NCBI GenBank assembly: GCA_013359135.1
Contig: JABWCN010000017.1
Coordinates: 1 to 64,000, forward strand
Source of the DNA: Pseudobdellovibrionaceae bacterium
GTDB lineage: Bacteria; Bdellovibrionota; Bdellovibrionia; Bdellovibrionales; Bdellovibrionaceae
Direction of reading: 5' to 3'
Length of the DNA stretch: 64,000 nucleotides
The notes beneath the pieces are model-generated. The model ran no database searches and had not been told where the DNA came from. It worked only from the letters and a program-made list of their open reading frames with translations. Below, piece by piece: positions 1-64,000 of the stretch. A program made the position numbers and the translations under genes. Numbering within the stretch: the first letter of the stretch is position 1; each line of letters begins with the position of its first letter.

Positions 1-106
1 CGATCCTGTTTGTTTGTTGCTAAACAAAAGGGTAACTGAGTTATCCACATCTTTTCATCCCTAGATGTGTCAGATCAAGTCGTAGCTTCTACAGATAATC
101 TCTACT
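1..106. other. left-edge sequence, no gene assigned
   Basis: A short open stretch on the + strand (bases 2-64) would end in ...TSFHP then TAG and could be the tail of a rightward gene that begins outside the window. Twenty residues are too few to identify it. No other feature is clear before the terminator that follows. Confidence 0.2.
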
Positions 107-141
107 AAAAAGGAGTTGAAATAGTTTTCAACTCCTTTTTT
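107..141. terminator. bidirectional rho-independent terminator
   Basis: A perfect inverted repeat, AAAAAGGAGTTGAAA and its complement separated by three bases, has A-runs on one flank and T-runs on the other. It can therefore end transcripts from either side. It touches the stop codon of the leftward LOG gene and probably terminates the leftward rlmE-rluA-LOG operon and any rightward gene from outside the window. Confidence 0.85.
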
Positions 142-664
142 AATTCCAAACAAATTGATTCATATTTTTTAGCCACTGAATAGCCGCCAAGTCGGCGGCA
201 GAAATAAATCCTTCTTTTACTCCATGTTGAGCAAATTGGTAAAAACCATCAAAATAACCATTACCATTTAAAAAACCAATAGGTTTGTCATGGATCTTAA
301 GCTGCTTCCAAGTGATAATTTCACAAATTTCATCTAGAGTTCCAAAACCACCAGGAAGAGCTATGAAAGAATCTGCTCTGTCAGCCATAATTTGCTTACG
401 TTCATGCATTGTGTTTACAATAATTAGTTCCGTGCAACCTTGATAAGCCACTTCTAATTTTACTAACTTCTCTGGTATAACTCCTACAACAGGTAATCCA
501 GCTGCAACTACTTTTTTAGCTACGTACCCCATAACCCCGGTAGATCCGCCACCATAAACTAATTGTAACTGATTTCGAATAATCCACTCACAAAACTCAT
601 CAGCAACAATTTCATATTCTTTTTTCTCAAGCCTAGCTCCACAGAATAAAGTAACAGATTTCAT
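140..664 (-). CDS. LOG family protein (nucleotide phosphoribohydrolase, TIGR00730 type)
   Basis: This 174-residue protein matches the LOG (lysine decarboxylase-like) family. Characterised members release free cytokinin-type bases from nucleoside 5'-monophosphates; the bacterial substrate is often unknown and some members act on AMP. The two signatures are visible: MHERK at residues 86-90 and PGGFGTLDE at 104-112, which form the phosphate-binding and catalytic site. A glycine-rich stretch VYGGGSTGVMG lies at 36-46. The length is typical and the protein is soluble and cytoplasmic. It is the last gene of a tight leftward operon: its ATG overlaps the TGA of the pseudouridine synthase gene by four bases. 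The older label lysine decarboxylase for this family is wrong. Confidence 0.9.
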   Translation of the reverse strand: MKSVTLFCGARLEKKEYEIVADEFCEWIIRNQLQLVYGGGSTGVMGYVAKKVVAAGLPVVGVIPEKLVKLEVAYQGCTELIIVNTMHERKQIMADRADSFIALPGGFGTLDEICEIITWKQLKIHDKPIGFLNGNGYFDGFYQFAQHGVKEGFISAADLAAIQWLKNMNQFVWN

Positions 665-1332
665 ATCAGTAGCCTCTCAACTTCAATAACCTCTGGTAAG
701 TTCAATCTTTGCTCTTTAGTCATTGCACTCAAATCTAACTTATAACTATTCAAAGCAATCCCATGCTGTTGTATGTGTTTCGAACCATACAGAGTATCAC
801 CGTGTATTGGAAAACCTCTGTAGCTCAATTCAAGACGAAGTTGGTGTGGTTTACCTGTAACTGGAAATAATAGCCAATGAATTTGTTCATCACTTAGTCG
901 TTCAACCTGCGCTTCGGTAATTGCTAAAGCACCATTTGGACTCATAAATGACCGTTTTTTTCCCCTTAGAATTTTTGATTCCCAAGTAAAACTATTGCCA
1001 ATATCTATAGGAATCAAAGTTTTTAAATTTGCTACCTGGGAAGGCCAATGAGAGAAGCTCTGTTTACTGGTGATAGCCTCATAGCTCTTACGTACTTGAT
1101 TAGTTTCAAACCATTTCTGTGCTTGTATGTGAGCCTTCTCTTTTTTTGCAAAGCATACAATTCCTGAAACTTCATAGTCTAATCTATGCACTGGAAAAAT
1201 TTGTTTTTTTAAGTAATTTTGAATCTCTAAGCCCAAAACTCTACGCGAGTCTTTCATTCTTGGAGGTACAGTTAAAACTTCTGAAGGTTTATCTACAAAA
1301 ATAAAGTTTTCATCTTCAAAAATAATTTTCAT
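661..1332 (-). CDS. RluA-family pseudouridine synthase
   Basis: The 223-residue protein carries the RluA-type catalytic motif HRLDYEVSG with Asp52, the residue that attacks uridine C6 during isomerisation to pseudouridine. The later segment with GKPHQLRLE and HGDTLYG is the usual C-terminal signature. There is no S4 RNA-binding domain, so it is a short single-domain member (TruC/RluA-like size), and the RNA target (23S rRNA or tRNA) cannot be told from sequence. It sits between rlmE and the LOG gene with four-base ATGA overlaps on both sides. Translational coupling in an RNA-modification operon is therefore likely. Confidence 0.9.
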   Translation of the reverse strand: MKIIFEDENFIFVDKPSEVLTVPPRMKDSRRVLGLEIQNYLKKQIFPVHRLDYEVSGIVCFAKKEKAHIQAQKWFETNQVRKSYEAITSKQSFSHWPSQVANLKTLIPIDIGNSFTWESKILRGKKRSFMSPNGALAITEAQVERLSDEQIHWLLFPVTGKPHQLRLELSYRGFPIHGDTLYGSKHIQQHGIALNSYKLDLSAMTKEQRLNLPEVIEVERLLI

Positions 1333-1916
1333 TTTTTATTAATTCCTATAAGAAAAATTTCTTTACTTATTTTCCTGGTGGAATCTGGTTTTAACGCTTC
1401 AACCTGGGTAAACTTTTTTTTCATTTCACTGACAAGAACTTTGTAGTCATCACTATGAAAAAACTTACATACAAAATGTCCTTTTGGGGATAAAAACAAA
1501 TCTGAAACCTCAAGAGCTTTTAAGCATAAATCTAATGATCTAGCTTGATCAGTAAACTTGATTCCTGTTGTTTTTGGAGCCATATCAGATAACACAATAT
1601 CAATTTTATCAATCTCACTTTCATTTTTTATTTGGTTCCAATCCACTTCAAAAATGTCTTGTTGATAAAAAATGTATTTTGGGTTTTTGAATGTGACAGG
1701 ATTCAAATCAATTCCTATAATTTTCCCACGGTCTCCTAATTTACTTAAACAGTACTGAGACCAAGAACCCGGACTTGCCCCCAAATCAACGATAATATGA
1801 TCTTTTTTTATCAAATTAAACTTTTTATCTATTTCCTCAAGCTTATAAATTGATCTTGCAACAAAATTCTCTTTTTTAGCTTTTTTAAAATAATGATCTC
1901 TAGGATTGTAATTCAT
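1329..1916 (-). CDS. rlmE: 23S rRNA (uridine-2'-O)-methyltransferase RlmE/FtsJ
   Basis: This SAM-dependent RNA 2'-O-methyltransferase methylates U2552 in the A-loop of 23S rRNA in E. coli. The K-D-K-E catalytic tetrad is complete: Lys25 (ARSIYKLEEID), Asp111 (DIVLSDMAP), Lys151 (HFVCKFFH) and Glu187 (SKEIFLIG). The SAM-binding loop DLGASPGSWSQY lies at 44-55. The length of 195 residues is normal. It is the first gene of the leftward operon with rluA-type and LOG genes, overlapping the next start by four bases. A GGGAA element lies just before the ATG but is close to it. Confidence 0.93.
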   Translation of the reverse strand: MNYNPRDHYFKKAKKENFVARSIYKLEEIDKKFNLIKKDHIIVDLGASPGSWSQYCLSKLGDRGKIIGIDLNPVTFKNPKYIFYQQDIFEVDWNQIKNESEIDKIDIVLSDMAPKTTGIKFTDQARSLDLCLKALEVSDLFLSPKGHFVCKFFHSDDYKVLVSEMKKKFTQVEALKPDSTRKISKEIFLIGINKK

Positions 1917-2036
1917 TTCCCAGCCTTTAACTAAATTTCTTCAAAAAGTCCATATTTATAAATCATACGGGTAAATCTGACTCGGAAACATTCATTGAAA
2001 TAGATTTTAAAACCAATTTTACAATCCCCCATAAGT

Positions 2037-2065
2037 TTGCTAGAATCCTAGGATATCTTTATAGA
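2037..2065 (+). promoter_or_regulatory. sigma70-like promoter for the small membrane protein gene
   Basis: TTGCTA at 2037-2042 and TATAGA at 2060-2065 are separated by 17 bases, a good match to a housekeeping promoter. The predicted transcript start lies about 10 bases before the ATG of the small ORF, so the leader would be short but still include its AGGTGA ribosome-binding site. Confidence 0.55.
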
Positions 2066-2079
2066 GTATAGGTGAAATC

Positions 2080-2256
2080 ATGGAAATTATATGGATCATG
2101 GGATTTTTCTTTATTTTTGTTACTTTCATTTTCTTTGTTATTGCCTTCTTTTTTCCAGAATGGCTTGGAATCACTGGATCCAAGGCAAAAGAAGTCATGC
2201 GCTCCCACCAAGAAGAAAATACAAAAGAATCTAAAAGTATTGATAAAATAAACTAG
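2080..2256 (+). CDS. small single-pass membrane protein, 58 residues
   Basis: A short ATG-started frame is preceded by AGGTGA at a suitable distance and by a plausible sigma70 promoter. Residues 4-25 are almost entirely hydrophobic (a run of Phe, Ile and Val) and form one membrane helix. PEWLG follows, then a charged tail rich in Lys, Glu and Ser. It stands alone on the + strand, in the gap between the divergent rlmE operon and the convergent receiver-DUF4388 gene, whose stop is seven bases away. I do not recognise a family. The hydrophobic-then-charged layout, the ribosome-binding site and the promoter make a real gene likely. Confidence 0.65.
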   Translation: MEIIWIMGFFFIFVTFIFFVIAFFFPEWLGITGSKAKEVMRSHQEENTKESKSIDKIN

Positions 2257-2262
2257 ACTAAC

Positions 2263-4179
2263 CTACTTTTTCTTAAACAGAACTGTAACCATGTCTTTTA
2301 AATCCATAGTGAAAATACTATCATTTTTTTTATTTTTTTTCATCATCATTTCTACTAAGCTCAATTCTCTTCTCGCCGAAATGAAGGTTGTATCCATAGC
2401 AAGAGCTTTATCAAAAGATTTTTTTGAATTTAACAGATCATTTTTAGCTTTAAAGTAAAGCCCCATAACGTAAGGGTAAAGTGCATCATATCTTTCATCA
2501 GGAGAAATCTGCATTAAATCCATTTCTACTTCTTTTAAAGTCTCTTTATTTTTCTTAGGTAAAGCGGTACCTAATTTAGCCCAAGCTAAATAGATATTAA
2601 ATTGAAAAATATTGGTATTTAATTTAGCAGCTTCCTTCAACTTTTCAAGCGCAGGTTGATATAAATTCATCAACAACTCTTTCCTGGCTTCATCAACTAA
2701 TTGAGTTGCTTTCACCTTATTCGCAGCTTCATCCTCTTCAGCTTCTTTTTCCATTTTCTGTTTAGCTTCAGTACTTAATGTCTGAATTGCTTTTTCAATA
2801 ATTAACCTTGCATCTTCCCATACTTTTATTAATTTTGGATTCTCACTTGTTGGTCTAGGACCAATTATGTTTACGATCTCAGCTTTGGCAGATTCTTTGT
2901 TGTTAAACTTTGCAAGACCATAGGTCTGTAATATCTCAAAAGCAGTCATTGTTTTAATTTGCGCTAAAACTCCATTAATAAAATCCAAATTTTCATTCTC
3001 ATTAACAAAATGAATTTCTTTAGAGAAACAGATCAACCCTTTAGTATGCAAAAAGTGTAGTGCTTTGTAGAGTGCCGTTTGGTTGTAATCTGGCACTTTA
3101 AGAAGAGTATTTAATGATGTTTTATTATTAAGTCGCCCTGGAAACCCTGATAGGCTTTTAATTAAACTCATTTTCATTGCAGGATGATCTAATTTAAAAC
3201 TTGGCGTTGGAATAATTAAATGCCCCATCCACATGGCATACAAATTTTTTAACCAAGAAATAGGAATTTTAGACGCTATCCAATCATGCATATACAAAAG
3301 TAACTGTTCAGAATCAATTGATGGCTGAGTAAGCTCAACTTCGCTTGAAGCAAAGTTTATCTTCACTTTTTTGTCAGAAATTGTTTTAGCAAGTCTGACG
3401 TTCATTTGCTCCATCATTGTCATTTCAAGTGCATGTGGACTCATTAGGTTTGAAGATATCAACCTTTGCCCCAAACGCTGATTATTTTTGGACTGCAAAG
3501 CTTTTTGAATATCATCTGTAGAAACAAAACCACTCTGAATAAGCATTTCACCAATGTAAGTTGTCTTGTCTTCAATATCCACCCCAAGAATACATCCATT
3601 TGAAAATGTAATCCCAGATACATTTGTCTCGTTAAAGTAGATATTTAAATACCCAGAACTTTTAGTTTCAGCGAGAAGGCTGTAGATAAAAGGTAGATCA
3701 TATCCAGAAATTTCATCAACGGAATCAATAATTTTACGTTTTTCTCTTGTCGTAAGATTCTCTTTAGAAAAAATGTGATACAACGACTTTAGTGGATTCT
3801 CTTTAGGCTCAACAGCTGACTTCACTAAACTTAGAACTTGCTCTAAATCAAAAGGCTTTTTTAAAAAAGCCGTGGCCTGAGTCTTTTTTAATAAATCTTG
3901 AATAGTCGACTTATCAGTATAAATTCCTGACATCAAAATGACTTTAAATTTTTTATCTGGCTGATCTCGTTTGACTTTAATAACAAACTCATCACCAGAC
4001 ATTCCTGGTAAAAGACAATCAACAAATAAATACTCTATAGGCTGTGAATTTAAAACCTGATTAGCTTCTTCAGTACCAGCTGTTGCTAAAGCGTTGATGC
4101 CTTTTTTTTCAAAAGCATCTAGCATTGACTTTCTAAGAGATTGATCATCTTCGATGATTAAGACTTTAGCATTTTCCAC
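2263..4179 (-). CDS. response regulator with DUF4388/MshEN-like middle and TPR-like C-terminus
   Basis: This is a 638-residue cytoplasmic signalling protein. Residues 5-120 are a receiver domain with the acidic pair Asp11/Asp12, phospho-acceptor Asp54 in VDCLLPGMSG, Ser84 and Lys108 in KKPF. Residues about 170-260 resemble DUF4388 (PATAN). They contain two 24-residue stretches (208-231 and 235-258, the second RLGQRLISSNLMSPHALE) that resemble the MshEN motif, which binds cyclic di-GMP in other proteins. The last 150 residues are helical with TPR-like spacing. There is no DNA-binding or enzymatic output domain. The start appears to be GTG. It lies 92 bases downstream of the STAS gene on the same strand, so co-transcription with the SpoIIE-STAS pair is likely. 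Confidence 0.75.
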   Translation of the reverse strand: MENAKVLIIEDDQSLRKSMLDAFEKKGINALATAGTEEANQVLNSQPIEYLFVDCLLPGMSGDEFVIKVKRDQPDKKFKVILMSGIYTDKSTIQDLLKKTQATAFLKKPFDLEQVLSLVKSAVEPKENPLKSLYHIFSKENLTTREKRKIIDSVDEISGYDLPFIYSLLAETKSSGYLNIYFNETNVSGITFSNGCILGVDIEDKTTYIGEMLIQSGFVSTDDIQKALQSKNNQRLGQRLISSNLMSPHALEMTMMEQMNVRLAKTISDKKVKINFASSEVELTQPSIDSEQLLLYMHDWIASKIPISWLKNLYAMWMGHLIIPTPSFKLDHPAMKMSLIKSLSGFPGRLNNKTSLNTLLKVPDYNQTALYKALHFLHTKGLICFSKEIHFVNENENLDFINGVLAQIKTMTAFEILQTYGLAKFNNKESAKAEIVNIIGPRPTSENPKLIKVWEDARLIIEKAIQTLSTEAKQKMEKEAEEDEAANKVKATQLVDEARKELLMNLYQPALEKLKEAAKLNTNIFQFNIYLAWAKLGTALPKKNKETLKEVEMDLMQISPDERYDALYPYVMGLYFKAKNDLLNSKKSFDKALAMDTTFISARRELSLVEMMMKKNKKNDSIFTMDLKDMVTVLFKKK

Positions 4180-4271
4180 AATTCATCTATCGGAACAAAT
4201 GAAAAAATATTTAGCTAATAGCTAATTATCCCAAGGGACTAGACCAAAAACCAGTTTCCAAATCAAACGTA

Positions 4272-4742
4272 TTATTTTTTTATAAACTTAAAGTACTTAG
4301 ATTCGATTACATCCATCTCCATCTCTGCTCCTGAGTCATCAGTAACTTTAGCTGGGGAATTTAATCCATTTTGGGAATACTCATGTCCTAAACGGAAAAG
4401 GATGTTTTTTTCTGTTCCGTTTTCCTCATTATAATAAGGAACAAAAAAAGAGGAAACAATTGCATTTGTTGGTAAAAAGCCGTCAACCATATTAATTTGA
4501 TCGACTATAATTTTAGGGCAATTTACAAAATTAATTTGAGAGTTTTTACTTGAGCTTAACCACTTAATCCATTCTCTAATACCACAAGAATTGATACTTT
4601 TTAAGTTCTTCAAATCTATTTCTATATTCCCTGTATCACTAAGCTTTAAAATATTAAAATCAACGTCTTCATCTATAATACCAGACATTGCAATTTTTTC
4701 TGTAGCATTAGAATTTTCTTTTTTAAACTCAAATTTAGCCAT
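4272..4742 (-). CDS. STAS-domain protein (anti-sigma antagonist-like)
   Basis: This 156-residue protein has the layout of a STAS domain. Two short strands come first, then the segment IDLKNLKSINSCGIREWIKW, in which Ser52 falls where anti-sigma factor antagonists of the SpoIIAA/RsbV type are phosphorylated. A further 50 residues follow the core. It lies 16 bases after the SpoIIE-type phosphatase gene and has an AAGGA ribosome-binding site, so the two are very likely a phosphatase-substrate pair. No anti-sigma kinase is present beside it. The sequence is divergent and the family assignment rests on layout and context. Confidence 0.65.
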   Translation of the reverse strand: MAKFEFKKENSNATEKIAMSGIIDEDVDFNILKLSDTGNIEIDLKNLKSINSCGIREWIKWLSSSKNSQINFVNCPKIIVDQINMVDGFLPTNAIVSSFFVPYYNEENGTEKNILFRLGHEYSQNGLNSPAKVTDDSGAEMEMDVIESKYFKFIKK

Positions 4743-4758
4743 AACAATCCTTTTTTAT

Positions 4759-6600
4759 TTAATAAACTTTATTTTTAACCACAAAAAAAGTCACATCATC
4801 AACCAAACTACTACCTTTTCTATATTCATTCATAATTTTAGCAAACTTTTTAATAAATTCATCAGAATTTGTCTTCATATTAAAACATTCTATGATGGTT
4901 TTAATAAACTCTCTTTCGCCCCAAGGTTGACCAGAAGGATCAACAACATCAGGAACTCCATCAGTATAAAAATAAATCAAATCATCATTTTCAAACCTAA
5001 CTGTTGTCTCTTGATACAAACTGTCTCTACTTTGCCCTAACCGAGGACTATTAACATCATTTAATGGAATTAAATCTTTCTTTTTAATTGATTTTGTTGA
5101 ATTTTTTATCAAGTATGGAGCTTCATGTGAAGCATTAGCGTATGTAAAATCACTTGTTATCGTATCATAACAACCAATAAAAAAAGTCATCATTAAACGG
5201 CCTCTAGAAACTTCATATATGCAGTGATTTAAATATTCTAGAGCCTTAGCAGGACCTACATTAAGGGATTCAATAATTACAGCTGCTGACTTGGCAGCGC
5301 TAGTTATCAATGCAGAGGGCGCTCCATGCCCAGTAGCATCTCCAATCCAAAAAAATAACTTTGTTCCAACCTGACAATAATGCCACCAATCTCCACCACA
5401 TTCACTAGCTGGTTCATAAAATCCAGAAATTTCAATATTATCATATTTTTTTCTAGCCTCTGGAAACAGTGTCTCTTGAACTGTTTTTGCTGTTTGCAAC
5501 TCATTTTCCATTCTAGCTTTCTCTGCAGTTTGTTTTAGTAAACGCAAAATTTCCTCTGACATTCGATTGAAATTGTCAGCAAGCACTCCAACTTCATCGG
5601 ATGACTTGATCTGAACTTTGGTAGTGAAGTCTCCTTCACTCACCTTCTGAGTTGCAGTAAAGAGTAATGTAATAGCATTCGTTATACTTGATGAGGCAAA
5701 TAAAGAAATTATTGTTGTTACCGCAATTAATATTACAAAAAAGATAATAGATTTTTTTAATAAAATATCAAGAGCTGACAAAGCTCTGCTCTTTAATACA
5801 GAAGATATTACTGTCAATCCTCCTATACCCACTTGTGCATAGGAAATAATAAATTCTTTTTTGTCAGCAGCACTGGCTATTTCAACCCCATTCAATGAAC
5901 TGATTCTATTTTTTTCTATAAATTTAACATCAACTAAAGTTTTAAAGTTTTTATTGATCACATCTGTCGAACCTAACCTAATTTTAGCAGATTTATCTAC
6001 CAAAAATAATTTTTGAGCTCCAGAATTCTGAAATACGTCTTGTAATTCTCCCAACTGAAAGACAATCACAAAAAATAAAGACTTATTATTCTTTAAGTCT
6101 TTAGGGGGAACCTTCTCTATCATTAGAAAATGGGAGTCAGAACCAAAGCTATAAACTGTTCTTTCGTTATCTTTTACATAGTATATTTCTTGAGATAGTA
6201 TTGTTTCAATTTTATCTTTATTTTGATTAAAAATATCATTATTCTTCTGTAGATACTGAATAAGTTTATATCTTTTACTATCTAAATCAACTTCGTAAGC
6301 TAACAAAAGTTCAGTGTTAGATTCACTTTTAAAATATTCTGAAGCAAACGGGTCAAAAGAATTTTTTGTTAAAAAATCTTGAAATATAAATTTATTAGAA
6401 GACATTATTGAGGTCAGTTGAGTTTTTATTTGAGTTGCAATGGTCTGTGTCAAGTTTCCACTTGAATCGAAAACGTATGCAATTTTGTCAGTTTCAAAAA
6501 TTTTCATTGCCAATATTAAATAAGCAGAAAGTGTGATCAAAGGAATAAGAGTTAATAAAACTAGAATTTTATATCTTAATGAAAATTTGTTTTTTTGCAC
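4759..6600 (-). CDS. membrane-anchored HAMP-SpoIIE (PP2C-type) serine phosphatase
   Basis: The 613-residue protein has a membrane helix at residues 9-31, a sensor region of about 250 residues facing the periplasm, and a second helix near 280-305. A HAMP linker follows (about 305-358), then a short coiled coil (EKARMENELQTAKTVQETLFP) and a SpoIIE/PP2C catalytic domain from about 380. Metal-binding motifs are intact: CGGDWWHY, GDATGHGAPSA and YTDGVPDV. Enzymes of this kind remove phosphate from STAS-domain proteins, and the next gene encodes one. The start is GTG with no clear ribosome-binding site. A TATAAT box lies about 40 bases upstream. The sensor region resembles no family I can name. Confidence 0.85.
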   Translation of the reverse strand: MQKNKFSLRYKILVLLTLIPLITLSAYLILAMKIFETDKIAYVFDSSGNLTQTIATQIKTQLTSIMSSNKFIFQDFLTKNSFDPFASEYFKSESNTELLLAYEVDLDSKRYKLIQYLQKNNDIFNQNKDKIETILSQEIYYVKDNERTVYSFGSDSHFLMIEKVPPKDLKNNKSLFFVIVFQLGELQDVFQNSGAQKLFLVDKSAKIRLGSTDVINKNFKTLVDVKFIEKNRISSLNGVEIASAADKKEFIISYAQVGIGGLTVISSVLKSRALSALDILLKKSIIFFVILIAVTTIISLFASSSITNAITLLFTATQKVSEGDFTTKVQIKSSDEVGVLADNFNRMSEEILRLLKQTAEKARMENELQTAKTVQETLFPEARKKYDNIEISGFYEPASECGGDWWHYCQVGTKLFFWIGDATGHGAPSALITSAAKSAAVIIESLNVGPAKALEYLNHCIYEVSRGRLMMTFFIGCYDTITSDFTYANASHEAPYLIKNSTKSIKKKDLIPLNDVNSPRLGQSRDSLYQETTVRFENDDLIYFYTDGVPDVVDPSGQPWGEREFIKTIIECFNMKTNSDEFIKKFAKIMNEYRKGSSLVDDVTFFVVKNKVY

Positions 6601-6639
6601 AATTTAATTCTAAAGAGAATTTAAAGTTTTGATAAGCAG

Positions 6640-6645
6640 ATTATA
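6640..6645 (-). promoter_or_regulatory. candidate -10 element for the SpoIIE-STAS operon
   Basis: On the minus strand this reads TATAAT, a perfect -10 hexamer, about 40 bases before the GTG of the phosphatase gene. No good -35 hexamer is visible at standard spacing, so this rests on the -10 alone. The rest of the 171-base divergent gap to the FecR-type gene holds nothing else I can identify. Confidence 0.35.
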
Positions 6646-6771
6646 TTCTATCTTCTCAAGGTCCAGTCTTCTTCCTTGGCCCAGCAAAAGAATGAAGCTC
6701 TAATAAAATAAGAACTACTATTTCTAGACTTAAGTTGTAGCTATTTTTCACAAAGACAACCGAGAGAGTTA

Positions 6772-8937
6772 ATGGCTATGGTAAAATTTAACAAGACAGA
6801 CCGAGTGATACTCTCGGTTGCTATTATAATCTTAATCGTTTACTCATACTTTTTGTATGACGATACTTTTCTATTTAGTATAGACTCTAGCAACGAAAAG
6901 CAGATAGGTTCGCTATCAATGTCTTCTAATGATGTTCGAAAAAAAACGCTTGAAAGTTTTCAGTGGATACCTGCAAAAAGTAATCAATCACTTAATGAAA
7001 AAGATAGTATCTTTACTGGTGAAAAATCTAGCGCCGTCATCAAATTAAATGATGGATCGTTGATAAAATTGGGTGAAAATTCTTTGATTTCACTCACAAC
7101 AAGATCTGGCAATGTAGAATTAAATTTAAAATATGGAGAAATTCAAACTGAAATCAAAGCAAGCACAAAAGTTCAATTAAAAACTGAAGGCGAGAATTTA
7201 GTATTAGAAAACAATAAAAAAAATATCTCTAAAGTCAAAATCAAAAAATCAAAATTATCTTCTGCCAAACTTGACTTACTTGAAGGATCTGTCAGTCTTA
7301 GTTCAAAGACGAGCAATCAAAAACTGGCACTTAAAAAAAATGAAACTCTTGACGTTGCAAGTACCAAACTATCCTTTCCTCCAGCCTTAACTCAATTACA
7401 AGGTAAGATAGATCTCATAACACCTGAGCAGATGAAAATTGTTTTGATCAATCCTAAACAAGGATTTTTTCTTAATTGGAGTGGTAAAAACACAACTAAT
7501 GAAAAACTTGTTATTGCTAAGGACAAAGAATTCCAAAATGAAATTCTAACTAAAACGAATATCCCACCTAAAATTTTTATTAACGAACTAAGTGATGGTA
7601 TTTTCTATTGGAAAGTAGTTGGAAAAGATGTTAAAAACTCAGACATTACTTCTAGCATACAGACTTTTGATATCAAGACCTTAAAAAAACCAGAAATTGT
7701 TTCACCTCTTAATAATAGTAGTATACAGCTTTTAACAAAAACTGACGTCAAAACTCACAAAGGTGAAGTGGTTTACAACTGGGAAAGTGACTTTGCTCTT
7801 TTTGAATATCAACTATCAAATGACGACATTTTTAATAAAATAATAGATACAAAAAAAATAACTGAAAAAAAACTCTCTCTGGCTTTACCACAGGGTCAGT
7901 ACTATTTTAAAATTCGAGGCTTATATAACAACCAATACTCAGAATGGAGCACTGTCAACAAAATCAACATTTTGACAACTAAAATAAAAGAGTTACCTCC
8001 TTTAGCTCCCACTTTAATAACTAAGAATCTTAGTAGCACAATCAAAATTTCCCCCAGACAACCAAGTTCAATTTCACCTGTATTAATCAGATGGAATAAA
8101 GTGAACAAAGCAAGCAAATATATTGTCGAGTTATCGCAAGATAGTCAGTTCACAAAAACTCAAAATTATGAGACAACAAACAACGCTTTGTCATTTACCC
8201 CAACAGATACGCCTCTTTATTTTATCAGAGTCAAAGCTCAGTCACCAGAGGGTCTGCAAAGTAATTACAGCGACGTAGGGAATATTAAGACAGAACTTCC
8301 TAATCCAATTTTAGAGTTAAACGAGTCTCTTATTGTAAAATCGGGAGGAATCGGCGAAAAAGCCCCTTCTGTTAAATTTGAACTCAATTGGAATCAACTT
8401 CCCTTTGTAAATACTTACTTTGTCGAACAATCAACAACCTCTGACTTTAAAAATGTAACAAGTACTAAGACAGGACAAAACAAATCAACTATTGAGGTTA
8501 ATAAACCCGGAATTTTTCACTTTAGAGTCATTGCATCTATTGATTCCACTTCTTTGAAAGCCAATCTAATTTCTAACATTAAAACAGCTACCTACGACTT
8601 CAAGCAAAAACTTAAGAGTCCTGACCTACTAGAACCAAGAAACAAACTCACTGTTTTTTTACAAAAGGATGTCGAGCCCTTTATTTGGACCAACTGGGAA
8701 AAAGAAAAACTTGCTGTTAATTATTCAATACAAATTTCTGATAGCCCAGACTTCTCTAAACCTTTACTAGAAAAAACAATGACAGATAACAAGTTTTTAC
8801 TTAAAGAAAAGCTGCCTCTCGGGAACATATATTGGCGTGTAAAAGCCAACGCCAAAGATCCAGCTATGAGCTCTTCTTGGTCAAAACCTAGTGAATTCAT
8901 TCTTAATCATAACAAAAACAACGAGGCTTTCCAATGA
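6772..8937 (+). CDS. FecR-domain exported protein with repeated beta-sandwich (FnIII-like) modules
   Basis: This is a 721-residue protein with an N-terminal signal anchor (residues 11-29), so most of it lies in the periplasm. Residues about 60-200 fit a FecR domain: SAVIKLNDGSLIKLGENSLISL and a following KYGEIQTEI strand. The rest consists of repeated modules, each with a Trp-bearing strand, a phrase like VELSQDSQFTK or IQISDSPDFSK, and a closing YFRV/YWRV strand, as in bacterial fibronectin III-type repeats. Its stop codon overlaps the start of the CheA-like kinase gene (ATGA), which suggests that the two are made together and act together. FecR domains usually relay envelope signals to sigma factors, but none is encoded here. 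GAGAG precedes the ATG. Confidence 0.75.
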   Translation: MAMVKFNKTDRVILSVAIIILIVYSYFLYDDTFLFSIDSSNEKQIGSLSMSSNDVRKKTLESFQWIPAKSNQSLNEKDSIFTGEKSSAVIKLNDGSLIKLGENSLISLTTRSGNVELNLKYGEIQTEIKASTKVQLKTEGENLVLENNKKNISKVKIKKSKLSSAKLDLLEGSVSLSSKTSNQKLALKKNETLDVASTKLSFPPALTQLQGKIDLITPEQMKIVLINPKQGFFLNWSGKNTTNEKLVIAKDKEFQNEILTKTNIPPKIFINELSDGIFYWKVVGKDVKNSDITSSIQTFDIKTLKKPEIVSPLNNSSIQLLTKTDVKTHKGEVVYNWESDFALFEYQLSNDDIFNKIIDTKKITEKKLSLALPQGQYYFKIRGLYNNQYSEWSTVNKINILTTKIKELPPLAPTLITKNLSSTIKISPRQPSSISPVLIRWNKVNKASKYIVELSQDSQFTKTQNYETTNNALSFTPTDTPLYFIRVKAQSPEGLQSNYSDVGNIKTELPNPILELNESLIVKSGGIGEKAPSVKFELNWNQLPFVNTYFVEQSTTSDFKNVTSTKTGQNKSTIEVNKPGIFHFRVIASIDSTSLKANLISNIKTATYDFKQKLKSPDLLEPRNKLTVFLQKDVEPFIWTNWEKEKLAVNYSIQISDSPDFSKPLLEKTMTDNKFLLKEKLPLGNIYWRVKANAKDPAMSSSWSKPSEFILNHNKNNEAFQ

Positions 8938-10895
8938 TAACTCATATTTTCGATAGTCTCTTAGAACCAGTCTTTATTATTGACCAAACAAGTAAAGTTA
9001 TTTACTGCAATGAAGCTGCAAGCTTATTAACAGACAAGAATCAAAGACAACTCATGAGAAGTAAACCTACTCTTTCTTCTCTATTTAGATTTAATAAACC
9101 TATAAGTTATTTAGAACAATTATCAACAATTAAAGATCCAACTCCCTATAAGGAGTTTTTATTTTCTAGCGCCTCAATAAATGATGGTAAAGCTCAAATG
9201 ACAATTCAACCCTATTCTGAATCTGCATGGTTGATTTACTTTAGAGATGTCACCCTTGAGGAAAGACTACAAAGAAAGTACAGAGCTGAGTTAGGACAAA
9301 AAGAATCTGTAATTGAAGATTTGAAAATAGCACGTCTGGAACTTGAGAAGTATTCTAAGAATCTTGAGCGTTTAGTTGATGAACGAACTAACGAATTAAA
9401 ATCTCTAAATACCACAATGAAAGCACTTCTAGATAGTTTGAACCAAGCTTTTTTTGTTTTCAACAGTCAAGGTGATTGTTTACCCATTTTCTCCAATGCT
9501 TGTTTGGACATTATTGAGTCTTCTCCTGTCGGAAAAAAAATATGGGAGGTATTGAATATAGAGCCCGCACAAATTTCTGGATTTAAAAATTGGATGCATA
9601 CTGTATTTATGGAAATGCTTCCTTTTGAGGACCTTGCAGTTCTAGGACCGAACAAAAGAAAGCATTCTCAAGGAAAGACCATCGCTGTTGAATATTTTCC
9701 TATAAGAAATGCAGAAAATACAATCCAAAATATTGTTTGTATGGCAAGTGATATAACAGCTCTAGTTGAAGCTAAGAAAAACTTTGAATACGAAAAGTCA
9801 AAAGTAGAATCAATTTTAAAAATGGTTGCGAATAGAGATCAACTAAAAATGTTTTTTAGCGAAAGTACTCTTAGTCTTTCAAAACTAGAATCTTACCTTT
9901 CTTTAGAAAACTTTTTTCCAAATTTCGAAGACATTTATCGTGTTATTCATACGCTTAAAGGCGGCGCTTCCACTTTTTCCTATATAGACTTGAAAAATCA
10001 ATGTCACCAATTTGAAAGCCTACTGAATTTAATAACTAATGATTTTAAACAAAATATAGCTGAAAATATAAGCCAAAATGAGAAAAAAAATATCGAAGCA
10101 AGTGATCTTTCTATTTTGAAAGAACTAAATAAAAAACTAAAGAAATCTCTTCAAAAAGAAATTTATGACTTTGAAAAAATGTTTCGAACAAAAGTTGATT
10201 TACAAGGCAATAAAATAATCGAAGTTGGATCTACTGATTTTCACATTCTACTTAATAGTTTAAAGAATGAAAAAATTAAAAATTGGGCTATTGATAAGTA
10301 TCTCTTCTATCCCATCTCAGCTTATGTAGGTCACTTTGAAAACTTACTCCTGCACACCTCAACTTTTTTACAGAAACCGATGCCTAACTTGAAAGTAATT
10401 GGTGACCATCTTAAAATTCCTAGTAACAAGTTTAATTCGTTATTTCAAAATTTGAACCATCTTCTAAGAAACTCACTCGATCATGGAATAGAATTACCAC
10501 ATATTAGAGAAAAAAATAAAAAACCAATAAAAGGTAATTTAACTATTACTTTTTCAATTACCGAGGCCTTTAGCTCTAATAATTTAATCATTGTCTTTGA
10601 AGATGATGGACAGGGCATCGACTTGGATACGTTAAAAGCTAAACTCATCGAGAAAAAAGTTAATATTGAAAATTTGACTGACTCTGAAGTTATGTTGAAA
10701 ATTTTTGATCCGCAAGTCAGCACTAAAAATGAAGTCACAGAAATAAGCGGTCAAGGTGTAGGACTCAATGCTGTTCACGAGGAAGTAAAAAAACTGGGAG
10801 GAAAACTAAAGGTTGAATCCAGTAGGAACTGCTTTACACGCTTCACCATGGAACTTCCATTTGATCGCTTAGAAGCTTTAAAGAATGCTTCCTGA
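8934..10895 (+). CDS. cytosolic PAS-PAS-HPt-HATPase histidine kinase, CheA-like
   Basis: The 653-residue protein has no membrane helix. Two PAS-like domains (residues about 5-105 and 165-280) are joined by a coiled coil (about 108-165). An HPt domain follows with His339 in IHTLKGGAS, the phospho-accepting motif of CheA. The C-terminal ATPase is of CheA type: HLLRNSLDHGIE (N box), FEDDGQGID (G1) and SGQGVGLNAVHEEVKKLGG (G2). It ends there, so the CheW-like P5 domain and the P2 domain of true CheA are missing, and a chemoreceptor array role is unlikely. Its start overlaps the stop of the FecR-type gene, and a CheY-like gene lies 17 bases away, convergent. Confidence 0.85.
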   Translation: MITHIFDSLLEPVFIIDQTSKVIYCNEAASLLTDKNQRQLMRSKPTLSSLFRFNKPISYLEQLSTIKDPTPYKEFLFSSASINDGKAQMTIQPYSESAWLIYFRDVTLEERLQRKYRAELGQKESVIEDLKIARLELEKYSKNLERLVDERTNELKSLNTTMKALLDSLNQAFFVFNSQGDCLPIFSNACLDIIESSPVGKKIWEVLNIEPAQISGFKNWMHTVFMEMLPFEDLAVLGPNKRKHSQGKTIAVEYFPIRNAENTIQNIVCMASDITALVEAKKNFEYEKSKVESILKMVANRDQLKMFFSESTLSLSKLESYLSLENFFPNFEDIYRVIHTLKGGASTFSYIDLKNQCHQFESLLNLITNDFKQNIAENISQNEKKNIEASDLSILKELNKKLKKSLQKEIYDFEKMFRTKVDLQGNKIIEVGSTDFHILLNSLKNEKIKNWAIDKYLFYPISAYVGHFENLLLHTSTFLQKPMPNLKVIGDHLKIPSNKFNSLFQNLNHLLRNSLDHGIELPHIREKNKKPIKGNLTITFSITEAFSSNNLIIVFEDDGQGIDLDTLKAKLIEKKVNIENLTDSEVMLKIFDPQVSTKNEVTEISGQGVGLNAVHEEVKKLGGKLKVESSRNCFTRFTMELPFDRLEALKNAS

Positions 10896-10912
10896 TTCTT
10901 TTCATTAAAGAG

Positions 10913-11320
10913 TTAACTTTTAAAATGCTTAGAATAGGCAGTCTTTAGTTTATCCTCAAATACTTTTCCTGAAAATGGTTTAACAATATATTGTGACACT
11001 CCTGCCAAAACAGCTTCAGTGACTTGTTCGCGCTCAGCTTCGGAAGTCAAAAGAATAAAAGGGAGTTTAGAAAACCTTTCATCTGCTCTAACTATTTTTA
11101 AAAGCTCGAGCCCCTTCATCTTTGGCATATTCCAATCAGAAATGACAAGCTCAATAGGTTGTGCTTCACCATACTTAACTTTAATAAGATTCAACCCTTC
11201 TTCGCCATCTTCAGCTTCATAAATTTCCATAAATCCCATGGCTTTAAGCTGGTTTCTGACTAAATCCCTAATAGATGGCATATCATCGATAATAAGAATT
11301 TTCGTATTAATAGAAAACAT
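10913..11320 (-). CDS. CheY-like single-domain response regulator
   Basis: A 135-residue receiver domain with nothing attached. All active-site residues are present: Asp12 and Asp13, phospho-acceptor Asp62 (VISDWNMPKMKG), Thr92 and Lys114 (IVKPF). An AAAGGAG ribosome-binding site precedes the ATG. It is convergent with the CheA-like kinase gene, 17 bases apart. That kinase is the obvious partner, though the two need not be co-transcribed. With no output domain it would act by protein contact or as a phosphate relay or sink. It need not have anything to do with the flagellar motor. Confidence 0.92.
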   Translation of the reverse strand: MFSINTKILIIDDMPSIRDLVRNQLKAMGFMEIYEAEDGEEGLNLIKVKYGEAQPIELVISDWNMPKMKGLELLKIVRADERFSKLPFILLTSEAEREQVTEAVLAGVSQYIVKPFSGKVFEDKLKTAYSKHFKS

Positions 11321-11329
11321 ATAACTCCT

Positions 11330-12193
11330 TTAAAAAATCCAAATATAATCTGATCTAATACCAAATTCATGAGATGGAACTATTGCGTCCACTAATTCTT
11401 CTTCACTAGAGAAATCTGTGTGATCCAGCTGAGTTAAGGTTTTCACATTAAGTACACCTCGATGATATAAACGATCAGGAAGTCCTCCCCCATAAGCCAC
11501 GTGAAATTCTCCAACAACAACTACTAAAACCTGTTGTTCAGTATTTTGAGCGGTGAATTTAGCTATTTGCCAAGCCATGGTATCATCCCAAATAGATTGG
11601 GCTGCAAAGTAATTATCAACCACAATAGAAGATCCAGACATGTGAGGTGCCACAGCCATATATCTTTTCCTATAACTCTCGTTACCCAACTCTAAAGCTG
11701 GAGGTAATAACTTAACCTCTTCTGCATCCAAAAAACTCAAACCTTTTTTTGCTACTTTATTTGTAAGCTTCCTTGGGGCATTGATTGCCAAAGTTCTTTC
11801 ATTTTGATTATTTCGTGGAAAAAGGGCCTGTGATTTATAAAATTCAAAAGAAAGAGAACCCCATTCGCTTTGCTGTAAAAAAGTATCTTCAGACAGCAGC
11901 CCCTGTTTGAACTGATCTACTAACTCCTGATGCGGGTAATAAAAAAACTCCATGGCCACAGAAACCTTTAGTCCCCGATCTCTAAGCCCTTGTAATATTT
12001 GCATTTGTTGCTCTTGGGCCATTGAATTAGCATGCTTTTCGCCAAGCAAAAGCACATCTCCCGGTCTAACTGCAGACAGCAGTTCTGCCAATTTCGTTTT
12101 CTCCCCAGTTTGCCCATTATAAAGCCCTAGGGGTTCAGAAAAAGACTGTGAAAAATAAAAAGCAGTTACTAAAATTGAAATAAAATTAAGCAT
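11330..12193 (-). CDS. ChaN/DUF399-family exported protein
   Basis: The protein belongs to the ChaN family, whose structurally studied member binds heme as a dimer; the function is otherwise open. Family signatures are LLGEKHANSMAQEQ near the N-terminus and VVVVGEFHVAYGGGLPDRL near the C-terminus, both with conserved His and Glu. I chose the ATG at 12193 because AAGGGGAG lies five bases upstream of it and the protein then begins with a clean signal peptide (MLNFISILVTAFYFSQSFS), giving 287 residues. An upstream ATG in frame at 12241 has no such site. There is no lipobox cysteine, so it is probably soluble in the periplasm. The CheY-like gene follows on the same strand ten bases downstream. 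Confidence 0.8.
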   Translation of the reverse strand: MLNFISILVTAFYFSQSFSEPLGLYNGQTGEKTKLAELLSAVRPGDVLLLGEKHANSMAQEQQMQILQGLRDRGLKVSVAMEFFYYPHQELVDQFKQGLLSEDTFLQQSEWGSLSFEFYKSQALFPRNNQNERTLAINAPRKLTNKVAKKGLSFLDAEEVKLLPPALELGNESYRKRYMAVAPHMSGSSIVVDNYFAAQSIWDDTMAWQIAKFTAQNTEQQVLVVVVGEFHVAYGGGLPDRLYHRGVLNVKTLTQLDHTDFSSEEELVDAIVPSHEFGIRSDYIWIF

Positions 12194-12334
12194 AGAACTC
12201 CCCTTAAGATAAAAGGTATATAGAATCATTATTAGAAACAACTAAATTTATAACCTAAACTGACATTATAGTTGCCTTTAGTACTTTGTTTTGATAGTTA
12301 TTTTGGGAATTTCGTTCAAAACTTGGAGAAAAAA

Positions 12335-12514
12335 ATGGCAAAAAAATCAGGTAGAATTATCGTTACTTTGGAATGTACAGAAGCTAGAGCTCTAGGAAAA
12401 CCTGTTTCTAGATACACTACAACAAAAAATAAGCAGAAAACCCCTGGTAGACTTGAACTTAAAAAGTATAACCCTAACCTTCAAAAGCACACTGTTCATA
12501 GAGAAACTAAATAA
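12335..12514 (+). CDS. rpmG: 50S ribosomal protein L33
   Basis: The 59-residue protein beginning [17 protein letters not shown] and ending [12 protein letters not shown] is ribosomal protein L33. It has the zinc-free form, since the paired CxxC motifs of the zinc-binding type are absent. The start is fixed by GGAG seven bases upstream; the frame is open further back but has no support there. It is followed three bases later by the dCTP deaminase gene. Confidence 0.95.
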
Positions 12515-12517
12515 TCT

Positions 12518-13054
12518 ATGATTTTGACAGACCAAAAGATCCTTTCCAATATGGATCTAGGGTTGATTAAAATTGAGCCTTTCAAGAAAGACTGCCTAGG
12601 TTCCAACAGTTATGATGTTCACCTAGGTCGGACTCTCGCTTTATATAAAGATTCAGTTCTTGACGCTAAAAATCATAACCTTATAGAAACCTTTGAAATA
12701 CCAGAAGAAGGTTATGTTTTGACTCCTGAAAATTTTTATTTAGGAGTAACTCAAGAATATACAGAAACACTGGCACATGTTCCTTTTTTAGAAGGTAAGT
12801 CATCTGTTGGTAGGCTTGGGATAGACATTCACGCTACAGCTGGAAAAGGCGACGTAGGCTTTTGTAACTATTGGACATTGGAAATTTCCGTTAAAAAACC
12901 AGTCAGAGTGTATTTTGGTATGCCCATTGGTCAGATAATTTATTTTGAGATCTCTGGTGAAATTATAACCCCTTACAACAAAAAAAATTCGGCAAAATAT
13001 AACGACAAAAAGCCAATTCCGGTTGAATCAATGATGTGGAGAAATACCTTTTAA
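12518..13054 (+). CDS. dcd: dCTP deaminase
   Basis: This 178-residue enzyme converts dCTP to dUTP for thymidylate synthesis, or to dUMP in bifunctional members. The family signature EGKSSVGRLGIDIHATAGKG lies at 92-111, with catalytic Glu122 in WTLEISV. An early SYDVHLG motif is typical of the trimeric dUTPase fold. It follows rpmG by three bases and is probably read from the same transcript. The C-terminus (MMWRNTF) is short. The sequence alone does not separate mono- from bifunctional forms. Confidence 0.9.
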   Translation: MILTDQKILSNMDLGLIKIEPFKKDCLGSNSYDVHLGRTLALYKDSVLDAKNHNLIETFEIPEEGYVLTPENFYLGVTQEYTETLAHVPFLEGKSSVGRLGIDIHATAGKGDVGFCNYWTLEISVKKPVRVYFGMPIGQIIYFEISGEIITPYNKKNSAKYNDKKPIPVESMMWRNTF

Positions 13055-13090
13055 TTATTTATGTTATTTAAAAAATTACATAAATAATTA
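13052..13090. terminator. AT-only inverted repeat between convergent dcd and recQ
   Basis: A perfect 13-base inverted repeat (TAATTATTTATGT and its complement, 13-base loop) begins in the dcd stop codon. It sits between two convergent genes where a terminator is expected. The stem has almost no G or C and no clear T-run follows, so it would be a weak terminator at best. Confidence 0.4.
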
Positions 13091-13120
13091 GCTTAAAATT
13101 GGATTAAAAACTGAACCTGC

Positions 13121-14686
13121 TTATTCGGAAAAACTTGCTGTTATCCTTAGTATGTCCTCAGAAAAACTGGCAATTTTTGATTCCCCAATGCCCTTTATTC
13201 TTAACAAATCTTCTTTCGACTGAGGTAATTTAACTGCAATTAGTCTTAATGTCTGATCGCCAAAAACAATAAAGGCCGGAACATCTAACTCTTTGGCTTT
13301 GTTTTTTCTCCACTCTCTGAGTTGCTCAAAAAGATACTCTTGCTGCTCTGATAAAAGTTCTACAGGAGAGTTATAAGAAGTTTTTTTCTTTTTAGTTTTA
13401 ACTTGAACTGACAAATTCTGATTACCCTGCAGGTCTTCCCACTTCGTATTTAATTTAATAGCTCTTTTTGAATCAGGAATGCAATTGTCACAATGCCCAC
13501 AGCTTTCTATACGCTGTGAGTCTCTGAAGTAAGTCAAAATTTCGGCATGTCGACATTCACTGCCTTCAGAATACTGAATCAAAGCATCTAAATTCTTCCA
13601 TTTATTACTTTTAAACTCCTCATCCACATCAGCATTTTGAATAAAATACGACTGTAAACCTTTGTCCTTTTTTGCATAAAGAAGAAGACATGTTGAATCG
13701 TCACCATCTCTACCTGCTCTGCCCATTTCCTGATAAAGAGAATCAATATTTGCCGGAATCTGATAGTGCACAACAAGCCTAACGTTAGGTTGGTCTATGC
13801 CCATACCAAAAGCGTTTGTTGCAATCAAAATACGAATTTCATCATGTACATATTTTCTTTGGATCTCATTTCTAGATTCCGTTGCCATGCCTGCATGATA
13901 ATAATCAACATTTGAAAAATATTTTTTTAAACTTTCACTTAATTCCTCTGTAATTTTTCTTGTACCGCAATAAACTATGATTTTTCCATCTGAGAATTTT
14001 TCAATTGCCGATACTAGATATTTAAATTTTACTTCCTCATTTTCACAAGCCGCCACTTGATAAAAAAGATTCGGTCTATAAAATCCATGGACCTTCTTTT
14101 GCGCTCCCCTTATATCTAGTTGTTTTAGAATATCAAACAGCACTAAAGGCGTCGCAGAGGCAGTCAAAGCTAAGATTGGAGTCTGTGGCTTTAACTTTCT
14201 AAGTATTTTCAATTGAGAGTATTCAGCTCTGAAATCATGCCCCCATTGAGAAACGCAATGAGCTTCATCAATTGCAAATAAGCTCACATTTTTTTGAATG
14301 ATCCAATTTTGAAAGCCTGGTTTTTGAACTCTTTCAGGTGATAAATAAAGAATATATAGAGACTTAGATTGAATATCCTGAAATATTTTTCTCTTTTCTT
14401 CATCGCCTTGTCCAGAGTATAAGCATCCAGCTGGAATATTTTTTTCATTCAACGAACGGACTTGATCCTTCATTAAGGCAATTAAAGGTGAAATCACTAT
14501 GGTTAAATTTTGTTTAAAAACAGCAGGAAGTTGATAGCACAATGATTTTCCACCGCCAGTTGGCAAAACAGCCAAGACATCCTGGTTCTCTAAAATACTA
14601 TTTATGATTTCCTTTTGACCTTTACGAAAGTCTTGTAAATTAAAAGTTTTCTTGAGAATTTTTAATACTTGTTCTTCCAATGACAA
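13121..14686 (-). CDS. recQ: RecQ-family ATP-dependent DNA helicase, shortened
   Basis: This 3'-5' superfamily 2 DNA helicase carries the RecQ motif 0 (FRKGQKEII), Walker A LPTGGGKS (41-48), DEAH box (140-143) with the aromatic-rich loop, and motif VI MGRAGRDG. A zinc cluster (CRHAEILTYF ... CGHCDNC) follows. After it comes only a linker of about 40 residues, then an HRDC domain at the C-terminus (LFEQLREWRKNKAKEL ... LLRIKGIGESK). The winged-helix part of the RQC region, present in E. coli RecQ (about 609 residues), appears to be missing, giving 521 residues. The start is TTG; another TTG two codons on, at 14680, has better spacing to the AAAAGG site. Confidence 0.88.
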   Translation of the reverse strand: MSLEEQVLKILKKTFNLQDFRKGQKEIINSILENQDVLAVLPTGGGKSLCYQLPAVFKQNLTIVISPLIALMKDQVRSLNEKNIPAGCLYSGQGDEEKRKIFQDIQSKSLYILYLSPERVQKPGFQNWIIQKNVSLFAIDEAHCVSQWGHDFRAEYSQLKILRKLKPQTPILALTASATPLVLFDILKQLDIRGAQKKVHGFYRPNLFYQVAACENEEVKFKYLVSAIEKFSDGKIIVYCGTRKITEELSESLKKYFSNVDYYHAGMATESRNEIQRKYVHDEIRILIATNAFGMGIDQPNVRLVVHYQIPANIDSLYQEMGRAGRDGDDSTCLLLYAKKDKGLQSYFIQNADVDEEFKSNKWKNLDALIQYSEGSECRHAEILTYFRDSQRIESCGHCDNCIPDSKRAIKLNTKWEDLQGNQNLSVQVKTKKKKTSYNSPVELLSEQQEYLFEQLREWRKNKAKELDVPAFIVFGDQTLRLIAVKLPQSKEDLLRIKGIGESKIASFSEDILRITASFSE

Positions 14687-14761
14687 TACCTTTTAGAATT
14701 CCTATGATTAATGACAGGCATTCAAACGTTACTTAATAAACTTTGCAAGTTAAATACCGCT

Positions 14762-17700
14762 CTATTGGCATTTATTGTCGGATTGGACAGCGGACTTTGG
14801 TGTTGAAGCAACAAGATCCGCAATTAACCCAAGAATTTTAGCCACTTTAGATCGGTTAGCGGATAAATCATAGTTAGATTTTTTATAATTGTTTTTCCAA
14901 TCTAACCAATTTCTAATATCTTGTTCAAAAACGCATAAGATTGTTAGAGGTTTATCACAAGCAGGTATCGCTCCATACTTTAGAATATAAGTGAATAAAG
15001 CCTCTAGATCAGCTTCATTTATATCTCCATTATCAATTTGAGGTTTTGCTACTTTCCTTAATAGACTTGCAAAGGCCGGAAATGCTTTTATACCTTCTAC
15101 CTTATTAATAATCCCATCGTAATTCTCATCAAACTTCAGAAAAATAGTCTCTTCATATTGCAAAATATGTGGATAAAGCGATAAATCTCCCATTGGAACT
15201 TTATTATCTACCCTGGGAACATAACCTGTTGCTTTTAAATTATTTAAGAAAGCTTCATTCCATTTATTTACATCCTCTTTAGCTACATAGTTCTTATAGC
15301 TTGGCATAGAATTAAAAACCAAATCAGAAGGCTCATCTGCTAACTCATAATAAACTTTTCGTATACAATCCAAATCCATCAATTTTAAATTACCTTCATT
15401 AATCACTTTACAGTTTTTGTTCAACTCAACACTGATTTGATCACCCAGAATTAAAGCTGAAAAGATATAATCCGCAAGCTCCGATACCTCTTCAAAACTA
15501 GCGAAATCGTTGCCATCTGCATGTGGCAGAAAAAGATTTGCCTCTAAAAATCGAGACTCAATAAATCCATCACCACTTGTCGGAGAAATAATATCCATAT
15601 CTATTAATAACGGCTTTATGTCGTGAAATAACTCTTTAAGCTCACATTCTGTAATTTGTTTAAGATAACTTACCTTCTGATTTTGTTTGGAATAAGATCT
15701 TATTATAATACTTGCTAAGAAACGGGTTAAATTCATTTGCAAAACAGCTGTTTGTCCAAAATAAGGGTTAGAGTTTTTAACAAAAATCAACTTTTTATCT
15801 TTACCCATAGTTAGAGGATATGGCGTTTGAAAATGTCTGAGAAACTCACTCAATCCATACTTTAAACTCAAATCCGATGTTGCTTTCAAAGTATTTGAAA
15901 TGTTCACATTAAAAAAATTATAATTGTATGTATAGTTTAATTTATTTTCATAAAGCTCATAAAAATAAAGCTGAGTATTCATAAAGTTTAAATACTCTCT
16001 TTTTAAAACTTCAATATGAGCTAGTTCAAATCCTAAAACTTTTCGTTTCGAAGTAGCTCCATTAACAACTAGAATTTTTTCAAGCAAAGACTTTAGAATT
16101 AACTTCAGAGAACTGACTTTTAACTCTTTAGGCAAAATCTGAACTTTAACCAATTCATTGATTAAACCATCAATTTCAGTATAAGAAATCATTTTAGATT
16201 TTCGTTGATTTAAAATATTATAAACATAATTAATTACATCTATAAATAAGTTTCGATTTTGAATTTGCTGATCATACTTACTATGAAAAATAGTCTGCTT
16301 TTTTATAAAATAGTGATATTTCATATAATATGAAAACACTTCACCAAACCTTGTTAACAGCTGTGAAAACTCTAACTTGTCAAATTTTAGATTTTCACAC
16401 TTAAATCCTAGATTATAATTATTTTTATTTAGTAAGACATCTGTACCTATTTGAATAAGACAAGCATAGTTTTTTACATCCCCAGCTACGTCATCCATAT
16501 CAGCAGCTTGAGGGTATAGTTTATTAACCTCTTCAAATAAATTAAAAAAATCTTTAAGAGAATAGCCACTTTCAAGTTGAACTTCTGTATTGATTTTACT
16601 AATAACAGTTTTTAACTTATCTCTTCCTTTTTCAAATTTATCTAGAGCCTCACTTTCTGATAATAACTCAGGTCTCCAATTCAAACCAAAAAAATCATAA
16701 TACGGAAGAAACTCCTCAACAACACTTCTTACTGCCTGCACTTTACTTTGAGCTTTTAAAAACTCAGCTTGTCCAATTCCTTCTGTGTTTCCACCAACGA
16801 AAAGCATTTTAATTTTCATAAGCTCTGTTGTGAGCTCTGGAGAAACTTTAAAATCTTTCCAAATTTTTGAAAAACTATTCAATATATCATAAATTTCATC
16901 TTTACTAATCTGATGTGACTCTTTGAAACTAAGAAGTTCATAAAAAATTAAGAACGACTCTTCTATAGTTCTAGCATAATATGCTAATTTTAAACTAGTG
17001 TATTCTGGATTCGTGTTTTGAATAAAGTAATAATAACGTAAATATTGAACATATCCTTTAGCTCCAAGTCTTAAAAACAACTCCCACTCATTTCCTAATA
17101 AGGAGTTCTCATTGCCACCAGTTATTGATTTTTTTAATTTTTTAACAAGAGGTAAAAACTCTTCAAACTTTCCTAGCCAGCTCCATGTAGAATCAGAAAC
17201 AGCTGCTAATTCACTTAAAAACTCATACACATCGTCAAAAAAATACTCATTATCATTTTTATAAATAAGACTACTAAATCTATTTATGATTTTAATAAAA
17301 TTGATGTTAGCACTTTCAAAGTCTTGAAGTGTTAAATCACCAGACTTAAGTTGAGATTCCCAATTCAGAGTGAGTACTTTCATTGAGGGATTTAAATCTT
17401 TGAAAATTCCCTTTAGGTTTTCCATCAAGCCAATAAGTAAATCCATTTCTTGAGGGGTAATATACTCTAAATTTCCACCCAAAAATAATTTTTTAACCTT
17501 CATTAACTGCTTCTGTAAATTTAAACTTATCGCCTTCTGTTTAACATTACTTGTTTTGTTTTCATCAAAAAAATTATCTTCAACAAATCTAGCTAATTCA
17601 CCAGGAGAACATTGCTCTTTGAGTTTACATCGAACGTTTGCTTTGAAGCTTTTTACCATAGAGGAAAAACAATCCCATGCAGTCCCTATTTCTTCTGTTG

Positions 17701-17869
17701 CGGCATTACCTCTAAAAAAAGCTCCAAAAGAGTCTGTTGATTTTATTAAACAAGAATCTGGTTTATACTCAGGTATTTTAACTTCAGGAGGAGCTTCACC
17801 AATTTTCAAATTACAAGATGTACTGAAGAAAATTACAAAAAGTAACAAGAGTTTTAACTTAGAATACAT
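14762..17869 (-). CDS. large lipoprotein with EF-hand loops and internal repeats, function unknown
   Basis: This 1035-residue protein starts at the ATG preceded by GGAGGTG, six bases away. Its signal peptide ends in the lipobox FSTSC, so it is lipidated. Residues 914-925 (DENYDGIINKVE) are a canonical EF-hand calcium loop. Residues 783-794 (HADGNDFASFEE) and about 763-774 (SGDGFIE) look like weaker ones. A segment is repeated about 228 residues apart: LMKVKKLFLGGN from 122 and LMKIKMLFVGGN from 350, each followed some 40 residues later by LNW. The remainder is helical and Leu-rich. I do not recognise a named family. It overlaps the end of the upstream barrel gene by 11 bases, so the two are probably co-expressed envelope partners. 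Confidence 0.7.
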   Translation of the reverse strand: MYSKLKLLLLFVIFFSTSCNLKIGEAPPEVKIPEYKPDSCLIKSTDSFGAFFRGNAATEEIGTAWDCFSSMVKSFKANVRCKLKEQCSPGELARFVEDNFFDENKTSNVKQKAISLNLQKQLMKVKKLFLGGNLEYITPQEMDLLIGLMENLKGIFKDLNPSMKVLTLNWESQLKSGDLTLQDFESANINFIKIINRFSSLIYKNDNEYFFDDVYEFLSELAAVSDSTWSWLGKFEEFLPLVKKLKKSITGGNENSLLGNEWELFLRLGAKGYVQYLRYYYFIQNTNPEYTSLKLAYYARTIEESFLIFYELLSFKESHQISKDEIYDILNSFSKIWKDFKVSPELTTELMKIKMLFVGGNTEGIGQAEFLKAQSKVQAVRSVVEEFLPYYDFFGLNWRPELLSESEALDKFEKGRDKLKTVISKINTEVQLESGYSLKDFFNLFEEVNKLYPQAADMDDVAGDVKNYACLIQIGTDVLLNKNNYNLGFKCENLKFDKLEFSQLLTRFGEVFSYYMKYHYFIKKQTIFHSKYDQQIQNRNLFIDVINYVYNILNQRKSKMISYTEIDGLINELVKVQILPKELKVSSLKLILKSLLEKILVVNGATSKRKVLGFELAHIEVLKREYLNFMNTQLYFYELYENKLNYTYNYNFFNVNISNTLKATSDLSLKYGLSEFLRHFQTPYPLTMGKDKKLIFVKNSNPYFGQTAVLQMNLTRFLASIIIRSYSKQNQKVSYLKQITECELKELFHDIKPLLIDMDIISPTSGDGFIESRFLEANLFLPHADGNDFASFEEVSELADYIFSALILGDQISVELNKNCKVINEGNLKLMDLDCIRKVYYELADEPSDLVFNSMPSYKNYVAKEDVNKWNEAFLNNLKATGYVPRVDNKVPMGDLSLYPHILQYEETIFLKFDENYDGIINKVEGIKAFPAFASLLRKVAKPQIDNGDINEADLEALFTYILKYGAIPACDKPLTILCVFEQDIRNWLDWKNNYKKSNYDLSANRSKVAKILGLIADLVASTPKSAVQSDNKCQ

Positions 17870-19304
17870 AGTTAACACCTCCGTACACCCTATCATTAGC
17901 TCTATACTGATTTAAAAATTTTGAAGAATTATTCTCAACATCAACTGAAATAAAATCTCCCCCAATAAGTACAGCCCAGTTTTTAACTGGAAAATACTGT
18001 AATTCTGTGTTTAATAATGATCCCATTTGATCAAAATCACGCAGATAAGAAACTTTGGTCAGAATTGATTTTCTGAATAATGAAAAAATATGTCCCTGAA
18101 ATTTAAATAGAACGGCATTATAAAACTTCAACCTTTCATCAAATAGAGTGAATGAGTCCTTATTACCAGCTGAGTCCACATCATAAATATCTCCACCGTA
18201 GACTTTTATATAACCTAATTGAGTTTTTAGATTTTTTATAATTTCTGATTCAAAGTCTTTTTCTGCCATTAATGAATATACTTTTACAGGGTTAAGGCGC
18301 TGAATGACCCAACCCTCTTCAGGATTCTTGTCTTTAGGACTATCTTCAAGATAACTGATCAAAAACCGTCTGCCTTTACCAACGAAACCCATATCAACTG
18401 AATAAATTGAATGGTACGTCACATCTGGTGAAACACTCACGTTAACTACTTTTTCACTCGCCTCAGCAAATCCCTGACGTTTAAGAATTAAATCGTTAAC
18501 TGGTTTATAACCAACACTTTGATTAATCCAAAATCCAGACTCCTCACTACCTACACCGACATTTAAACCAGCCCCAGGTTTTGAAACTAAATTTCTAATT
18601 TCAGGTACATTCAATGTGTATGTGAGTGACTTAATTCTTCCATTAAAATCATACTTGTCCGATGGTTGGCGAAACCATCGGCTATCTGAAACTAAAGCAC
18701 CACTCTCTTCTCTTACGTCAACACCCATATTTGGTATAAAAACTGGAGTTGTGAACGTCACAAAATGAAACTCTGGTTTGTGATACTCAAAAAATGCTCC
18801 GAATAATCCTTGTTCTTCGGGCCTTAGATAATCTATGGCATAATTTGGCTGCCAAAAACTAGTCTTCCAATAAGAATCCAAAGTACTCCAATCAAATTTT
18901 TTTCTGCCTCCATAGAACTTGAAGTCGTTGTCTAACTGGTAATAACCATAAATTTCCTGAACTGAGTAGTTTGATGTACCGAAGTTAAACTTTCCAGCCT
19001 GTAAATCCATTCCAAAACCATAGAGTTTTTGAGCTTGGTGTGTAATCACTCCAAGACGAGTTGAAAAGTACTGTTGACGATTTAGATTTTCACTCTCTGG
19101 AAGCTTACGAATATAGTCCATAGATTCAAAACGAAAAACTCCAAAAAAGTGATTTGTATCCGTTTCTTTAGCAATAGAATCTAAATTTAAAAACTGTGAA
19201 GAATAGATAGACGATGAAGCTTGTAAAGCACATAGTAAAATCACCCATAAGGCTTTTCTAAAACTCTCTTTTAAAATTCGACTCATTACTAAAAATTCTC
19301 TCAT
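17859..19304 (-). CDS. outer-membrane beta-barrel-like protein, function unknown
   Basis: This 481-residue exported protein has a hydrophobic N-terminal signal (ALWVILLCALQASS) and alternating aromatic strands throughout. It ends in VYGGVNYVF, the terminal Phe typical of barrels inserted by the BAM complex. No known porin or transporter motif is evident. The first ATG has no clear ribosome-binding site. An in-frame ATG at 19286 (protein starting MSRILKESF) suits the candidate promoter better, because the predicted transcript start falls only about eight bases before the first one. Its last codons overlap the start of the EF-hand lipoprotein gene. Confidence 0.7.
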   Translation of the reverse strand: MREFLVMSRILKESFRKALWVILLCALQASSSIYSSQFLNLDSIAKETDTNHFFGVFRFESMDYIRKLPESENLNRQQYFSTRLGVITHQAQKLYGFGMDLQAGKFNFGTSNYSVQEIYGYYQLDNDFKFYGGRKKFDWSTLDSYWKTSFWQPNYAIDYLRPEEQGLFGAFFEYHKPEFHFVTFTTPVFIPNMGVDVREESGALVSDSRWFRQPSDKYDFNGRIKSLTYTLNVPEIRNLVSKPGAGLNVGVGSEESGFWINQSVGYKPVNDLILKRQGFAEASEKVVNVSVSPDVTYHSIYSVDMGFVGKGRRFLISYLEDSPKDKNPEEGWVIQRLNPVKVYSLMAEKDFESEIIKNLKTQLGYIKVYGGDIYDVDSAGNKDSFTLFDERLKFYNAVLFKFQGHIFSLFRKSILTKVSYLRDFDQMGSLLNTELQYFPVKNWAVLIGGDFISVDVENNSSKFLNQYRANDRVYGGVNYVF

Positions 19305-19318
19305 ATCAAGATGTTGGA

Positions 19319-19347
19319 AGTAAAAATGGAATTTTAACTCGAGTCAA
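19319..19347 (-). promoter_or_regulatory. candidate promoter of the barrel-lipoprotein operon
   Basis: On the minus strand TTGACT and TTTACT are spaced by 17 bases. The -35 lies inside a near-perfect 14-base palindrome (TTAACTCGAGTCAA, 19334-19347). A tandem repeat of GACTAAAATTC/GACTAAAATCG at 19364-19386 sits just upstream. The arrangement suggests a regulated promoter, but no regulator is identified. Confidence 0.45.
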
Positions 19348-19445
19348 TAGTTGATTGCGTTAGGACTAAAATTCGACTAAAATCGACATGGCTTGTAAGA
19401 TTTTTTGACTGTAATTTATACATAAGTCAGGGTGTAATTGACAAA

Positions 19446-20192
19446 TTAAGAATTCAGCCAATTTAATCTTTCAAGTAAAAAATTGGGGTCATCTAAAACC
19501 ATATCATGTCCCGCCCATGGATGAATCATCGGCGCAAGTCCCCAACGTTTAGCTATTTCCATGGAGTTTTCACTACTAACTAAACGATCATTAGCACTTA
19601 CAAAAATATTTACTTTGTGGCTTTGAATGTTTTTCGGAAAAACCATACTAGAAGCGGCCATCAACTGACGAAGTAGGTTTTCTAATTTGATAGGGTGTCT
19701 TTCTGCTATTTTTTCAAATTGTAACAGAACTTTTTCGGAGACCTCTAAATTATTGCTAGTCATTTTTAAAATTATTTTTTCACGTTCTAAATTTGATTTA
19801 AATAGCACTCCAAAAATTTCAAGATAATTTTCAGGAAGTAATCGTTTGTAGAAGGGTTTCAATCCCTTTATAGAGGTATTAATCAAGTAGGTCTTTTCAA
19901 TTTCTTCTGGGTACTGATTCAACCATTCGATAGCCACCATGGCGCCAAAAGAAAAAGCTATTAAATGAAGTGATCCTTTTTTCTCAATCTTGTCTCTAAG
20001 GTCAGTTACGTATTCATTAATATGAAGCGGGCTTAACTCTTGATTTCTTGATCCATTTCCTGGTAGATCGATGAGTGTTACTTCGTCATCAGGAAAATAC
20101 TTTGCCAACTCTTTTGGAAAATCACACCAATGAAATTTTCCACGCGTCAAACCCCTCAAAAGCAACCATTGCCTTTTATTTTTTACGACCAT
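19446..20192 (-). CDS. alpha/beta hydrolase
   Basis: A 248-residue cytoplasmic hydrolase of the alpha/beta fold. The nucleophile elbow is AFSFGAM (Ser81). The acid is probably the Asp in SANDRLVS and the base is His229 in WAGHDMVLDD. An early IDLPGNGSRN segment marks the oxyanion side. It resembles the BioH/YbfF-like esterase group in size, but the substrate cannot be read from the sequence. The start lies inside the end of the M14-like gene (17-base overlap), so the two are likely to be translated in sequence. Confidence 0.82.
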   Translation of the reverse strand: MVVKNKRQWLLLRGLTRGKFHWCDFPKELAKYFPDDEVTLIDLPGNGSRNQELSPLHINEYVTDLRDKIEKKGSLHLIAFSFGAMVAIEWLNQYPEEIEKTYLINTSIKGLKPFYKRLLPENYLEIFGVLFKSNLEREKIILKMTSNNLEVSEKVLLQFEKIAERHPIKLENLLRQLMAASSMVFPKNIQSHKVNIFVSANDRLVSSENSMEIAKRWGLAPMIHPWAGHDMVLDDPNFLLERLNWLNS

Positions 20193-21189
20193 ACCACAAT
20201 TCCATTGCTTGACGTTGATGTCTTTGTAGCTGTTCCTCAGTTAGGTCTACCCAACTCTGAGAAGAGTATAATGAACGCATTAAAAATTCAAAAAAAGTAT
20301 TATGCCTGCGAAGAGCTCTTTTATATCTATGAGTCTTTACTGGATTGTAGGCTCCCTCAACAGAGAAAATTTGCATTGGATTTTTTTTAACCCACATCCA
20401 AGAACCCATTTCTAAACACAATGGCAAAAACAACCCCGAAGATTTTCGTTTCTTATTCCAGTCATATAAATAATCCCAAACATCACCGTGAGTAAGATAA
20501 GCCTGAGGACCAATTTGATAAAAATGGTTTGGATAAGTAATATTCATCAAATTTGTCAATGAATGGACATATGAAATGTCCTGAATAGGTTCTTTACTTT
20601 TAGCATAAGGAAACCAAATTTGATCTTGAAAACCAAATCCAGAATGAAAATCAACCACAATTGAAACCTTTGATTGATCAATTTCCTTTTGAACAGCATC
20701 AATCAACGCTTTAGTTTCAGCTTCTAATCGATATCCTCTAAACCAAGGTAGTTTATTAGAAATTCTCTGTCCTCCTAATAAAAAAGGAACATTATTATCT
20801 GCCTCAGTTGGAGCATTTCTCATAATATCAACACCATTAGGATTTGATCTTCTTTTTTTTAAAATCCCAATGGGATTAATTGTTGGGATAAAAAAAACTC
20901 TGATTTTCTCTAAGTTTTTTTTTACCGAATCATCCCATAAATAAAGTTGTGATAGCGAATGAAGCAATGCTAGACAAACTTGAGAGCCTATTCTTTCTAA
21001 TCCATGAACACCACCAACAAGCCCAAGTACTGGTGCCGCTGGATCAGGGTTTCCAAAGGTAATTTTATAAATAGGTAAGCGCAAATTTTCTTCTTGAGAC
21101 TCACCAATGATTTCAACTTTAGAAAAAGAACTAATTTTTTCTTTTATATTCTCAATGAGTTCAAGTTCCGGAAGCTTATTTCTGAGCAT
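20176..21189 (-). CDS. M14-like zinc carboxypeptidase
   Basis: The 337-residue protein has the zinc ligands of M14 peptidases: HGLE (His62 and Glu65 in GGVHGLERIG) and a later His in VDFHSGFGF. A candidate catalytic Glu is in LCLEMGSW. No signal peptide is seen, so it is probably cytoplasmic, like related murein-peptide amidases and succinylglutamate desuccinylase-like proteins. The substrate (a peptide such as murein peptide, or an acyl-amino acid) is not determined. It overlaps the hydrolase gene by 17 bases. Confidence 0.75.
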   Translation of the reverse strand: MLRNKLPELELIENIKEKISSFSKVEIIGESQEENLRLPIYKITFGNPDPAAPVLGLVGGVHGLERIGSQVCLALLHSLSQLYLWDDSVKKNLEKIRVFFIPTINPIGILKKRRSNPNGVDIMRNAPTEADNNVPFLLGGQRISNKLPWFRGYRLEAETKALIDAVQKEIDQSKVSIVVDFHSGFGFQDQIWFPYAKSKEPIQDISYVHSLTNLMNITYPNHFYQIGPQAYLTHGDVWDYLYDWNKKRKSSGLFLPLCLEMGSWMWVKKNPMQIFSVEGAYNPVKTHRYKRALRRHNTFFEFLMRSLYSSQSWVDLTEEQLQRHQRQAMELWYGRKK

Positions 21190-21204
21190 GTTTCATTGTG
21201 TTTA

Positions 21205-21275
21205 AGACTATGATTTCAGTCTATCTTTAATTAGTAAAATTTATGACTCTAGCCTTTACTCTAAGACTAAAGTCT
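21205..21275. repeat. two AGACT...AGTCT inverted repeats
   Basis: The gap between the HD-GYP gene and the M14-like gene has AGACT-N8-AGTCT at 21205-21222 and AGACT-AA-AGTCT at 21264-21275. They may be operator half-sites or small hairpins. The arms are only five bases, so chance is possible. Confidence 0.25.
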
Positions 21276-21281
21276 ATAATT

Positions 21282-21935
21282 CTAAGCCGCTGTTTTGATA
21301 AAATGAATAATCGATTCATTAGAGGATTCATACACCTCTGGACTCCAAAACTTTTTTGCCTCTAAAAAGGCTCCTACAATTTGCGCATCAAACTGAGTAC
21401 CTGCACATCTCTTTAGCTCAGAAAAAACAACATCCTCAGGTAAACCTTTTCGGTAAGGTCTTGACTGAGTCATGGCATCATACGTATCCGCAACTAAAAT
21501 CACTCTAGCAATCAGTGGAATACTCTCTCCCATCATTTTGTCAGGATAACCTTCGCCATCAAAACGTTCATGATGAGCTCTTACCGGTTTTAATAAATCT
21601 TTAAAGAACGGATCCACTTTTGCTAATGGTTTTAAAATCTCTTCACTAATAACTGGGTGATTCTTCATTATATCAATCTCTTTAGGATCAAGTTTACCAG
21701 GTTTACCTATAATTTCTTGAGCCACTCCAATTTTACCAATATCATGAAACATACCGCTGTATTCTGCCACAAACTGTTCATACTCATTTAAACCCAAAGC
21801 TTGAGCTAATTTTCTGCTAGTTAAACCAACTCGGCAACAATGCTCGTAAGTCATCGGTTCGACAAAGTTCAAACTTTGCATCAAAGATAATGAAGCACTT
21901 CTAGCCCAACTTGGAATATCACCCCAGGACATACA
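21282..21935 (-). CDS. HD-GYP domain protein (candidate cyclic di-GMP phosphodiesterase)
   Basis: From the ATG at 21935 the protein has 217 residues and is essentially a stand-alone HD-GYP domain. The HD pair is His63-Asp64 in MFHDIGKIG, then HHERFDGEGYP at 120-130 with the GYP residues intact, so catalysis of cyclic di-GMP breakdown is possible. I chose this start because GGGGGA lies six bases upstream; an upstream in-frame ATG at 22007 would add 24 unusual residues overlapping a small membrane ORF. It is the last gene of the leftward cluster with the ELM1-like and helical exported proteins. There is no receiver or sensor domain, so its control must come from elsewhere. Confidence 0.85.
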   Translation of the reverse strand, partial: CMSWGDIPSWARSASLSLMQSLNFVEPMTYEHCCRVGLTSRKLAQALGLNEYEQFVAEYSGMFHDIGKIGVAQEIIGKPGKLDPKEIDIMKNHPVISEEILKPLAKVDPFFKDLLKPVRAHHERFDGEGYPDKMMGESIPLIARVILVADTYDAMTQSRPYRKGLPEDVVFSELKRCAGTQFDAQIVGAFLEAKKFWSPEVYESSNESIIHFIKTAA

Positions 21936-22173
21936 ATTCCCCCATGAACGCATCGGAAGAAAACAATGACACCTTAAGTAAAAATTTCTTGTGCTTTCCT
22001 GTATCAAAATGATTCATTTTTTTGATGAGTTTTAAAAAGCTTTTGGAAAGCCTTAGACCATTTTCAAAGTCACCGACTAAACTTTCAAATAGCGATAAGG
22101 ACGCTATTATAATTATCAAAAATATTTTTTTCAGGAAAACTTTACCCGTAATTACCAATAAAATTGTTTGCAT
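21919..22173 (-). CDS. possible small membrane protein, 84 residues
   Basis: This frame fills the gap between the ELM1-like gene and the HD-GYP gene. It overlaps the former by 22 bases and the latter by 17, as expected for translational coupling. Residues 3-29 are hydrophobic (KIFLIIIIASLSLF) and could be a signal or membrane anchor; the rest is Lys-rich. Only a weak AGAAG precedes the ATG. I recognise no family. It might also be untranslated spacer. Confidence 0.4.
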   Translation of the reverse strand: MQTILLVITGKVFLKKIFLIIIIASLSLFESLVGDFENGLRLSKSFLKLIKKMNHFDTGKHKKFLLKVSLFSSDAFMGELYVLG

Positions 22174-23156
22174 TGCAAACTTCTGCTAAAGTAATTCCTA
22201 TACTTATTTACTATCTTTGAGGCAATCGTTTTGACTGCATTAAATGGTGAGTATTTGTAAACTTCGAGTGTGCTTGCCAAAGGCTTTAATCGTCCTGATT
22301 TAAAATGCGACAGAACAAACCTTTTGTGCCTCTCTTCCAAACTACCATCAGGCGCGTAGACAAATGTAGGCTTGCCAGTACTTATACAATCGGAAATCAT
22401 CGACATTGAATCGCCAGTTACAATAAGATATTTGGAAACTTCTAAAATTCCAAAAAAAGGATTAGCATTTGGAGTCACTTTCTCCCATGGAAAAAATATG
22501 TCTAAATCTTTTTCATCGAAAACACTAAAAAAAGACTTTCTAGCATGCGCCGAGGTTCGTCTACTGTCGGCAATTAGAAATCTAACATTTTGATTTTTCC
22601 TGATTTTATTTAAGTTTCGAGCTAGCAAAATCGCGTGCTGTGAAGTAAACTGAGAACCCTTCGCATCTCCTCCTATTAGAACGGCTACATTTTCAACCGA
22701 AGGATTCTCGGGAATAAGAGTAAGTAAGGAGGCTCCCTTCTTTAATTTTTCCGGCGTTACTTGAGATGGTATACCGTCATAGCCAAATACATTTGATCCC
22801 CTTAAATTAGAAATTTGATTCGATTTTAAAATCAGGTCAAAAATCTCATATTTAGAAAGTGGATCATGAAGATTGATAATCTTCACATTAGGGTAGTTTC
22901 TTTTATATTCAGAAAGTTCTTTGATTTCATCTTCATTACCTAAAGCATGAAAAATAAATCGAGGAACTTCATCTCGCGACCATAGTTCCGTAGTTTCTGC
23001 AATAGCGTATGGTTGCTCAAGATTTTCAACGATAGAAATCATTGAGTTCATTTCACCTGTTAAATGAGACTTTATTATCACAAAGTCATGACCATCGGCG
23101 CGACAAGCACCGCCTATGATCACGACTGAAATAAAAAAAATCATCATCAACTGCAT
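22152..23156 (-). CDS. ELM1-like (DUF1022) protein with N-terminal hydrophobic segment
   Basis: The 334-residue protein fits the ELM1/DUF1022 family, which is predicted to have a GT-B glycosyltransferase-like fold and has no proven bacterial function. Visible signatures are AVLIGGDAKGSQF, the ADSRRTS segment (about residues 195-201), VTGDSMSMISDCISTGKPTFVY and the closing EERHKRF. Residues 3-17 (LMMIFFISVVIIGGA) form a signal-like hydrophobic segment, which is unusual for a family usually regarded as cytoplasmic. The ATG shares one base with the upstream stop (TAATG), after AAAGG. Position next to an exported helical protein suggests an envelope role. Confidence 0.7.
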   Translation of the reverse strand: MQLMMIFFISVVIIGGACRADGHDFVIIKSHLTGEMNSMISIVENLEQPYAIAETTELWSRDEVPRFIFHALGNEDEIKELSEYKRNYPNVKIINLHDPLSKYEIFDLILKSNQISNLRGSNVFGYDGIPSQVTPEKLKKGASLLTLIPENPSVENVAVLIGGDAKGSQFTSQHAILLARNLNKIRKNQNVRFLIADSRRTSAHARKSFFSVFDEKDLDIFFPWEKVTPNANPFFGILEVSKYLIVTGDSMSMISDCISTGKPTFVYAPDGSLEERHKRFVLSHFKSGRLKPLASTLEVYKYSPFNAVKTIASKIVNKYRNYFSRSLQCKQFYW

Positions 23157-25363
23157 TAGCTACCTTTAGCCTCTGATTCAGTATCAGCTTCACCCCTGAC
23201 ATCATCAAGGATATCATCGACGCCGCCTTTCCAGTCAGCATCAGACGTATCTTTGAAAGAACTCCATTCTTTATCGAGAACCTCTTGTGAATCGGCAAGA
23301 TGAGCGTCACCTTTTTCAATCGTATCTTCAATCCCTGGCTCACTGTTTAATCGATCAATAGTTCTTTCTGCAGCATCGATTCTATCCGCTTCAATATCTA
23401 TAGGTTCATGTAAAGTCACTTCATCGGCTTTTAACCCAGCCATCGAATACATAGATTCGTCACGGCCACGGAGTTCTTCATACTCCCTTAAACCATCCGC
23501 ATTTTCTTGAATTCTCTGCTCCAATTGTTCCTCATTCAAAGACTTAGATTCTTCTCGTGGAATTACACCTTCAGCCAAATATGAGTGGGAATGTGAACGA
23601 TCAGGGCTAGAAATTAGATCGAAAAATAGCTGCATTCGGGCGATATCGCGATTGATCATCCACATTGGATTTCCTGTGTAAAACATCATTACCCAGTCCA
23701 TTGAATCCATCGAATTATTTTCCAATCGATGACGTCTATCCATTTCATCTTCTAACTCACGACGACGACTATCTGAAAGGCTAGCCTTTCGATCACGAAT
23801 ACGATTTTTGAAATTACTTTTAACTATATTTGATACTGAGGTACTTTGATTTTTTAAAAACAAAGTAGGCATATTCTCTGAAAGGAACATGACAAAAGAC
23901 TCTCTCATCGCTGTTCTTCTTTGCTCAACCTGTCTCATTTTTAAAACGGATTCCATGTGCTTCATTTTATTATCTTTATAAGTTTGCACATCTCTCACGT
24001 ACTGAGTTTTTAAACTTTTGTATCGATCGACTTGCCCCTTATACTGCAGGCGAGCCTGCTTCTTTGAAGACTTGCTCATTCTTTCAAAATTAGGTCGAAT
24101 AGGCTTTACGGGAGCCGTTGGTTTCACTAATGGCTTGGGATAAATAGAAGGCAATGCTACAACGGAACCAATGATTGAATACCGGAGTTCAGTCGATTTA
24201 ATCGCTTCAGAGACAATTTTTTCTCTATCAGCCATTCCGATATTTCTCATTGAATCTTTAGGTAAAATTTTTCCGTACGTCTTTTTTGAGGATAAAACAC
24301 GTAAAGCCGGTCGTAGCCCCATATAGGTGCTTAAAAGCATTTCTGCCTCTTTTGGGTTGGCAGCAGTTAATTCGATGTATTTTCTAAGCAGATCTAAATT
24401 ATTTTTAGATCTCATTTCCATTACTTTTTGAAACTGCTTCTTATCACTTTTAGCAAGTACACGCAAAATTTGGGTCTCGCGATATATCAGCTTTTTAAAA
24501 TTAGGACTAGACTCCATAACAGTTGAAAAAGAATCGATACTTTCTTCAATCGATTTTTTGATTGAACTTTCTGCACCAATATACTCTCCAAGCATTTCTG
24601 AGTATTTTTTTGCTATATCTCTAGAGTTTCCTGAAATCTCAAGATTAAATCGGGCTTCAACCTGTTTTCTTAGGGCTTCTTTTTTATTAAATTCAACCAC
24701 GCGATCATTTAAAATGGCTATTGCATTTTCTTTTAAAACTTGAGCTTCGTTTGCAGAAGTGGCGTGTTTAATTGAAGATTCTAAAAATGTTATTTCTTCA
24801 ATGAACGCCTTAGAAAATAACCGAGACAAATTTGCACTTTTTACTGATTCTACACTTTTGTTAAAACTAGAAACATTAGCGAAAATATCACTCGAAACTT
24901 GCTTTCTTTCGATGATGAACTGATTTATTCGCTTCTCGACTAAATCAGCTACTGCTTGGGTTTTAAAAGTGTCTATACTTTCTAATATAGTTTGCAAAGT
25001 GGTTTTTATGTCGTCCTTTATTTGCTCACTTCTAACTTCTAACAAAGAAGAAGACGACAAGGATTCACTTACTGCGTTTTTAATTCTAGCTTTTGTATTT
25101 TCTAACTTCTCACGGTCAAGCCTCAGTGTGTTATTAAACTCGAGGGCTTTACTACGTTCTCCCCATTTCAAGGTTACTGCTGCTTTCAACCAATTAGAGA
25201 TTTTTTTCTCTTCGACCTGATCTAACTTTCGACCGGAGTCACTATAAAATGCTTCACATAAAATTTGTGAAGCTTGTCCTCTGGCATTTGCTGTAGACAA
25301 TTGTAAGAAGATTATACACCCAATGAAAACAAAGTAACTATTGATTTTTTCTGGTTTTTTCAT
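23156..25363 (-). CDS. exported helical/coiled-coil protein, function unknown
   Basis: I chose the ATG at 25363, six bases after GAGGTG; an in-frame GTG three codons upstream lacks support. The protein then has 735 residues, beginning with a signal peptide (INSYFVFIGCIIFLQLSTANA). Most of the length is charged alpha-helix with coiled-coil character (for example SSLLEVRSEQIKDDIKTTL). There is a proline-rich hinge (PKPLVKPTAPVKPIRP) near the middle and an acidic C-terminal tail. It is the first gene of the leftward cluster that runs on through the ELM1-like, small membrane and HD-GYP genes with one- to 22-base overlaps. I recognise no family. Confidence 0.65.
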   Translation of the reverse strand: MKKPEKINSYFVFIGCIIFLQLSTANARGQASQILCEAFYSDSGRKLDQVEEKKISNWLKAAVTLKWGERSKALEFNNTLRLDREKLENTKARIKNAVSESLSSSSLLEVRSEQIKDDIKTTLQTILESIDTFKTQAVADLVEKRINQFIIERKQVSSDIFANVSSFNKSVESVKSANLSRLFSKAFIEEITFLESSIKHATSANEAQVLKENAIAILNDRVVEFNKKEALRKQVEARFNLEISGNSRDIAKKYSEMLGEYIGAESSIKKSIEESIDSFSTVMESSPNFKKLIYRETQILRVLAKSDKKQFQKVMEMRSKNNLDLLRKYIELTAANPKEAEMLLSTYMGLRPALRVLSSKKTYGKILPKDSMRNIGMADREKIVSEAIKSTELRYSIIGSVVALPSIYPKPLVKPTAPVKPIRPNFERMSKSSKKQARLQYKGQVDRYKSLKTQYVRDVQTYKDNKMKHMESVLKMRQVEQRRTAMRESFVMFLSENMPTLFLKNQSTSVSNIVKSNFKNRIRDRKASLSDSRRRELEDEMDRRHRLENNSMDSMDWVMMFYTGNPMWMINRDIARMQLFFDLISSPDRSHSHSYLAEGVIPREESKSLNEEQLEQRIQENADGLREYEELRGRDESMYSMAGLKADEVTLHEPIDIEADRIDAAERTIDRLNSEPGIEDTIEKGDAHLADSQEVLDKEWSSFKDTSDADWKGGVDDILDDVRGEADTESEAKGS

Positions 25364-25749
25364 AACAGACACCTCGATAATTTAGCAAATTTAAAAACTA
25401 GTTTTAACAAAATTAACCTATCACTGAAGTCTAGGTGCAATTGTTGTACTCAGTTTTTCTATTTAATCGCCTCATTTTTAACAAGCTGATCAAGATTAAA
25501 AAAACAACCAACTTTTTAAAATGAGCTAGTTTGGACGTGAGATGCGACAAGATTCCCAAGAATTGGATCACAAAACTCTGGAAGAACTTAGTATTAGTGT
25601 AGTGAAACAAGTTCAAAGTTGAGTCAATCGAGGAGGATGTGTGTCTTTCGAGGTCCATAGTTATAACTGATTATCAGTGACTATTAATGATATCTCGTTT
25701 ACGCGTTAGGTTGTAGACACTCAGAAGTTACTCTGAAGATACAATAGGG
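25364..25749. other. gene-poor stretch with palindromes
   Basis: No convincing long gene lies here. It contains a 12-base palindrome AAAACTAGTTTT (25394-25405) upstream of the leftward cluster, a 13-base palindrome ACTGATTATCAGT (25666-25678), and a 26-codon frame at 25542-25622 on the + strand (MRQDSQELDHKTLEELSISV...). GAGGAGG at 25630-25636 stands close before a seven-codon frame. The stretch may hold promoters for the cluster to its left and for a transcript running right toward the terminator at 25946. Confidence 0.4.
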
Positions 25750-25917
25750 ATGACCATTGAAGAAAAATCTACATCTTTATTTGAGACACCTAACAAATCT
25801 ACTAATTATTCAATCATTAATCATACAAAAACTGATGTTGGCAGCTCTGAATATACTTCAAGTTCTTACTTGTCGTCTAACGATAGATCGATCAGTAGTA
25901 GTGACTCAAGCTGGTAA
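25750..25917 (+). CDS. possible small Ser/Thr-rich protein, 55 residues
   Basis: A 55-codon ATG frame (MTIEEKSTSLFETPNKSTNY... ending SISSSDSSW) is hydrophilic and rich in Ser and Thr. TACAAT lies five bases before the ATG and GGG directly abuts it, so a leaderless or very short-leader transcript is conceivable, but no good ribosome-binding site exists. A strong terminator follows 28 bases after the stop and supports a rightward transcript here. That transcript could instead be a non-coding RNA. I recognise no family. Confidence 0.4.
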   Translation: MTIEEKSTSLFETPNKSTNYSIINHTKTDVGSSEYTSSSYLSSNDRSISSSDSSW

Positions 25918-25945
25918 TTTGATTATGAATCTAATTTAATGTTCT

Positions 25946-25988
25946 AAAAGAGCTAAGAATCAATACAACTTCTTAGCTCTTTTTTTTT
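25946..25988 (+). terminator. rho-independent terminator
   Basis: AAAAGAGCTAAGAA pairs perfectly with TTCTTAGCTCTTTT across a ten-base loop, and the T-run continues to 25988. It ends a rightward transcript through the small ORF. In the other direction four T residues follow the stem, so it may also stop the leftward lipoprotein operon. Confidence 0.85.
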
Positions 25989-26003
25989 AGTTATCCTAAT
26001 ATC

Positions 26004-26930
26004 TTACCACATTACTTGATCAACATCGTAACCCCATTGAGATAGTGCATTTTTATACATCCCTTTTATGAATTGTTGTGCTTGATGTGGTTTTAACCCC
26101 AAAGCTGAGGCTGATCTTTGAGTTAATTCTTGCATAGAATTTTTATTTCCTGATTTAAGCTCTTTAACTGCAGCAAGAGCCTCCGAAAACTCAACACCAA
26201 AAACAGCTTGAATTGTCTTATTCATATCTTTAGTAGATACTTTACCTCTGACGGAGGCTGTGACTGCAAAAGAATTTAAAGCACTTGCAATGACTGTTGC
26301 TTTATCTTTTTTAAAACCATAATCTTTAACAAGTTTTTCAGCTCCCAGTTTGATTAACTTTTTATTAGATTCCGAATTAAGGGCAGCAAAATTAGTATCA
26401 GTGGCCTTAGATGCAACTTTATTATTAATTGCCTGTCCAAAATTTGATTCTAACATATTAGCATTATAAAGAACTCCATTTTTACCTAGCCAATAAGTAC
26501 CATTCCTGATGTCTTCCCAAAATAAACCTGTTGTGCCAACTCCAATATAATTTCCGCCGACCCAGCCAGCAAACTTCGAAACGTCAGAATAATATTTCAA
26601 ACGGCCAAGATCATCATAAACAGCTCCCATGCCACTAGAGTCAAACTCTACGAACCAAAGATCATCACTTTTATACCCATAACGATCGTAGTGTGGATCA
26701 TAGCTTACAGTAATTCTCTGTCCTGTCTTTTGATCGAAAGTACAACCTGGAGTTGCTTCGTAAGTTCTACAAATATCTCCATAGACAGTTTCATACGGAT
26801 AATATAGTACAGACGAAGATCCCCCACCACCTCCACCGCCACAGGCAGAAAAAGCAGCGACAATCAATGCCGTTATAGATAGCTTAGCTAAATTTCGCCA
26901 AGTCAATATCATGTTTAAATTTACTTTCAT
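26004..26930 (-). CDS. lipoprotein with poly-glycine linker, function unknown
   Basis: A 308-residue protein with a clear lipoprotein signal: hydrophobic core ITALIVAAFSAC, then the lipidated Cys and a run of seven Gly and three Ser as a flexible tether. The next 100 residues are rich in Tyr, Gly and Asp (a small beta domain, with Cys residues in DICRTYEATPGCTF that could pair). The last 140 are helical. A strong AAGGGGGAA ribosome-binding site precedes the ATG. It is the last gene of the leftward exported-protein block, 71 bases after the subtilase gene. No family recognised. Confidence 0.7.
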   Translation of the reverse strand: MKVNLNMILTWRNLAKLSITALIVAAFSACGGGGGGGSSSVLYYPYETVYGDICRTYEATPGCTFDQKTGQRITVSYDPHYDRYGYKSDDLWFVEFDSSGMGAVYDDLGRLKYYSDVSKFAGWVGGNYIGVGTTGLFWEDIRNGTYWLGKNGVLYNANMLESNFGQAINNKVASKATDTNFAALNSESNKKLIKLGAEKLVKDYGFKKDKATVIASALNSFAVTASVRGKVSTKDMNKTIQAVFGVEFSEALAAVKELKSGNKNSMQELTQRSASALGLKPHQAQQFIKGMYKNALSQWGYDVDQVMW

Positions 26931-27001
26931 AGTTCCCCCTTATTGATGTTGTTTTGGACTCATTTCATTTTTTACTACTTATTGAGTCTGTGAATCTGAA
27001 A

Positions 27002-30000
27002 CTAAAATCTGAGTGGTAAACGTAAGATTTGATCACCACAAAAATAATCAAAGGCGTATCCCTGCTCACCCATGAAAACAGGAGTGTTAAGAGCCCTACA
27101 ACCAGAGTTTTTCCTACTCTCGAACCTGAGTTTAGCTGGTGTCACTAACTCTACAATAACTTCCTGCCCCTTACTTTTTTCTTGATGTGCAAAAACAGGG
27201 ACAACTATTTTGACACCACGATTGATTTCACTATTTTCAGTTGTGAATAAAGCTGGCAGTTTTTGTTGCTTATTTTTTGTATCTTGTAATGTTATTGGTA
27301 GATAAACACTTGTTAAAAAATCATCTGGATAAAAAGTAAATCTCTCTAAACTCGTCGACACCATCTTATTAGAAAGAAAATCATGAAACTGAATCTCAGT
27401 GTTAGTTAACACAAAAGAGCCTGCTCTGTGTTGCCCCAGAAAAGAAGCTCTTACTAAAAGTGCAGAATCAAATAATGGATTTATTGGTTTCAACACACGG
27501 TCGTAATACTGATTACCCTGAGAGTAAAAATAGGTTACGCGTTGTTCTCTTTGTCCATTTTCATTGAACCAGTAAGTTCCTTGAAACTCTTCTTTGTTAA
27601 GATCCAAATTTAAAATTTTATCAACACGTGTTTCTATAAGGTTTCTGTACTTATAATCGTTGGAAAAACTTTTCAATTCTTCAAAATGAGTTATTATTCC
27701 ATTAGTAACTTCAGCTCTGGCAAAATCATAAATATATGAAGGTTTAGATTCTGTTCCTGAATTTTTCGCCAAGATGACTGGAATGACACCCTCTTCTTTT
27801 TGCTTTAATGTAGGCTCTAAAATATCTATAATCTTAAACCCATTGACCTCATTTATCGATTGAAGCTGATTAAATTCGTCAAGGTAATAAAATCTGATTT
27901 CTGGAGTTTCAACACTTTGAGGATTCTCCCATAAATCTATCAAACTTTTTTTACTTACTGTTTTTTTTCCATAACCAACCCAACATGGTTTTTTTATTTC
28001 ATTTCTATTGTCAATGCCTTTTAAACTCATCCAGTAAATTTGAAAAGGCATAGGTGCTTTATCTCCAAGATATGTAAAGCTCTCTACTAAGTTAAAACTT
28101 TGATTGAATATAAAAAATTGTGTTTTACTTGCCTGCTCAGCAGAAGAATCTCCTTGATTCTCCGAGGAGTTATCATCTAAAAATCCTAGAATATAATGTG
28201 TTTGATTTTTTATAGGTAATCTTGTCAAAAATTGAGTCCTAAGACTTTCAACTTTTCCTTTAATTTGAATTTTTTGAGTTCCAATATTTACATAGTCCCC
28301 GTTTTCATTTTGGGTCAATAAACTCACTCTTAAATTATTTTTTTCCTGCTGAGTTAAAATATAATCTTTTTTAGTAGGTTGATTATCAAATGGTTCATCA
28401 ATTGGATTCCATTCAACTTGACCACTTGGAAAATCTTTAATCTTAAATTTTTGAATCCCTGGATAATTTAAACTTATGGACACAGGTACCAATAATTCAT
28501 ACTCTTGAATCCATACCTTTGTTTTTTGACCTTTTAAAAAAATACTGACTTCTAAGTCTAAATCGCCGGGAATTCTGGTATCTCTAGGGTTGTCATCATT
28601 GATTTCAATCTCAACATCTAAAGTGATTTCAGATTGTTCTGTAAAAGATCCATGTGTTGGCAATTTATGAATCTGTTTTATCTGTGGTCTGATGCCATTA
28701 GCTACTTGTCGAAATCGAGTCTTAATCTGAACATCAGACCAAGCAATACTTTGCCAAAAATTTTTAATCTTCAAAGGGAGATGTAAAGTTTTTTGTTTTA
28801 AATCAAAATCAACTGATGTTTTTTCTTTAACCACGGGTAGAATAAGAGGCCTAGCTTCGACTTTAAGAGCCTGACCATAATCAATATTTCCACCTAAAGT
28901 AAACTTTTTATAACTAAGATCTTCAGCGCGAATACTTTTTCCTTTTAGATGAGGAGCTCCCTCGATAATTCCTAAATTCTCTTTAGAAGATCGAGAGCCT
29001 AACATCAACCTAGGATAAATTTCATTCCTAGGAACACCTAAAGCTAGCATATCGGCAATAACACCTGTAACAAAAGGAGCTGCCTGAGAAGTACCTGAAA
29101 TAAACTCAAAACCCCATGTTTTCCTAAATCGAATAGGACGCTGATCTAACGGATAAGTGCTTAGAATATTTAAACCTGGCGCCGCCAAATCAACGCCGGA
29201 ACCATAGTTAGAAAAGTGACTAATAGCTCCATCAGGACCATGACTCGCTACACAGATAACACCTTCATAAGCACAAGGTCTTAGTAACGCTCTTGTCGAA
29301 TCATTTCCTGCAGCAGCAACAACAAAAATACCTCTTTTAATAGCAGACTCAACCATACTCTTAAGCAAAAACGAATCTCTTGTTGCTGGCCAACCAAGAG
29401 AAAAATTAATCACTTGAGCCTTAGATTTAATAGCATAGAGTAATCCACGCGCAATCATATCCCCCAAAGTTTTCTTAGGTAGTAAACTTTTAACTTCCAT
29501 AGAAGAAATACCTAATGGATCAGCAGAGAGTGGCTTAATAGGTTCAGAAGGACGTTTTCCAATCACTTGTACTGGTAAAATTTTAACTCTGGATGAAACA
29601 CCATTGACACCTTTAAAACTTTGACTCCATTTGGCAGCAATTATTCCAGCTACATGAGTTCCATGACCTTGATCATCAATAAAGTCGGGCCTTCCAAGAA
29701 TTCCAGCTTGATTAACACTACCTAAAATACTCCAACCAGAGCAATCTAATGGATAACCATTTCCATCAGCATCCACTTTAGGATTTTCTTTGGTCATATA
29801 TTTTTTTTCACATAAATCACGATCAGATTCATCTTCTACACATTTTGAAAAAGCTAGCAATTGCTCGCACTCTTTTTCATTCCTATAAATCACATCCTTT
29901 AAATTTGGGTGTTCTTTGTCAATTCCAGTATCTAAAACTGCAACTAACACCTTACTTTTTTCATCGACTTGTTTATTTATCAATGGACTATTTATGTCCT

Positions 30001-30454
30001 CAGAAGCAATTCCAGGTACCCTAAAATTCTGCACGGGATCTAGATCCAGAACTTGCTCAATGCCTCTATTTTTTATTCCCCACTGAAGATCTGTAAAATC
30101 TGCATCGGTAAGATGAACATCCATCTCATAATCGTCGACAACTAGTGGCCACTGATGGAGAGTGATACTTTTTTCTAACTCTAGTAGTTGTTGTATATTC
30201 TTAAACTCTACCACCCAAGAAAATGACAAGTCTGCCATTCCTAAGCTTGCAAGAATATTCTTTTCTGAAGGTGTCCATAAGTCTTTAATAACTTTAATTT
30301 TTCTTTTTAATAAAATTTTTTTTAGATAAAGTGGTGAAAAAGATTTTGCGTTTTTTAGAGTTACGACACCTTTCACTCCTATAGATTCTGTTTTCGCTGC
30401 TTCTAAAAAAGAACAACTTAGCAACAATAAGATTATCCAAGTTAAAGTTTTCAT
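27002..30454 (-). CDS. large exported subtilisin-family (S8) serine protease
   Basis: This is an 1150-residue exported peptidase. The N-terminus (MKTLTWIILLLLSCSFLEAA) is a signal peptide that could also be read as a lipobox (LLSC). After a propeptide-like region, the catalytic triad is present: Asp175 (VLDTGID), His264 (GHGTHVAG) and Ser456 (SGTSQAAPF), with the oxyanion Asn in AAAGND. The following 650 residues form beta-rich domains without a family I can name. Its start overlaps the stop of the upstream 1138-residue gene by four bases, so the two are made together. It may process partners in this block or degrade external protein. Confidence 0.88.
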   Translation of the reverse strand: MKTLTWIILLLLSCSFLEAAKTESIGVKGVVTLKNAKSFSPLYLKKILLKRKIKVIKDLWTPSEKNILASLGMADLSFSWVVEFKNIQQLLELEKSITLHQWPLVVDDYEMDVHLTDADFTDLQWGIKNRGIEQVLDLDPVQNFRVPGIASEDINSPLINKQVDEKSKVLVAVLDTGIDKEHPNLKDVIYRNEKECEQLLAFSKCVEDESDRDLCEKKYMTKENPKVDADGNGYPLDCSGWSILGSVNQAGILGRPDFIDDQGHGTHVAGIIAAKWSQSFKGVNGVSSRVKILPVQVIGKRPSEPIKPLSADPLGISSMEVKSLLPKKTLGDMIARGLLYAIKSKAQVINFSLGWPATRDSFLLKSMVESAIKRGIFVVAAAGNDSTRALLRPCAYEGVICVASHGPDGAISHFSNYGSGVDLAAPGLNILSTYPLDQRPIRFRKTWGFEFISGTSQAAPFVTGVIADMLALGVPRNEIYPRLMLGSRSSKENLGIIEGAPHLKGKSIRAEDLSYKKFTLGGNIDYGQALKVEARPLILPVVKEKTSVDFDLKQKTLHLPLKIKNFWQSIAWSDVQIKTRFRQVANGIRPQIKQIHKLPTHGSFTEQSEITLDVEIEINDDNPRDTRIPGDLDLEVSIFLKGQKTKVWIQEYELLVPVSISLNYPGIQKFKIKDFPSGQVEWNPIDEPFDNQPTKKDYILTQQEKNNLRVSLLTQNENGDYVNIGTQKIQIKGKVESLRTQFLTRLPIKNQTHYILGFLDDNSSENQGDSSAEQASKTQFFIFNQSFNLVESFTYLGDKAPMPFQIYWMSLKGIDNRNEIKKPCWVGYGKKTVSKKSLIDLWENPQSVETPEIRFYYLDEFNQLQSINEVNGFKIIDILEPTLKQKEEGVIPVILAKNSGTESKPSYIYDFARAEVTNGIITHFEELKSFSNDYKYRNLIETRVDKILNLDLNKEEFQGTYWFNENGQREQRVTYFYSQGNQYYDRVLKPINPLFDSALLVRASFLGQHRAGSFVLTNTEIQFHDFLSNKMVSTSLERFTFYPDDFLTSVYLPITLQDTKNKQQKLPALFTTENSEINRGVKIVVPVFAHQEKSKGQEVIVELVTPAKLRFESRKNSGCRALNTPVFMGEQGYAFDYFCGDQILRLPLRF

Positions 30455-33400
30455 CGGAAACTCCCTTCAGATCTATCTAACTCGATTGGGGAAATACCGG
30501 TTCTTGTAGCAAACATTTGAATAAGCCCATTCGCATAATCGATATTCGTTGTTGGATCACCCAATGTATTCGAAAAATACTGAATATCACCATCTTCATC
30601 GCCATTGCGAAATCCATTAATCCGAACTAAATAAATGTAATTTTCCTCACCTAAATACTTCATCAATTGTGCAACCGGTATCTTCTCATCTAATAGAAAA
30701 ATAACTTCTGACAACCATTGAATTTGTTGTTTTTTATCTTTTGGAAACTTAGCTGATAGTTTCAATAATTTTTGTATCCAAGGAGTCAAGCACTCGTAGT
30801 AATTTCCATTGAGCCAAAAACCTGAATTAACCGAAAGACCTTCTCCATTTGTCTGACTTTTAAGATAATCAAGGCACTCTTGATTAAATTGATACCAACC
30901 AACTTGGTAACTGCCATCTCCCAAGATGGTCATAACTTGATTGAATAACTCTTTTTCGCTAAGATTTACTTTGCCTCCTAATGAGGTAGATAGTTTTCTA
31001 AATAAACTACCTACAAAGACTTTATTCTGTTCAATCTCATTGTGTTCAGAAGGCTGAACCATTAAGTCGGTTATTTTTTTTAACGCTCCAGGAAGTAATG
31101 ACAGTTGAGCCGTGATACGATAAAAATCTATTTTCTTTACTTGATGAAAATTTTCTCGTTCAAGTAATCTATAACTTGCAAGTTTGGTAGTACTTATTTT
31201 TTTTTCAATTTCATCAAGAATATTAAAAAAACTATCTCTTGAAATATTCCAACCACCCCAGACATGTTGCAACAAGGAAATACTTGGGAAAGTTTTCTTT
31301 TGAGTTGTAGTTAAGTCTCCTTCTGTATTTACTATCTTCCAAAAAGAACGACCATATGGAGTATTTGCTGGATTAGGGTTCAATGCAGGATTCAATTGCC
31401 AATTCAAGTTAGATTTTTTGTTAATAATTGATTGCAAAATGTCAATTCCAAAACCTAAGAAGTCATAACCAACCAGCTGCCCTCTTTTTGCTGAATATAA
31501 AGTAACCTCTTCATCTTTAGGATCAAGTTCAGGAGCCAAAGGAGATGCAGGATACCTTAACTTTAATAAATGATCCTCTTTCATGCCTATAACTTTCATC
31601 CATAAAAGTTTGGTTCTTAATTCTTGATTTTTAATTTTATGATCGATAGAAAATTTTTGATATTTAAACTTTTCATACAACAATTCCTTTGAATTATTTT
31701 GAAAAAGCTTAAGTAAAACTGGCTGTAAATCTTTTTTTATTTCTTCATTTTTTTTAACAAACTCATTTGTCGTTTGTTCTTGGTCAATATTTTCTTGTAA
31801 AGAAGGATCATAGTTTATAATAAAAGCATCTGTTGAAAGGTCTGTTAGCTGAGTTTGTGATCTGATTTTAAGCAGATTGATAAAGTAATTCACATCAAAG
31901 TTCAGTCCATAAACAGAAGATTTTTGTTTACGAACATAAATCTGTAAACCATTTTTAGTTTTTGAAATGCTTGTTTGTCTGAGAATAATTCTGGAAGCAT
32001 CACCACCCAAATTCACTGAACTCATAAAGTTCATCGGAGACATTCCTAAAATGACATCAAGTGAAGATGATAATTGTGAGTAAATTCCAGCTGTAATTGA
32101 ATCAGTGATAGTAAAAACCTCTCCCTCTCTTAAATCTAGGAGAAATTTATCCAGTGGCTCTGTAGACTTATTGTTCTCATCAACAATAGCCTCACTACTT
32201 TCAAGCACTTTAGATATATTTTTCATGAATTGAGGAATAATTAAATTTTTCCAGCTTTCCCTATCGCCCTCGCTCATTGATAAGATAGGACGCACATGGG
32301 TGTAATCACGAAGTAAGTTCAAGTTGGCACCAGCAAAAGGTCTTAAATTGTTAAGTCCATCCACACTCATAAAATAGCCTAAAGATCCTGAAATACTTAA
32401 GTTATCAATAAGCTGAACTGGAGCTGTGCTATCATAGTAAGTACCCGTAGAAACATGTCTTGTTGCTGATACATTAAATCCCGCAACAGGACCGCCCCAA
32501 GACTCAACTTTTTGATATAAAGGCTCCCAGGGTTTATCTTTAATATGTTGTTTAACTTGATTTTGAATGTCTATGACCCTTTGCTTTGCCAGAGACTGAG
32601 TTGATAGAACTTGTAAATGCTTAGAAATCTCACTTAACCCTGTAGACAAAATTGTTGTGATCCCTCTGATTTTGAAATATCTAAAAATATCTGCTTCAGA
32701 AAATGGAGAATCAGGATCTCCATGGGAGAATCTTTGTGGAAATGGAGGAATAAACTCAATACTTACCTTTCCATTGATAATATGACCTTCTGGAGAGTTA
32801 TAATTAAGATTTGGAATATTTTGCAGTTGAGGAAAAGATAAATTAAAAAGTTCGAATAGGTTTTTACTTCGATAAAGTAATTTTATCCACACTAAATTTT
32901 CTATCTCTTTTGGCAATAAAGCATTTTGAACTATTTCTAAGTAATCTTTTGGTGTCCAATTTTGCATACGCCTTAACAACCATCTTACATCTTCATAGGT
33001 TGTAGCGCCAAAAGCTCCACCAAATGGATGACTTAAAACAACATGTCCTGACAAAACACTTCCTATTTTTGGTGTGAAACGATTCACACTTTCTGGTAAA
33101 TCAACCAATACATAAGGAATAATTAAAGATCTAAAGGCTCGAGTTTTTGAAAAAAGCTCTAAAATAGGAACTAATTCAGGATTATTAGGATTAGGCGTGG
33201 TACCCCAATGTAGATCATAATACTCTGAAGAAGGCGTTTCTAAAATACAATCTGCCAGTGTCAGCGAATGATTTTTCCTATCATTTTCTGTTATCCATGG
33301 AGTATCATCCACATCAATAGTCATTCCACTTTGCATATTTTTAAGAAAAGAGTCTTTTGTTTCTTCATTTTTAAAGAACAGTTTAAAATTTTGATATTGC

Positions 33401-33867
33401 CTTAAGGCTGGAACATAAAATCCCAATTTTCTGAGAAGAGCTGCTCTCATCATAAAAGAATGAGAATAGCGACTTAATGACAATCGATAAAAATTTTGTG
33501 AATTGGCACGCGACTGAACTCTTACTGTGACAGTTAAAAGTTCATTAATTACAGCCTCGACATCTTGAAAATTAGCTCCTACTTCTGGTGCAGGAAATGA
33601 CTTTATAAAACTATCACTCACTGCATAATTTTGATTTTGCCAAAATTTATTTTCCTTTGGATTCAATAAGCTTAAATCGATTTGCTTATCTTTTACTAAC
33701 TGGCTTGCTTCTGCTGGATCTAAAATTCTATTTTGAAAGATTAAATCAGATGATGGTTTTTTTATGCTATTAATAGGTATACTAACACTTTGCGAGCTAG
33801 CAATGGAAGCTGCCAATACAAAAAAATAAAAAAATAGCCAAACTAATAACTTCAACTTTGCCCCCAT
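30451..33867 (-). CDS. very large exported protein, function unknown
   Basis: From the ATG at 33867 the protein has 1138 residues and begins with a signal peptide (LLVWLFFYFFVLAASIASS). The rest is a mix of helical and beta segments with no repeats, membrane helices or catalytic motif that I recognise. No ribosome-binding site is visible. An alternative GTG start six codons upstream falls inside a perfect inverted repeat that abuts the start. It is coupled by an ATGA overlap to the subtilase gene downstream and lies 141 bases after a barrel-like gene. The context suggests an envelope or secreted role. Confidence 0.65.
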   Translation of the reverse strand: MGAKLKLLVWLFFYFFVLAASIASSQSVSIPINSIKKPSSDLIFQNRILDPAEASQLVKDKQIDLSLLNPKENKFWQNQNYAVSDSFIKSFPAPEVGANFQDVEAVINELLTVTVRVQSRANSQNFYRLSLSRYSHSFMMRAALLRKLGFYVPALRQYQNFKLFFKNEETKDSFLKNMQSGMTIDVDDTPWITENDRKNHSLTLADCILETPSSEYYDLHWGTTPNPNNPELVPILELFSKTRAFRSLIIPYVLVDLPESVNRFTPKIGSVLSGHVVLSHPFGGAFGATTYEDVRWLLRRMQNWTPKDYLEIVQNALLPKEIENLVWIKLLYRSKNLFELFNLSFPQLQNIPNLNYNSPEGHIINGKVSIEFIPPFPQRFSHGDPDSPFSEADIFRYFKIRGITTILSTGLSEISKHLQVLSTQSLAKQRVIDIQNQVKQHIKDKPWEPLYQKVESWGGPVAGFNVSATRHVSTGTYYDSTAPVQLIDNLSISGSLGYFMSVDGLNNLRPFAGANLNLLRDYTHVRPILSMSEGDRESWKNLIIPQFMKNISKVLESSEAIVDENNKSTEPLDKFLLDLREGEVFTITDSITAGIYSQLSSSLDVILGMSPMNFMSSVNLGGDASRIILRQTSISKTKNGLQIYVRKQKSSVYGLNFDVNYFINLLKIRSQTQLTDLSTDAFIINYDPSLQENIDQEQTTNEFVKKNEEIKKDLQPVLLKLFQNNSKELLYEKFKYQKFSIDHKIKNQELRTKLLWMKVIGMKEDHLLKLRYPASPLAPELDPKDEEVTLYSAKRGQLVGYDFLGFGIDILQSIINKKSNLNWQLNPALNPNPANTPYGRSFWKIVNTEGDLTTTQKKTFPSISLLQHVWGGWNISRDSFFNILDEIEKKISTTKLASYRLLERENFHQVKKIDFYRITAQLSLLPGALKKITDLMVQPSEHNEIEQNKVFVGSLFRKLSTSLGGKVNLSEKELFNQVMTILGDGSYQVGWYQFNQECLDYLKSQTNGEGLSVNSGFWLNGNYYECLTPWIQKLLKLSAKFPKDKKQQIQWLSEVIFLLDEKIPVAQLMKYLGEENYIYLVRINGFRNGDEDGDIQYFSNTLGDPTTNIDYANGLIQMFATRTGISPIELDRSEGSFR

Positions 33868-33871
33868 GGTC

Positions 33872-33898
33872 AAAATGACACTCACTTTGTGTCATTTT
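33872..33898. promoter_or_regulatory. perfect 10-base inverted repeat at the start of the large exported protein gene
   Basis: AAAATGACAC and its exact complement GTGTCATTTT flank a seven-base loop, and the element ends five bases before the chosen ATG. In the mRNA it would form a stem over the place where a ribosome-binding site should be. In DNA it could be a repressor site. Confidence 0.6.
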
Positions 33899-34008
33899 TC
33901 TCTGGGAACTAGAGAAGCAATCAATGAGCCAAACTTTTTAAAACTAATTTTCTAAGTCCGCCAATGCATTTAAAAATTTAACAAAAAATTATAGAAGCAT
34001 TGCGAAAA

Positions 34009-35979
34009 TTAAAACTTAATACCAAGACCAACGGTTGCATAAAATGTATTTAGCTCCGCTTTTTTATTGAGCACTTTATCGATGAATGCATATCGCTTCA
34101 ATCCAAAACCGGCTTCACCAAAAATACTTTTACTCCAAAGCATTTGTCCATGAAAGTTAACACTTAATGGAGAATTAAGAGTTACATTGGAATTCATTGA
34201 ATTAAAATAATAAATCACTTCCATGTCTACCCATTTTGGATATCGCATAAAAGGAAACCAATTTAAAAAATCATCAAAAACTCTTGGCATTGATCTGGCC
34301 CAAAACCATCCTCCACCTAACATTGGAGACTTAAAATCACCAAATTTAATATCTTGGTATGACATAAGTACTCCTGAAGTTTCGTCACGTGTCCAAACTC
34401 CGGGAGTAAAGCGATACTTTAAATCTAAAGTCGTTACAGAAAGTGCTTCGCTGTCAGTTGAGGAAATATTCAACTTATTTAAGGAGTTAAAATATTTCCC
34501 TGCAAAACCCCAACGCTGAAAAGAAAGTGAATTTTCACCTAAAAGCTTTTCAAACCAACGAGTGTAAAGAATCTCACCCATAATTACTTGTCCTGAATTA
34601 GAAACCACGCCAGTAAATCTTGCAGATAATTCATTGGCATAGGATCTATAGAGTTCAAAAAATGAACTGTATTTTTTCCCTTCGTACTGTACATTCAAAT
34701 AACTTTTATTGATCTCGCCTTTTTTTTCAGACTTAAAATTCCAAATAAAAAAACTAGAATTTTTATCTTCCTGAATAACCGAATTCTCTTCTGAAGACAC
34801 CTGACTAGCTTTCCGTTTAAATCCTTTTAAGTTAACCGAAGATAAATATGTGGCGGAAGGTGTATTATTATGTAAAAAAACTCTAGAATAGGCCTTTGGA
34901 ATTTCCGTCGTGTTTATTTTTTGCTTAAAAATGCCACCACCTACACCTGGAAAGTGAATCGCTGGTGTTGCCAATGGAACTTCAAGTTGCCAAAACTCCC
35001 TCTCCTCTTTTATTGTTGGCTCAAATCCCAAGAGCTTTGTAAAAAAAGAGTATTCTTCTTTATTAATAACACTTGTTGACTCTATAGGCTTAATTCCAAA
35101 ACCAATCACTTTTAGTTTGTCATTCGATACTTGAACTACGTCAACTAAGTTCAACTTATTTGGTTCTGTTATAAACTCGTAACTTTCACCTGTCTTCAAG
35201 TCAGCATAAAAACTAAACACAATTCCTGGGGAAACATTCACTTCACCTTTTAATGATGCCTCTTCATTTTTAACCAAAACTCTGGGTGGAGAAACTAACT
35301 TTGAAAAAACCAATTTATTATTTTTAACAATACTACGTGCAGAACAATAACGAGATGAGGCTTTACGATTTTTTTCAGAAAGACAGATTCTAAAAGCTTG
35401 TCCAAACAGTCTCTGAGCTTTCTTAAAACTACTATCCTCTATTAACATAAAATCAGTACGGCTCGGAGAAATATCAGAAACTTTAGTATCGGAGGTACTT
35501 ACATAGTTTATCTTTTCTTTTTCCCACTTTTTAATTTCGTCAATTGTTACTTTTTTACTCCATATCACTTCACCTGTCTTACTAATAAATTCAATCATGG
35601 GAACATTGAAAAGTCCTTTGGGCCACTTAAGAGCAAGAGCTAGATTAGCAGATTGAAACTTTGAATTTTTAATATTCCATCGATTCAAAGGGCCAATATC
35701 AATTTGTACAAACTTTTTATTTAAGAACGTATTACCAATTCTCAGCGTAGCACCTTCATCTGAAGATAAATCATAATCAAAAACTTGTTCGGGAAAAAGG
35801 ACTCCTTCACCTGGCTCAAAATAAGTTGGTTTCGAATATTCGGGATTTGGTTTCATTTGTGGGAAATTTTTTAATTTCACTGTCTGATTCACTGCAGAGA
35901 CAGAGATCTCATTATTTTGAGCTAATAAAAAAGAATTTGAAAAAAAAGCTAAAACTAATACAGAAAAAAAATTAAACAT
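34009..35979 (-). CDS. exported beta-rich protein, probably with a C-terminal outer-membrane barrel
   Basis: The 656-residue protein has a signal peptide (FFSVLVLAFFSNSFLLA) and a first half of soluble beta-rich sequence. The C-terminal third consists of alternating strands ending NTFYATVGLGIKF, with the terminal Phe of outer-membrane barrels. AAGGA lies eight bases before the ATG. It stands first in the leftward block with the 1138-residue protein, subtilase and lipoprotein, although a 141-base gap with an inverted repeat follows it. No named family recognised; a secretion or adhesion role would be a guess. Confidence 0.65.
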   Translation of the reverse strand: MFNFFSVLVLAFFSNSFLLAQNNEISVSAVNQTVKLKNFPQMKPNPEYSKPTYFEPGEGVLFPEQVFDYDLSSDEGATLRIGNTFLNKKFVQIDIGPLNRWNIKNSKFQSANLALALKWPKGLFNVPMIEFISKTGEVIWSKKVTIDEIKKWEKEKINYVSTSDTKVSDISPSRTDFMLIEDSSFKKAQRLFGQAFRICLSEKNRKASSRYCSARSIVKNNKLVFSKLVSPPRVLVKNEEASLKGEVNVSPGIVFSFYADLKTGESYEFITEPNKLNLVDVVQVSNDKLKVIGFGIKPIESTSVINKEEYSFFTKLLGFEPTIKEEREFWQLEVPLATPAIHFPGVGGGIFKQKINTTEIPKAYSRVFLHNNTPSATYLSSVNLKGFKRKASQVSSEENSVIQEDKNSSFFIWNFKSEKKGEINKSYLNVQYEGKKYSSFFELYRSYANELSARFTGVVSNSGQVIMGEILYTRWFEKLLGENSLSFQRWGFAGKYFNSLNKLNISSTDSEALSVTTLDLKYRFTPGVWTRDETSGVLMSYQDIKFGDFKSPMLGGGWFWARSMPRVFDDFLNWFPFMRYPKWVDMEVIYYFNSMNSNVTLNSPLSVNFHGQMLWSKSIFGEAGFGLKRYAFIDKVLNKKAELNTFYATVGLGIKF

Positions 35980-36035
35980 TTAATATTCCTTCAACTTGAT
36001 GTATGTGACTGTATCTTACAAAGAAAGTGTGAATA

Positions 36036-36920
36036 ATGACAAAACAAAAAGCAGTTATCGAGTTAATTTTTGCTGGAGTGTTATGGGGTTATGGATTCCT
36101 CGCAACCAAATGGGCCTTACTTGAGTTTTCTGTATTTGATCTTCTTTTTTATCGTTTTCTTGTCGCCTTCATATTAGGTGAGCTCATTGCTCTTTTCACA
36201 GTAAAACTTACTGCACAAGAGACGATTAATGAATTAAAATTGGCTTTTTTACCTGGAATTTTAATGGCTGCCTTTATTATTCCTCAAACCTTAGGCTTAA
36301 AGTACACTACAGCTACTAAAAGTGGGTTTATTACTACTCTGTATGTGATCTTCGTTCCATTTTTAAATCACTTTTTCTTCAAAGAAAAAACTAATTTTAA
36401 AATCTATCTTTGGGCGATCACTGCTCTTTTTGGAACTACACTACTTCTAAAGGTTTTTTCTGAATCACCAGATTTAAATCAGGGAGACTTTTGGACTCTT
36501 GTCTGCTCTTTAATGGCAGCAACTCAAATAATTTTTGTTGGAAAAGTCGCGTCGGTTACTAAATCTGCCTTCAAACTTAACAATTTTCAAAGCCTATGGA
36601 CTTTAATCAGCTTGATTCCATTTTACTTTTTTCAAGATAAAATCACCTTTTCAACTCAAGAATTTTTGCCGTGGTTTGGAGTTATTAGCATGGCTATTGG
36701 CTCAAGTATTTTGGCTTTCACTATTCAATTAAGGGCTCAAAAAGTTCTGAACAGTGCTGTAGCAAGTTTACTTTTCTTATTAGAATCACCGTTTGCTTTT
36801 ATGTTTGGCTATCTTTTTTTGAAAGAAAAGCTTTCTCTTGTTCAATTACTTGGAGCCCTATTAATCATTTGCAGCTCTATGCTTTCTCTTCGGGAGGAGC
36901 AAACTTTACACTCCAAATAA
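36036..36920 (+). CDS. EamA-family (DMT superfamily) transporter
   Basis: A 294-residue inner-membrane protein with about ten hydrophobic helices in two EamA halves: WGYGFLATKWALLEFSVFDLLFYRF in the first and ASLLFLLESPFAFMFGYLFLKEKL in the second. Such proteins export metabolites or amino acids, and the substrate cannot be predicted. The ribosome-binding site is weak. The last 44 bases overlap the end of the convergent DUF475 gene, so both C-termini are encoded by opposite strands of the same DNA. Confidence 0.9.
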   Translation: MTKQKAVIELIFAGVLWGYGFLATKWALLEFSVFDLLFYRFLVAFILGELIALFTVKLTAQETINELKLAFLPGILMAAFIIPQTLGLKYTTATKSGFITTLYVIFVPFLNHFFFKEKTNFKIYLWAITALFGTTLLLKVFSESPDLNQGDFWTLVCSLMAATQIIFVGKVASVTKSAFKLNNFQSLWTLISLIPFYFFQDKITFSTQEFLPWFGVISMAIGSSILAFTIQLRAQKVLNSAVASLLFLLESPFAFMFGYLFLKEKLSLVQLLGALLIICSSMLSLREEQTLHSK

Positions 36921-37944
36921 AGGAAAGAACAATAAATACAGCGCCAAGAAGACCTGTAATCCATTCTGGTACGTGTAAGAATGGATCAACTAGCATCATC
37001 AAAGCAAGAACTAAAATGGCATAAAAAGCACCGTGTTCTAAATATGCAAACTGCTTTAATGTGTTTTTCTCGACAAAATAAATGGTCAAGCTTCTTACAA
37101 AGAAAGCACCAATACTAAGACCTATCATTATAATAAAAAGATTTTGAGTGATGGCAAAGGCTCCGATGACACCGTCAAAACTGAAAGAGGCATCTAAAAC
37201 TTCCAAATACAGAAACATTCCCGCACTAGCTCGATTGATATCATTTTTTTGTTCACCCGAAAATTCCAACCAAGTTCCCAAACCATCAACTAAAACATAT
37301 ACTATAATTCCCCAAATGCCAGCAATCATAAATTTCATCTTACTCACTTCTGGCAAAAAGGTTTCAACAATTAATAATGCAATCAAAGTGAGCGCTATCT
37401 CTATGGCCTCAAATCGGCCCATAATCGAAAAAGGTTTTTCTATGACTTTAATCCAATGTTGGTTTTTATTTTCATCATAAAAGTATTTTAAACCAACTAA
37501 AAGTAAAAAGGCGCCACCAAATGCCGATATTTGTATGTGAGCCGACATCATCATTTCTGCATAATCTTTTGGTTTAAAAATTGCTAAATTTAAAGCTTCC
37601 CATGGATTCAACTCACCAACAACTGAAACTATAGCTACAGGAAAAACTAAGCGCATTCCAAAAACAGCTATGATCATTCCCCAAGTCAAAAAGCGATGTC
37701 TCCATAAAGGCGTCATTTTTTTTAAAACAATGGCATTCACAATAGCATTATCAAATGATAGTGACACTTCCAGTACAGCTAGCACTGAAGTAATAAAAAT
37801 AGTTTCTATAAGTGCCTGCATTCCATGTCCAGAACTATAGCCAATATAAGCAGCGATTACTAAACCAATAAAAGTAAAAATAAAAGAAGATCTAAAGTAA
37901 TTCATGGGTCTCATCTTGATACATAAATCCAATAAATTCAACAT
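36877..37944 (-). CDS. DUF475 / TerC-like integral membrane protein
   Basis: A 355-residue polytopic membrane protein of the DUF475 family, related to TerC. Acidic residues sit in membrane segments (EVSLSFDNAIVNA and EVLDASFSFDGVIGA), the family hallmark suggested to bind metal ions. Tellurite resistance is not implied; related proteins take part in manganese or calcium handling. The first ATG has AGGT seven bases upstream. An in-frame ATG at 37908 (MNYFRSS) matches the usual family N-terminus and could be the true start. It overlaps the convergent EamA gene by 44 bases. Confidence 0.87.
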   Translation of the reverse strand: MLNLLDLCIKMRPMNYFRSSFIFTFIGLVIAAYIGYSSGHGMQALIETIFITSVLAVLEVSLSFDNAIVNAIVLKKMTPLWRHRFLTWGMIIAVFGMRLVFPVAIVSVVGELNPWEALNLAIFKPKDYAEMMMSAHIQISAFGGAFLLLVGLKYFYDENKNQHWIKVIEKPFSIMGRFEAIEIALTLIALLIVETFLPEVSKMKFMIAGIWGIIVYVLVDGLGTWLEFSGEQKNDINRASAGMFLYLEVLDASFSFDGVIGAFAITQNLFIIMIGLSIGAFFVRSLTIYFVEKNTLKQFAYLEHGAFYAILVLALMMLVDPFLHVPEWITGLLGAVFIVLSFIWSVKFAPPEEKA

Positions 37945-38000
37945 CTATACCTATTAATGTTTAATTTTTAATCCCGATAGAAACATTGGAGGCCAAATCA

Positions 38001-39356
38001 ATGCAGTCACTAAAAACAACCTTTATTATTGGAGTTTTTTTTGTTTTTATTCTGGGCTCTCTGGCCTTTTTTATAAATATTGAGGGCGAAGAAGAATTCT
38101 CTAGCTTAGCAAAAAAAGATAAAACTAACAAAAGTAAAACTAAAAAGAAAAAAGAGTTTCGAGAATTCGAAGATTCAACTGTCATCTCTAAAACTGATAA
38201 AGTTGAAAACGAACCTAGTGCACTTCTGAATGATCCTGCCATTAAACAAGCTTGGGGCTTAAAAAAATCCGATGCAGGTAGAGCCTGGAAAGTCACAAAG
38301 GGTAGTAAAAGCAAGATAGTTGCTGTTATCGATACTGGCATAGATATTAATCATGAAGATCTTAGCGAAAACATCTGGGTGAATCCTGGTGAAACTGGTT
38401 TTGACTCCAAAGGCAGAAACAAAGCAAGTAACGGTATAGATGATGATGGCAATGGCTTTATTGACGATGTTCATGGATGGAATTTCGTAAGCAATAATAA
38501 TGACCTAAAAGATAACCATGGTCATGGAACCCACATAGCTGGAATTATTGGAGCCATTGGTGGTAACAAAAAAGGAATCAGTGGTATTGCCCCAGAAGTC
38601 AGTCTAATGATTATAAAGTATTTTGATCCCAAAGTTCAAAATACTGATAATCTAAAAAACACTATTAATGCTATAAAATATGCAGTTAAAATGGGTGCCA
38701 ATATCATTAATTATTCTGGTGGTGGAACCGAGTATTCTAAAGAAGAGTTTGAGGCTGTTAAAGAAGCAGAAAAAAAAGGAATTCTTTTTGTTGCGGCTGC
38801 TGGCAATGAACGATCTAACTCAGACCAATTTCACTATTATCCTGCGGATTACAAACTAAGCAACATTATAAGTGTCACTGCCCTTGACCCAAACAGAGAG
38901 GTATTAGCCTCTTCAAATTATGGAACTGAGACAGTTGACCTAGCAGCTCCTGGTCAAAATATTATTTCTACTCTTCCAGACAATTCCTATGGTTTTATGA
39001 CAGGCACATCTCAAGCGACAGCTTTTGTAAGTGGTGCTGCAGTTCTTATAATGGCTAATAAAACGGATTTTAAGTTTGATGAAGTGAAAAAATACATTTT
39101 ATCTACAGGTGATTCTTCGACTTCTTTAGCCCAAAAGACTCGTACCTCACGCTCATTGAATTTATTCAAAGCTCTTACTATTTTGGATAATGATGTGGCC
39201 GCTAATGGTGTGGTTGTTAGAGGTCCAGTAAGTGAAAGTTTCACAGCTGGCCGAGAAATCAATAACAACACCACTGAAATAAGTTCTTTTGGTAAAAGTC
39301 TCATAGAAGCCGTAAGCCCCAAAACAAAAGTCAATCGCGTCGGCGGAAAGCAATAA
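38001..39356 (+). CDS. membrane-anchored subtilisin-family (S8) serine protease
   Basis: From the ATG at 38001, eight bases after GGAGG, the protein has 451 residues. A hydrophobic helix at 8-26 with no evident cleavage site probably anchors it in the inner membrane with the enzyme outside. A Lys-rich linker follows. The triad is Asp111 (VIDTGID), His175 (GHGTH) and Ser337 (TGTSQATAF), with the oxyanion Asn in AAAGNE. The acidic segment NGIDDDGNGFIDD (144-156) is probably a calcium site. It is convergent with the zinc-ribbon gene, sharing 26 bases. Confidence 0.9.
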   Translation: MQSLKTTFIIGVFFVFILGSLAFFINIEGEEEFSSLAKKDKTNKSKTKKKKEFREFEDSTVISKTDKVENEPSALLNDPAIKQAWGLKKSDAGRAWKVTKGSKSKIVAVIDTGIDINHEDLSENIWVNPGETGFDSKGRNKASNGIDDDGNGFIDDVHGWNFVSNNNDLKDNHGHGTHIAGIIGAIGGNKKGISGIAPEVSLMIIKYFDPKVQNTDNLKNTINAIKYAVKMGANIINYSGGGTEYSKEEFEAVKEAEKKGILFVAAAGNERSNSDQFHYYPADYKLSNIISVTALDPNREVLASSNYGTETVDLAAPGQNIISTLPDNSYGFMTGTSQATAFVSGAAVLIMANKTDFKFDEVKKYILSTGDSSTSLAQKTRTSRSLNLFKALTILDNDVAANGVVVRGPVSESFTAGREINNNTTEISSFGKSLIEAVSPKTKVNRVGGKQ

Positions 39357-40125
39357 AACCTAAACTAAGAATCATTAAAAAAATACCAACACCAATACTG
39401 TTGCGGTGAGAACGGCTTAAAAAGCCAAATAAAATTAAAAAACTAGCAACTAATACAGGTGTCCATACCATCCATTGCTTTAACTGACTCCACTTAAATA
39501 TATTTTTATAATTACGTAAAACTTGCATTTCGATCTGCTCTTTAGCAACTTTTTTTTGTAAGCCTTCTTTACGTTGGTTGATTAGCGAAATCCAACTCTC
39601 CGTACTAGATTCATTTTTAATATTTTTGCCAAGCTCTTGATACTTAAATAAAGCGTAATCAATAGAGTTCATTTTGAAGCACTTATTTATAAATTGGGTA
39701 TGAATCTCTGGATTGTCATAATCTTGTATAATTTTTTGCCAAGATTTAATAAGCTCAACTGAAACCTTTGGATAGGCTTCCTGTTGGATTAATAGATAGT
39801 TCTCCATAACCACCCCACAAGATTCACAAATCTGAAGGCTTTCTTTCTGTAAATGATGACATTTTGGACAACTTTTTTGTATCTGTTTTTGCTGAGGAGA
39901 AACTTTATAAGTTAAAATGGTATTCGGATTTGATGGGGGATAATCAAATCCGAAATGACACTGACATTTTGGACACTCAAACTCAGGGGCAAAGCTTCTA
40001 ATTTTATCCGCACTCACCTCATATAGAGTCAAGCAATCTGGACATCGAAATTTACAATGAGATAATGTTGAAATAGATTCCTTATCATTTGTTCCTTCAA
40101 TACTCCGCTCAACTTTTGGTTCCAT
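39331..40125 (-). CDS. zinc-ribbon membrane protein, function unknown
   Basis: A 264-residue protein with two zinc-binding modules. The first is an MJ0042-like finger near the N-terminus (FRCPDCLTLYEVSADKIRS, then FECPKCQCHFGF). The second is a ribbon near residues 85-105 (CPKCHHLQKES, CESCGVVME). A helical middle region follows, then two hydrophobic helices at the C-terminus (VLVASFLILFGFLS and GVGIFLMILSLGFIAF), so the fingers are on a tail-anchored protein. Related MJ0042 proteins are common in delta-type proteobacteria, without known roles. It overlaps the convergent subtilase gene by 26 bases. Confidence 0.75.
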   Translation of the reverse strand: MEPKVERSIEGTNDKESISTLSHCKFRCPDCLTLYEVSADKIRSFAPEFECPKCQCHFGFDYPPSNPNTILTYKVSPQQKQIQKSCPKCHHLQKESLQICESCGVVMENYLLIQQEAYPKVSVELIKSWQKIIQDYDNPEIHTQFINKCFKMNSIDYALFKYQELGKNIKNESSTESWISLINQRKEGLQKKVAKEQIEMQVLRNYKNIFKWSQLKQWMVWTPVLVASFLILFGFLSRSHRNSIGVGIFLMILSLGFIAFRRRD

Positions 40126-40201
40126 TTCTATGTGGTTCCCTTTTCTTTATAAATTTGAGTTATCAGTTGTTATTTAGTCGATTATTTATTTCAATAACAA
40201 C

Positions 40202-41806
40202 ATGATGAATAATTTTTATAGTTTTATCAAGAAATATAAATGGCCTCTTTTAAGTGGAGTTATCGTCGGCACAAGCTATATCCCTCTTCCACCATGGGGA
40301 ATTTTATTTTGTTATCTTCCCTTATGGTGGTGGCTGATCAACAAGGCTGAAAATAGAAAAGAAGCTTTTGTCGCTGGTTGGGTGACTCAATTCTCACTTA
40401 CCTTAATAGGCTTTCACTGGATTTTTTATACTGCAAATGTTTATGGGCAATTTCCATGGTATCTATCTTTCTTAACACTGATTGCTTTTTGTACCTTGGC
40501 TCATATTTACATTGCCATCACTAGTTATTGTTTTTTTATCTTCAAAGAAAAATGCAAAACAAATTTGAGTCAACAACTTATTTTTTTAGTTCTTGCACAT
40601 TCTTTGGCAGAAACTTTTTGGCCAGGAATATTTCCATGGAATTTAGGCTACACCTTACTATGGGCAAAACTACCAATGTATCATTTTGCAGATTTGATTG
40701 GTTTTCTTGGCTTATCTTTTTTTCTCTTTGTTTTTCATTTTATGTTTGCAAAAATTTACTTTTCTAACAAATCAGTAAGTTCTAAAGCCATACAAAGTAC
40801 TCTAGTAGTCCTAGGTTTCGTTTTATTGAATCTTGTTGGCTACTTGCATGGGGAAAAGTGGAAAATAACAGACAAGGAACTGAATGTTCTACTAGTTCAG
40901 GGAAATATTGGAAATATTGAAAAATTCATGGCCGAAAAAGGGCGCAATTTTAGAACTGACATTTTGAATAAGTACATTTCATTGAGTCAGAAAGGACTGA
41001 ATGAGAATAAAAATGTAGATTTATTGTTTTGGCCTGAAAGCGCCATCCCTGAATTTTTAAATACAAATTATCGTTTGAATAAAAATCAAAAAAGACTAAG
41101 TGAGTTTCTAAGTTCAATCGAAAAACCAGTTCTAACTGGTGCTTTCTCAAAAGACGACTCTAATCCAAATCCCGAATCCTCTGTTTACAACGCTCTTTTT
41201 CTTTTAGATAAAGAAGGTAAAGAGCTAGCAATGCCCTACCACAAAACCATCTTACTGATTTTCGGAGAATACTTACCATTAAGCGAAACTTTTCCGATAC
41301 TATTAAAGCTTTTGCCCTTTATTGCTAATTTTGGACGTGGACCAGGCCCAAGCATTCTTCCCCTGCCCATGGATGCAACAAAAGGAGATTTTGCATTAAT
41401 TGGAGCTCAGATTTGTTATGAAGGAATATTTCCTGATTTTAGTGCCGGTCTTGCTAAAAATGGGGCCGAAATTCTAGCCAATGTCACGAATGACTCATGG
41501 TATGGAGTTCCTTTTGAACCTTACCAAAATATGGTTATGACCTTAGCGCGAGGAATTGAAGTCCGTCGTCCAGTGATTCGCTCCACAAATACGGGAATTT
41601 CTACTAGTATTGATGCCTATGGAAACTTTGCTAACTTTTCTCCGATGCAAACGGAATGGGCTGGTGTTAACAAAATAAAATATTTAAATAATCCTCCAAA
41701 AACAATTTTTACTGATTGGGGAAAGAACTTCTGGATGATAATCTTGATTGCCTTTATCCTGCATATTTTGTTAAGTATAAATTATGAAAAATTTAGAAAA
41801 TCTTGA
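40202..41806 (+). CDS. lnt: apolipoprotein N-acyltransferase
   Basis: Lnt adds the third acyl chain to the N-terminal Cys of lipoproteins in the inner membrane. The 534-residue protein has an N-terminal membrane region of several helices, a nitrilase-like periplasmic domain and a final helix (FWMIILIAFILHILL). The catalytic triad is Glu279 (WPESAIP), Lys348 (YHKTILL) and Cys405 (GAQICYEGIFPD). The length is normal. The window encodes several lipoproteins it could serve. Two ATGs stand in tandem at the start. Its 3' end overlaps mutS2 by 23 bases. Confidence 0.93.
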   Translation: MMNNFYSFIKKYKWPLLSGVIVGTSYIPLPPWGILFCYLPLWWWLINKAENRKEAFVAGWVTQFSLTLIGFHWIFYTANVYGQFPWYLSFLTLIAFCTLAHIYIAITSYCFFIFKEKCKTNLSQQLIFLVLAHSLAETFWPGIFPWNLGYTLLWAKLPMYHFADLIGFLGLSFFLFVFHFMFAKIYFSNKSVSSKAIQSTLVVLGFVLLNLVGYLHGEKWKITDKELNVLLVQGNIGNIEKFMAEKGRNFRTDILNKYISLSQKGLNENKNVDLLFWPESAIPEFLNTNYRLNKNQKRLSEFLSSIEKPVLTGAFSKDDSNPNPESSVYNALFLLDKEGKELAMPYHKTILLIFGEYLPLSETFPILLKLLPFIANFGRGPGPSILPLPMDATKGDFALIGAQICYEGIFPDFSAGLAKNGAEILANVTNDSWYGVPFEPYQNMVMTLARGIEVRRPVIRSTNTGISTSIDAYGNFANFSPMQTEWAGVNKIKYLNNPPKTIFTDWGKNFWMIILIAFILHILLSINYEKFRKS

Positions 41807-44126
41807 TTGGAATCTGATTCTTGAAAAAATTGAAAGTTTTAGCACCAGTGAGATAGCTAAACTTAAAATATCTTCTATCAAGCCTTTATCATCTAGCAAC
41901 GAGGCTTTAGTTTCATTTGCTGAAATTGAAGAAAGCTCTCAGATTATTAAATCTGGAGTTAGACCTTTTATGCAATCACTAGATTATTTTAGCCAATGGA
42001 ATCTACGACTAAAGAAAAAAGCAGTTTTAAAAACCCTAGAAATTAAAGACATCAGAAGTTTCTGCCTAGAGTGTATTGCACTTAAGGAGGCCATTAAAGA
42101 CTTCCAAACTCCTTGGTTGAAAGAAGTTAATAATTCGCTTGTTCCGGCAGAAGAGCCCTTATCTGCTATTGATCAACTTATGAGCCCAAATGGAGACATT
42201 AGACCTGATGCAAGTGAACGTTTGTACCGACTTCTACAAGAAAAAGATCGTCTACGTCGAGAGGTAGAATCCACACTAGATAGGCTTGTTAAAGATCACC
42301 AAATGGAAAATTATCTTCAAGACAAGTACTTCACCTCCAGAGAAGGCAGAATGGTTCTACCTATTCGCTCTGGAATGCAACATTTTGTTCCAGGGGTTAT
42401 CCACTCATCATCTCAAACTAAACAAACTGTTTTCATGGAACCTGAAAAAGTCATTCCAATGAATAATCGTTTGCGACAAATCGAAGTAGAAATAGAAGAA
42501 GAGATTGAAAGACTCCTTGAAGAAATTTCTAAATACTTATTCCATTTAAATCCTGAATTTGAAAAATCAAGAGACCTTTTAGAACATGTAGACTTTCGCT
42601 TAGCTCAAGCTCAATTTTCACTTTTAATCAAATCTCAAGCTTGCGAATTTTCTGACAACGAATTTGATTTACTTGATCTTAAACACCCAATGTTAGCGTT
42701 AGGAAGAAAAGAAGTTATCTCTAATTCAGTTCAACTCACTGAAAAAAAATCGATCCTATTACTCTCTGGACCCAATGCTGGTGGAAAAACAGTTTTATTA
42801 AAATCTATTGGACTTGCTGCTCAAATGGCAAGATGTGGTTTACCCATTTGCGCTGAACTAGGCAGCAAGATTCCTTTTTTCAAGGAAATCATTACAAGCA
42901 TTGGCGACTCACAAAGTGTTGATGAAGAGCTTTCTACGTTTGCAGCTCATTTAAAAATTCTTGAAAAGGCTTCCCATCTTGTAGGAAATGAGTATCTAGT
43001 TTTAATAGATGAAATTTGTGGTTCTACTGATCCAGAAGAAGGAGCCTCCCTGGCAAGAAGCTTCATTGAATCCTACAGTCAAAATCAAGTTTTTGCAGTA
43101 ATCACATCGCACTTAAGTCCTTTAAAAACAGGTTGGAAAGAAACCGACAAACTTATTAATGGAAGCCTTGAATATGACAAAATTTCTGGAAAGCCTACCT
43201 ATAAGTTCATACCTGGTATTCCGGGGGAATCTTTAGCCATTCAAATGGCAAAAAGAGTTGGAATAGATAATAAAATTGTTCAAAGAGCAATCCAGTTACT
43301 CTCCCCAATGACAAGAGCTCGACTTGATGGGCTTGAAGAAATTGAAAACTTAAAGAAAGAAATATCTCATTTACAAACTCATTTAAAAAAACAAACTGCC
43401 GAAGCTTTCACATTAAAAAATAAATACGAACAGATGATTCAAGAGTTTCAAAAGAATAAAGAGAAACTTCTACATCAAGAGTTAAGTACTGCAAGAAAAA
43501 AAGTTGATGAAGCTATCTCTACTGTAAATGCAAAAGAGACATTAAACAAACATCGTCAATTACAAGAAATCAAGTTTAATTTACCTGAAATTGTTAAAGC
43601 GCAAGCCGGAGTTAATGAAACTAACAGTAGACTGGAAACATCTGATGATTTTGCAAAAAAATATCCACCAGGTTCTAAAGTTTATATTCCAAGACTGAGT
43701 CAAGATGGTCTTATTCAAAGCACTCCTAACGCAAAAGGCGAAGTACTTATTATGTCTAACTCAATGCGGTTACAAATCCCGTGGACAGAGCTAAAACCTC
43801 CTGGAAAACCAACCAACCCCACTTCCAACTTAGTTAGAAAGTCTTCCCAATTTTCCGTGGCCCTTGTAGATGAAGATCGCGTTCTTGATTTACGAGGTAA
43901 AACAGTTGAAGAAGCGATAGAAGAGCTTGAGGTTATTTTAGATAGAGCTCTACAAAATCAAGAAGATCGAATTAAGATTATTCATGGTCATGGGACAGAA
44001 GCTCTAAAAAAAGGAATTAGATCCTACCTTTCAAGAAGTGTTCATGTCAGAAAATGGAAAGCAGGAAACAATGAGACCGGTGGGGATGGAGTCACTTGGC
44101 TTGAAATTGCCAAAGGTGGAGATTAG
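41784..44126 (+). CDS. mutS2: MutS2 family ATPase/Smr nuclease
   Basis: A 780-residue MutS2 protein. It lacks the mismatch-recognition domain of MutS and has an ABC ATPase with Walker A GPNAGGKT (329-336), Walker B VLIDEICGSTDPEEG, a long coiled coil (about 510-590) and a C-terminal Smr domain (LDLRGKTVEEA, IIHGHGTEALKKGIR). Members suppress homologous recombination in some species and rescue collided ribosomes in others, so the role here is open. The start lies 23 bases inside lnt. It is convergent with the receiver/PilZ-like gene, two bases apart. Confidence 0.93.
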   Translation: MKNLENLDWNLILEKIESFSTSEIAKLKISSIKPLSSSNEALVSFAEIEESSQIIKSGVRPFMQSLDYFSQWNLRLKKKAVLKTLEIKDIRSFCLECIALKEAIKDFQTPWLKEVNNSLVPAEEPLSAIDQLMSPNGDIRPDASERLYRLLQEKDRLRREVESTLDRLVKDHQMENYLQDKYFTSREGRMVLPIRSGMQHFVPGVIHSSSQTKQTVFMEPEKVIPMNNRLRQIEVEIEEEIERLLEEISKYLFHLNPEFEKSRDLLEHVDFRLAQAQFSLLIKSQACEFSDNEFDLLDLKHPMLALGRKEVISNSVQLTEKKSILLLSGPNAGGKTVLLKSIGLAAQMARCGLPICAELGSKIPFFKEIITSIGDSQSVDEELSTFAAHLKILEKASHLVGNEYLVLIDEICGSTDPEEGASLARSFIESYSQNQVFAVITSHLSPLKTGWKETDKLINGSLEYDKISGKPTYKFIPGIPGESLAIQMAKRVGIDNKIVQRAIQLLSPMTRARLDGLEEIENLKKEISHLQTHLKKQTAEAFTLKNKYEQMIQEFQKNKEKLLHQELSTARKKVDEAISTVNAKETLNKHRQLQEIKFNLPEIVKAQAGVNETNSRLETSDDFAKKYPPGSKVYIPRLSQDGLIQSTPNAKGEVLIMSNSMRLQIPWTELKPPGKPTNPTSNLVRKSSQFSVALVDEDRVLDLRGKTVEEAIEELEVILDRALQNQEDRIKIIHGHGTEALKKGIRSYLSRSVHVRKWKAGNNETGGDGVTWLEIAKGGD

Positions 44127-44128
44127 TT

Positions 44129-46027
44129 TTAACCTTTATTTTTATTTTGAATGTAATTCTCTCTAACCCAAAGACGGATGTTTTTTAAATAAAGGTCTTT
44201 CATTCCAAAGAATACAAAATGGTGTAAAAAAGATCCTTTTTGTTCCTTTACTTCTTCAGTATAATTACAGTTAGCATGATAATCTAGAAGTTTCGTTTCA
44301 TCTGGAGTCCATAGGTAAAATCTTCTGAAACTGCCAATGGATAAAGCCCTATGGTACTTAAAAAATAAACCCGCTTCCGAGACCTCATCAAGTTGTATTT
44401 GCTGAGCTGTTTGTATTTCCTTCTCCTTAATGGTAAAATAATCTTTGCTCCAAAGTTTTTTATCAGCAAAAGTAAGGAATATTTTTTTTGCTAAGTAACT
44501 ACGATCTATTGGAATATACATCACATCTCTGACAAATTGTGCCCAGTACTTTTCTTCATTGTCTGTAAAATTATTTTTTGAAATCAATATCTTTGCTTCA
44601 GTGGGGTAATAGTTTTTTTTAATACAAATTTTAAAAAAATACTCAGATCCAATTATCAAGTCTACTTTCTTTCCTAATGGAGACATAGCCGTTAAGAAAG
44701 AAGATTTTACAGATGGAATCAATTTTCCAAATACTAATTCTATACTAGGCTGATCTGACTTGGTTTTAGTTTTTTTAAAACCTTGTAATCTAACTAAAAA
44801 CTTTTTATTGTTATGATGAAAAACAAATATTGAACCATTTCCAGCCTCAATTTTCTGAGTTCTAAAGATTTCTAACCATTTTTTCTTTGACTCTACATCC
44901 AATAACGATTGAAAGTCTTTAGTCCTTAAGCTACTAATATTGTCTCCAAAAAGACTCTCACTTTCTCCTAAATCTGTAAACTCAAGGAAAAAATGACCAG
45001 TAGGATCGATATGAATTCGAACATCTTTATCACCAGGTAAGTCTTTATCTGTAATCATTTCAGACTTTTCTGGATTATAATCAAATTCAAAATCTTCCCA
45101 ACGATTATAAGTATGTATATTAGCTTCAGGAAAAAATCTTTTAAGAGAAGATGGCAGTTCTGTTTCTGAAAAAGAATCAAAATAAATAATGTTTAATTTA
45201 AAAGGAGTTTTAGGCTGACTAATCAACGTAGCTGGAAAATCTACAAAAAAGTCTTTACGAAATTTTTTTACTTGCTCAGCATCCATAGCAAAATACTCCA
45301 TCCAACAAAGAAAAGTATTTTTAACATCAGGGTTTGGTTCCACTTTTACACATCTTGCCATGGTACTTTTAGTATTACCTACTAAAAACTCATCAGCATA
45401 AAATTTTGCAACATTACCTATTTTAAGAGGAGAATCGCTAATCGATAGAAATCCTAAATCTGAAAATCCCTTGATAGGAACATCTTTTACCATCTCAATT
45501 TGTGCAACCAACTTACTATTTTTTAAATTATCATCTTTGGGTTTTTTTCTGCCTATGACTGCATAACGTAAATGTTCTTCAAGAATTAACAAATCAAATG
45601 GCTTATAAATCACATTATTTATAAATTTTTCTTCCATAGATTTCAGAGAAACGGTACTGTGATCAAAAGCAGTCAAAACAATAGAAGTCATTTCCTCTTC
45701 GCTACAAAGATTTTTCCTTAGTAGAAGATCTGTGGTTTTTTGAAGTAATGATATTGATTGCGTTCCTAAAATTTCATTCTTACAAACAATCAGATTTAAT
45801 CTTTTTGCAGCATCGACCGTTTCTACATCTTTGTCGTTCTTCCAACGAAAGCCACCAAGCTCCAAAGATTGTGGACCATCTTTAATCACCGTTGCAACCC
45901 AAGCTGAAAAGCTTTCTAATTTATCAAAAAATCGCACCTTTAAAATAGGATTAATCTTTTTCAAAGTAGTAAAAAGAACCTCTTGAATTTTTTCTTCATC
46001 TTCAATGACTATGACAAATTGGTCCAT
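44129..46027 (-). CDS. protein with degenerate receiver and PilZ-like domains, function unknown
   Basis: The 632-residue protein starts like a receiver (VIVIEDEEKI, with Glu9-Asp10-Glu11) and has a later NVIYKPF with Lys142. In the strand where the phospho-acceptor Asp should lie (LNLIVCKNEIL, 78-88) there is none, and the domain is stretched by an insertion. It therefore probably cannot be phosphorylated normally. Two later segments (IKGFSDLGFLSISDSPLKIG and DEVSEAGLFFKYHRALSIG) have PilZ-like strand spacing, but without the RxxxR motif needed for cyclic di-GMP. No ribosome-binding site is evident. The domain calls are from pattern only. Confidence 0.5.
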   Translation of the reverse strand: MDQFVIVIEDEEKIQEVLFTTLKKINPILKVRFFDKLESFSAWVATVIKDGPQSLELGGFRWKNDKDVETVDAAKRLNLIVCKNEILGTQSISLLQKTTDLLLRKNLCSEEEMTSIVLTAFDHSTVSLKSMEEKFINNVIYKPFDLLILEEHLRYAVIGRKKPKDDNLKNSKLVAQIEMVKDVPIKGFSDLGFLSISDSPLKIGNVAKFYADEFLVGNTKSTMARCVKVEPNPDVKNTFLCWMEYFAMDAEQVKKFRKDFFVDFPATLISQPKTPFKLNIIYFDSFSETELPSSLKRFFPEANIHTYNRWEDFEFDYNPEKSEMITDKDLPGDKDVRIHIDPTGHFFLEFTDLGESESLFGDNISSLRTKDFQSLLDVESKKKWLEIFRTQKIEAGNGSIFVFHHNNKKFLVRLQGFKKTKTKSDQPSIELVFGKLIPSVKSSFLTAMSPLGKKVDLIIGSEYFFKICIKKNYYPTEAKILISKNNFTDNEEKYWAQFVRDVMYIPIDRSYLAKKIFLTFADKKLWSKDYFTIKEKEIQTAQQIQLDEVSEAGLFFKYHRALSIGSFRRFYLWTPDETKLLDYHANCNYTEEVKEQKGSFLHHFVFFGMKDLYLKNIRLWVRENYIQNKNKG

Positions 46028-46151
46028 GAAAAAATGATACCATAACCTATTGAAAAAGTATGACTTTTAACATTTAACTCGACTTTAGTAAAGCAAGCGT
46101 ATAAAGCTAAAATCTCTCACATATATAAATTTTCTTTGGAGATATAGCTCT

Positions 46152-46610
46152 ATGAAGTACTGGCTAATGAAAAGTGAACCCGACGTCTTTTCTATTGATG
46201 ATCTAAAAAAGCATAAGACCACACTTTGGGAAGGGGTTAGAAATTTTCAAGCTAGAAACTTTATGTCACAATCAATGTCTCTGGGAGATTTGGTTTTATT
46301 TTATCACTCCAATGCAGAGCCCCCTGGAATTGCAGGTATAGCTAAAGTTTCCAAGTTGGCTCAACCCGATCCTACCCAATTCGACAAAAAATCAGATTAC
46401 TTTGACAAGAGAGCAACTTTACAAAAACCACTTTGGTTTTGTGTCGAAGTGGCTTTTGTAAAAAAATTTAAAACCTTGCTCCCTTTAGAAACCTTAAAAA
46501 ACACTCCAGAGCTTCAAGATATGCTGGTAATTAAAAAGGGACAAAGACTAAGTATCCAACCTGTTACTGAAAAAGACTATCAATGGATCCTGAAATTAAC
46601 TCAAATGTAA
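46152..46610 (+). CDS. EVE domain protein
   Basis: This 152-residue protein is an EVE-domain (PUA-like fold) protein of the thymocyte nuclear protein 1 type, marked by MKYWLMKSEPDVFSIDDL, LWEGVRNFQARNFM and DLVLFYHSNAEPPGIAGIAKV. EVE domains bind modified bases in DNA or RNA. Bacterial stand-alone members have no settled function. GGAG lies about 13 bases before the ATG. It overlaps the dihydrouridine synthase gene by 28 bases, which places it in an RNA-modification-flavoured operon. Confidence 0.92.
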   Translation: MKYWLMKSEPDVFSIDDLKKHKTTLWEGVRNFQARNFMSQSMSLGDLVLFYHSNAEPPGIAGIAKVSKLAQPDPTQFDKKSDYFDKRATLQKPLWFCVEVAFVKKFKTLLPLETLKNTPELQDMLVIKKGQRLSIQPVTEKDYQWILKLTQM

Positions 46611-47650
46611 AACTTTACCTTGCTCCTATGGAAGGTATAACTCATGCTGCGTTCAGAGAACAAATTTGTTCTCTGTCTGAAGTTGATTATTGTGTTACTG
46701 AATTTATGCGGGTAACCAACCAACTCCATCCCAAAAAAGTATTTCACCGATACTGTCCAGAGTTATTTTCCAGTAAAAGTTTGGTCTCAAACCCCACGAT
46801 TTCATCATCACTTCAAGGGCCTTTAGTTGCCAATAAAACTCCGATCATTGTTCAGTTTTTAGGAAGTAATAAAGAAGCACTGCTAGCAAATGCTCACCGT
46901 GCGATAGAGCTTGGAGCTAAAGGGATTGATTTAAACTTTGGATGTCCAGCAAAAACAGTAAATCGAAATCAAGGAGGAGCTTATCTTTTGCAATTTCCTG
47001 AACTTATCGCTGAAATCACATCTTACCTAAGAAAAGGACTTCCAAAAGAAATTAGCGTATCTGCTAAAATTCGGTTAGGCTATATAGATACTTCTTTACT
47101 AAAAGATATTGTGAGTGGAATTGATACTGCAAATTTAGATTGGCTTACCGTTCATTGCCGCACTAAAAAAAATGGCTATGCACCTCCTGCTTTTTGGGAG
47201 TACCTTCCACAAATAAAAGAATGGACCAAGACAAAGGTTATTGCTAACGGAGATATTTTTAGCGTAACTGATCTCCAAAAGTGCTACAGCATTTCCCATT
47301 GTAAAGACTTTATGATTGGAAGAGGTGTTATTTTTAATCCATTCCTTTTTATTGAGATAAATAAATTTTTAACACAAAAAAAAATAAACGAACCTCTAAA
47401 TTCAAATGATATAGCTTTCTTTAAACAACCTTTAGCTCCTAAAGAAGTTCTTACTCTGTTGGTAAATTATTTCGAACTTTCTGAAAAAGAAGTTAACGGA
47501 TACTACGCCACTGCTAAAGTTAAAGGTTGGCTTAAGACTATTTCGATTAAAAACTCCCTTTTCAAACATTTTTTTGATAAGATGAAAACACTCAAATACC
47601 CACAGTTCCAAGCCGAACTGTATAAGGAATATCATGAAGCAAACAGCTAA
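46583..47650 (+). CDS. dusC: tRNA-dihydrouridine synthase, DusC-like
   Basis: A 355-residue flavoenzyme that reduces uridine in tRNA to dihydrouridine. LAPMEGITHAAFRE opens the barrel. VTEFMRVTNQLHPKKVFHRYCPEL closely follows the DusC subfamily signature, which modifies U16 in E. coli. The catalytic Cys121 lies in GIDLNFGCPAKTVN. It overlaps the EVE gene by 28 bases and the glutaredoxin gene by 17. The first ATG lies inside the EVE gene with only a weak ribosome-binding site, so a later start is conceivable. Confidence 0.88.
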   Translation: MDPEINSNVKLYLAPMEGITHAAFREQICSLSEVDYCVTEFMRVTNQLHPKKVFHRYCPELFSSKSLVSNPTISSSLQGPLVANKTPIIVQFLGSNKEALLANAHRAIELGAKGIDLNFGCPAKTVNRNQGGAYLLQFPELIAEITSYLRKGLPKEISVSAKIRLGYIDTSLLKDIVSGIDTANLDWLTVHCRTKKNGYAPPAFWEYLPQIKEWTKTKVIANGDIFSVTDLQKCYSISHCKDFMIGRGVIFNPFLFIEINKFLTQKKINEPLNSNDIAFFKQPLAPKEVLTLLVNYFELSEKEVNGYYATAKVKGWLKTISIKNSLFKHFFDKMKTLKYPQFQAELYKEYHEANS

Positions 47651-47903
47651 AATTATCATCTATACAAAAGATCCTTGTCCTTTTTGCGTTAGGGCTATTA
47701 ATTTACTTAATGAAAAAAAATTGACCTATCAAGAAATTGATCTCACAGATAAACCTGAAGAAATTCAAAAAATAAAAGATGAAACTGGCTGGAGAACAGT
47801 CCCAATCATTTTGATCAACGATCAAGTTGTAGGAGGCTATACAGATCTAAAAGCTCTTGACGAAGATGGCAAACTTGATTCTTTAGTGTTTTCACTGTCT
47901 TAA
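47634..47903 (+). CDS. grxC: glutaredoxin
   Basis: This 89-residue dithiol glutaredoxin has its active site CPFC at residues 15-18 and the glutathione-binding segments TVPIILINDQVVGGYTDL. The length and motif fit GrxC (glutaredoxin 3). AAGGA lies before the ATG, inside the end of the dusC-like gene. It converges on the second dihydrouridine synthase gene with 12 bases of coding overlap. Confidence 0.92.
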   Translation: MKQTAKIIIYTKDPCPFCVRAINLLNEKKLTYQEIDLTDKPEEIQKIKDETGWRTVPIILINDQVVGGYTDLKALDEDGKLDSLVFSLS

Positions 47904-48944
47904 ATCAGTTTTTGCGTACATTTTTTGAGGTACTGAAAAAAAATCTAGAATGTACTGCTTGAGCTGCTCGGAGTTTTTAGCTTTGTCACACAAACCAACA
48001 AGACTGTGACCAAATTCAAGCCAGGGGTGAGTTATCTTAACGTAAAAAGAGACTTTCCTTAAGGCTAAACTCTCACCAAAATATTTCACGCAAGCATCTA
48101 TTAGAAATAATAAACACTTACCATACTCAGCACCCTCTTCTTCTTGAGAGCTTGGTGCTAAAACACGATCTCCGATAAGGAGATTTTCTTTTGGCTTCAT
48201 GCCAATTTTCTCACCCACTTGCCATAGTAACCAAGGTCTTGCTGCTAACCCACGACCTGACATTACTAAATCACAGTGAGTTTCTTCTTTCATTCGAAAA
48301 ACATCCTCCAATGTTTGAACATCACCATTTCCAATAATAGGCACAGAAACTTTTTGTTTTAAAAAATAGATTTGCTCCCAATCAGCAACACCTCGTCTTT
48401 TCTGATCTGCTGTTCTTGGATGTAAACAAATCCACGACGCTCCATTGTCTAACAACTGCTTCACAAAGTCTAACAGATCAGCATGAGAGTTTTGACTTTC
48501 AACGGCTCTTAACTTCACTGACACTGGTAAATCTGAACTTCTAACTGCCATATTCACAACTTCACCGGCATATTTTCTATCGCCCATAAGAGCCACTCCG
48601 TAATTGTGGCGAAGTGCTTTTTTCACAGGACAACCCATATTAATGTCAATTCCATGAGCACCCCAAAGTTTCAACTTTTGAATACTCTCAAAAATTGGCT
48701 TTTCTTCATTGCCTAAAATCTGTGGAACTAAATAGGCCTCATTCGCTAGTTTTTTTGTTTCTGCAGTGATATCTAGATCTTCTTTTGGGACTTTTCTTGA
48801 GTTCAGCATCTCTGTTGGCCATAAAGTGATGGCTTCTATTGGCAAATACAACTGTGCCAGCTCTCGAAAAGCCACATGAGAAATTCCCACCATGGGAGCT
48901 AGTGCCAAAGGGAAGTTTACATTATTCCAATCTACTTTTTCCAT
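47892..48944 (-). CDS. tRNA-dihydrouridine synthase, second copy
   Basis: A 350-residue member of the same fold: LALAPMVGISHVAFREL, catalytic Cys105 in GIDINMGCPVKK, VSVKLRAV, and an RNA-binding helical C-terminus. It lacks the DusC-specific phrases of the neighbouring enzyme and is more like DusB in ...MGCPVKKALRHNYGVALM. The subfamily is not certain. Two Dus genes close together but on opposite strands suggest that they modify different tRNA positions. Confidence 0.87.
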   Translation of the reverse strand: MEKVDWNNVNFPLALAPMVGISHVAFRELAQLYLPIEAITLWPTEMLNSRKVPKEDLDITAETKKLANEAYLVPQILGNEEKPIFESIQKLKLWGAHGIDINMGCPVKKALRHNYGVALMGDRKYAGEVVNMAVRSSDLPVSVKLRAVESQNSHADLLDFVKQLLDNGASWICLHPRTADQKRRGVADWEQIYFLKQKVSVPIIGNGDVQTLEDVFRMKEETHCDLVMSGRGLAARPWLLWQVGEKIGMKPKENLLIGDRVLAPSSQEEEGAEYGKCLLFLIDACVKYFGESLALRKVSFYVKITHPWLEFGHSLVGLCDKAKNSEQLKQYILDFFSVPQKMYAKTDLRQ

Positions 48945-49117
48945 TTTTCCCGTAAATTTTCATTTGTTTTGTAAATATGATTGCCTCGCCAGAAAACGTC
49001 TTGTAGCTTTTAGGACAAGAGTGTGATCTTAATTTAGCTAGTTAATTCCTATGACTGACTAGATCAAGACACGCACTAGACTATTATTCTAGCAAAATCA
49101 TTTTATCAAGGTTTAAT

Positions 49118-50239
49118 ATGAAGATTGGTATACTTGGTGGTGGACAGTTAGCTCGTATGCTTTGTCTCAAAGGTCACGAATTAGGCGATGAAATACATAT
49201 TCTTTCAGAGAAAAAAGATGATCCAGCGGCACAAGTAACTCAAAATTGGCATCAAGGATCCTATCACAACAAGGCCCAGCTTAGAAAGTTTATCAATCAG
49301 GTTGATCTTATCACTTTTGAAAGTGAATTTGTGGATTGTCATCTTTTAAAAAAAATCGCCTCTGATAAAACCTTCCATCCATCGTTGGATAACCTACTTC
49401 AATTCCAAGATCGCTGGACGCAAAAAAATTTATTTTTAAAATACAAATTACCTACAGCATCTTTTAGAAAAATAGATTCACAGGAAGACCTAAAAAGCTT
49501 TGCTCCCCTCTTTAACTACAAATATGTTTTAAAAAAAAGATATGGTGGCTATGACGGCTATGGTACTTTCATTTGTAGAAATCGAAAAGAACACACAAAG
49601 TGGATTGCTTTTTTTTCTAAGGTAAACCTACCTTTAAATTTAATTATTGAAGAATTCATTCCCTTTGAAAAAGAATTAGCTGTACAATTTTTTAGAAATG
49701 AAAGAAACGAATTTACTCAACTGCCTCTTGTTGAATCTAAACAAATAGACTCTAAATGCGATTGGATTAAGGGTCCTATAGACCACAATGCATTTCCAGA
49801 AATACTCAAAAAAGTAAAAAAGTTAATGCAGGCTGAAAACTATGTCGGTACTTTGGCTTTTGAATTTTTCAGCTCTCAAGGTCGGTTATTAATAAATGAG
49901 TCTGCCCCTAGAGTTCACAACTCAGGACATTATTCTTTAAACCATCCCGCTGGGGATCAGTTTAGTTTACATCTAAAAGCAATTACTCAAAGAAAATTGC
50001 AATTGTCTGCGACAGAGTTACTCAAATATTCTTTTGTTATGACGAATTTAATTGGTAAATCGACTCGACAAATAGTTTTTCCCGATAACCTACTCGGGCA
50101 TTTGCATTGGTATGGAAAAACCGGAAATCGCAAAGGTAGAAAAATGGGTCATATAAACTGGATAACTTCCTTTAGTCCTGAAAATAGTGATAAATTGTTA
50201 AAACTGGCACTTAAAGAAAGAAAAAAAATAAAACTCTAA
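49118..50239 (+). CDS. purK: 5-(carboxyamino)imidazole ribonucleotide synthase
   Basis: PurK uses ATP and bicarbonate to carboxylate aminoimidazole ribonucleotide in purine synthesis. The 373-residue ATP-grasp protein begins KIGILGGGQLARML, has YVLKKRYGGYDGYGT as ATP-binding loop, and EFFSSQGRLLINESAPRVHNSGHYS as the metal-binding end. AAGG lies eight bases before the ATG. purE follows after 19 bases, so they form a two-gene operon. Confidence 0.95.
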   Translation: MKIGILGGGQLARMLCLKGHELGDEIHILSEKKDDPAAQVTQNWHQGSYHNKAQLRKFINQVDLITFESEFVDCHLLKKIASDKTFHPSLDNLLQFQDRWTQKNLFLKYKLPTASFRKIDSQEDLKSFAPLFNYKYVLKKRYGGYDGYGTFICRNRKEHTKWIAFFSKVNLPLNLIIEEFIPFEKELAVQFFRNERNEFTQLPLVESKQIDSKCDWIKGPIDHNAFPEILKKVKKLMQAENYVGTLAFEFFSSQGRLLINESAPRVHNSGHYSLNHPAGDQFSLHLKAITQRKLQLSATELLKYSFVMTNLIGKSTRQIVFPDNLLGHLHWYGKTGNRKGRKMGHINWITSFSPENSDKLLKLALKERKKIKL

Positions 50240-50258
50240 GACTTAACGAGGTGACTCT

Positions 50259-50768
50259 ATGAAAATCAATAACAAAAACAAAACCCCAGAGGTCGCCATT
50301 ATTATGGGAAGTGATAGTGATCTTTCTGTTATGAAAGAAGCTGAAGCGGCACTTGATCATTTTCATATCTGCAGCCATATTCAAATTGTCTCCGCTCACA
50401 GAACTCCTGAACTTATGGTTGAGTTTGCAAAAACAGCTCGTGAAAAAGGATTCAAAGTGATTATCGCGGGAGCAGGTGGCGCAGCTCATCTACCAGGTAT
50501 GGTGGCTAGCTTGACTACACTTCCAGTCATCGGTGTTCCTGTAACACAAACTAAACTCTGCGGAGTAGATGCACTACTTTCCATATGCCAAATGCCTAAA
50601 GGCATTCCAGTGGCCACAGTCGCCATTGATAATGCCTATAATGCTGGGCTTTTAGCAACCCGGATTTTAGCCGTTAACTCTAAAGAGCTCCAACAAAATT
50701 TAGAAAAATTCACTCTACTTCAACAAGAGAAAGTGAATTCCATGAATAAAAAACTATATAAAAAATAG
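50259..50768 (+). CDS. purE: 5-(carboxyamino)imidazole ribonucleotide mutase
   Basis: PurE moves the carboxyl group made by PurK onto the imidazole ring. The 169-residue protein has [24 protein letters not shown] with the catalytic His, and [13 protein letters not shown]. This is the class I (bacterial) form, in keeping with purK next door. GAGGTGA precedes the ATG. The last 59 bases overlap the end of the convergent DUF6580-like gene. Confidence 0.95.
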
Positions 50769-51264
50769 TACTGTAGAATAAATCACCTAGAATTTGGTTA
50801 TCTAAGAATGGTAGACCTGCAATATAACATGCAAACAAACCTTGCATAGTTTTCTCATAAATTGCTGTTGTCAGCCAAACACCTAAATTGGTTACCAAAT
50901 AAAATATGAAACTGGAAACTAATGAAAGTACACCAATACTTTGAAGAGACTTTGTCATAGATGCTCCAAAGCCAGTCTTCTTTACTAAACTAACTTGTCT
51001 CTCTGAGAATGAAGCAGCTAGAAAACCTACCAAGGAAAAGCCAAGATAAGTAAATACCATCGTTGCATGTAAACCCAATATTAAATCAGAAATAAAAAGA
51101 GCCACCAAAGGAGAAAAAATCAAAAACTTATTTTGCCTAAAGTTAACTCCAGTAAAAATAGCCATGGCCGTAATTCCAGTAAAATTCCAAGGGTGGGGAA
51201 TCAGACGGCTTAAAACACCAACTAAAACTAACAATAAAAATACTTTTAATTCTTTTTTCATCAT
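50710..51264 (-). CDS. DUF6580-like integral membrane protein
   Basis: A 184-residue inner-membrane protein with five to six hydrophobic helices. The N-terminal phrase [23 protein letters not shown] matches the DUF6580 family, of unknown function. Two ATGs stand in tandem; the second (51261) is better spaced from GAGGT. The C-terminus is encoded opposite the end of purE over 59 bases, the longest tail-to-tail overlap in the window. Confidence 0.78.
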
Positions 51265-51350
51265 TACCTCACAAAAGCTTATCTATCATCTCTACAGACA
51301 AAAAAGCTATCACATTTTTGCAATAAAAAAAAAGATCAATAGCTTTGACG

Positions 51351-51926
51351 CTAAGCTCTTTTTAGTAACAATTTCAAGATATCTTCACCTGAGGTCACAA
51401 CAGAATCAGGATCTGATTGCAATCTGGCCTGTAGTTGACATCCAAGGCCCTGATTAAAAATAAAAAGTGCCATCGCTTGCGGCGACAAACTCTTTACAAC
51501 TTCATTCTGCTTTTGACCCAATACAATTTGTTCTTCAAGCCAAACCAACCATTTTTGATTAAATTTTCTGATTTCCTTTTGTAACCCTTTAGGCAAGCTT
51601 TGAAAATCAACAGAAAAAGCAGAAATAGGACAAACCTTCTTTTTATCTTTAGCAAAAAAATAATAAATTTGAAAAAGATTCAAAATTTTTTCCCTGAAAG
51701 AGCTTTCAACAGAAATCTTGGCAACCCATCTATCAAACAAGTCACTATAGTTTTGAATGATGGCAATCCCCAGAGCCTCCTTATTTTCATAGTGATCATA
51801 TAGACTGGGCTTTTTAAGGTTTAACTTATCAGCAATATCTTGAAAACTAAAACCATTATAACCAAAGCTTTGCAACAAAGCTCGCCCCTCTTTGAGAATT
51901 TTTTCCTTTGTTCCTGTGTTACGCAT
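51351..51926 (-). CDS. TetR-family repressor
   Basis: This 191-residue regulator has the TetR helix-turn-helix at residues about 25-46 (FSFQDIADKLNLKKPSLYDHYENK). The C-terminal ligand domain is unlike any subgroup I can name. It is divergent from the thiolase gene, with a perfect 18-base inverted repeat between them containing two TetR-type boxes. It very likely represses itself and the thiolase, perhaps in response to an acyl-CoA or fatty acid. Ligand identity is inference from the neighbour. Confidence 0.88.
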   Translation of the reverse strand: MRNTGTKEKILKEGRALLQSFGYNGFSFQDIADKLNLKKPSLYDHYENKEALGIAIIQNYSDLFDRWVAKISVESSFREKILNLFQIYYFFAKDKKKVCPISAFSVDFQSLPKGLQKEIRKFNQKWLVWLEEQIVLGQKQNEVVKSLSPQAMALFIFNQGLGCQLQARLQSDPDSVVTSGEDILKLLLKRA

Positions 51927-51934
51927 TTTTCACT

Positions 51935-51977
51935 ATCCTACCTATAAGTAGGATGATAACCTACTTATAGGTAGGAT
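51935..51977. promoter_or_regulatory. double TetR operator
   Basis: ATCCTACCTATAAGTAGG (51935-51952) and its exact complement (51960-51977) flank seven bases. Each arm is itself a 16-base near-palindrome of the form CCTACNTATANGTAGG, so two operator boxes face each other. The first base is nine from the TetR start and the last 40 from the thiolase start, so both promoters would be covered. Confidence 0.85.
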
Positions 51978-52017
51978 ATCAAGAGGAAACTTTTCTTATC
52001 TAAAAAAGGAGACTTAT

Positions 52018-53283
52018 ATGAATAAAAGCGTCTATATCGTCGGAGGAATTCGCACTCCCTTTGTTAAAAGTTTTACACACTACAAAAATAAAACCACTAG
52101 TGAGTTAATGACTCACTCATTGCAAGCTCTTGTAAAAAAATTTGCACTTGAAGGAAAAACCACAGGGGACGTAGCATTAGGTGTGCTTATGAATAGCGCT
52201 AGCAATTGGAACTTAGCCAGAGAAAGTGTCCTCTCCTCTGGTTTATCTCCAGAAACTCCAGCCTACAATGTTCAAAGGGCTTGTGGGTCAAGTCTTGAGA
52301 CCGCTCTACAAATTCACTCTAAAATTGCCATGGGTTACATCACCACTGGCATTGCAGGGGGTGTTGACACTAATAGTGATGCTCCTATCGAAATTAGTCA
52401 TAAACTGCGCAATAAACTACTAAATATAAAGTCTGCAAAAAATGCACTTAGTAAAGTCAAAGCCTTATTCAACTTGGAATTGTCTGATTTTAGAATCATA
52501 ACTCCTGCAGTAAGAGAACCAAGAACTGGACTTTCCATGGGTGAACATTGTGAACTCATGGTTAAAGAATGGAAGATCTCCCAAGAAGAACAAGATTTAC
52601 TAGCACTTGCCAGTCATCAAAGAGCAGCTCTTGCCTATGAAGATGGCTTTTATGAAAACTTAATCTGTCACGTAGATGGACTAAAAAAAGATACTTTTGT
52701 CAGAGGTGATACCTCTTTAGAAAAATTAGCTAAACTAAAACCTGTCTTTGATCCAATCAAAGGTACAATAACAGCAGGTAATGCTAGTCCTTTAACAGAT
52801 GGATCTAGCTGCGTCCTTCTTGCTTCAGAAGAAGGACTTAAGGAAAACAACTGGGAGCCGTTAGCAAAGTTTGTAGATTTCCAAGTAAGCGGAGTAGATT
52901 TTGTTGGAGGTGCTGGATTACTAATGGCGCCAACTAAAGCGGTAGCTGAATTACTAAAACGGAATCATCTGAAACTGCAAGATTTTGATTACTACGAAAT
53001 TCACGAAGCTTTTACGGGACAAGTTCTGTGTACACTAAAAGCATGGCAATCAGAAAAATATTGCAGAGAAGTCCTTAATTTACCAACGGCTCTTGGCGAA
53101 ATTGATAAAAGTCGACTCAACATGAAAGGTGGAAGTGTTGCTATCGGCCATCCATTTGCAGCTACAGGCGGAAGAATAGTCACCTCTTTAGCTCACATGA
53201 TTAGTGAAAAAAAAGGACGAGGTTTGATTTCTATCTGTACTGCAGGTGGAATGGGTATCACTGCAATTATAGAGGGAGTATAA
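52018..53283 (+). CDS. acetyl-CoA C-acyltransferase (thiolase), FadI-like
   Basis: The 421-residue thiolase cleaves 3-ketoacyl-CoA in beta-oxidation, or condenses acetyl-CoA. The nucleophile Cys89 lies in NVQRACGSSLETA. The second Cys407 is in CTAGGMG, and the His sites are HEAF and IGHPFAATGG. AAGGAG precedes the ATG. The length and the segment between 100 and 170 suit the FadI-type rather than the short biosynthetic type. No fadB/fadJ partner lies beside it. It is controlled by the divergent TetR gene through the double operator. Confidence 0.9.
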   Translation: MNKSVYIVGGIRTPFVKSFTHYKNKTTSELMTHSLQALVKKFALEGKTTGDVALGVLMNSASNWNLARESVLSSGLSPETPAYNVQRACGSSLETALQIHSKIAMGYITTGIAGGVDTNSDAPIEISHKLRNKLLNIKSAKNALSKVKALFNLELSDFRIITPAVREPRTGLSMGEHCELMVKEWKISQEEQDLLALASHQRAALAYEDGFYENLICHVDGLKKDTFVRGDTSLEKLAKLKPVFDPIKGTITAGNASPLTDGSSCVLLASEEGLKENNWEPLAKFVDFQVSGVDFVGGAGLLMAPTKAVAELLKRNHLKLQDFDYYEIHEAFTGQVLCTLKAWQSEKYCREVLNLPTALGEIDKSRLNMKGGSVAIGHPFAATGGRIVTSLAHMISEKKGRGLISICTAGGMGITAIIEGV

Positions 53284-53304
53284 TCGCCTATTTCTTTCTG
53301 AAAA

Positions 53305-55245
53305 CTATAAATTCATCCTATTTTTTACTAGATCCTCTACAACAGCTGGGTCTGCAAGCGTTGACGTATCTCCAAGTTGCTCAGGAAGGTTTTCAGCAAT
53401 TTTTCGTAGAATTCTCCGCATAATTTTGCCTGAGCGAGTTTTGGGCAGTCCTGGAGCCCACTGTAATAAATCAGGTGAGGCAATTGGTCCAATTTCAGTT
53501 CTAACCCACTTAACTAGATCTTTTCTTAACTCTTCACTAGCTTCAATTCCAGCTTTCAATGTCACAAAAACATAAATTCCTTGGCCTTTGATATCATGTG
53601 GATATCCAACAACAGCAGCCTCTGCGACTGATTTATGAGACACTAGAGCACTTTCAATTTCCGCTGTGCCTAAACGATGACCTGAAACATTCAACACATC
53701 ATCTACACGGCCAGTGATCCAGTAATAACCGTCCTTATCTCGTTTACATCCATCACCCGTAAAATAATACCCCTTATAGGTAGAAAAATAAGTTTCCTCA
53801 AAACGCCCATGATCTCTATATACAGTTCGCATTTGCCCAGGCCAAGAATCTTCCAAGACAAGAACACCTTCACACTCACCGTGAAGCTCTTTACCTTCTG
53901 GCGTAAGAACTTTAGGCTTCACTCCAAAAAATGGTAAAGTCGCTGAACCTGGTTTTAAAGTAGTTGCTCCCGGTAACGGAGAAATCAACACTCCACCAGT
54001 TTCAGTCTGCCACCATGTATCCACAATAGGACAACGCTCTTCTCCGACTACCATGTAGTACCACATCCAAGCCTCTGGATTAATCGGTTCACCAACACTT
54101 CCTAGCAATCTTAAGGAGGCTCTTGATGTTCGCTTAACATGTAGCTCTCCATCACGCATCAGTGCACGAATGGCCGTCGGCGCCGTATAAAAAATCGTTA
54201 CTTGATGTTTATCAACAACTTCCCACATACGTGAGCTCGTAGGATAATTAGGCACCCCTTCAAACATAACACTAGTAGCGCCATTAGCTAACGGACCATA
54301 AACAATATAACTATGTCCTGTGACCCATCCCACATCGGCAGTACACCAGTAAATATCATTTTCTTGTAAATCAAAAACATACTGATGAGTCATCGCTGCA
54401 TAAACTAAATAACCACCTGTAGTATGTAAAACACCTTTTGGTTTACTTGTTGATCCTGAAGTATAAAGGAGAAACATAGGATCTTCTGAATTCATTCTTT
54501 CTGGTTCACATTGATCGCTTACAGATTTAACTTCTTCTTGATACCAAACATCACGCCCTTCTTTCATAGTTACTGGGTTTCCAGAATTTTTAACAACAAT
54601 TACTTTTTTTACAAGAGCTGTCTTTTCTAGGGCAACATCCATATTTTTCTTTAAAGGAATCGTTTTACCTCCACGATAACCTTCGTCTGCAGTAACAACG
54701 TAATGAGACTCACCGTCGTTAATTCTATCAACAATAGAATCAGGAGCAAAGCCTCCAAACACCACAGAATGAATAGCTCCTATTCGCGTACAAGCTAACA
54801 TAGAGTAAACAGCCTCTGGAATCATTGGCATGTATATAGTGACACGATCACCTTTTTTTACTCCTTGTTTCTTTAGCACATTTGCAAAGCGATTCACTTC
54901 AACTGACAATTCTTTATAAGTAATTTTTTTTGCTGGCGTTGAGGGATTATCAGGTTCCCAGATAAAAGCGATCTTATCTGCCTTTGTTGGTAAATGTCTG
55001 TCTATACAGTTATAAGATATATTGAGTTCACCACCCACATACCATTTTATACTTACAGGTTTATGAAAACTGGTCTCTTTGACTTTGTCCCATTTTTTAA
55101 ACCAAGTGAGACGTTCTGCCTGCTCTGCCCAAAATTTTTCTGGGTTATGAATAGACTCCTCATACATTTTTTTGTATTTGGCATCATCAATATGGGTCTT
55201 TTTTAGGATATTTTCTTTTACGGCAATTTTAATATCAGAGGTCAT
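53305..55245 (-). CDS. acs: acetyl-CoA synthetase
   Basis: Acs activates acetate to acetyl-CoA through acetyl-AMP. The 646-residue protein has the AMP-binding loop [52 protein letters not shown], and the C-terminal [11 protein letters not shown]. The Lys in that last motif is the site of regulatory acetylation in studied enzymes. Length is normal and AAAGGAG precedes the ATG. It is convergent with the thiolase gene (21 bases apart) and divergent from cysteine synthase, with a palindrome between them. Confidence 0.96.
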
Positions 55246-55343
55246 AAAAACTCCTTTTAGATTTACCCTCGATTTTCAGGATCTAAAAACCAAGGCATCC
55301 TTGTCTGACAGCTCAGAGAGATCTCTATAGTGCCATTAGTCTA

Positions 55344-55365
55344 TTTTAGAATATTAATTCTAAAA
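55344..55365. promoter_or_regulatory. palindrome between acs and cysteine synthase genes
   Basis: TTTTAGAAT-ATTA-ATTCTAAAA is a perfect nine-base inverted repeat about 100 bases upstream of both divergent starts. It could be an operator for acs, the other gene, or both. The remaining gap shows a sigma70-like promoter toward cysteine synthase. Confidence 0.5.
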
Positions 55366-55406
55366 GGTCTAGGTCAATAAAAATGAGTCCTTTTAAGAAA
55401 GTTTAT

Positions 55407-55436
55407 TTGAATTTTACTCTTCAATCCGTCTAAAAT
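55407..55436 (+). promoter_or_regulatory. sigma70-like promoter of the cysteine synthase gene
   Basis: TTGAAT (55407-55412) and TAAAAT (55431-55436) are 18 bases apart. The expected start of transcription leaves a leader of about 15 bases that includes AAAGGA before the ATG. Confidence 0.55.
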
Positions 55437-55457
55437 TGAGGCATCAAAGGAACGTCT

Positions 55458-56450
55458 ATGCTCACCGGTGAAATAGCTAACGTAATTGGAAATACACCTC
55501 TAATCTATCTAAAAACTCTTAGCCAAATAACAGGTTGTCACTTGTGGGGAAAAGCAGAGTTTCTAAACCCTGGTGGGTCCATAAAAGATCGAGCTGCCCT
55601 TGGAATCATCATTAATGCTGAAAAAAATAACTTACTAAAACCGGGCATGACTATTGTTGAGGGTACTGCAGGTAATACGGGAATTGGGCTTGCAACACTT
55701 GCAGCCCAGAGAGGGTATCACTGCCACATCGTCATGCCTGACAACCAATCTCAAGAAAAATATCAAACCTTAAATGCTCTTGGCGCCAAACTTACCGTAG
55801 TCCCACCCTGCCCTTTTTCAAGCGAAAATCACTTCTATCATCAAGCAAAAAAAATTGCAGAATCTAATCCACAAATTTATTTTTGGGCTAATCAATTCGA
55901 AAACATGGCCAACAGCCAATTTCATTATGACCACACTGGAGCTGAAATTTGGTCTCAAACAAAAGGAAAAATTGATCATTTTTGCTGCTCTACTGGCACC
56001 GGAGGTACGTTGGGAGGAGTCAGTGACTTTCTAAAATCAAAAAACTCTAAAATTCAAATAACCCTTCTTGATCCTCATGGCTCAGGTATGCACGAGTATT
56101 TTCAAACTCAAAAAATCTCATCTTCTGGTTCTTCAGTTACTGAAGGTATTGGAATTATGAGGCTCACTGCTAATTTTTTACGAGCCCAAATAGATCACTC
56201 TCTTAAAATTGACGATAACCAAATGATTTCGATGCTATATTTTTTAGCTCAAAAAGAAGGTTTATTAGTTGGAACTTCGGCAGCACTGAATGTCTATGGC
56301 GCTTATCAAATTGCAAAGAACAATAAAAATAAACATTTACACATTGTTACCATGCTTTGTGATAGCGCTCTAAGATATCAATCCAAAGTCTTTAATAAAA
56401 AATGGCTTGAAGAGAAAAATCTTCAAGCCATTATCGAATCAATTACTTAG
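55458..56450 (+). CDS. cysteine synthase family PLP enzyme
   Basis: This 330-residue pyridoxal-phosphate enzyme makes cysteine from O-acetylserine and sulfide, or does related beta-replacement. PLP is bound by Lys43 in NPGGSIKDRAA. The substrate loop is EGTAGNTGIG and the phosphate loop CSTGTGGTLGG. The loop reads GTAGNTG, where CysK usually has TSGNTG; this altered residue is found in some cystathionine beta-synthase-like and CysM-like relatives. I therefore do not commit to cysK or cysM. No serine acetyltransferase gene lies nearby. Confidence 0.87.
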   Translation: MLTGEIANVIGNTPLIYLKTLSQITGCHLWGKAEFLNPGGSIKDRAALGIIINAEKNNLLKPGMTIVEGTAGNTGIGLATLAAQRGYHCHIVMPDNQSQEKYQTLNALGAKLTVVPPCPFSSENHFYHQAKKIAESNPQIYFWANQFENMANSQFHYDHTGAEIWSQTKGKIDHFCCSTGTGGTLGGVSDFLKSKNSKIQITLLDPHGSGMHEYFQTQKISSSGSSVTEGIGIMRLTANFLRAQIDHSLKIDDNQMISMLYFLAQKEGLLVGTSAALNVYGAYQIAKNNKNKHLHIVTMLCDSALRYQSKVFNKKWLEEKNLQAIIESIT

Positions 56451-56465
56451 GTCTTACTCACAGAA

Positions 56466-58862
56466 TTAATAATAACTCTGATTTTTCCAAGAGTACTCAG
56501 GTTCAGGTGGCAAGTACTTAAGAAACTCAATCAAAGCTTTTTTCTGTTGATCAGACAGGTTAGTACCCCACTCGTGGCCTACGTTAGAATTTCCAGCTCG
56601 AGCTGTATCAAAGCAAATTTCATTATCAAATTTGTTACTTTTATCACAAGGTTTATTATTGCGATTCCAATAATTTTCTGGTGCTCCTATTTTCTCAGGA
56701 TCAAACTTCATACTCCCAACATTAAAAACTTTTGGTCTTTCTGCCGATGGCTTTAACAACTCCCATAACGTAGGAACAGAACCATTGTGAAGGAACGGTC
56801 CCGTCGCCCACACACCAGAAAGATGACGTGCTTTATATCCCGTACCTACTGGAATAACCCCATAATTATTCTTAAAAGAATTCTGCATATCTAGTGTGAA
56901 ACCAAGATAAGTATCTCTAAAGAACTCATATCCCCTAATATCTCGGAACTCTTTCTGAGCTATCTCTTCTTGAGTAAACTCATAAACTTTATAGTACTTA
57001 TCCTTAATAGCACCCACTCCATTAAAAATACTTTCTTGAAAAGGAATTAATTGTTTTAAAACAGGATCCTTGACAATAGGCTTAACCGGATTTTCAGCTG
57101 CGTATTTATCAGTGTTAGGACTTAGCTTCATATAAGCTTCTGGATCATTGTGATTATAGTTTTTATTATCACCCTCAAGTGGAAACATTTTATATTGCCT
57201 TAACACCATGCTTGGCCCAGCAAACAAGTTTGACTCATGACATTTAGCACAACTTTGCGTGTAAATCTGATATCCTGCTTGCAACTGATCTTCTTTAATT
57301 TGGAAGCGAATATCATTTTGGTAAGGCTTGAATACTACGTTCCATTCAGGCACCCTCACTTTATGAATTAAGTGTTCAATTTTATCTAAATTATGAAGAT
57401 TGACTGTAGAGTTAAGGTCTTTATCTAGAATGATAGCACCAAGCCCCAATGACTGTCCGACATTTCTCATTACCACAGAATTAGAATTTCCATTGTAATG
57501 AAGATTACCCATATACTTTAGCCCCCAAACCCAAGGCAGAGAAACTGGTGCAGTGATATCAACAGGATTAGATCCCCTTAATACTAAATTGCCAATTCTT
57601 CCAAAGGCATCTGTTCTGTTAAAGCCAGAAATAGTTTCAGTGGTATCTGGATCAATTCCGACAGAGAGTTTTGCAAAGTAATCCATTCGCGCATAAAGAT
57701 GACTTTTATTCACTTCGTCGTCAGTTAAATTGTAAGTTGTTTTTAGTAAATCGACCAAAGCTTTTCTAATCGCGCCAATACCATGAAACAGACGATGATT
57801 ATCTCCATCTTTAGCTTGTTTCAATGTTCTTAACTTTGAAATTTTCTTAGTTATAAAAAGATGTTCGGTAAAAAAAGTAAATGCTTTTTCTAGAACGCTA
57901 TTTTTGTCTCCATTTCTAGTTTTGTTGGCAAAATCAATTTCAAAAGCTGAAGAAATTCGTTCTGCATCCTTACTGGGATCTATATGAGACAATGACGGAT
58001 TCTTTGTTTTAATGTCTTTTAAGAAGGCTTCTAATTTGACCTCATCAAGCATTGTCATCAATGTTGAGGATGCTAAATCTTTAAAAAATGCCCTCACATT
58101 AACCATAGATGGAGTACCTTCTACAGGAATGACCTTATTGTTAACTTCAATAGCTCCTGAGTGACATAAGGCGCAATTGGTCCCTACCATTCGGATAGAC
58201 TTCAAACCATCGACTGATTTAACAACTTGAGACTCTGTGACCATTTGTCCATTTGCATTTTCATAGGACTCAAATGCGTCAGCATACTTAGTCACATCGT
58301 TACTTTTGTTTGCTGCTTTATCATCATACTTTCTATTAGTCCAAGAGGCCGTAAGTCCATTGTGATTCATTAGGTATCTGACTTTACGGGTTTCACCATT
58401 GACTATACGCTCTGAATCTTTAGTTTGCGTTGGTAAAATTCCAAATTTTTTATCCATATGTTCTACAAAATAACCTTGATACTTATTTTTTATATCTTTT
58501 CCATAAATCTCTTCTGTATCTTCAGGAAAAACAAGCGACTTCAAACTCATAAACCACTCATATGGATAAACATCCGCGCCCTCTGATAAATGTTCAAAAT
58601 CGGCTAAGTCCTTACCATAAAGTCCTGAAGGAGTTTCGATCTGACAACCACCTGTATTAGAATTCAAAGCTGCCTCTGTCAGAGCTTGAGCCGTTTGACC
58701 AATTTTTTTATATTTAATTGGAGGACATGCTGATTCTGGGTTATTGGTAGGAATACGCGTTCCTTCACTCATTTTATTTGGGGTTGAATTTTGGGTAGAG
58801 AAACAGCCTATAAAGGCAACACCCAAAAGGGCACTTAAAGGATATAAAACTATTTTCTTCAT
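56466..58862 (-). CDS. di-heme c-type cytochrome lipoprotein, MauG/peroxidase-like
   Basis: The 798-residue protein begins with a lipoprotein signal (LSALLGVAFIGC, Cys20). It binds two hemes c through CALCH (Cys230-His234) and CAKCH (Cys538-His542). A later phrase, GVWATGPFLHNGSVPTLWELL, is typical of the distal part of di-heme cytochrome c peroxidase/MauG and rubber-oxygenase RoxA relatives. It is therefore a lipid-anchored periplasmic or surface oxidoreductase. The large spacing of 308 residues between hemes and the extra length are unusual. Substrate unknown. It starts within the stop of the DUF1304 gene (ATGA), after AGGAG. Confidence 0.85.
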   Translation of the reverse strand: MKKIVLYPLSALLGVAFIGCFSTQNSTPNKMSEGTRIPTNNPESACPPIKYKKIGQTAQALTEAALNSNTGGCQIETPSGLYGKDLADFEHLSEGADVYPYEWFMSLKSLVFPEDTEEIYGKDIKNKYQGYFVEHMDKKFGILPTQTKDSERIVNGETRKVRYLMNHNGLTASWTNRKYDDKAANKSNDVTKYADAFESYENANGQMVTESQVVKSVDGLKSIRMVGTNCALCHSGAIEVNNKVIPVEGTPSMVNVRAFFKDLASSTLMTMLDEVKLEAFLKDIKTKNPSLSHIDPSKDAERISSAFEIDFANKTRNGDKNSVLEKAFTFFTEHLFITKKISKLRTLKQAKDGDNHRLFHGIGAIRKALVDLLKTTYNLTDDEVNKSHLYARMDYFAKLSVGIDPDTTETISGFNRTDAFGRIGNLVLRGSNPVDITAPVSLPWVWGLKYMGNLHYNGNSNSVVMRNVGQSLGLGAIILDKDLNSTVNLHNLDKIEHLIHKVRVPEWNVVFKPYQNDIRFQIKEDQLQAGYQIYTQSCAKCHESNLFAGPSMVLRQYKMFPLEGDNKNYNHNDPEAYMKLSPNTDKYAAENPVKPIVKDPVLKQLIPFQESIFNGVGAIKDKYYKVYEFTQEEIAQKEFRDIRGYEFFRDTYLGFTLDMQNSFKNNYGVIPVGTGYKARHLSGVWATGPFLHNGSVPTLWELLKPSAERPKVFNVGSMKFDPEKIGAPENYWNRNNKPCDKSNKFDNEICFDTARAGNSNVGHEWGTNLSDQQKKALIEFLKYLPPEPEYSWKNQSYY

Positions 58863-59227
58863 AAAACTCCTATACGATGAATTAATAATAATATTAAAGG
58901 AATTAATGCGGGGAGTGCTTGCACTAAAATAATTTTTTTAGTCACTGTAATACCTCCCACAACACCTGCGATAAACATACAACTCAAGAAAAAAAACTTT
59001 AACTGAAATGAAAACTCTATGTCTGAGCTCAACAATGACCAAACTAAACCCGCAGCTAGAAAACCATTGTAAAGTCCTTGATTCAAAGCCATTGTTTTAC
59101 TTTGAATAGCAAAGTCTTCACTAAGGCCAAAAGTTTTATAAGTTCTTGGCTTATCCCACAGAAAAATCTCTAAAATCATAAAATAACTTTGTAAAATGAT
59201 GGTAATAACAACAAAAAAATTAGTCAC
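58859..59227 (-). CDS. DUF1304 family membrane protein
   Basis: A 122-residue inner-membrane protein with four helices, recognised by ALNQGLYNGFLAAGL, the hallmark of the DUF1304 family. The function is unknown. The start is GTG, with GGAG four bases upstream. It is coupled to the di-heme cytochrome gene by a four-base overlap. Confidence 0.88.
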   Translation of the reverse strand: MTNFFVVITIILQSYFMILEIFLWDKPRTYKTFGLSEDFAIQSKTMALNQGLYNGFLAAGLVWSLLSSDIEFSFQLKFFFLSCMFIAGVVGGITVTKKIILVQALPALIPLILLLIHRIGVL

Positions 59228-59397
59228 AAATCTCCTAATTACGTTTTATTTCAAATATAATTTAAATTTGGGAAAAAACTCCACGCCCGAAATCCAACTT
59301 CACATCTTAATTCTATTATAAATACTTTTTTGGACTCTATAAAATTCATTGCACTTTATGCATTCTAGACCTAGCTTAAGACAAAAGGAGAGCAACT

Positions 59398-61248
59398 ATG
59401 AATAAAAAATTTCTCTATTTTTTAACAAAAGTTAAAAAAAATTTAACAACTACCTTGATATCATCACATAAATTTCTGTTTTCACAACAATTACCGACTT
59501 TAGTTTTATTTTTCACAGTCTTTTTTCCAAAAGAGATTTTATTCGCTACCGAACTCCCCATCGATTTTTCTATCTCTTATGGTGAATTTAAGTCTTCGTC
59601 TAACCCAACTCTAAAGTTAACCTTAACACCAGCCCCACAACATCATTTTAACCTGACTGCACCAAATAAAATTCTTTTTCAAAAAGAACAAGGTTCTGAA
59701 GAATTAATTCTTCATGGGGATTCGTCTGCATTATTTTCTCAAATGAATAAAATTGAAAATTTTCAAAATTGTGAACTCAAAATAAAAGTATTTCTCTGTG
59801 ATAAGAAAAATACTTATTGTTTGCCGAAAGAAAAAAGTCTTAGTTGCAAAGAATTTTTAAAACCTGATAATTTAATGACAGCAACCCAGGAAAAAAAATG
59901 GTTAGAAGCTTTAAATCAAACTCAAAAAAACTCTTCAAATCAAGATCATAAAAAAAAATCACAAAATGAAAGTTTATTTATTTTAAACAATCCAAAGCTA
60001 GCACTAGAAAAAGCAAAAATCGAAAATAAGCCGCTATTAATCGACTTTTTTGGTACCTGGTGTCCACCTTGTAATATACTAGATGAAACCATTTTCAATC
60101 ACCCCAAATTTCAAGCTCTTAATAAAAAAATGATTTATCTAAAGTTAGATGCCGACCTTCCTATTTCCTGGGAGTTAAAATCAAAATTTGCTATTAAAGG
60201 TTATCCTACAGTTATTTTAGCTAGTCCACAAGCTCATGAGATTAGTCGAATAATTGGAGTCTTAGAATTACAGCCCTTCCTTAAGCGCATGACTTTTGCT
60301 ATTAAAAATAAAAACAATAGTATAGAAAATCTTCTTGAAAAACTAAAACAACGTCCAACATCAACACTAGCTTGGGAGCTTATTGAAGCCTACAATAATC
60401 AAGAAAACTATGTAGAAGCTTTAGATCTCTTACCTTTAGCAAGTAAAAAAAAGGATTTATCTTTTAAAGAAAAGGATTTACTTCAATACATTCCTCTAAA
60501 AGTCTCTTTTAACAATAGCGATCTTAGTTTAAAGAAAACGCTAGTTAACTTTATTAAAACTTCAATAGAAAACTTTCCATTCCAAGAAACATTTCTTGAT
60601 AAGATTACAATGCTTGAAGCTATTGCCGATGAAACTAAAGATGAATCCCTAAAGAAATGGGCGCAATTACAGACACTAAAAATCACCAACGATTTTAATA
60701 AGACAAATCCAAAAGAAAATGAGTTCCTTACCTCTTCAGATATTCTTTTTCTTCGAGCTCAAGCTTTCGAAAAATTGGGTTTTAAAACAGAAGCTAAATT
60801 TACCTATAGTGAGGCATTAAAAGATCTGGATAAGCAAATAAAGTTGTACAAACTTGACCCTAAAACCAATCGTGGATTCAATCTAAATCGAGTCTATGCA
60901 ATCTACAAATCTGGTGAAATTGAAGAAGCTAACAAACTTTATCAAAATTTAAGTCAAATTTATCCAGAGGAATTCACTTTCTATTACGACCACGCTGACT
61001 TACTAAGAGATATTGGAAAAAAAGAAGAGGCTCTTGAAAAAGCCAAGATGGCATTAAAATATTCTTACGGTGATAATAAACTTAGAGCCGCTTATATGAC
61101 TTCTGAACTTCTTAAGTCTCTTGACAAGAAAGATCAAGCTCTTGCTTTAATTGATGATGTCTTAAAAAGTTTTGAACTCCCAGAAGATAAAAGCATTAGA
61201 ACACATCGTTACTATAAAAAACTAGTTGATCTTAAAAGTAAATTATAA
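59398..61248 (+). CDS. exported thioredoxin-TPR protein with DsbD-like N-terminal domain
   Basis: The 616-residue protein has a hydrophobic stretch near residues 30-50 that could be a signal anchor. The part at about 55-150 has LKIKVFLCDKKNTYCLPKEKSL, similar to the N-terminal domain of DsbD. Residues about 195-300 form a thioredoxin domain with active site CPPC (222-225) in DFFGTWCPPCN and a KGYPTV cis-proline loop. The C-terminal 300 residues are TPR-like helices. The membrane electron-carrying core of DsbD is absent. A role in periplasmic disulfide handling, with TPR partners, is inference. AGGAGAG precedes the ATG. Confidence 0.75.
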   Translation: MNKKFLYFLTKVKKNLTTTLISSHKFLFSQQLPTLVLFFTVFFPKEILFATELPIDFSISYGEFKSSSNPTLKLTLTPAPQHHFNLTAPNKILFQKEQGSEELILHGDSSALFSQMNKIENFQNCELKIKVFLCDKKNTYCLPKEKSLSCKEFLKPDNLMTATQEKKWLEALNQTQKNSSNQDHKKKSQNESLFILNNPKLALEKAKIENKPLLIDFFGTWCPPCNILDETIFNHPKFQALNKKMIYLKLDADLPISWELKSKFAIKGYPTVILASPQAHEISRIIGVLELQPFLKRMTFAIKNKNNSIENLLEKLKQRPTSTLAWELIEAYNNQENYVEALDLLPLASKKKDLSFKEKDLLQYIPLKVSFNNSDLSLKKTLVNFIKTSIENFPFQETFLDKITMLEAIADETKDESLKKWAQLQTLKITNDFNKTNPKENEFLTSSDILFLRAQAFEKLGFKTEAKFTYSEALKDLDKQIKLYKLDPKTNRGFNLNRVYAIYKSGEIEEANKLYQNLSQIYPEEFTFYYDHADLLRDIGKKEEALEKAKMALKYSYGDNKLRAAYMTSELLKSLDKKDQALALIDDVLKSFELPEDKSIRTHRYYKKLVDLKSKL

Positions 61249-61410
61249 TTTTTTTTCTTTCTTTGAACCGTGGGATTTTAAAATCATCACGGTCATTTTT
61301 AGATTAATGATGATAAATCTAAAAACTTGCCATGGGAGACAAGATCTCAAATACAAAGTGCTCTTAGTGGGCCTAGATGCCGGATAATTTTTAGCCTCAG
61401 TAATACTCAT
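61243..61410 (-). CDS. small basic protein downstream of the SQR-like gene, 55 residues
   Basis: A 55-codon frame lies 45 bases after the flavoprotein stop on the same strand, with a strong AAAGGA ribosome-binding site seven bases before its ATG. It reads MSITEAKNYPASRPTKSTLY, then a short hydrophobic stretch (LPWQVFRFIIINLKMTVMIL) that may lie against or in the membrane, then a Lys-rich end. No family is recognised with certainty. Its final codons overlap the end of the convergent thioredoxin-TPR gene by six bases, and its 3' part lies over that gene's terminator. Confidence 0.7.
   Translation of the reverse strand: MSITEAKNYPASRPTKSTLYLRSCLPWQVFRFIIINLKMTVMILKSHGSKKEKKL
61267..61300 (+). 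terminator. terminator of the thioredoxin-TPR gene
   Basis: ACCGTG pairs with CACGGT around a second small stem (GATTTT/AAAATC), followed by a five-base T-run. It stands 19 bases after the stop codon. It lies inside the opposite-strand small gene, so its sequence must also serve as coding DNA. Confidence 0.5.
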
Positions 61411-61455
61411 ATGTTTTCCTTTCGCTAACTAATTTATCATAAATCATTTAAAAAA

Positions 61456-62904
61456 TTATTCTGGAATTATCCACCAAAATGGCAAAGCTTTTGCTTTATA
61501 GATAAAAGCAAAATGCAAGAGTTTCTTAATCCAGTGCCCTGCTGTACCAATTTCCCCTGTAGTATGTACCAAACTTCTACCAGTCTCTGGATAGATTTTA
61601 TAGTTAGGAACTATAGGATACATTGTCATCGCAACAGCACTGCCTTTAAATGCATTTGCTCCTGCCGATGCAACACAAGCTGCTCCTAACTCAGCCATAG
61701 ACGCCGTATACGGCGCATCCAGAGAATTCGATTTAATCATATGAACTATCGAATTAGCTACAATTCTTCCCATAATGGCAGACGGCATTCCTGTTCTTGG
61801 GGGTGCAGGAGCGATCACTGTTCCATGCTTATTTTTTTTAGGTTTCGAAATCTGATGAGGTGGAGCGAAGGCAATTCCGATTGCAAATAAGTTCTTGTAT
61901 TTTGTCTGATAAGTTTTTGGCCAGTCATCAGGTAACCACTCTTCGAAAGACTTAGTGGTATAATCAGCATCAACTTTCATAAACCCTGCCGGGTTTAAAA
62001 GCTCAGAAGAGATCTCAGCCCCATGTTTATCATAAATTTTTAAAGGAACTCCTCCAAATGGAGGTAGTAGCATCGCAAAAGAATATTCTAAAGTGTGATT
62101 TTCTCCATCTAAAGTCTCATAATGAATCTTATCACTTTCGACTAATTTAACATGAGCCCCAGTAATCCAATCTACGTTTCTTTCAACAAAAAGTGACTCA
62201 GCAAATGTTTTACTCGGAGTTACAAATCCCCCAGTCTTTAGAGCTATCCCACCAACTCCAAAATCTCCAAGTTCAGACTCATTACTTAGATATATGATCC
62301 TAGCCTTGTCACGAACACCTTTTTGCCGTAGTTCAAATTCTAAATTAAAAAGGTACTCAAAAGCCGCCCCCTGACAAGTACACAGTCCATGGCCTGTTCC
62401 AATCACAATTGTCTTTTGATTTCCTAGCTTCATTTCCTCAATCAACTGCTTAAATGCTTCAGAGGTTTCTTCAGCATGTCCAACAGTACAAACTGAGTGT
62501 GTATGGGCCTCTGGTCCAAGACCAGGAGTTGCTTGAAAATTTAACCTTGGCCCAGTCGCATTGATTAAGAAATCATATTCCACATCAATTACCTTGGAAA
62601 AAGTAGCTTCTTCTGTGGATTCAGCTCTGACAAAGTTCTTTTTTTCTTCAAATCCTTCTGGAAAAACTTCAGTAGCTTTTGCCTGAATAAATTTTATTCC
62701 AGCTCGTTCATATATAGGTTTCAAATCAAAAGTGACATCCTTTGCTGACATATCTCCAATCCCAACCCAAATATTTGAAGGAATCCAATTCCATTTAGCA
62801 TTAGGAGTCAAAACAACTACCTCATGCTCTTTTTTAAGTTTCCTTCTCAAAAGAAGAGCCGCCGTATGTCCAGATATTCCAGCTCCTAATATAAGAACTC
62901 TCAT
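61456..62904 (-). CDS. sulfide:quinone oxidoreductase-like FAD protein
   Basis: From the ATG at 62904 (four bases after AGGAGG) the protein has 482 residues. The FAD-binding GxGxxG is at the N-terminus (LILGAGISGHTA). Cys175 and Cys177 lie in GLCTCQGAAFE, and another Cys near the end (GAACVASAGANAF) could complete the redox centre of an SQR-type enzyme, which oxidises sulfide and reduces quinone. It has no transmembrane helix, as expected for a membrane-associated flavoprotein. A divergent two-cysteine ArsR gene across a palindrome supports a sulfur role. Type within the SQR family and the substrate are not certain. Confidence 0.8.
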   Translation of the reverse strand: MRVLILGAGISGHTAALLLRRKLKKEHEVVVLTPNAKWNWIPSNIWVGIGDMSAKDVTFDLKPIYERAGIKFIQAKATEVFPEGFEEKKNFVRAESTEEATFSKVIDVEYDFLINATGPRLNFQATPGLGPEAHTHSVCTVGHAEETSEAFKQLIEEMKLGNQKTIVIGTGHGLCTCQGAAFEYLFNLEFELRQKGVRDKARIIYLSNESELGDFGVGGIALKTGGFVTPSKTFAESLFVERNVDWITGAHVKLVESDKIHYETLDGENHTLEYSFAMLLPPFGGVPLKIYDKHGAEISSELLNPAGFMKVDADYTTKSFEEWLPDDWPKTYQTKYKNLFAIGIAFAPPHQISKPKKNKHGTVIAPAPPRTGMPSAIMGRIVANSIVHMIKSNSLDAPYTASMAELGAACVASAGANAFKGSAVAMTMYPIVPNYKIYPETGRSLVHTTGEIGTAGHWIKKLLHFAFIYKAKALPFWWIIPE

Positions 62905-62958
62905 AGAGCCTCCTACTGACATGATATCAATAAATTTACGACTTGCAAATAATTAAAT

Positions 62959-62994
62959 AGTATATTAGTTTATATATATACGAACTAATATACT
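62959..62994. promoter_or_regulatory. ArsR operator between SQR-like and arsR-type genes
   Basis: AGTATATTAGTT and its exact complement AACTAATATACT flank a 12-base alternating AT spacer. It is centred between the divergent starts and overlaps where both promoters must lie, so it is the likely binding site of the ArsR-family regulator. Confidence 0.75.
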
Positions 62995-63012
62995 AAAAGA
63001 AAGTGTTTAAAT

Positions 63013-63381
63013 ATGAGACAAAAAGAGAAAACAAGATTAATCCATAAATCACTTTACGAAATGCAGGCCGAAATTTGCTCTGCACTTGCCAATCCTGTTA
63101 GAATTCAAATTCTGGATCTTATCTCTGAAAAAGAAATGACTTCAACAGAACTTCTGGAAATCCTAGAGATACCTAAAGCAAATCTGTCTCAGCATCTCAC
63201 TGTTTTAAAAGATGCTGGAATTTTAAATTCAAGAAAAGAAGGACTCTATCAACATCTTTCATTAGCGCTTCCAAAAATTAAGGAGGCCTGTCAACTTGTT
63301 CGAGGAATACTAGCAGAAAGAATTGCTGGTGAAGAGAAAAAAAATTTAGCGCTTATCAAACAATTAAAATCACAAAAGTGA
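63013..63381 (+). CDS. ArsR/SmtB-family regulator with two cysteines
   Basis: A 122-residue winged-helix repressor. ALANPVRIQILDLI and the recognition helix NLSQHLTVLKDAGIL are typical. Cys22 (EICSALANP) and Cys93 (KEACQLVRG) are the only cysteines. They are about 71 residues apart, similar to the pair in sulfur-sensing SqrR/BigR-type repressors, which form a tetrasulfide or disulfide bridge. No metal-site motif is obvious. It is divergent from an SQR-like gene and followed after 19 bases by a TolC-family gene, so it probably controls both. Confidence 0.88.
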   Translation: MRQKEKTRLIHKSLYEMQAEICSALANPVRIQILDLISEKEMTSTELLEILEIPKANLSQHLTVLKDAGILNSRKEGLYQHLSLALPKIKEACQLVRGILAERIAGEEKKNLALIKQLKSQK

Positions 63382-63400
63382 TCATAACAAGGAACCCACT

Positions 63401-64000
63401 ATGAGTATATATAGTTTCAAGAATTTAAAACTTAAGTACCTCATCACAGGCTTAATCTTATTTTTGCAAATAAGTACTGCAAAAGAGAATACCTTTAATT
63501 TTAACGAAGTTTGGAAAAAGATTTTTGATAACTCCAGTCTTATTCAAGCAAGTTCCCTTGAGGTTGAAGCAAGTAACCTAGAGAAAGACAGAGCTAGCAG
63601 GCACTGGCTTCCTAAAGTATATCTTGATATCAAAACCTACAAAACAAATGACCCTGGAATGTCCTTTTTTGGATTACTAGAACAAAAAGCACTTAAAAAT
63701 GATGATTTTAATTCTCAGTCTATAAATAACCCTTCAGCTTCTCATTTTTCACGAGGTTCCTTAGGCCTTGATTTAGCACTTTATGAAGGAAATTTTAAAA
63801 CCACTTACTCAAGTATGATGACTTTACAAAGTCAACTCAAGCAAACTGAGAAAAAACAAAAAACAATAAGTCTTTATTCTGAAGTTTTAAAAGCCTATAC
63901 TCAACTTGGAATTTTTTTTCTTCAAGACATAAAACTGGCTAAATTATCAAAACAAATCGACACCTTACTAAACTCTTATCAACTTGGGCAAAAATCCAAC
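63401..64000 (+). CDS. TolC-family outer-membrane efflux protein, N-terminal part
   Basis: The frame opens at an ATG eight bases after AAGGA and is still open when the window ends, so only the first 200 codons are seen. After a signal peptide (YLITGLILFLQISTAK), segments such as RHWLPKVYLDIKTYKTNDPG, RGSLGLDLALYEG and SLYSEVLKAYTQLG follow the pattern of TolC/OEP proteins: a first long helix, two barrel strands and the next helix. It lies 19 bases after the ArsR gene. RND or ABC efflux partners would be expected further right. Confidence 0.75.
   Translation, partial: MSIYSFKNLKLKYLITGLILFLQISTAKENTFNFNEVWKKIFDNSSLIQASSLEVEASNLEKDRASRHWLPKVYLDIKTYKTNDPGMSFFGLLEQKALKNDDFNSQSINNPSASHFSRGSLGLDLALYEGNFKTTYSSMMTLQSQLKQTEKKQKTISLYSEVLKAYTQLGIFFLQDIKLAKLSKQIDTLLNSYQLGQKSN

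Follow-up and report, generated by a model that had tools for sequence, protein, structure and literature searches.

The locus studied here raises the question of whether six genes representing different styles of signalling, encoding a FecR-domain protein, a CheA-like kinase, a CheY-like receiver, a SpoIIE-type phosphatase, a STAS protein and a receiver-DUF4388 protein (RR-DUF4388), serve one pathway and, if so, which component acts upon which. The genes are located within a 64,000-nucleotide stretch of DNA (the window) from a Pseudobdellovibrionaceae bacterium of the phylum Bdellovibrionota, which includes the best-known bacterial predators. Known targets of partner switches are sigma factors and, in a small number of cases, diguanylate cyclases. 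A search of the literature on Bdellovibrio combined with SpoIIE, STAS, partner switching, anti-sigma antagonist or FecR found nothing on the cluster. ORF and domain scans confirmed all six gene calls of the first-pass annotation (Table 1), as well as the reported ATGA overlap of the FecR and kinase genes (positions 8934–8937).

Table 1. Features of the gene cluster, with coordinates in the window.
Feature	Coordinates	Strand	Basis
RR-DUF4388, receiver + DUF4388 (PATAN-like) response regulator, 638 aa, GTG start, Asp54	2263–4179	-	Pfam Response_reg 1.6e-15, DUF4388 8.6e-7
STAS switch protein, 156 aa, putative phospho-Ser52 in INSCGIREW	4272–4742	-	invariant residues and AF2 fold
Membrane SpoIIE-type (PP2C) phosphatase, 613 aa: TM, periplasmic dCache-like, TM, HAMP, SpoIIE	4759–6600	-	Pfam SpoIIE 2.4e-30, HAMP 1.3e-9
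Divergent SpoIIE/FecR intergenic region	6601–6771		gene arrangement
FecR-domain protein, 721 aa, N-terminally anchored, probably periplasmic, Fn3/Ig-like repeats	6772–8937	+	Pfam FecR 2.9e-7 (31 bits)
CheA-like kinase, 653 aa: PAS1 + signalling helix (1–165), PAS2, Hpt (His339), CheA P4-type ATPase	8934–10895	+	Pfam, NCBIfam, PDB
CheY-like single-domain receiver, 135 aa, Asp62	10913–11320	-	Pfam 7.3e-24, NCBIfam CheY 2.3e-35

The TM segments of the SpoIIE phosphatase (residues 12–30 and 284–302) flank a weak dCache match, which lies below the Pfam cut-off, and its motifs GGDWW, GDATGHG, YTDG and DDVTF are conserved. The FecR protein contains a single N-terminal TM segment (residues 12–30), preceded by 11 residues. 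The kinase is related to CheA (NCBIfam CheA_Halo, 1e-42; CheA P4 structures in the PDB, E ~1e-23) and ends after P4. The reported lack of a CheW domain and of a membrane anchor was confirmed by the Pfam and TM scans. The histidine named earlier, His339, was also correct: it is invariant in 21 orthologues, as are the ATP-site residues. No FecI-like sigma factor was recognised by Pfam and NCBIfam among the seven cluster-region proteins scanned, and a promoter scan of the SpoIIE/FecR intergenic region gave nothing above shuffled sequences. Residues ~209–258 of RR-DUF4388 (window 3406–3555, minus strand) resemble an MshE-like c-di-GMP-binding motif, but the score of 34.7 bits falls short of the NCBIfam cut-off of 38 and the motif is not claimed.

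Comparative analysis revealed that the order and orientation of the set (RR-DUF4388, STAS and SpoIIE, then FecR and kinase, then CheY) are retained in most genera of the family, at identities to the window proteins of ~35–48% (kinase), 25–44% (FecR), 54–66% (STAS) and 51–77% (CheY). The cheY-like gene adjoins the kinase gene in nearly all genera and RR-DUF4388 lies beside STAS in most. The named relatives that sequence searches recovered belong to Bdellovibrionaceae. Such conservation across genera places the cluster far beyond chance. In other Bdellovibrionales families seven genes may form one array (L187, L190 and L219), with FecR divergent from SpoIIE-X-STAS-kinase-CheY-RR, where X is an additional gene described below and RR-DUF4388 is the last gene of the array. 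Some loci of these families contain X-STAS-kinase-CheY-RR without adjoining SpoIIE or FecR, and several of the genomes concerned carry a FecR-SpoIIE pair elsewhere. The synteny and the arrays therefore indicate that the genes travel as one pathway composed of two separable halves, FecR-SpoIIE and X-STAS-kinase-CheY-RR, which supports the earlier proposal of a single module. Scattered occurrence, the outcome that the first-pass annotation had set against this proposal, was not found for the whole set, although the FecR–kinase pair does separate. Near the cluster (window 14762–17896), a gene for a 1044-aa protein without a Pfam match is likewise kept across the family (27–47% identity).

It had been noted that no anti-sigma kinase accompanies SpoIIE and STAS. 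This is true of the window locus but not of relatives, many of which encode X (~245–318 aa) between the two; neither the window's genus nor Bdellovibrio has this gene at the locus. Scans of X members gave no Pfam or NCBIfam match, and their alignments retain residues of the N-box (E..xNA) and G-box (GxGxG). The AF2 model of X, which is confident (pLDDT 88), has SpoIIAB as its best fold match (Foldseek 5e-6; VIA Z 12.7 over 129 residues at 2.2 Å), followed by RsbW (Z 11.1) and SiaB (Z 9.9), as compared with Z ≤6.6 for histidine kinases, the exception being the Leptospira regulator LvrC (10.8). As modelled, X has the SpoIIAB/RsbW fold. It is fused to STAS in L246 (2991–4376) and L286, and to SpoIIE in L274, L277, L280 and L287. 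Three genes of 365–380 aa upstream of X in other families, considered as split phosphatases, were read from their sequences as dioxygenase-like and RibD-like metabolic genes.

No RsbW-type HATPase_c_2 domain (PF13581) was matched above the cut-off in the window genome. This genome does contain an unlinked gene, X2 (L142:5277–6710; G000:C3, minus strand), located beside lspA/lgt-like genes and encoding a cNMP-binding domain (Pfam cNMP 8e-12), a receiver-like domain and a SpoIIAB-like domain related to X. X2 occurs in almost every genome of the family, those of the window's genus and of Bdellovibrio included, with a mean column identity of ~60% across six genomes, and is possibly a cyclic-nucleotide-controlled serine kinase. 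It was considered as a simple replacement of X, but since X and X2 co-occur in several genomes it is put forward as a candidate STAS kinase of the window lineage, nothing more.

The STAS protein itself gave no Pfam match. Residues I50, N51, S52, G54, I55, R56 and W58 are invariant, and the structures closest to the model (AF2 pLDDT 91) are those of anti-sigma antagonists (Foldseek 4hyl, 5e-4, VIA Z 12.3; RsbV, Z 12.1), whose fold the model shares. The C-terminal extension of STAS in the X-STAS fusion of L246 bears CxxC pairs, which suggests that the corresponding extension of the window protein is a degenerate zinc ribbon. A PP2C-type phosphatase and a serine-bearing antagonist are encoded at the window locus, and a SpoIIAB-like kinase at the corresponding locus in many relatives; the cluster is very probably a partner-switching module based on serine phosphorylation.

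A probable output of this switch is indicated by the N-terminal part of the kinase, in which PAS1 and the signalling helix are better conserved than the ATPase domain of the same protein. A profile of this part (A8, kinase residues 1–165) was searched in 212 genomes of the phylum, yielding 114 matches in 89 of them. Among the STAS matches listed, a STAS gene lies within 7 kb of 86 of the 114 and within 0.8 kb of 48 (chance ~0.7%, phylogeny uncorrected). The domain that follows PAS1-helix varies: it is a CheA-type kinase in Bdellovibrionales, HisKA-HATPase-REC in L274, L277, L280 and L287 (a family including a Bacteriovorax record), and GGDEF in L278, L279, L281, L283, L268, L113 and L114. In two kinase-less genomes (G045 and G054) the sole genome-wide match is a PAS-GGDEF protein at the STAS locus, and in L282 (4879–6336) STAS, PAS1 and GGDEF are fused in one protein, which has lost the phospho-site motif and is encoded beside an intact SpoIIE-X-STAS set. 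Kinases away from STAS or FecR are few (L092, L095, L097, L102 and G039). From these sequence comparisons, PAS1 plus the signalling helix is the STAS-linked element of the kinase, and it is fairly probable that STAS controls the kinase through it. A partner switch with a CheA-like histidine kinase as its output is likewise the reading that we favour overall, with reasonable though not strong confidence.

The arrangement could also represent a classical switch, in which X or X2 would act as an anti-sigma-like kinase and STAS would release the protein bound to it, be it a sigma factor or some other, the histidine kinase being merely co-regulated. The modelled SpoIIAB/RsbW fold of X is consistent with this, as is the distribution of STAS, which was found in 149/212 genomes of the phylum as compared with 89/212 for PAS1-helix; most members of genus g18 have STAS without PAS1-helix. 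With STAS so often present in genomes that lack a PAS1-helix match, other targets of STAS must exist. However, a classical switch leaves unexplained the recurrent adjacency to PAS1-helix, the swapping of outputs and the STAS-PAS1-GGDEF fusion, and no sigma factor gene was recognised on inspection of the loci. We consider it unlikely as the main role of the module.

Still less probable is the reverse order, in which the kinase would act first and the partner switch would follow it, like in the HptB-HsbR-HsbA system of Pseudomonas. Two-component control of PP2C/STAS switches does have precedent, one report describing it for RsfSR-SigF of M. smegmatis (PMC10950880). The SpoIIE protein of the window, however, lacks a receiver domain and is built as a membrane sensor, the obvious targets of the kinase are CheY and RR-DUF4388, and the STAS locus persists where GGDEF replaces the kinase.

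The remaining component, FecR, had been proposed as the sensor subunit of the kinase, with the two genes expected to be always adjacent. Neither proposal was borne out. Among 69 distinct FecR genes, 61 adjoin SpoIIE, and the kinase gene is also adjacent in 36 of these 61 and absent in 25, whereas none of the 69 adjoins a kinase gene without SpoIIE (the counts include related genomes and are uncorrected for phylogeny). FecR-SpoIIE-STAS loci, with or without X, exist in genomes that lack the kinase, and the divergent orientation of FecR and SpoIIE is retained in nearly all loci containing the pair. Elsewhere in the window genome, the genes for a FecR paralogue and a HAMP-SpoIIE protein share a 4-base overlap (L109:6616–10484, C36), and another FecR protein is encoded in a three-gene run with a dCache-HAMP adenylate cyclase, one gene apart (L108:4059–9566, C70).

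FecR therefore probably belongs to SpoIIE and not to the kinase. With only 11 residues ahead of its TM segment, FecR would be poor at contacting a soluble kinase. Since a membrane sensor with a periplasmic region is common to the FecR loci, a periplasmic contact between FecR and the sensor, here SpoIIE, would be the simplest reading of the gene arrangements, and FecR proteins may pair with membrane sensors generally in Bdellovibrionota. An extracytoplasmic FecR sensor signalling through the kinase to CheY and RR-DUF4388, with SpoIIE-STAS as a neighbour having its own target, would fit the ATGA overlap and the adjacency seen in most genera of the family, but it is the least probable arrangement considered, given the skewed neighbour counts, the short segment before the TM and the arrays of other families, in which the kinase lies with STAS and FecR is divergent from SpoIIE.

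In the favoured scheme of a switch with the histidine kinase as output, SpoIIE, responding to a presumed signal and probably aided by periplasmic FecR via the dCache-like domain, would dephosphorylate STAS at Ser52. A SpoIIAB/RsbW-type kinase would phosphorylate it, X doing so in many relatives and probably X2 or another kinase in the window genome. STAS in one of its phospho-states (the unphosphorylated one, if SiaC is a guide) would engage PAS1 and the signalling helix and thereby set autophosphorylation of the kinase at His339, from which phosphate would pass to CheY and RR-DUF4388.

The closest parallel for such an output is SiaABCD of Pseudomonas aeruginosa, composed of PP2C SiaA, kinase SiaB, the STAS-fold SiaC and diguanylate cyclase SiaD. 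SiaC binds the stalk helices of SiaD, and its phosphorylation by SiaB blocks binding (PMC8457831). Relatives with X share with this system a membrane HAMP-PP2C phosphatase, a GHKL-type kinase and a STAS-fold switch at one locus, the output of SiaABCD and the output proposed here both being a signalling enzyme rather than a sigma factor, and the models of X and STAS resemble SiaB (with the Z score given above) and SiaC (Z 8.1–8.2), respectively. Unlike in SiaABCD, a CheA-like histidine kinase is the usual output, PAS1 plus helix is the module proposed as target, FecR is added, and STAS carries a Ser motif as well as a C-terminal extension; in fold, X is closer to SpoIIAB/RsbW and STAS to RsbV-type antagonists. 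The window STAS locus contains the kinase and no diguanylate cyclase, PAS1-GGDEF being found in some relatives.

The SpoIIE-type PP2C, the SpoIIAB-fold kinase and a STAS protein with a Ser motif also recall SpoIIE-SpoIIAB-SpoIIAA and RsbU-RsbW-RsbV, and the SpoIIE-X fusions are comparable to the phosphatase-kinase Rv1364c. In contrast to these switches, X, which is missing at the window locus, has ~100 extra N-terminal residues, and the arrays contain a histidine kinase or cyclase with no recognised sigma factor at the loci. The kinase shares Hpt (P1), the P4 ATPase and an adjacent CheY with CheA, but differs in its two N-terminal PAS domains and in the absence of a CheW/P5 domain, of a recognised P3 and of adjoining receptor genes. 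As in FecR sigma regulators, the FecR domain is carried by an N-terminally anchored, probably periplasmic protein; here, however, no FecI-type sigma factor or TonB receptor was recognised in the cluster, a large Fn3/Ig-like tail is present, and the genomic partner is a SpoIIE phosphatase or, at a paralogous locus, a dCache-HAMP cyclase.

Extended to the whole of Bdellovibrionota, the chances appear about even that STAS directly gates a PAS-helix module whose output domain can be exchanged (CheA-type kinase, HisKA hybrid kinase or diguanylate cyclase), so that serine phosphorylation feeds a histidine phosphorelay, with FecR-Fn3 as a periplasmic co-receptor of the phosphatase. If true, the setting of a histidine kinase by STAS via a portable PAS-helix would link two chemistries of phosphorylation and supply a sequence-based rule by which targets of STAS could be predicted. 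The module is conserved across the phylum and represents a genetically testable, apparently undescribed regulatory hub.

Two further genes of the window genome are related to this module. One (L288:6529–7002, C42) encodes another STAS protein of this family, and no gene for SpoIIE, X or a PAS1-helix protein was recognised next to it. The other encodes a GGEEF diguanylate cyclase with the PAS1-helix input of the kinase and lies apart from the STAS locus, beside clpA/clpS-like genes (L265:7260–8591; G000:C4, plus strand). The presence of both in one genome makes cross-talk possible.
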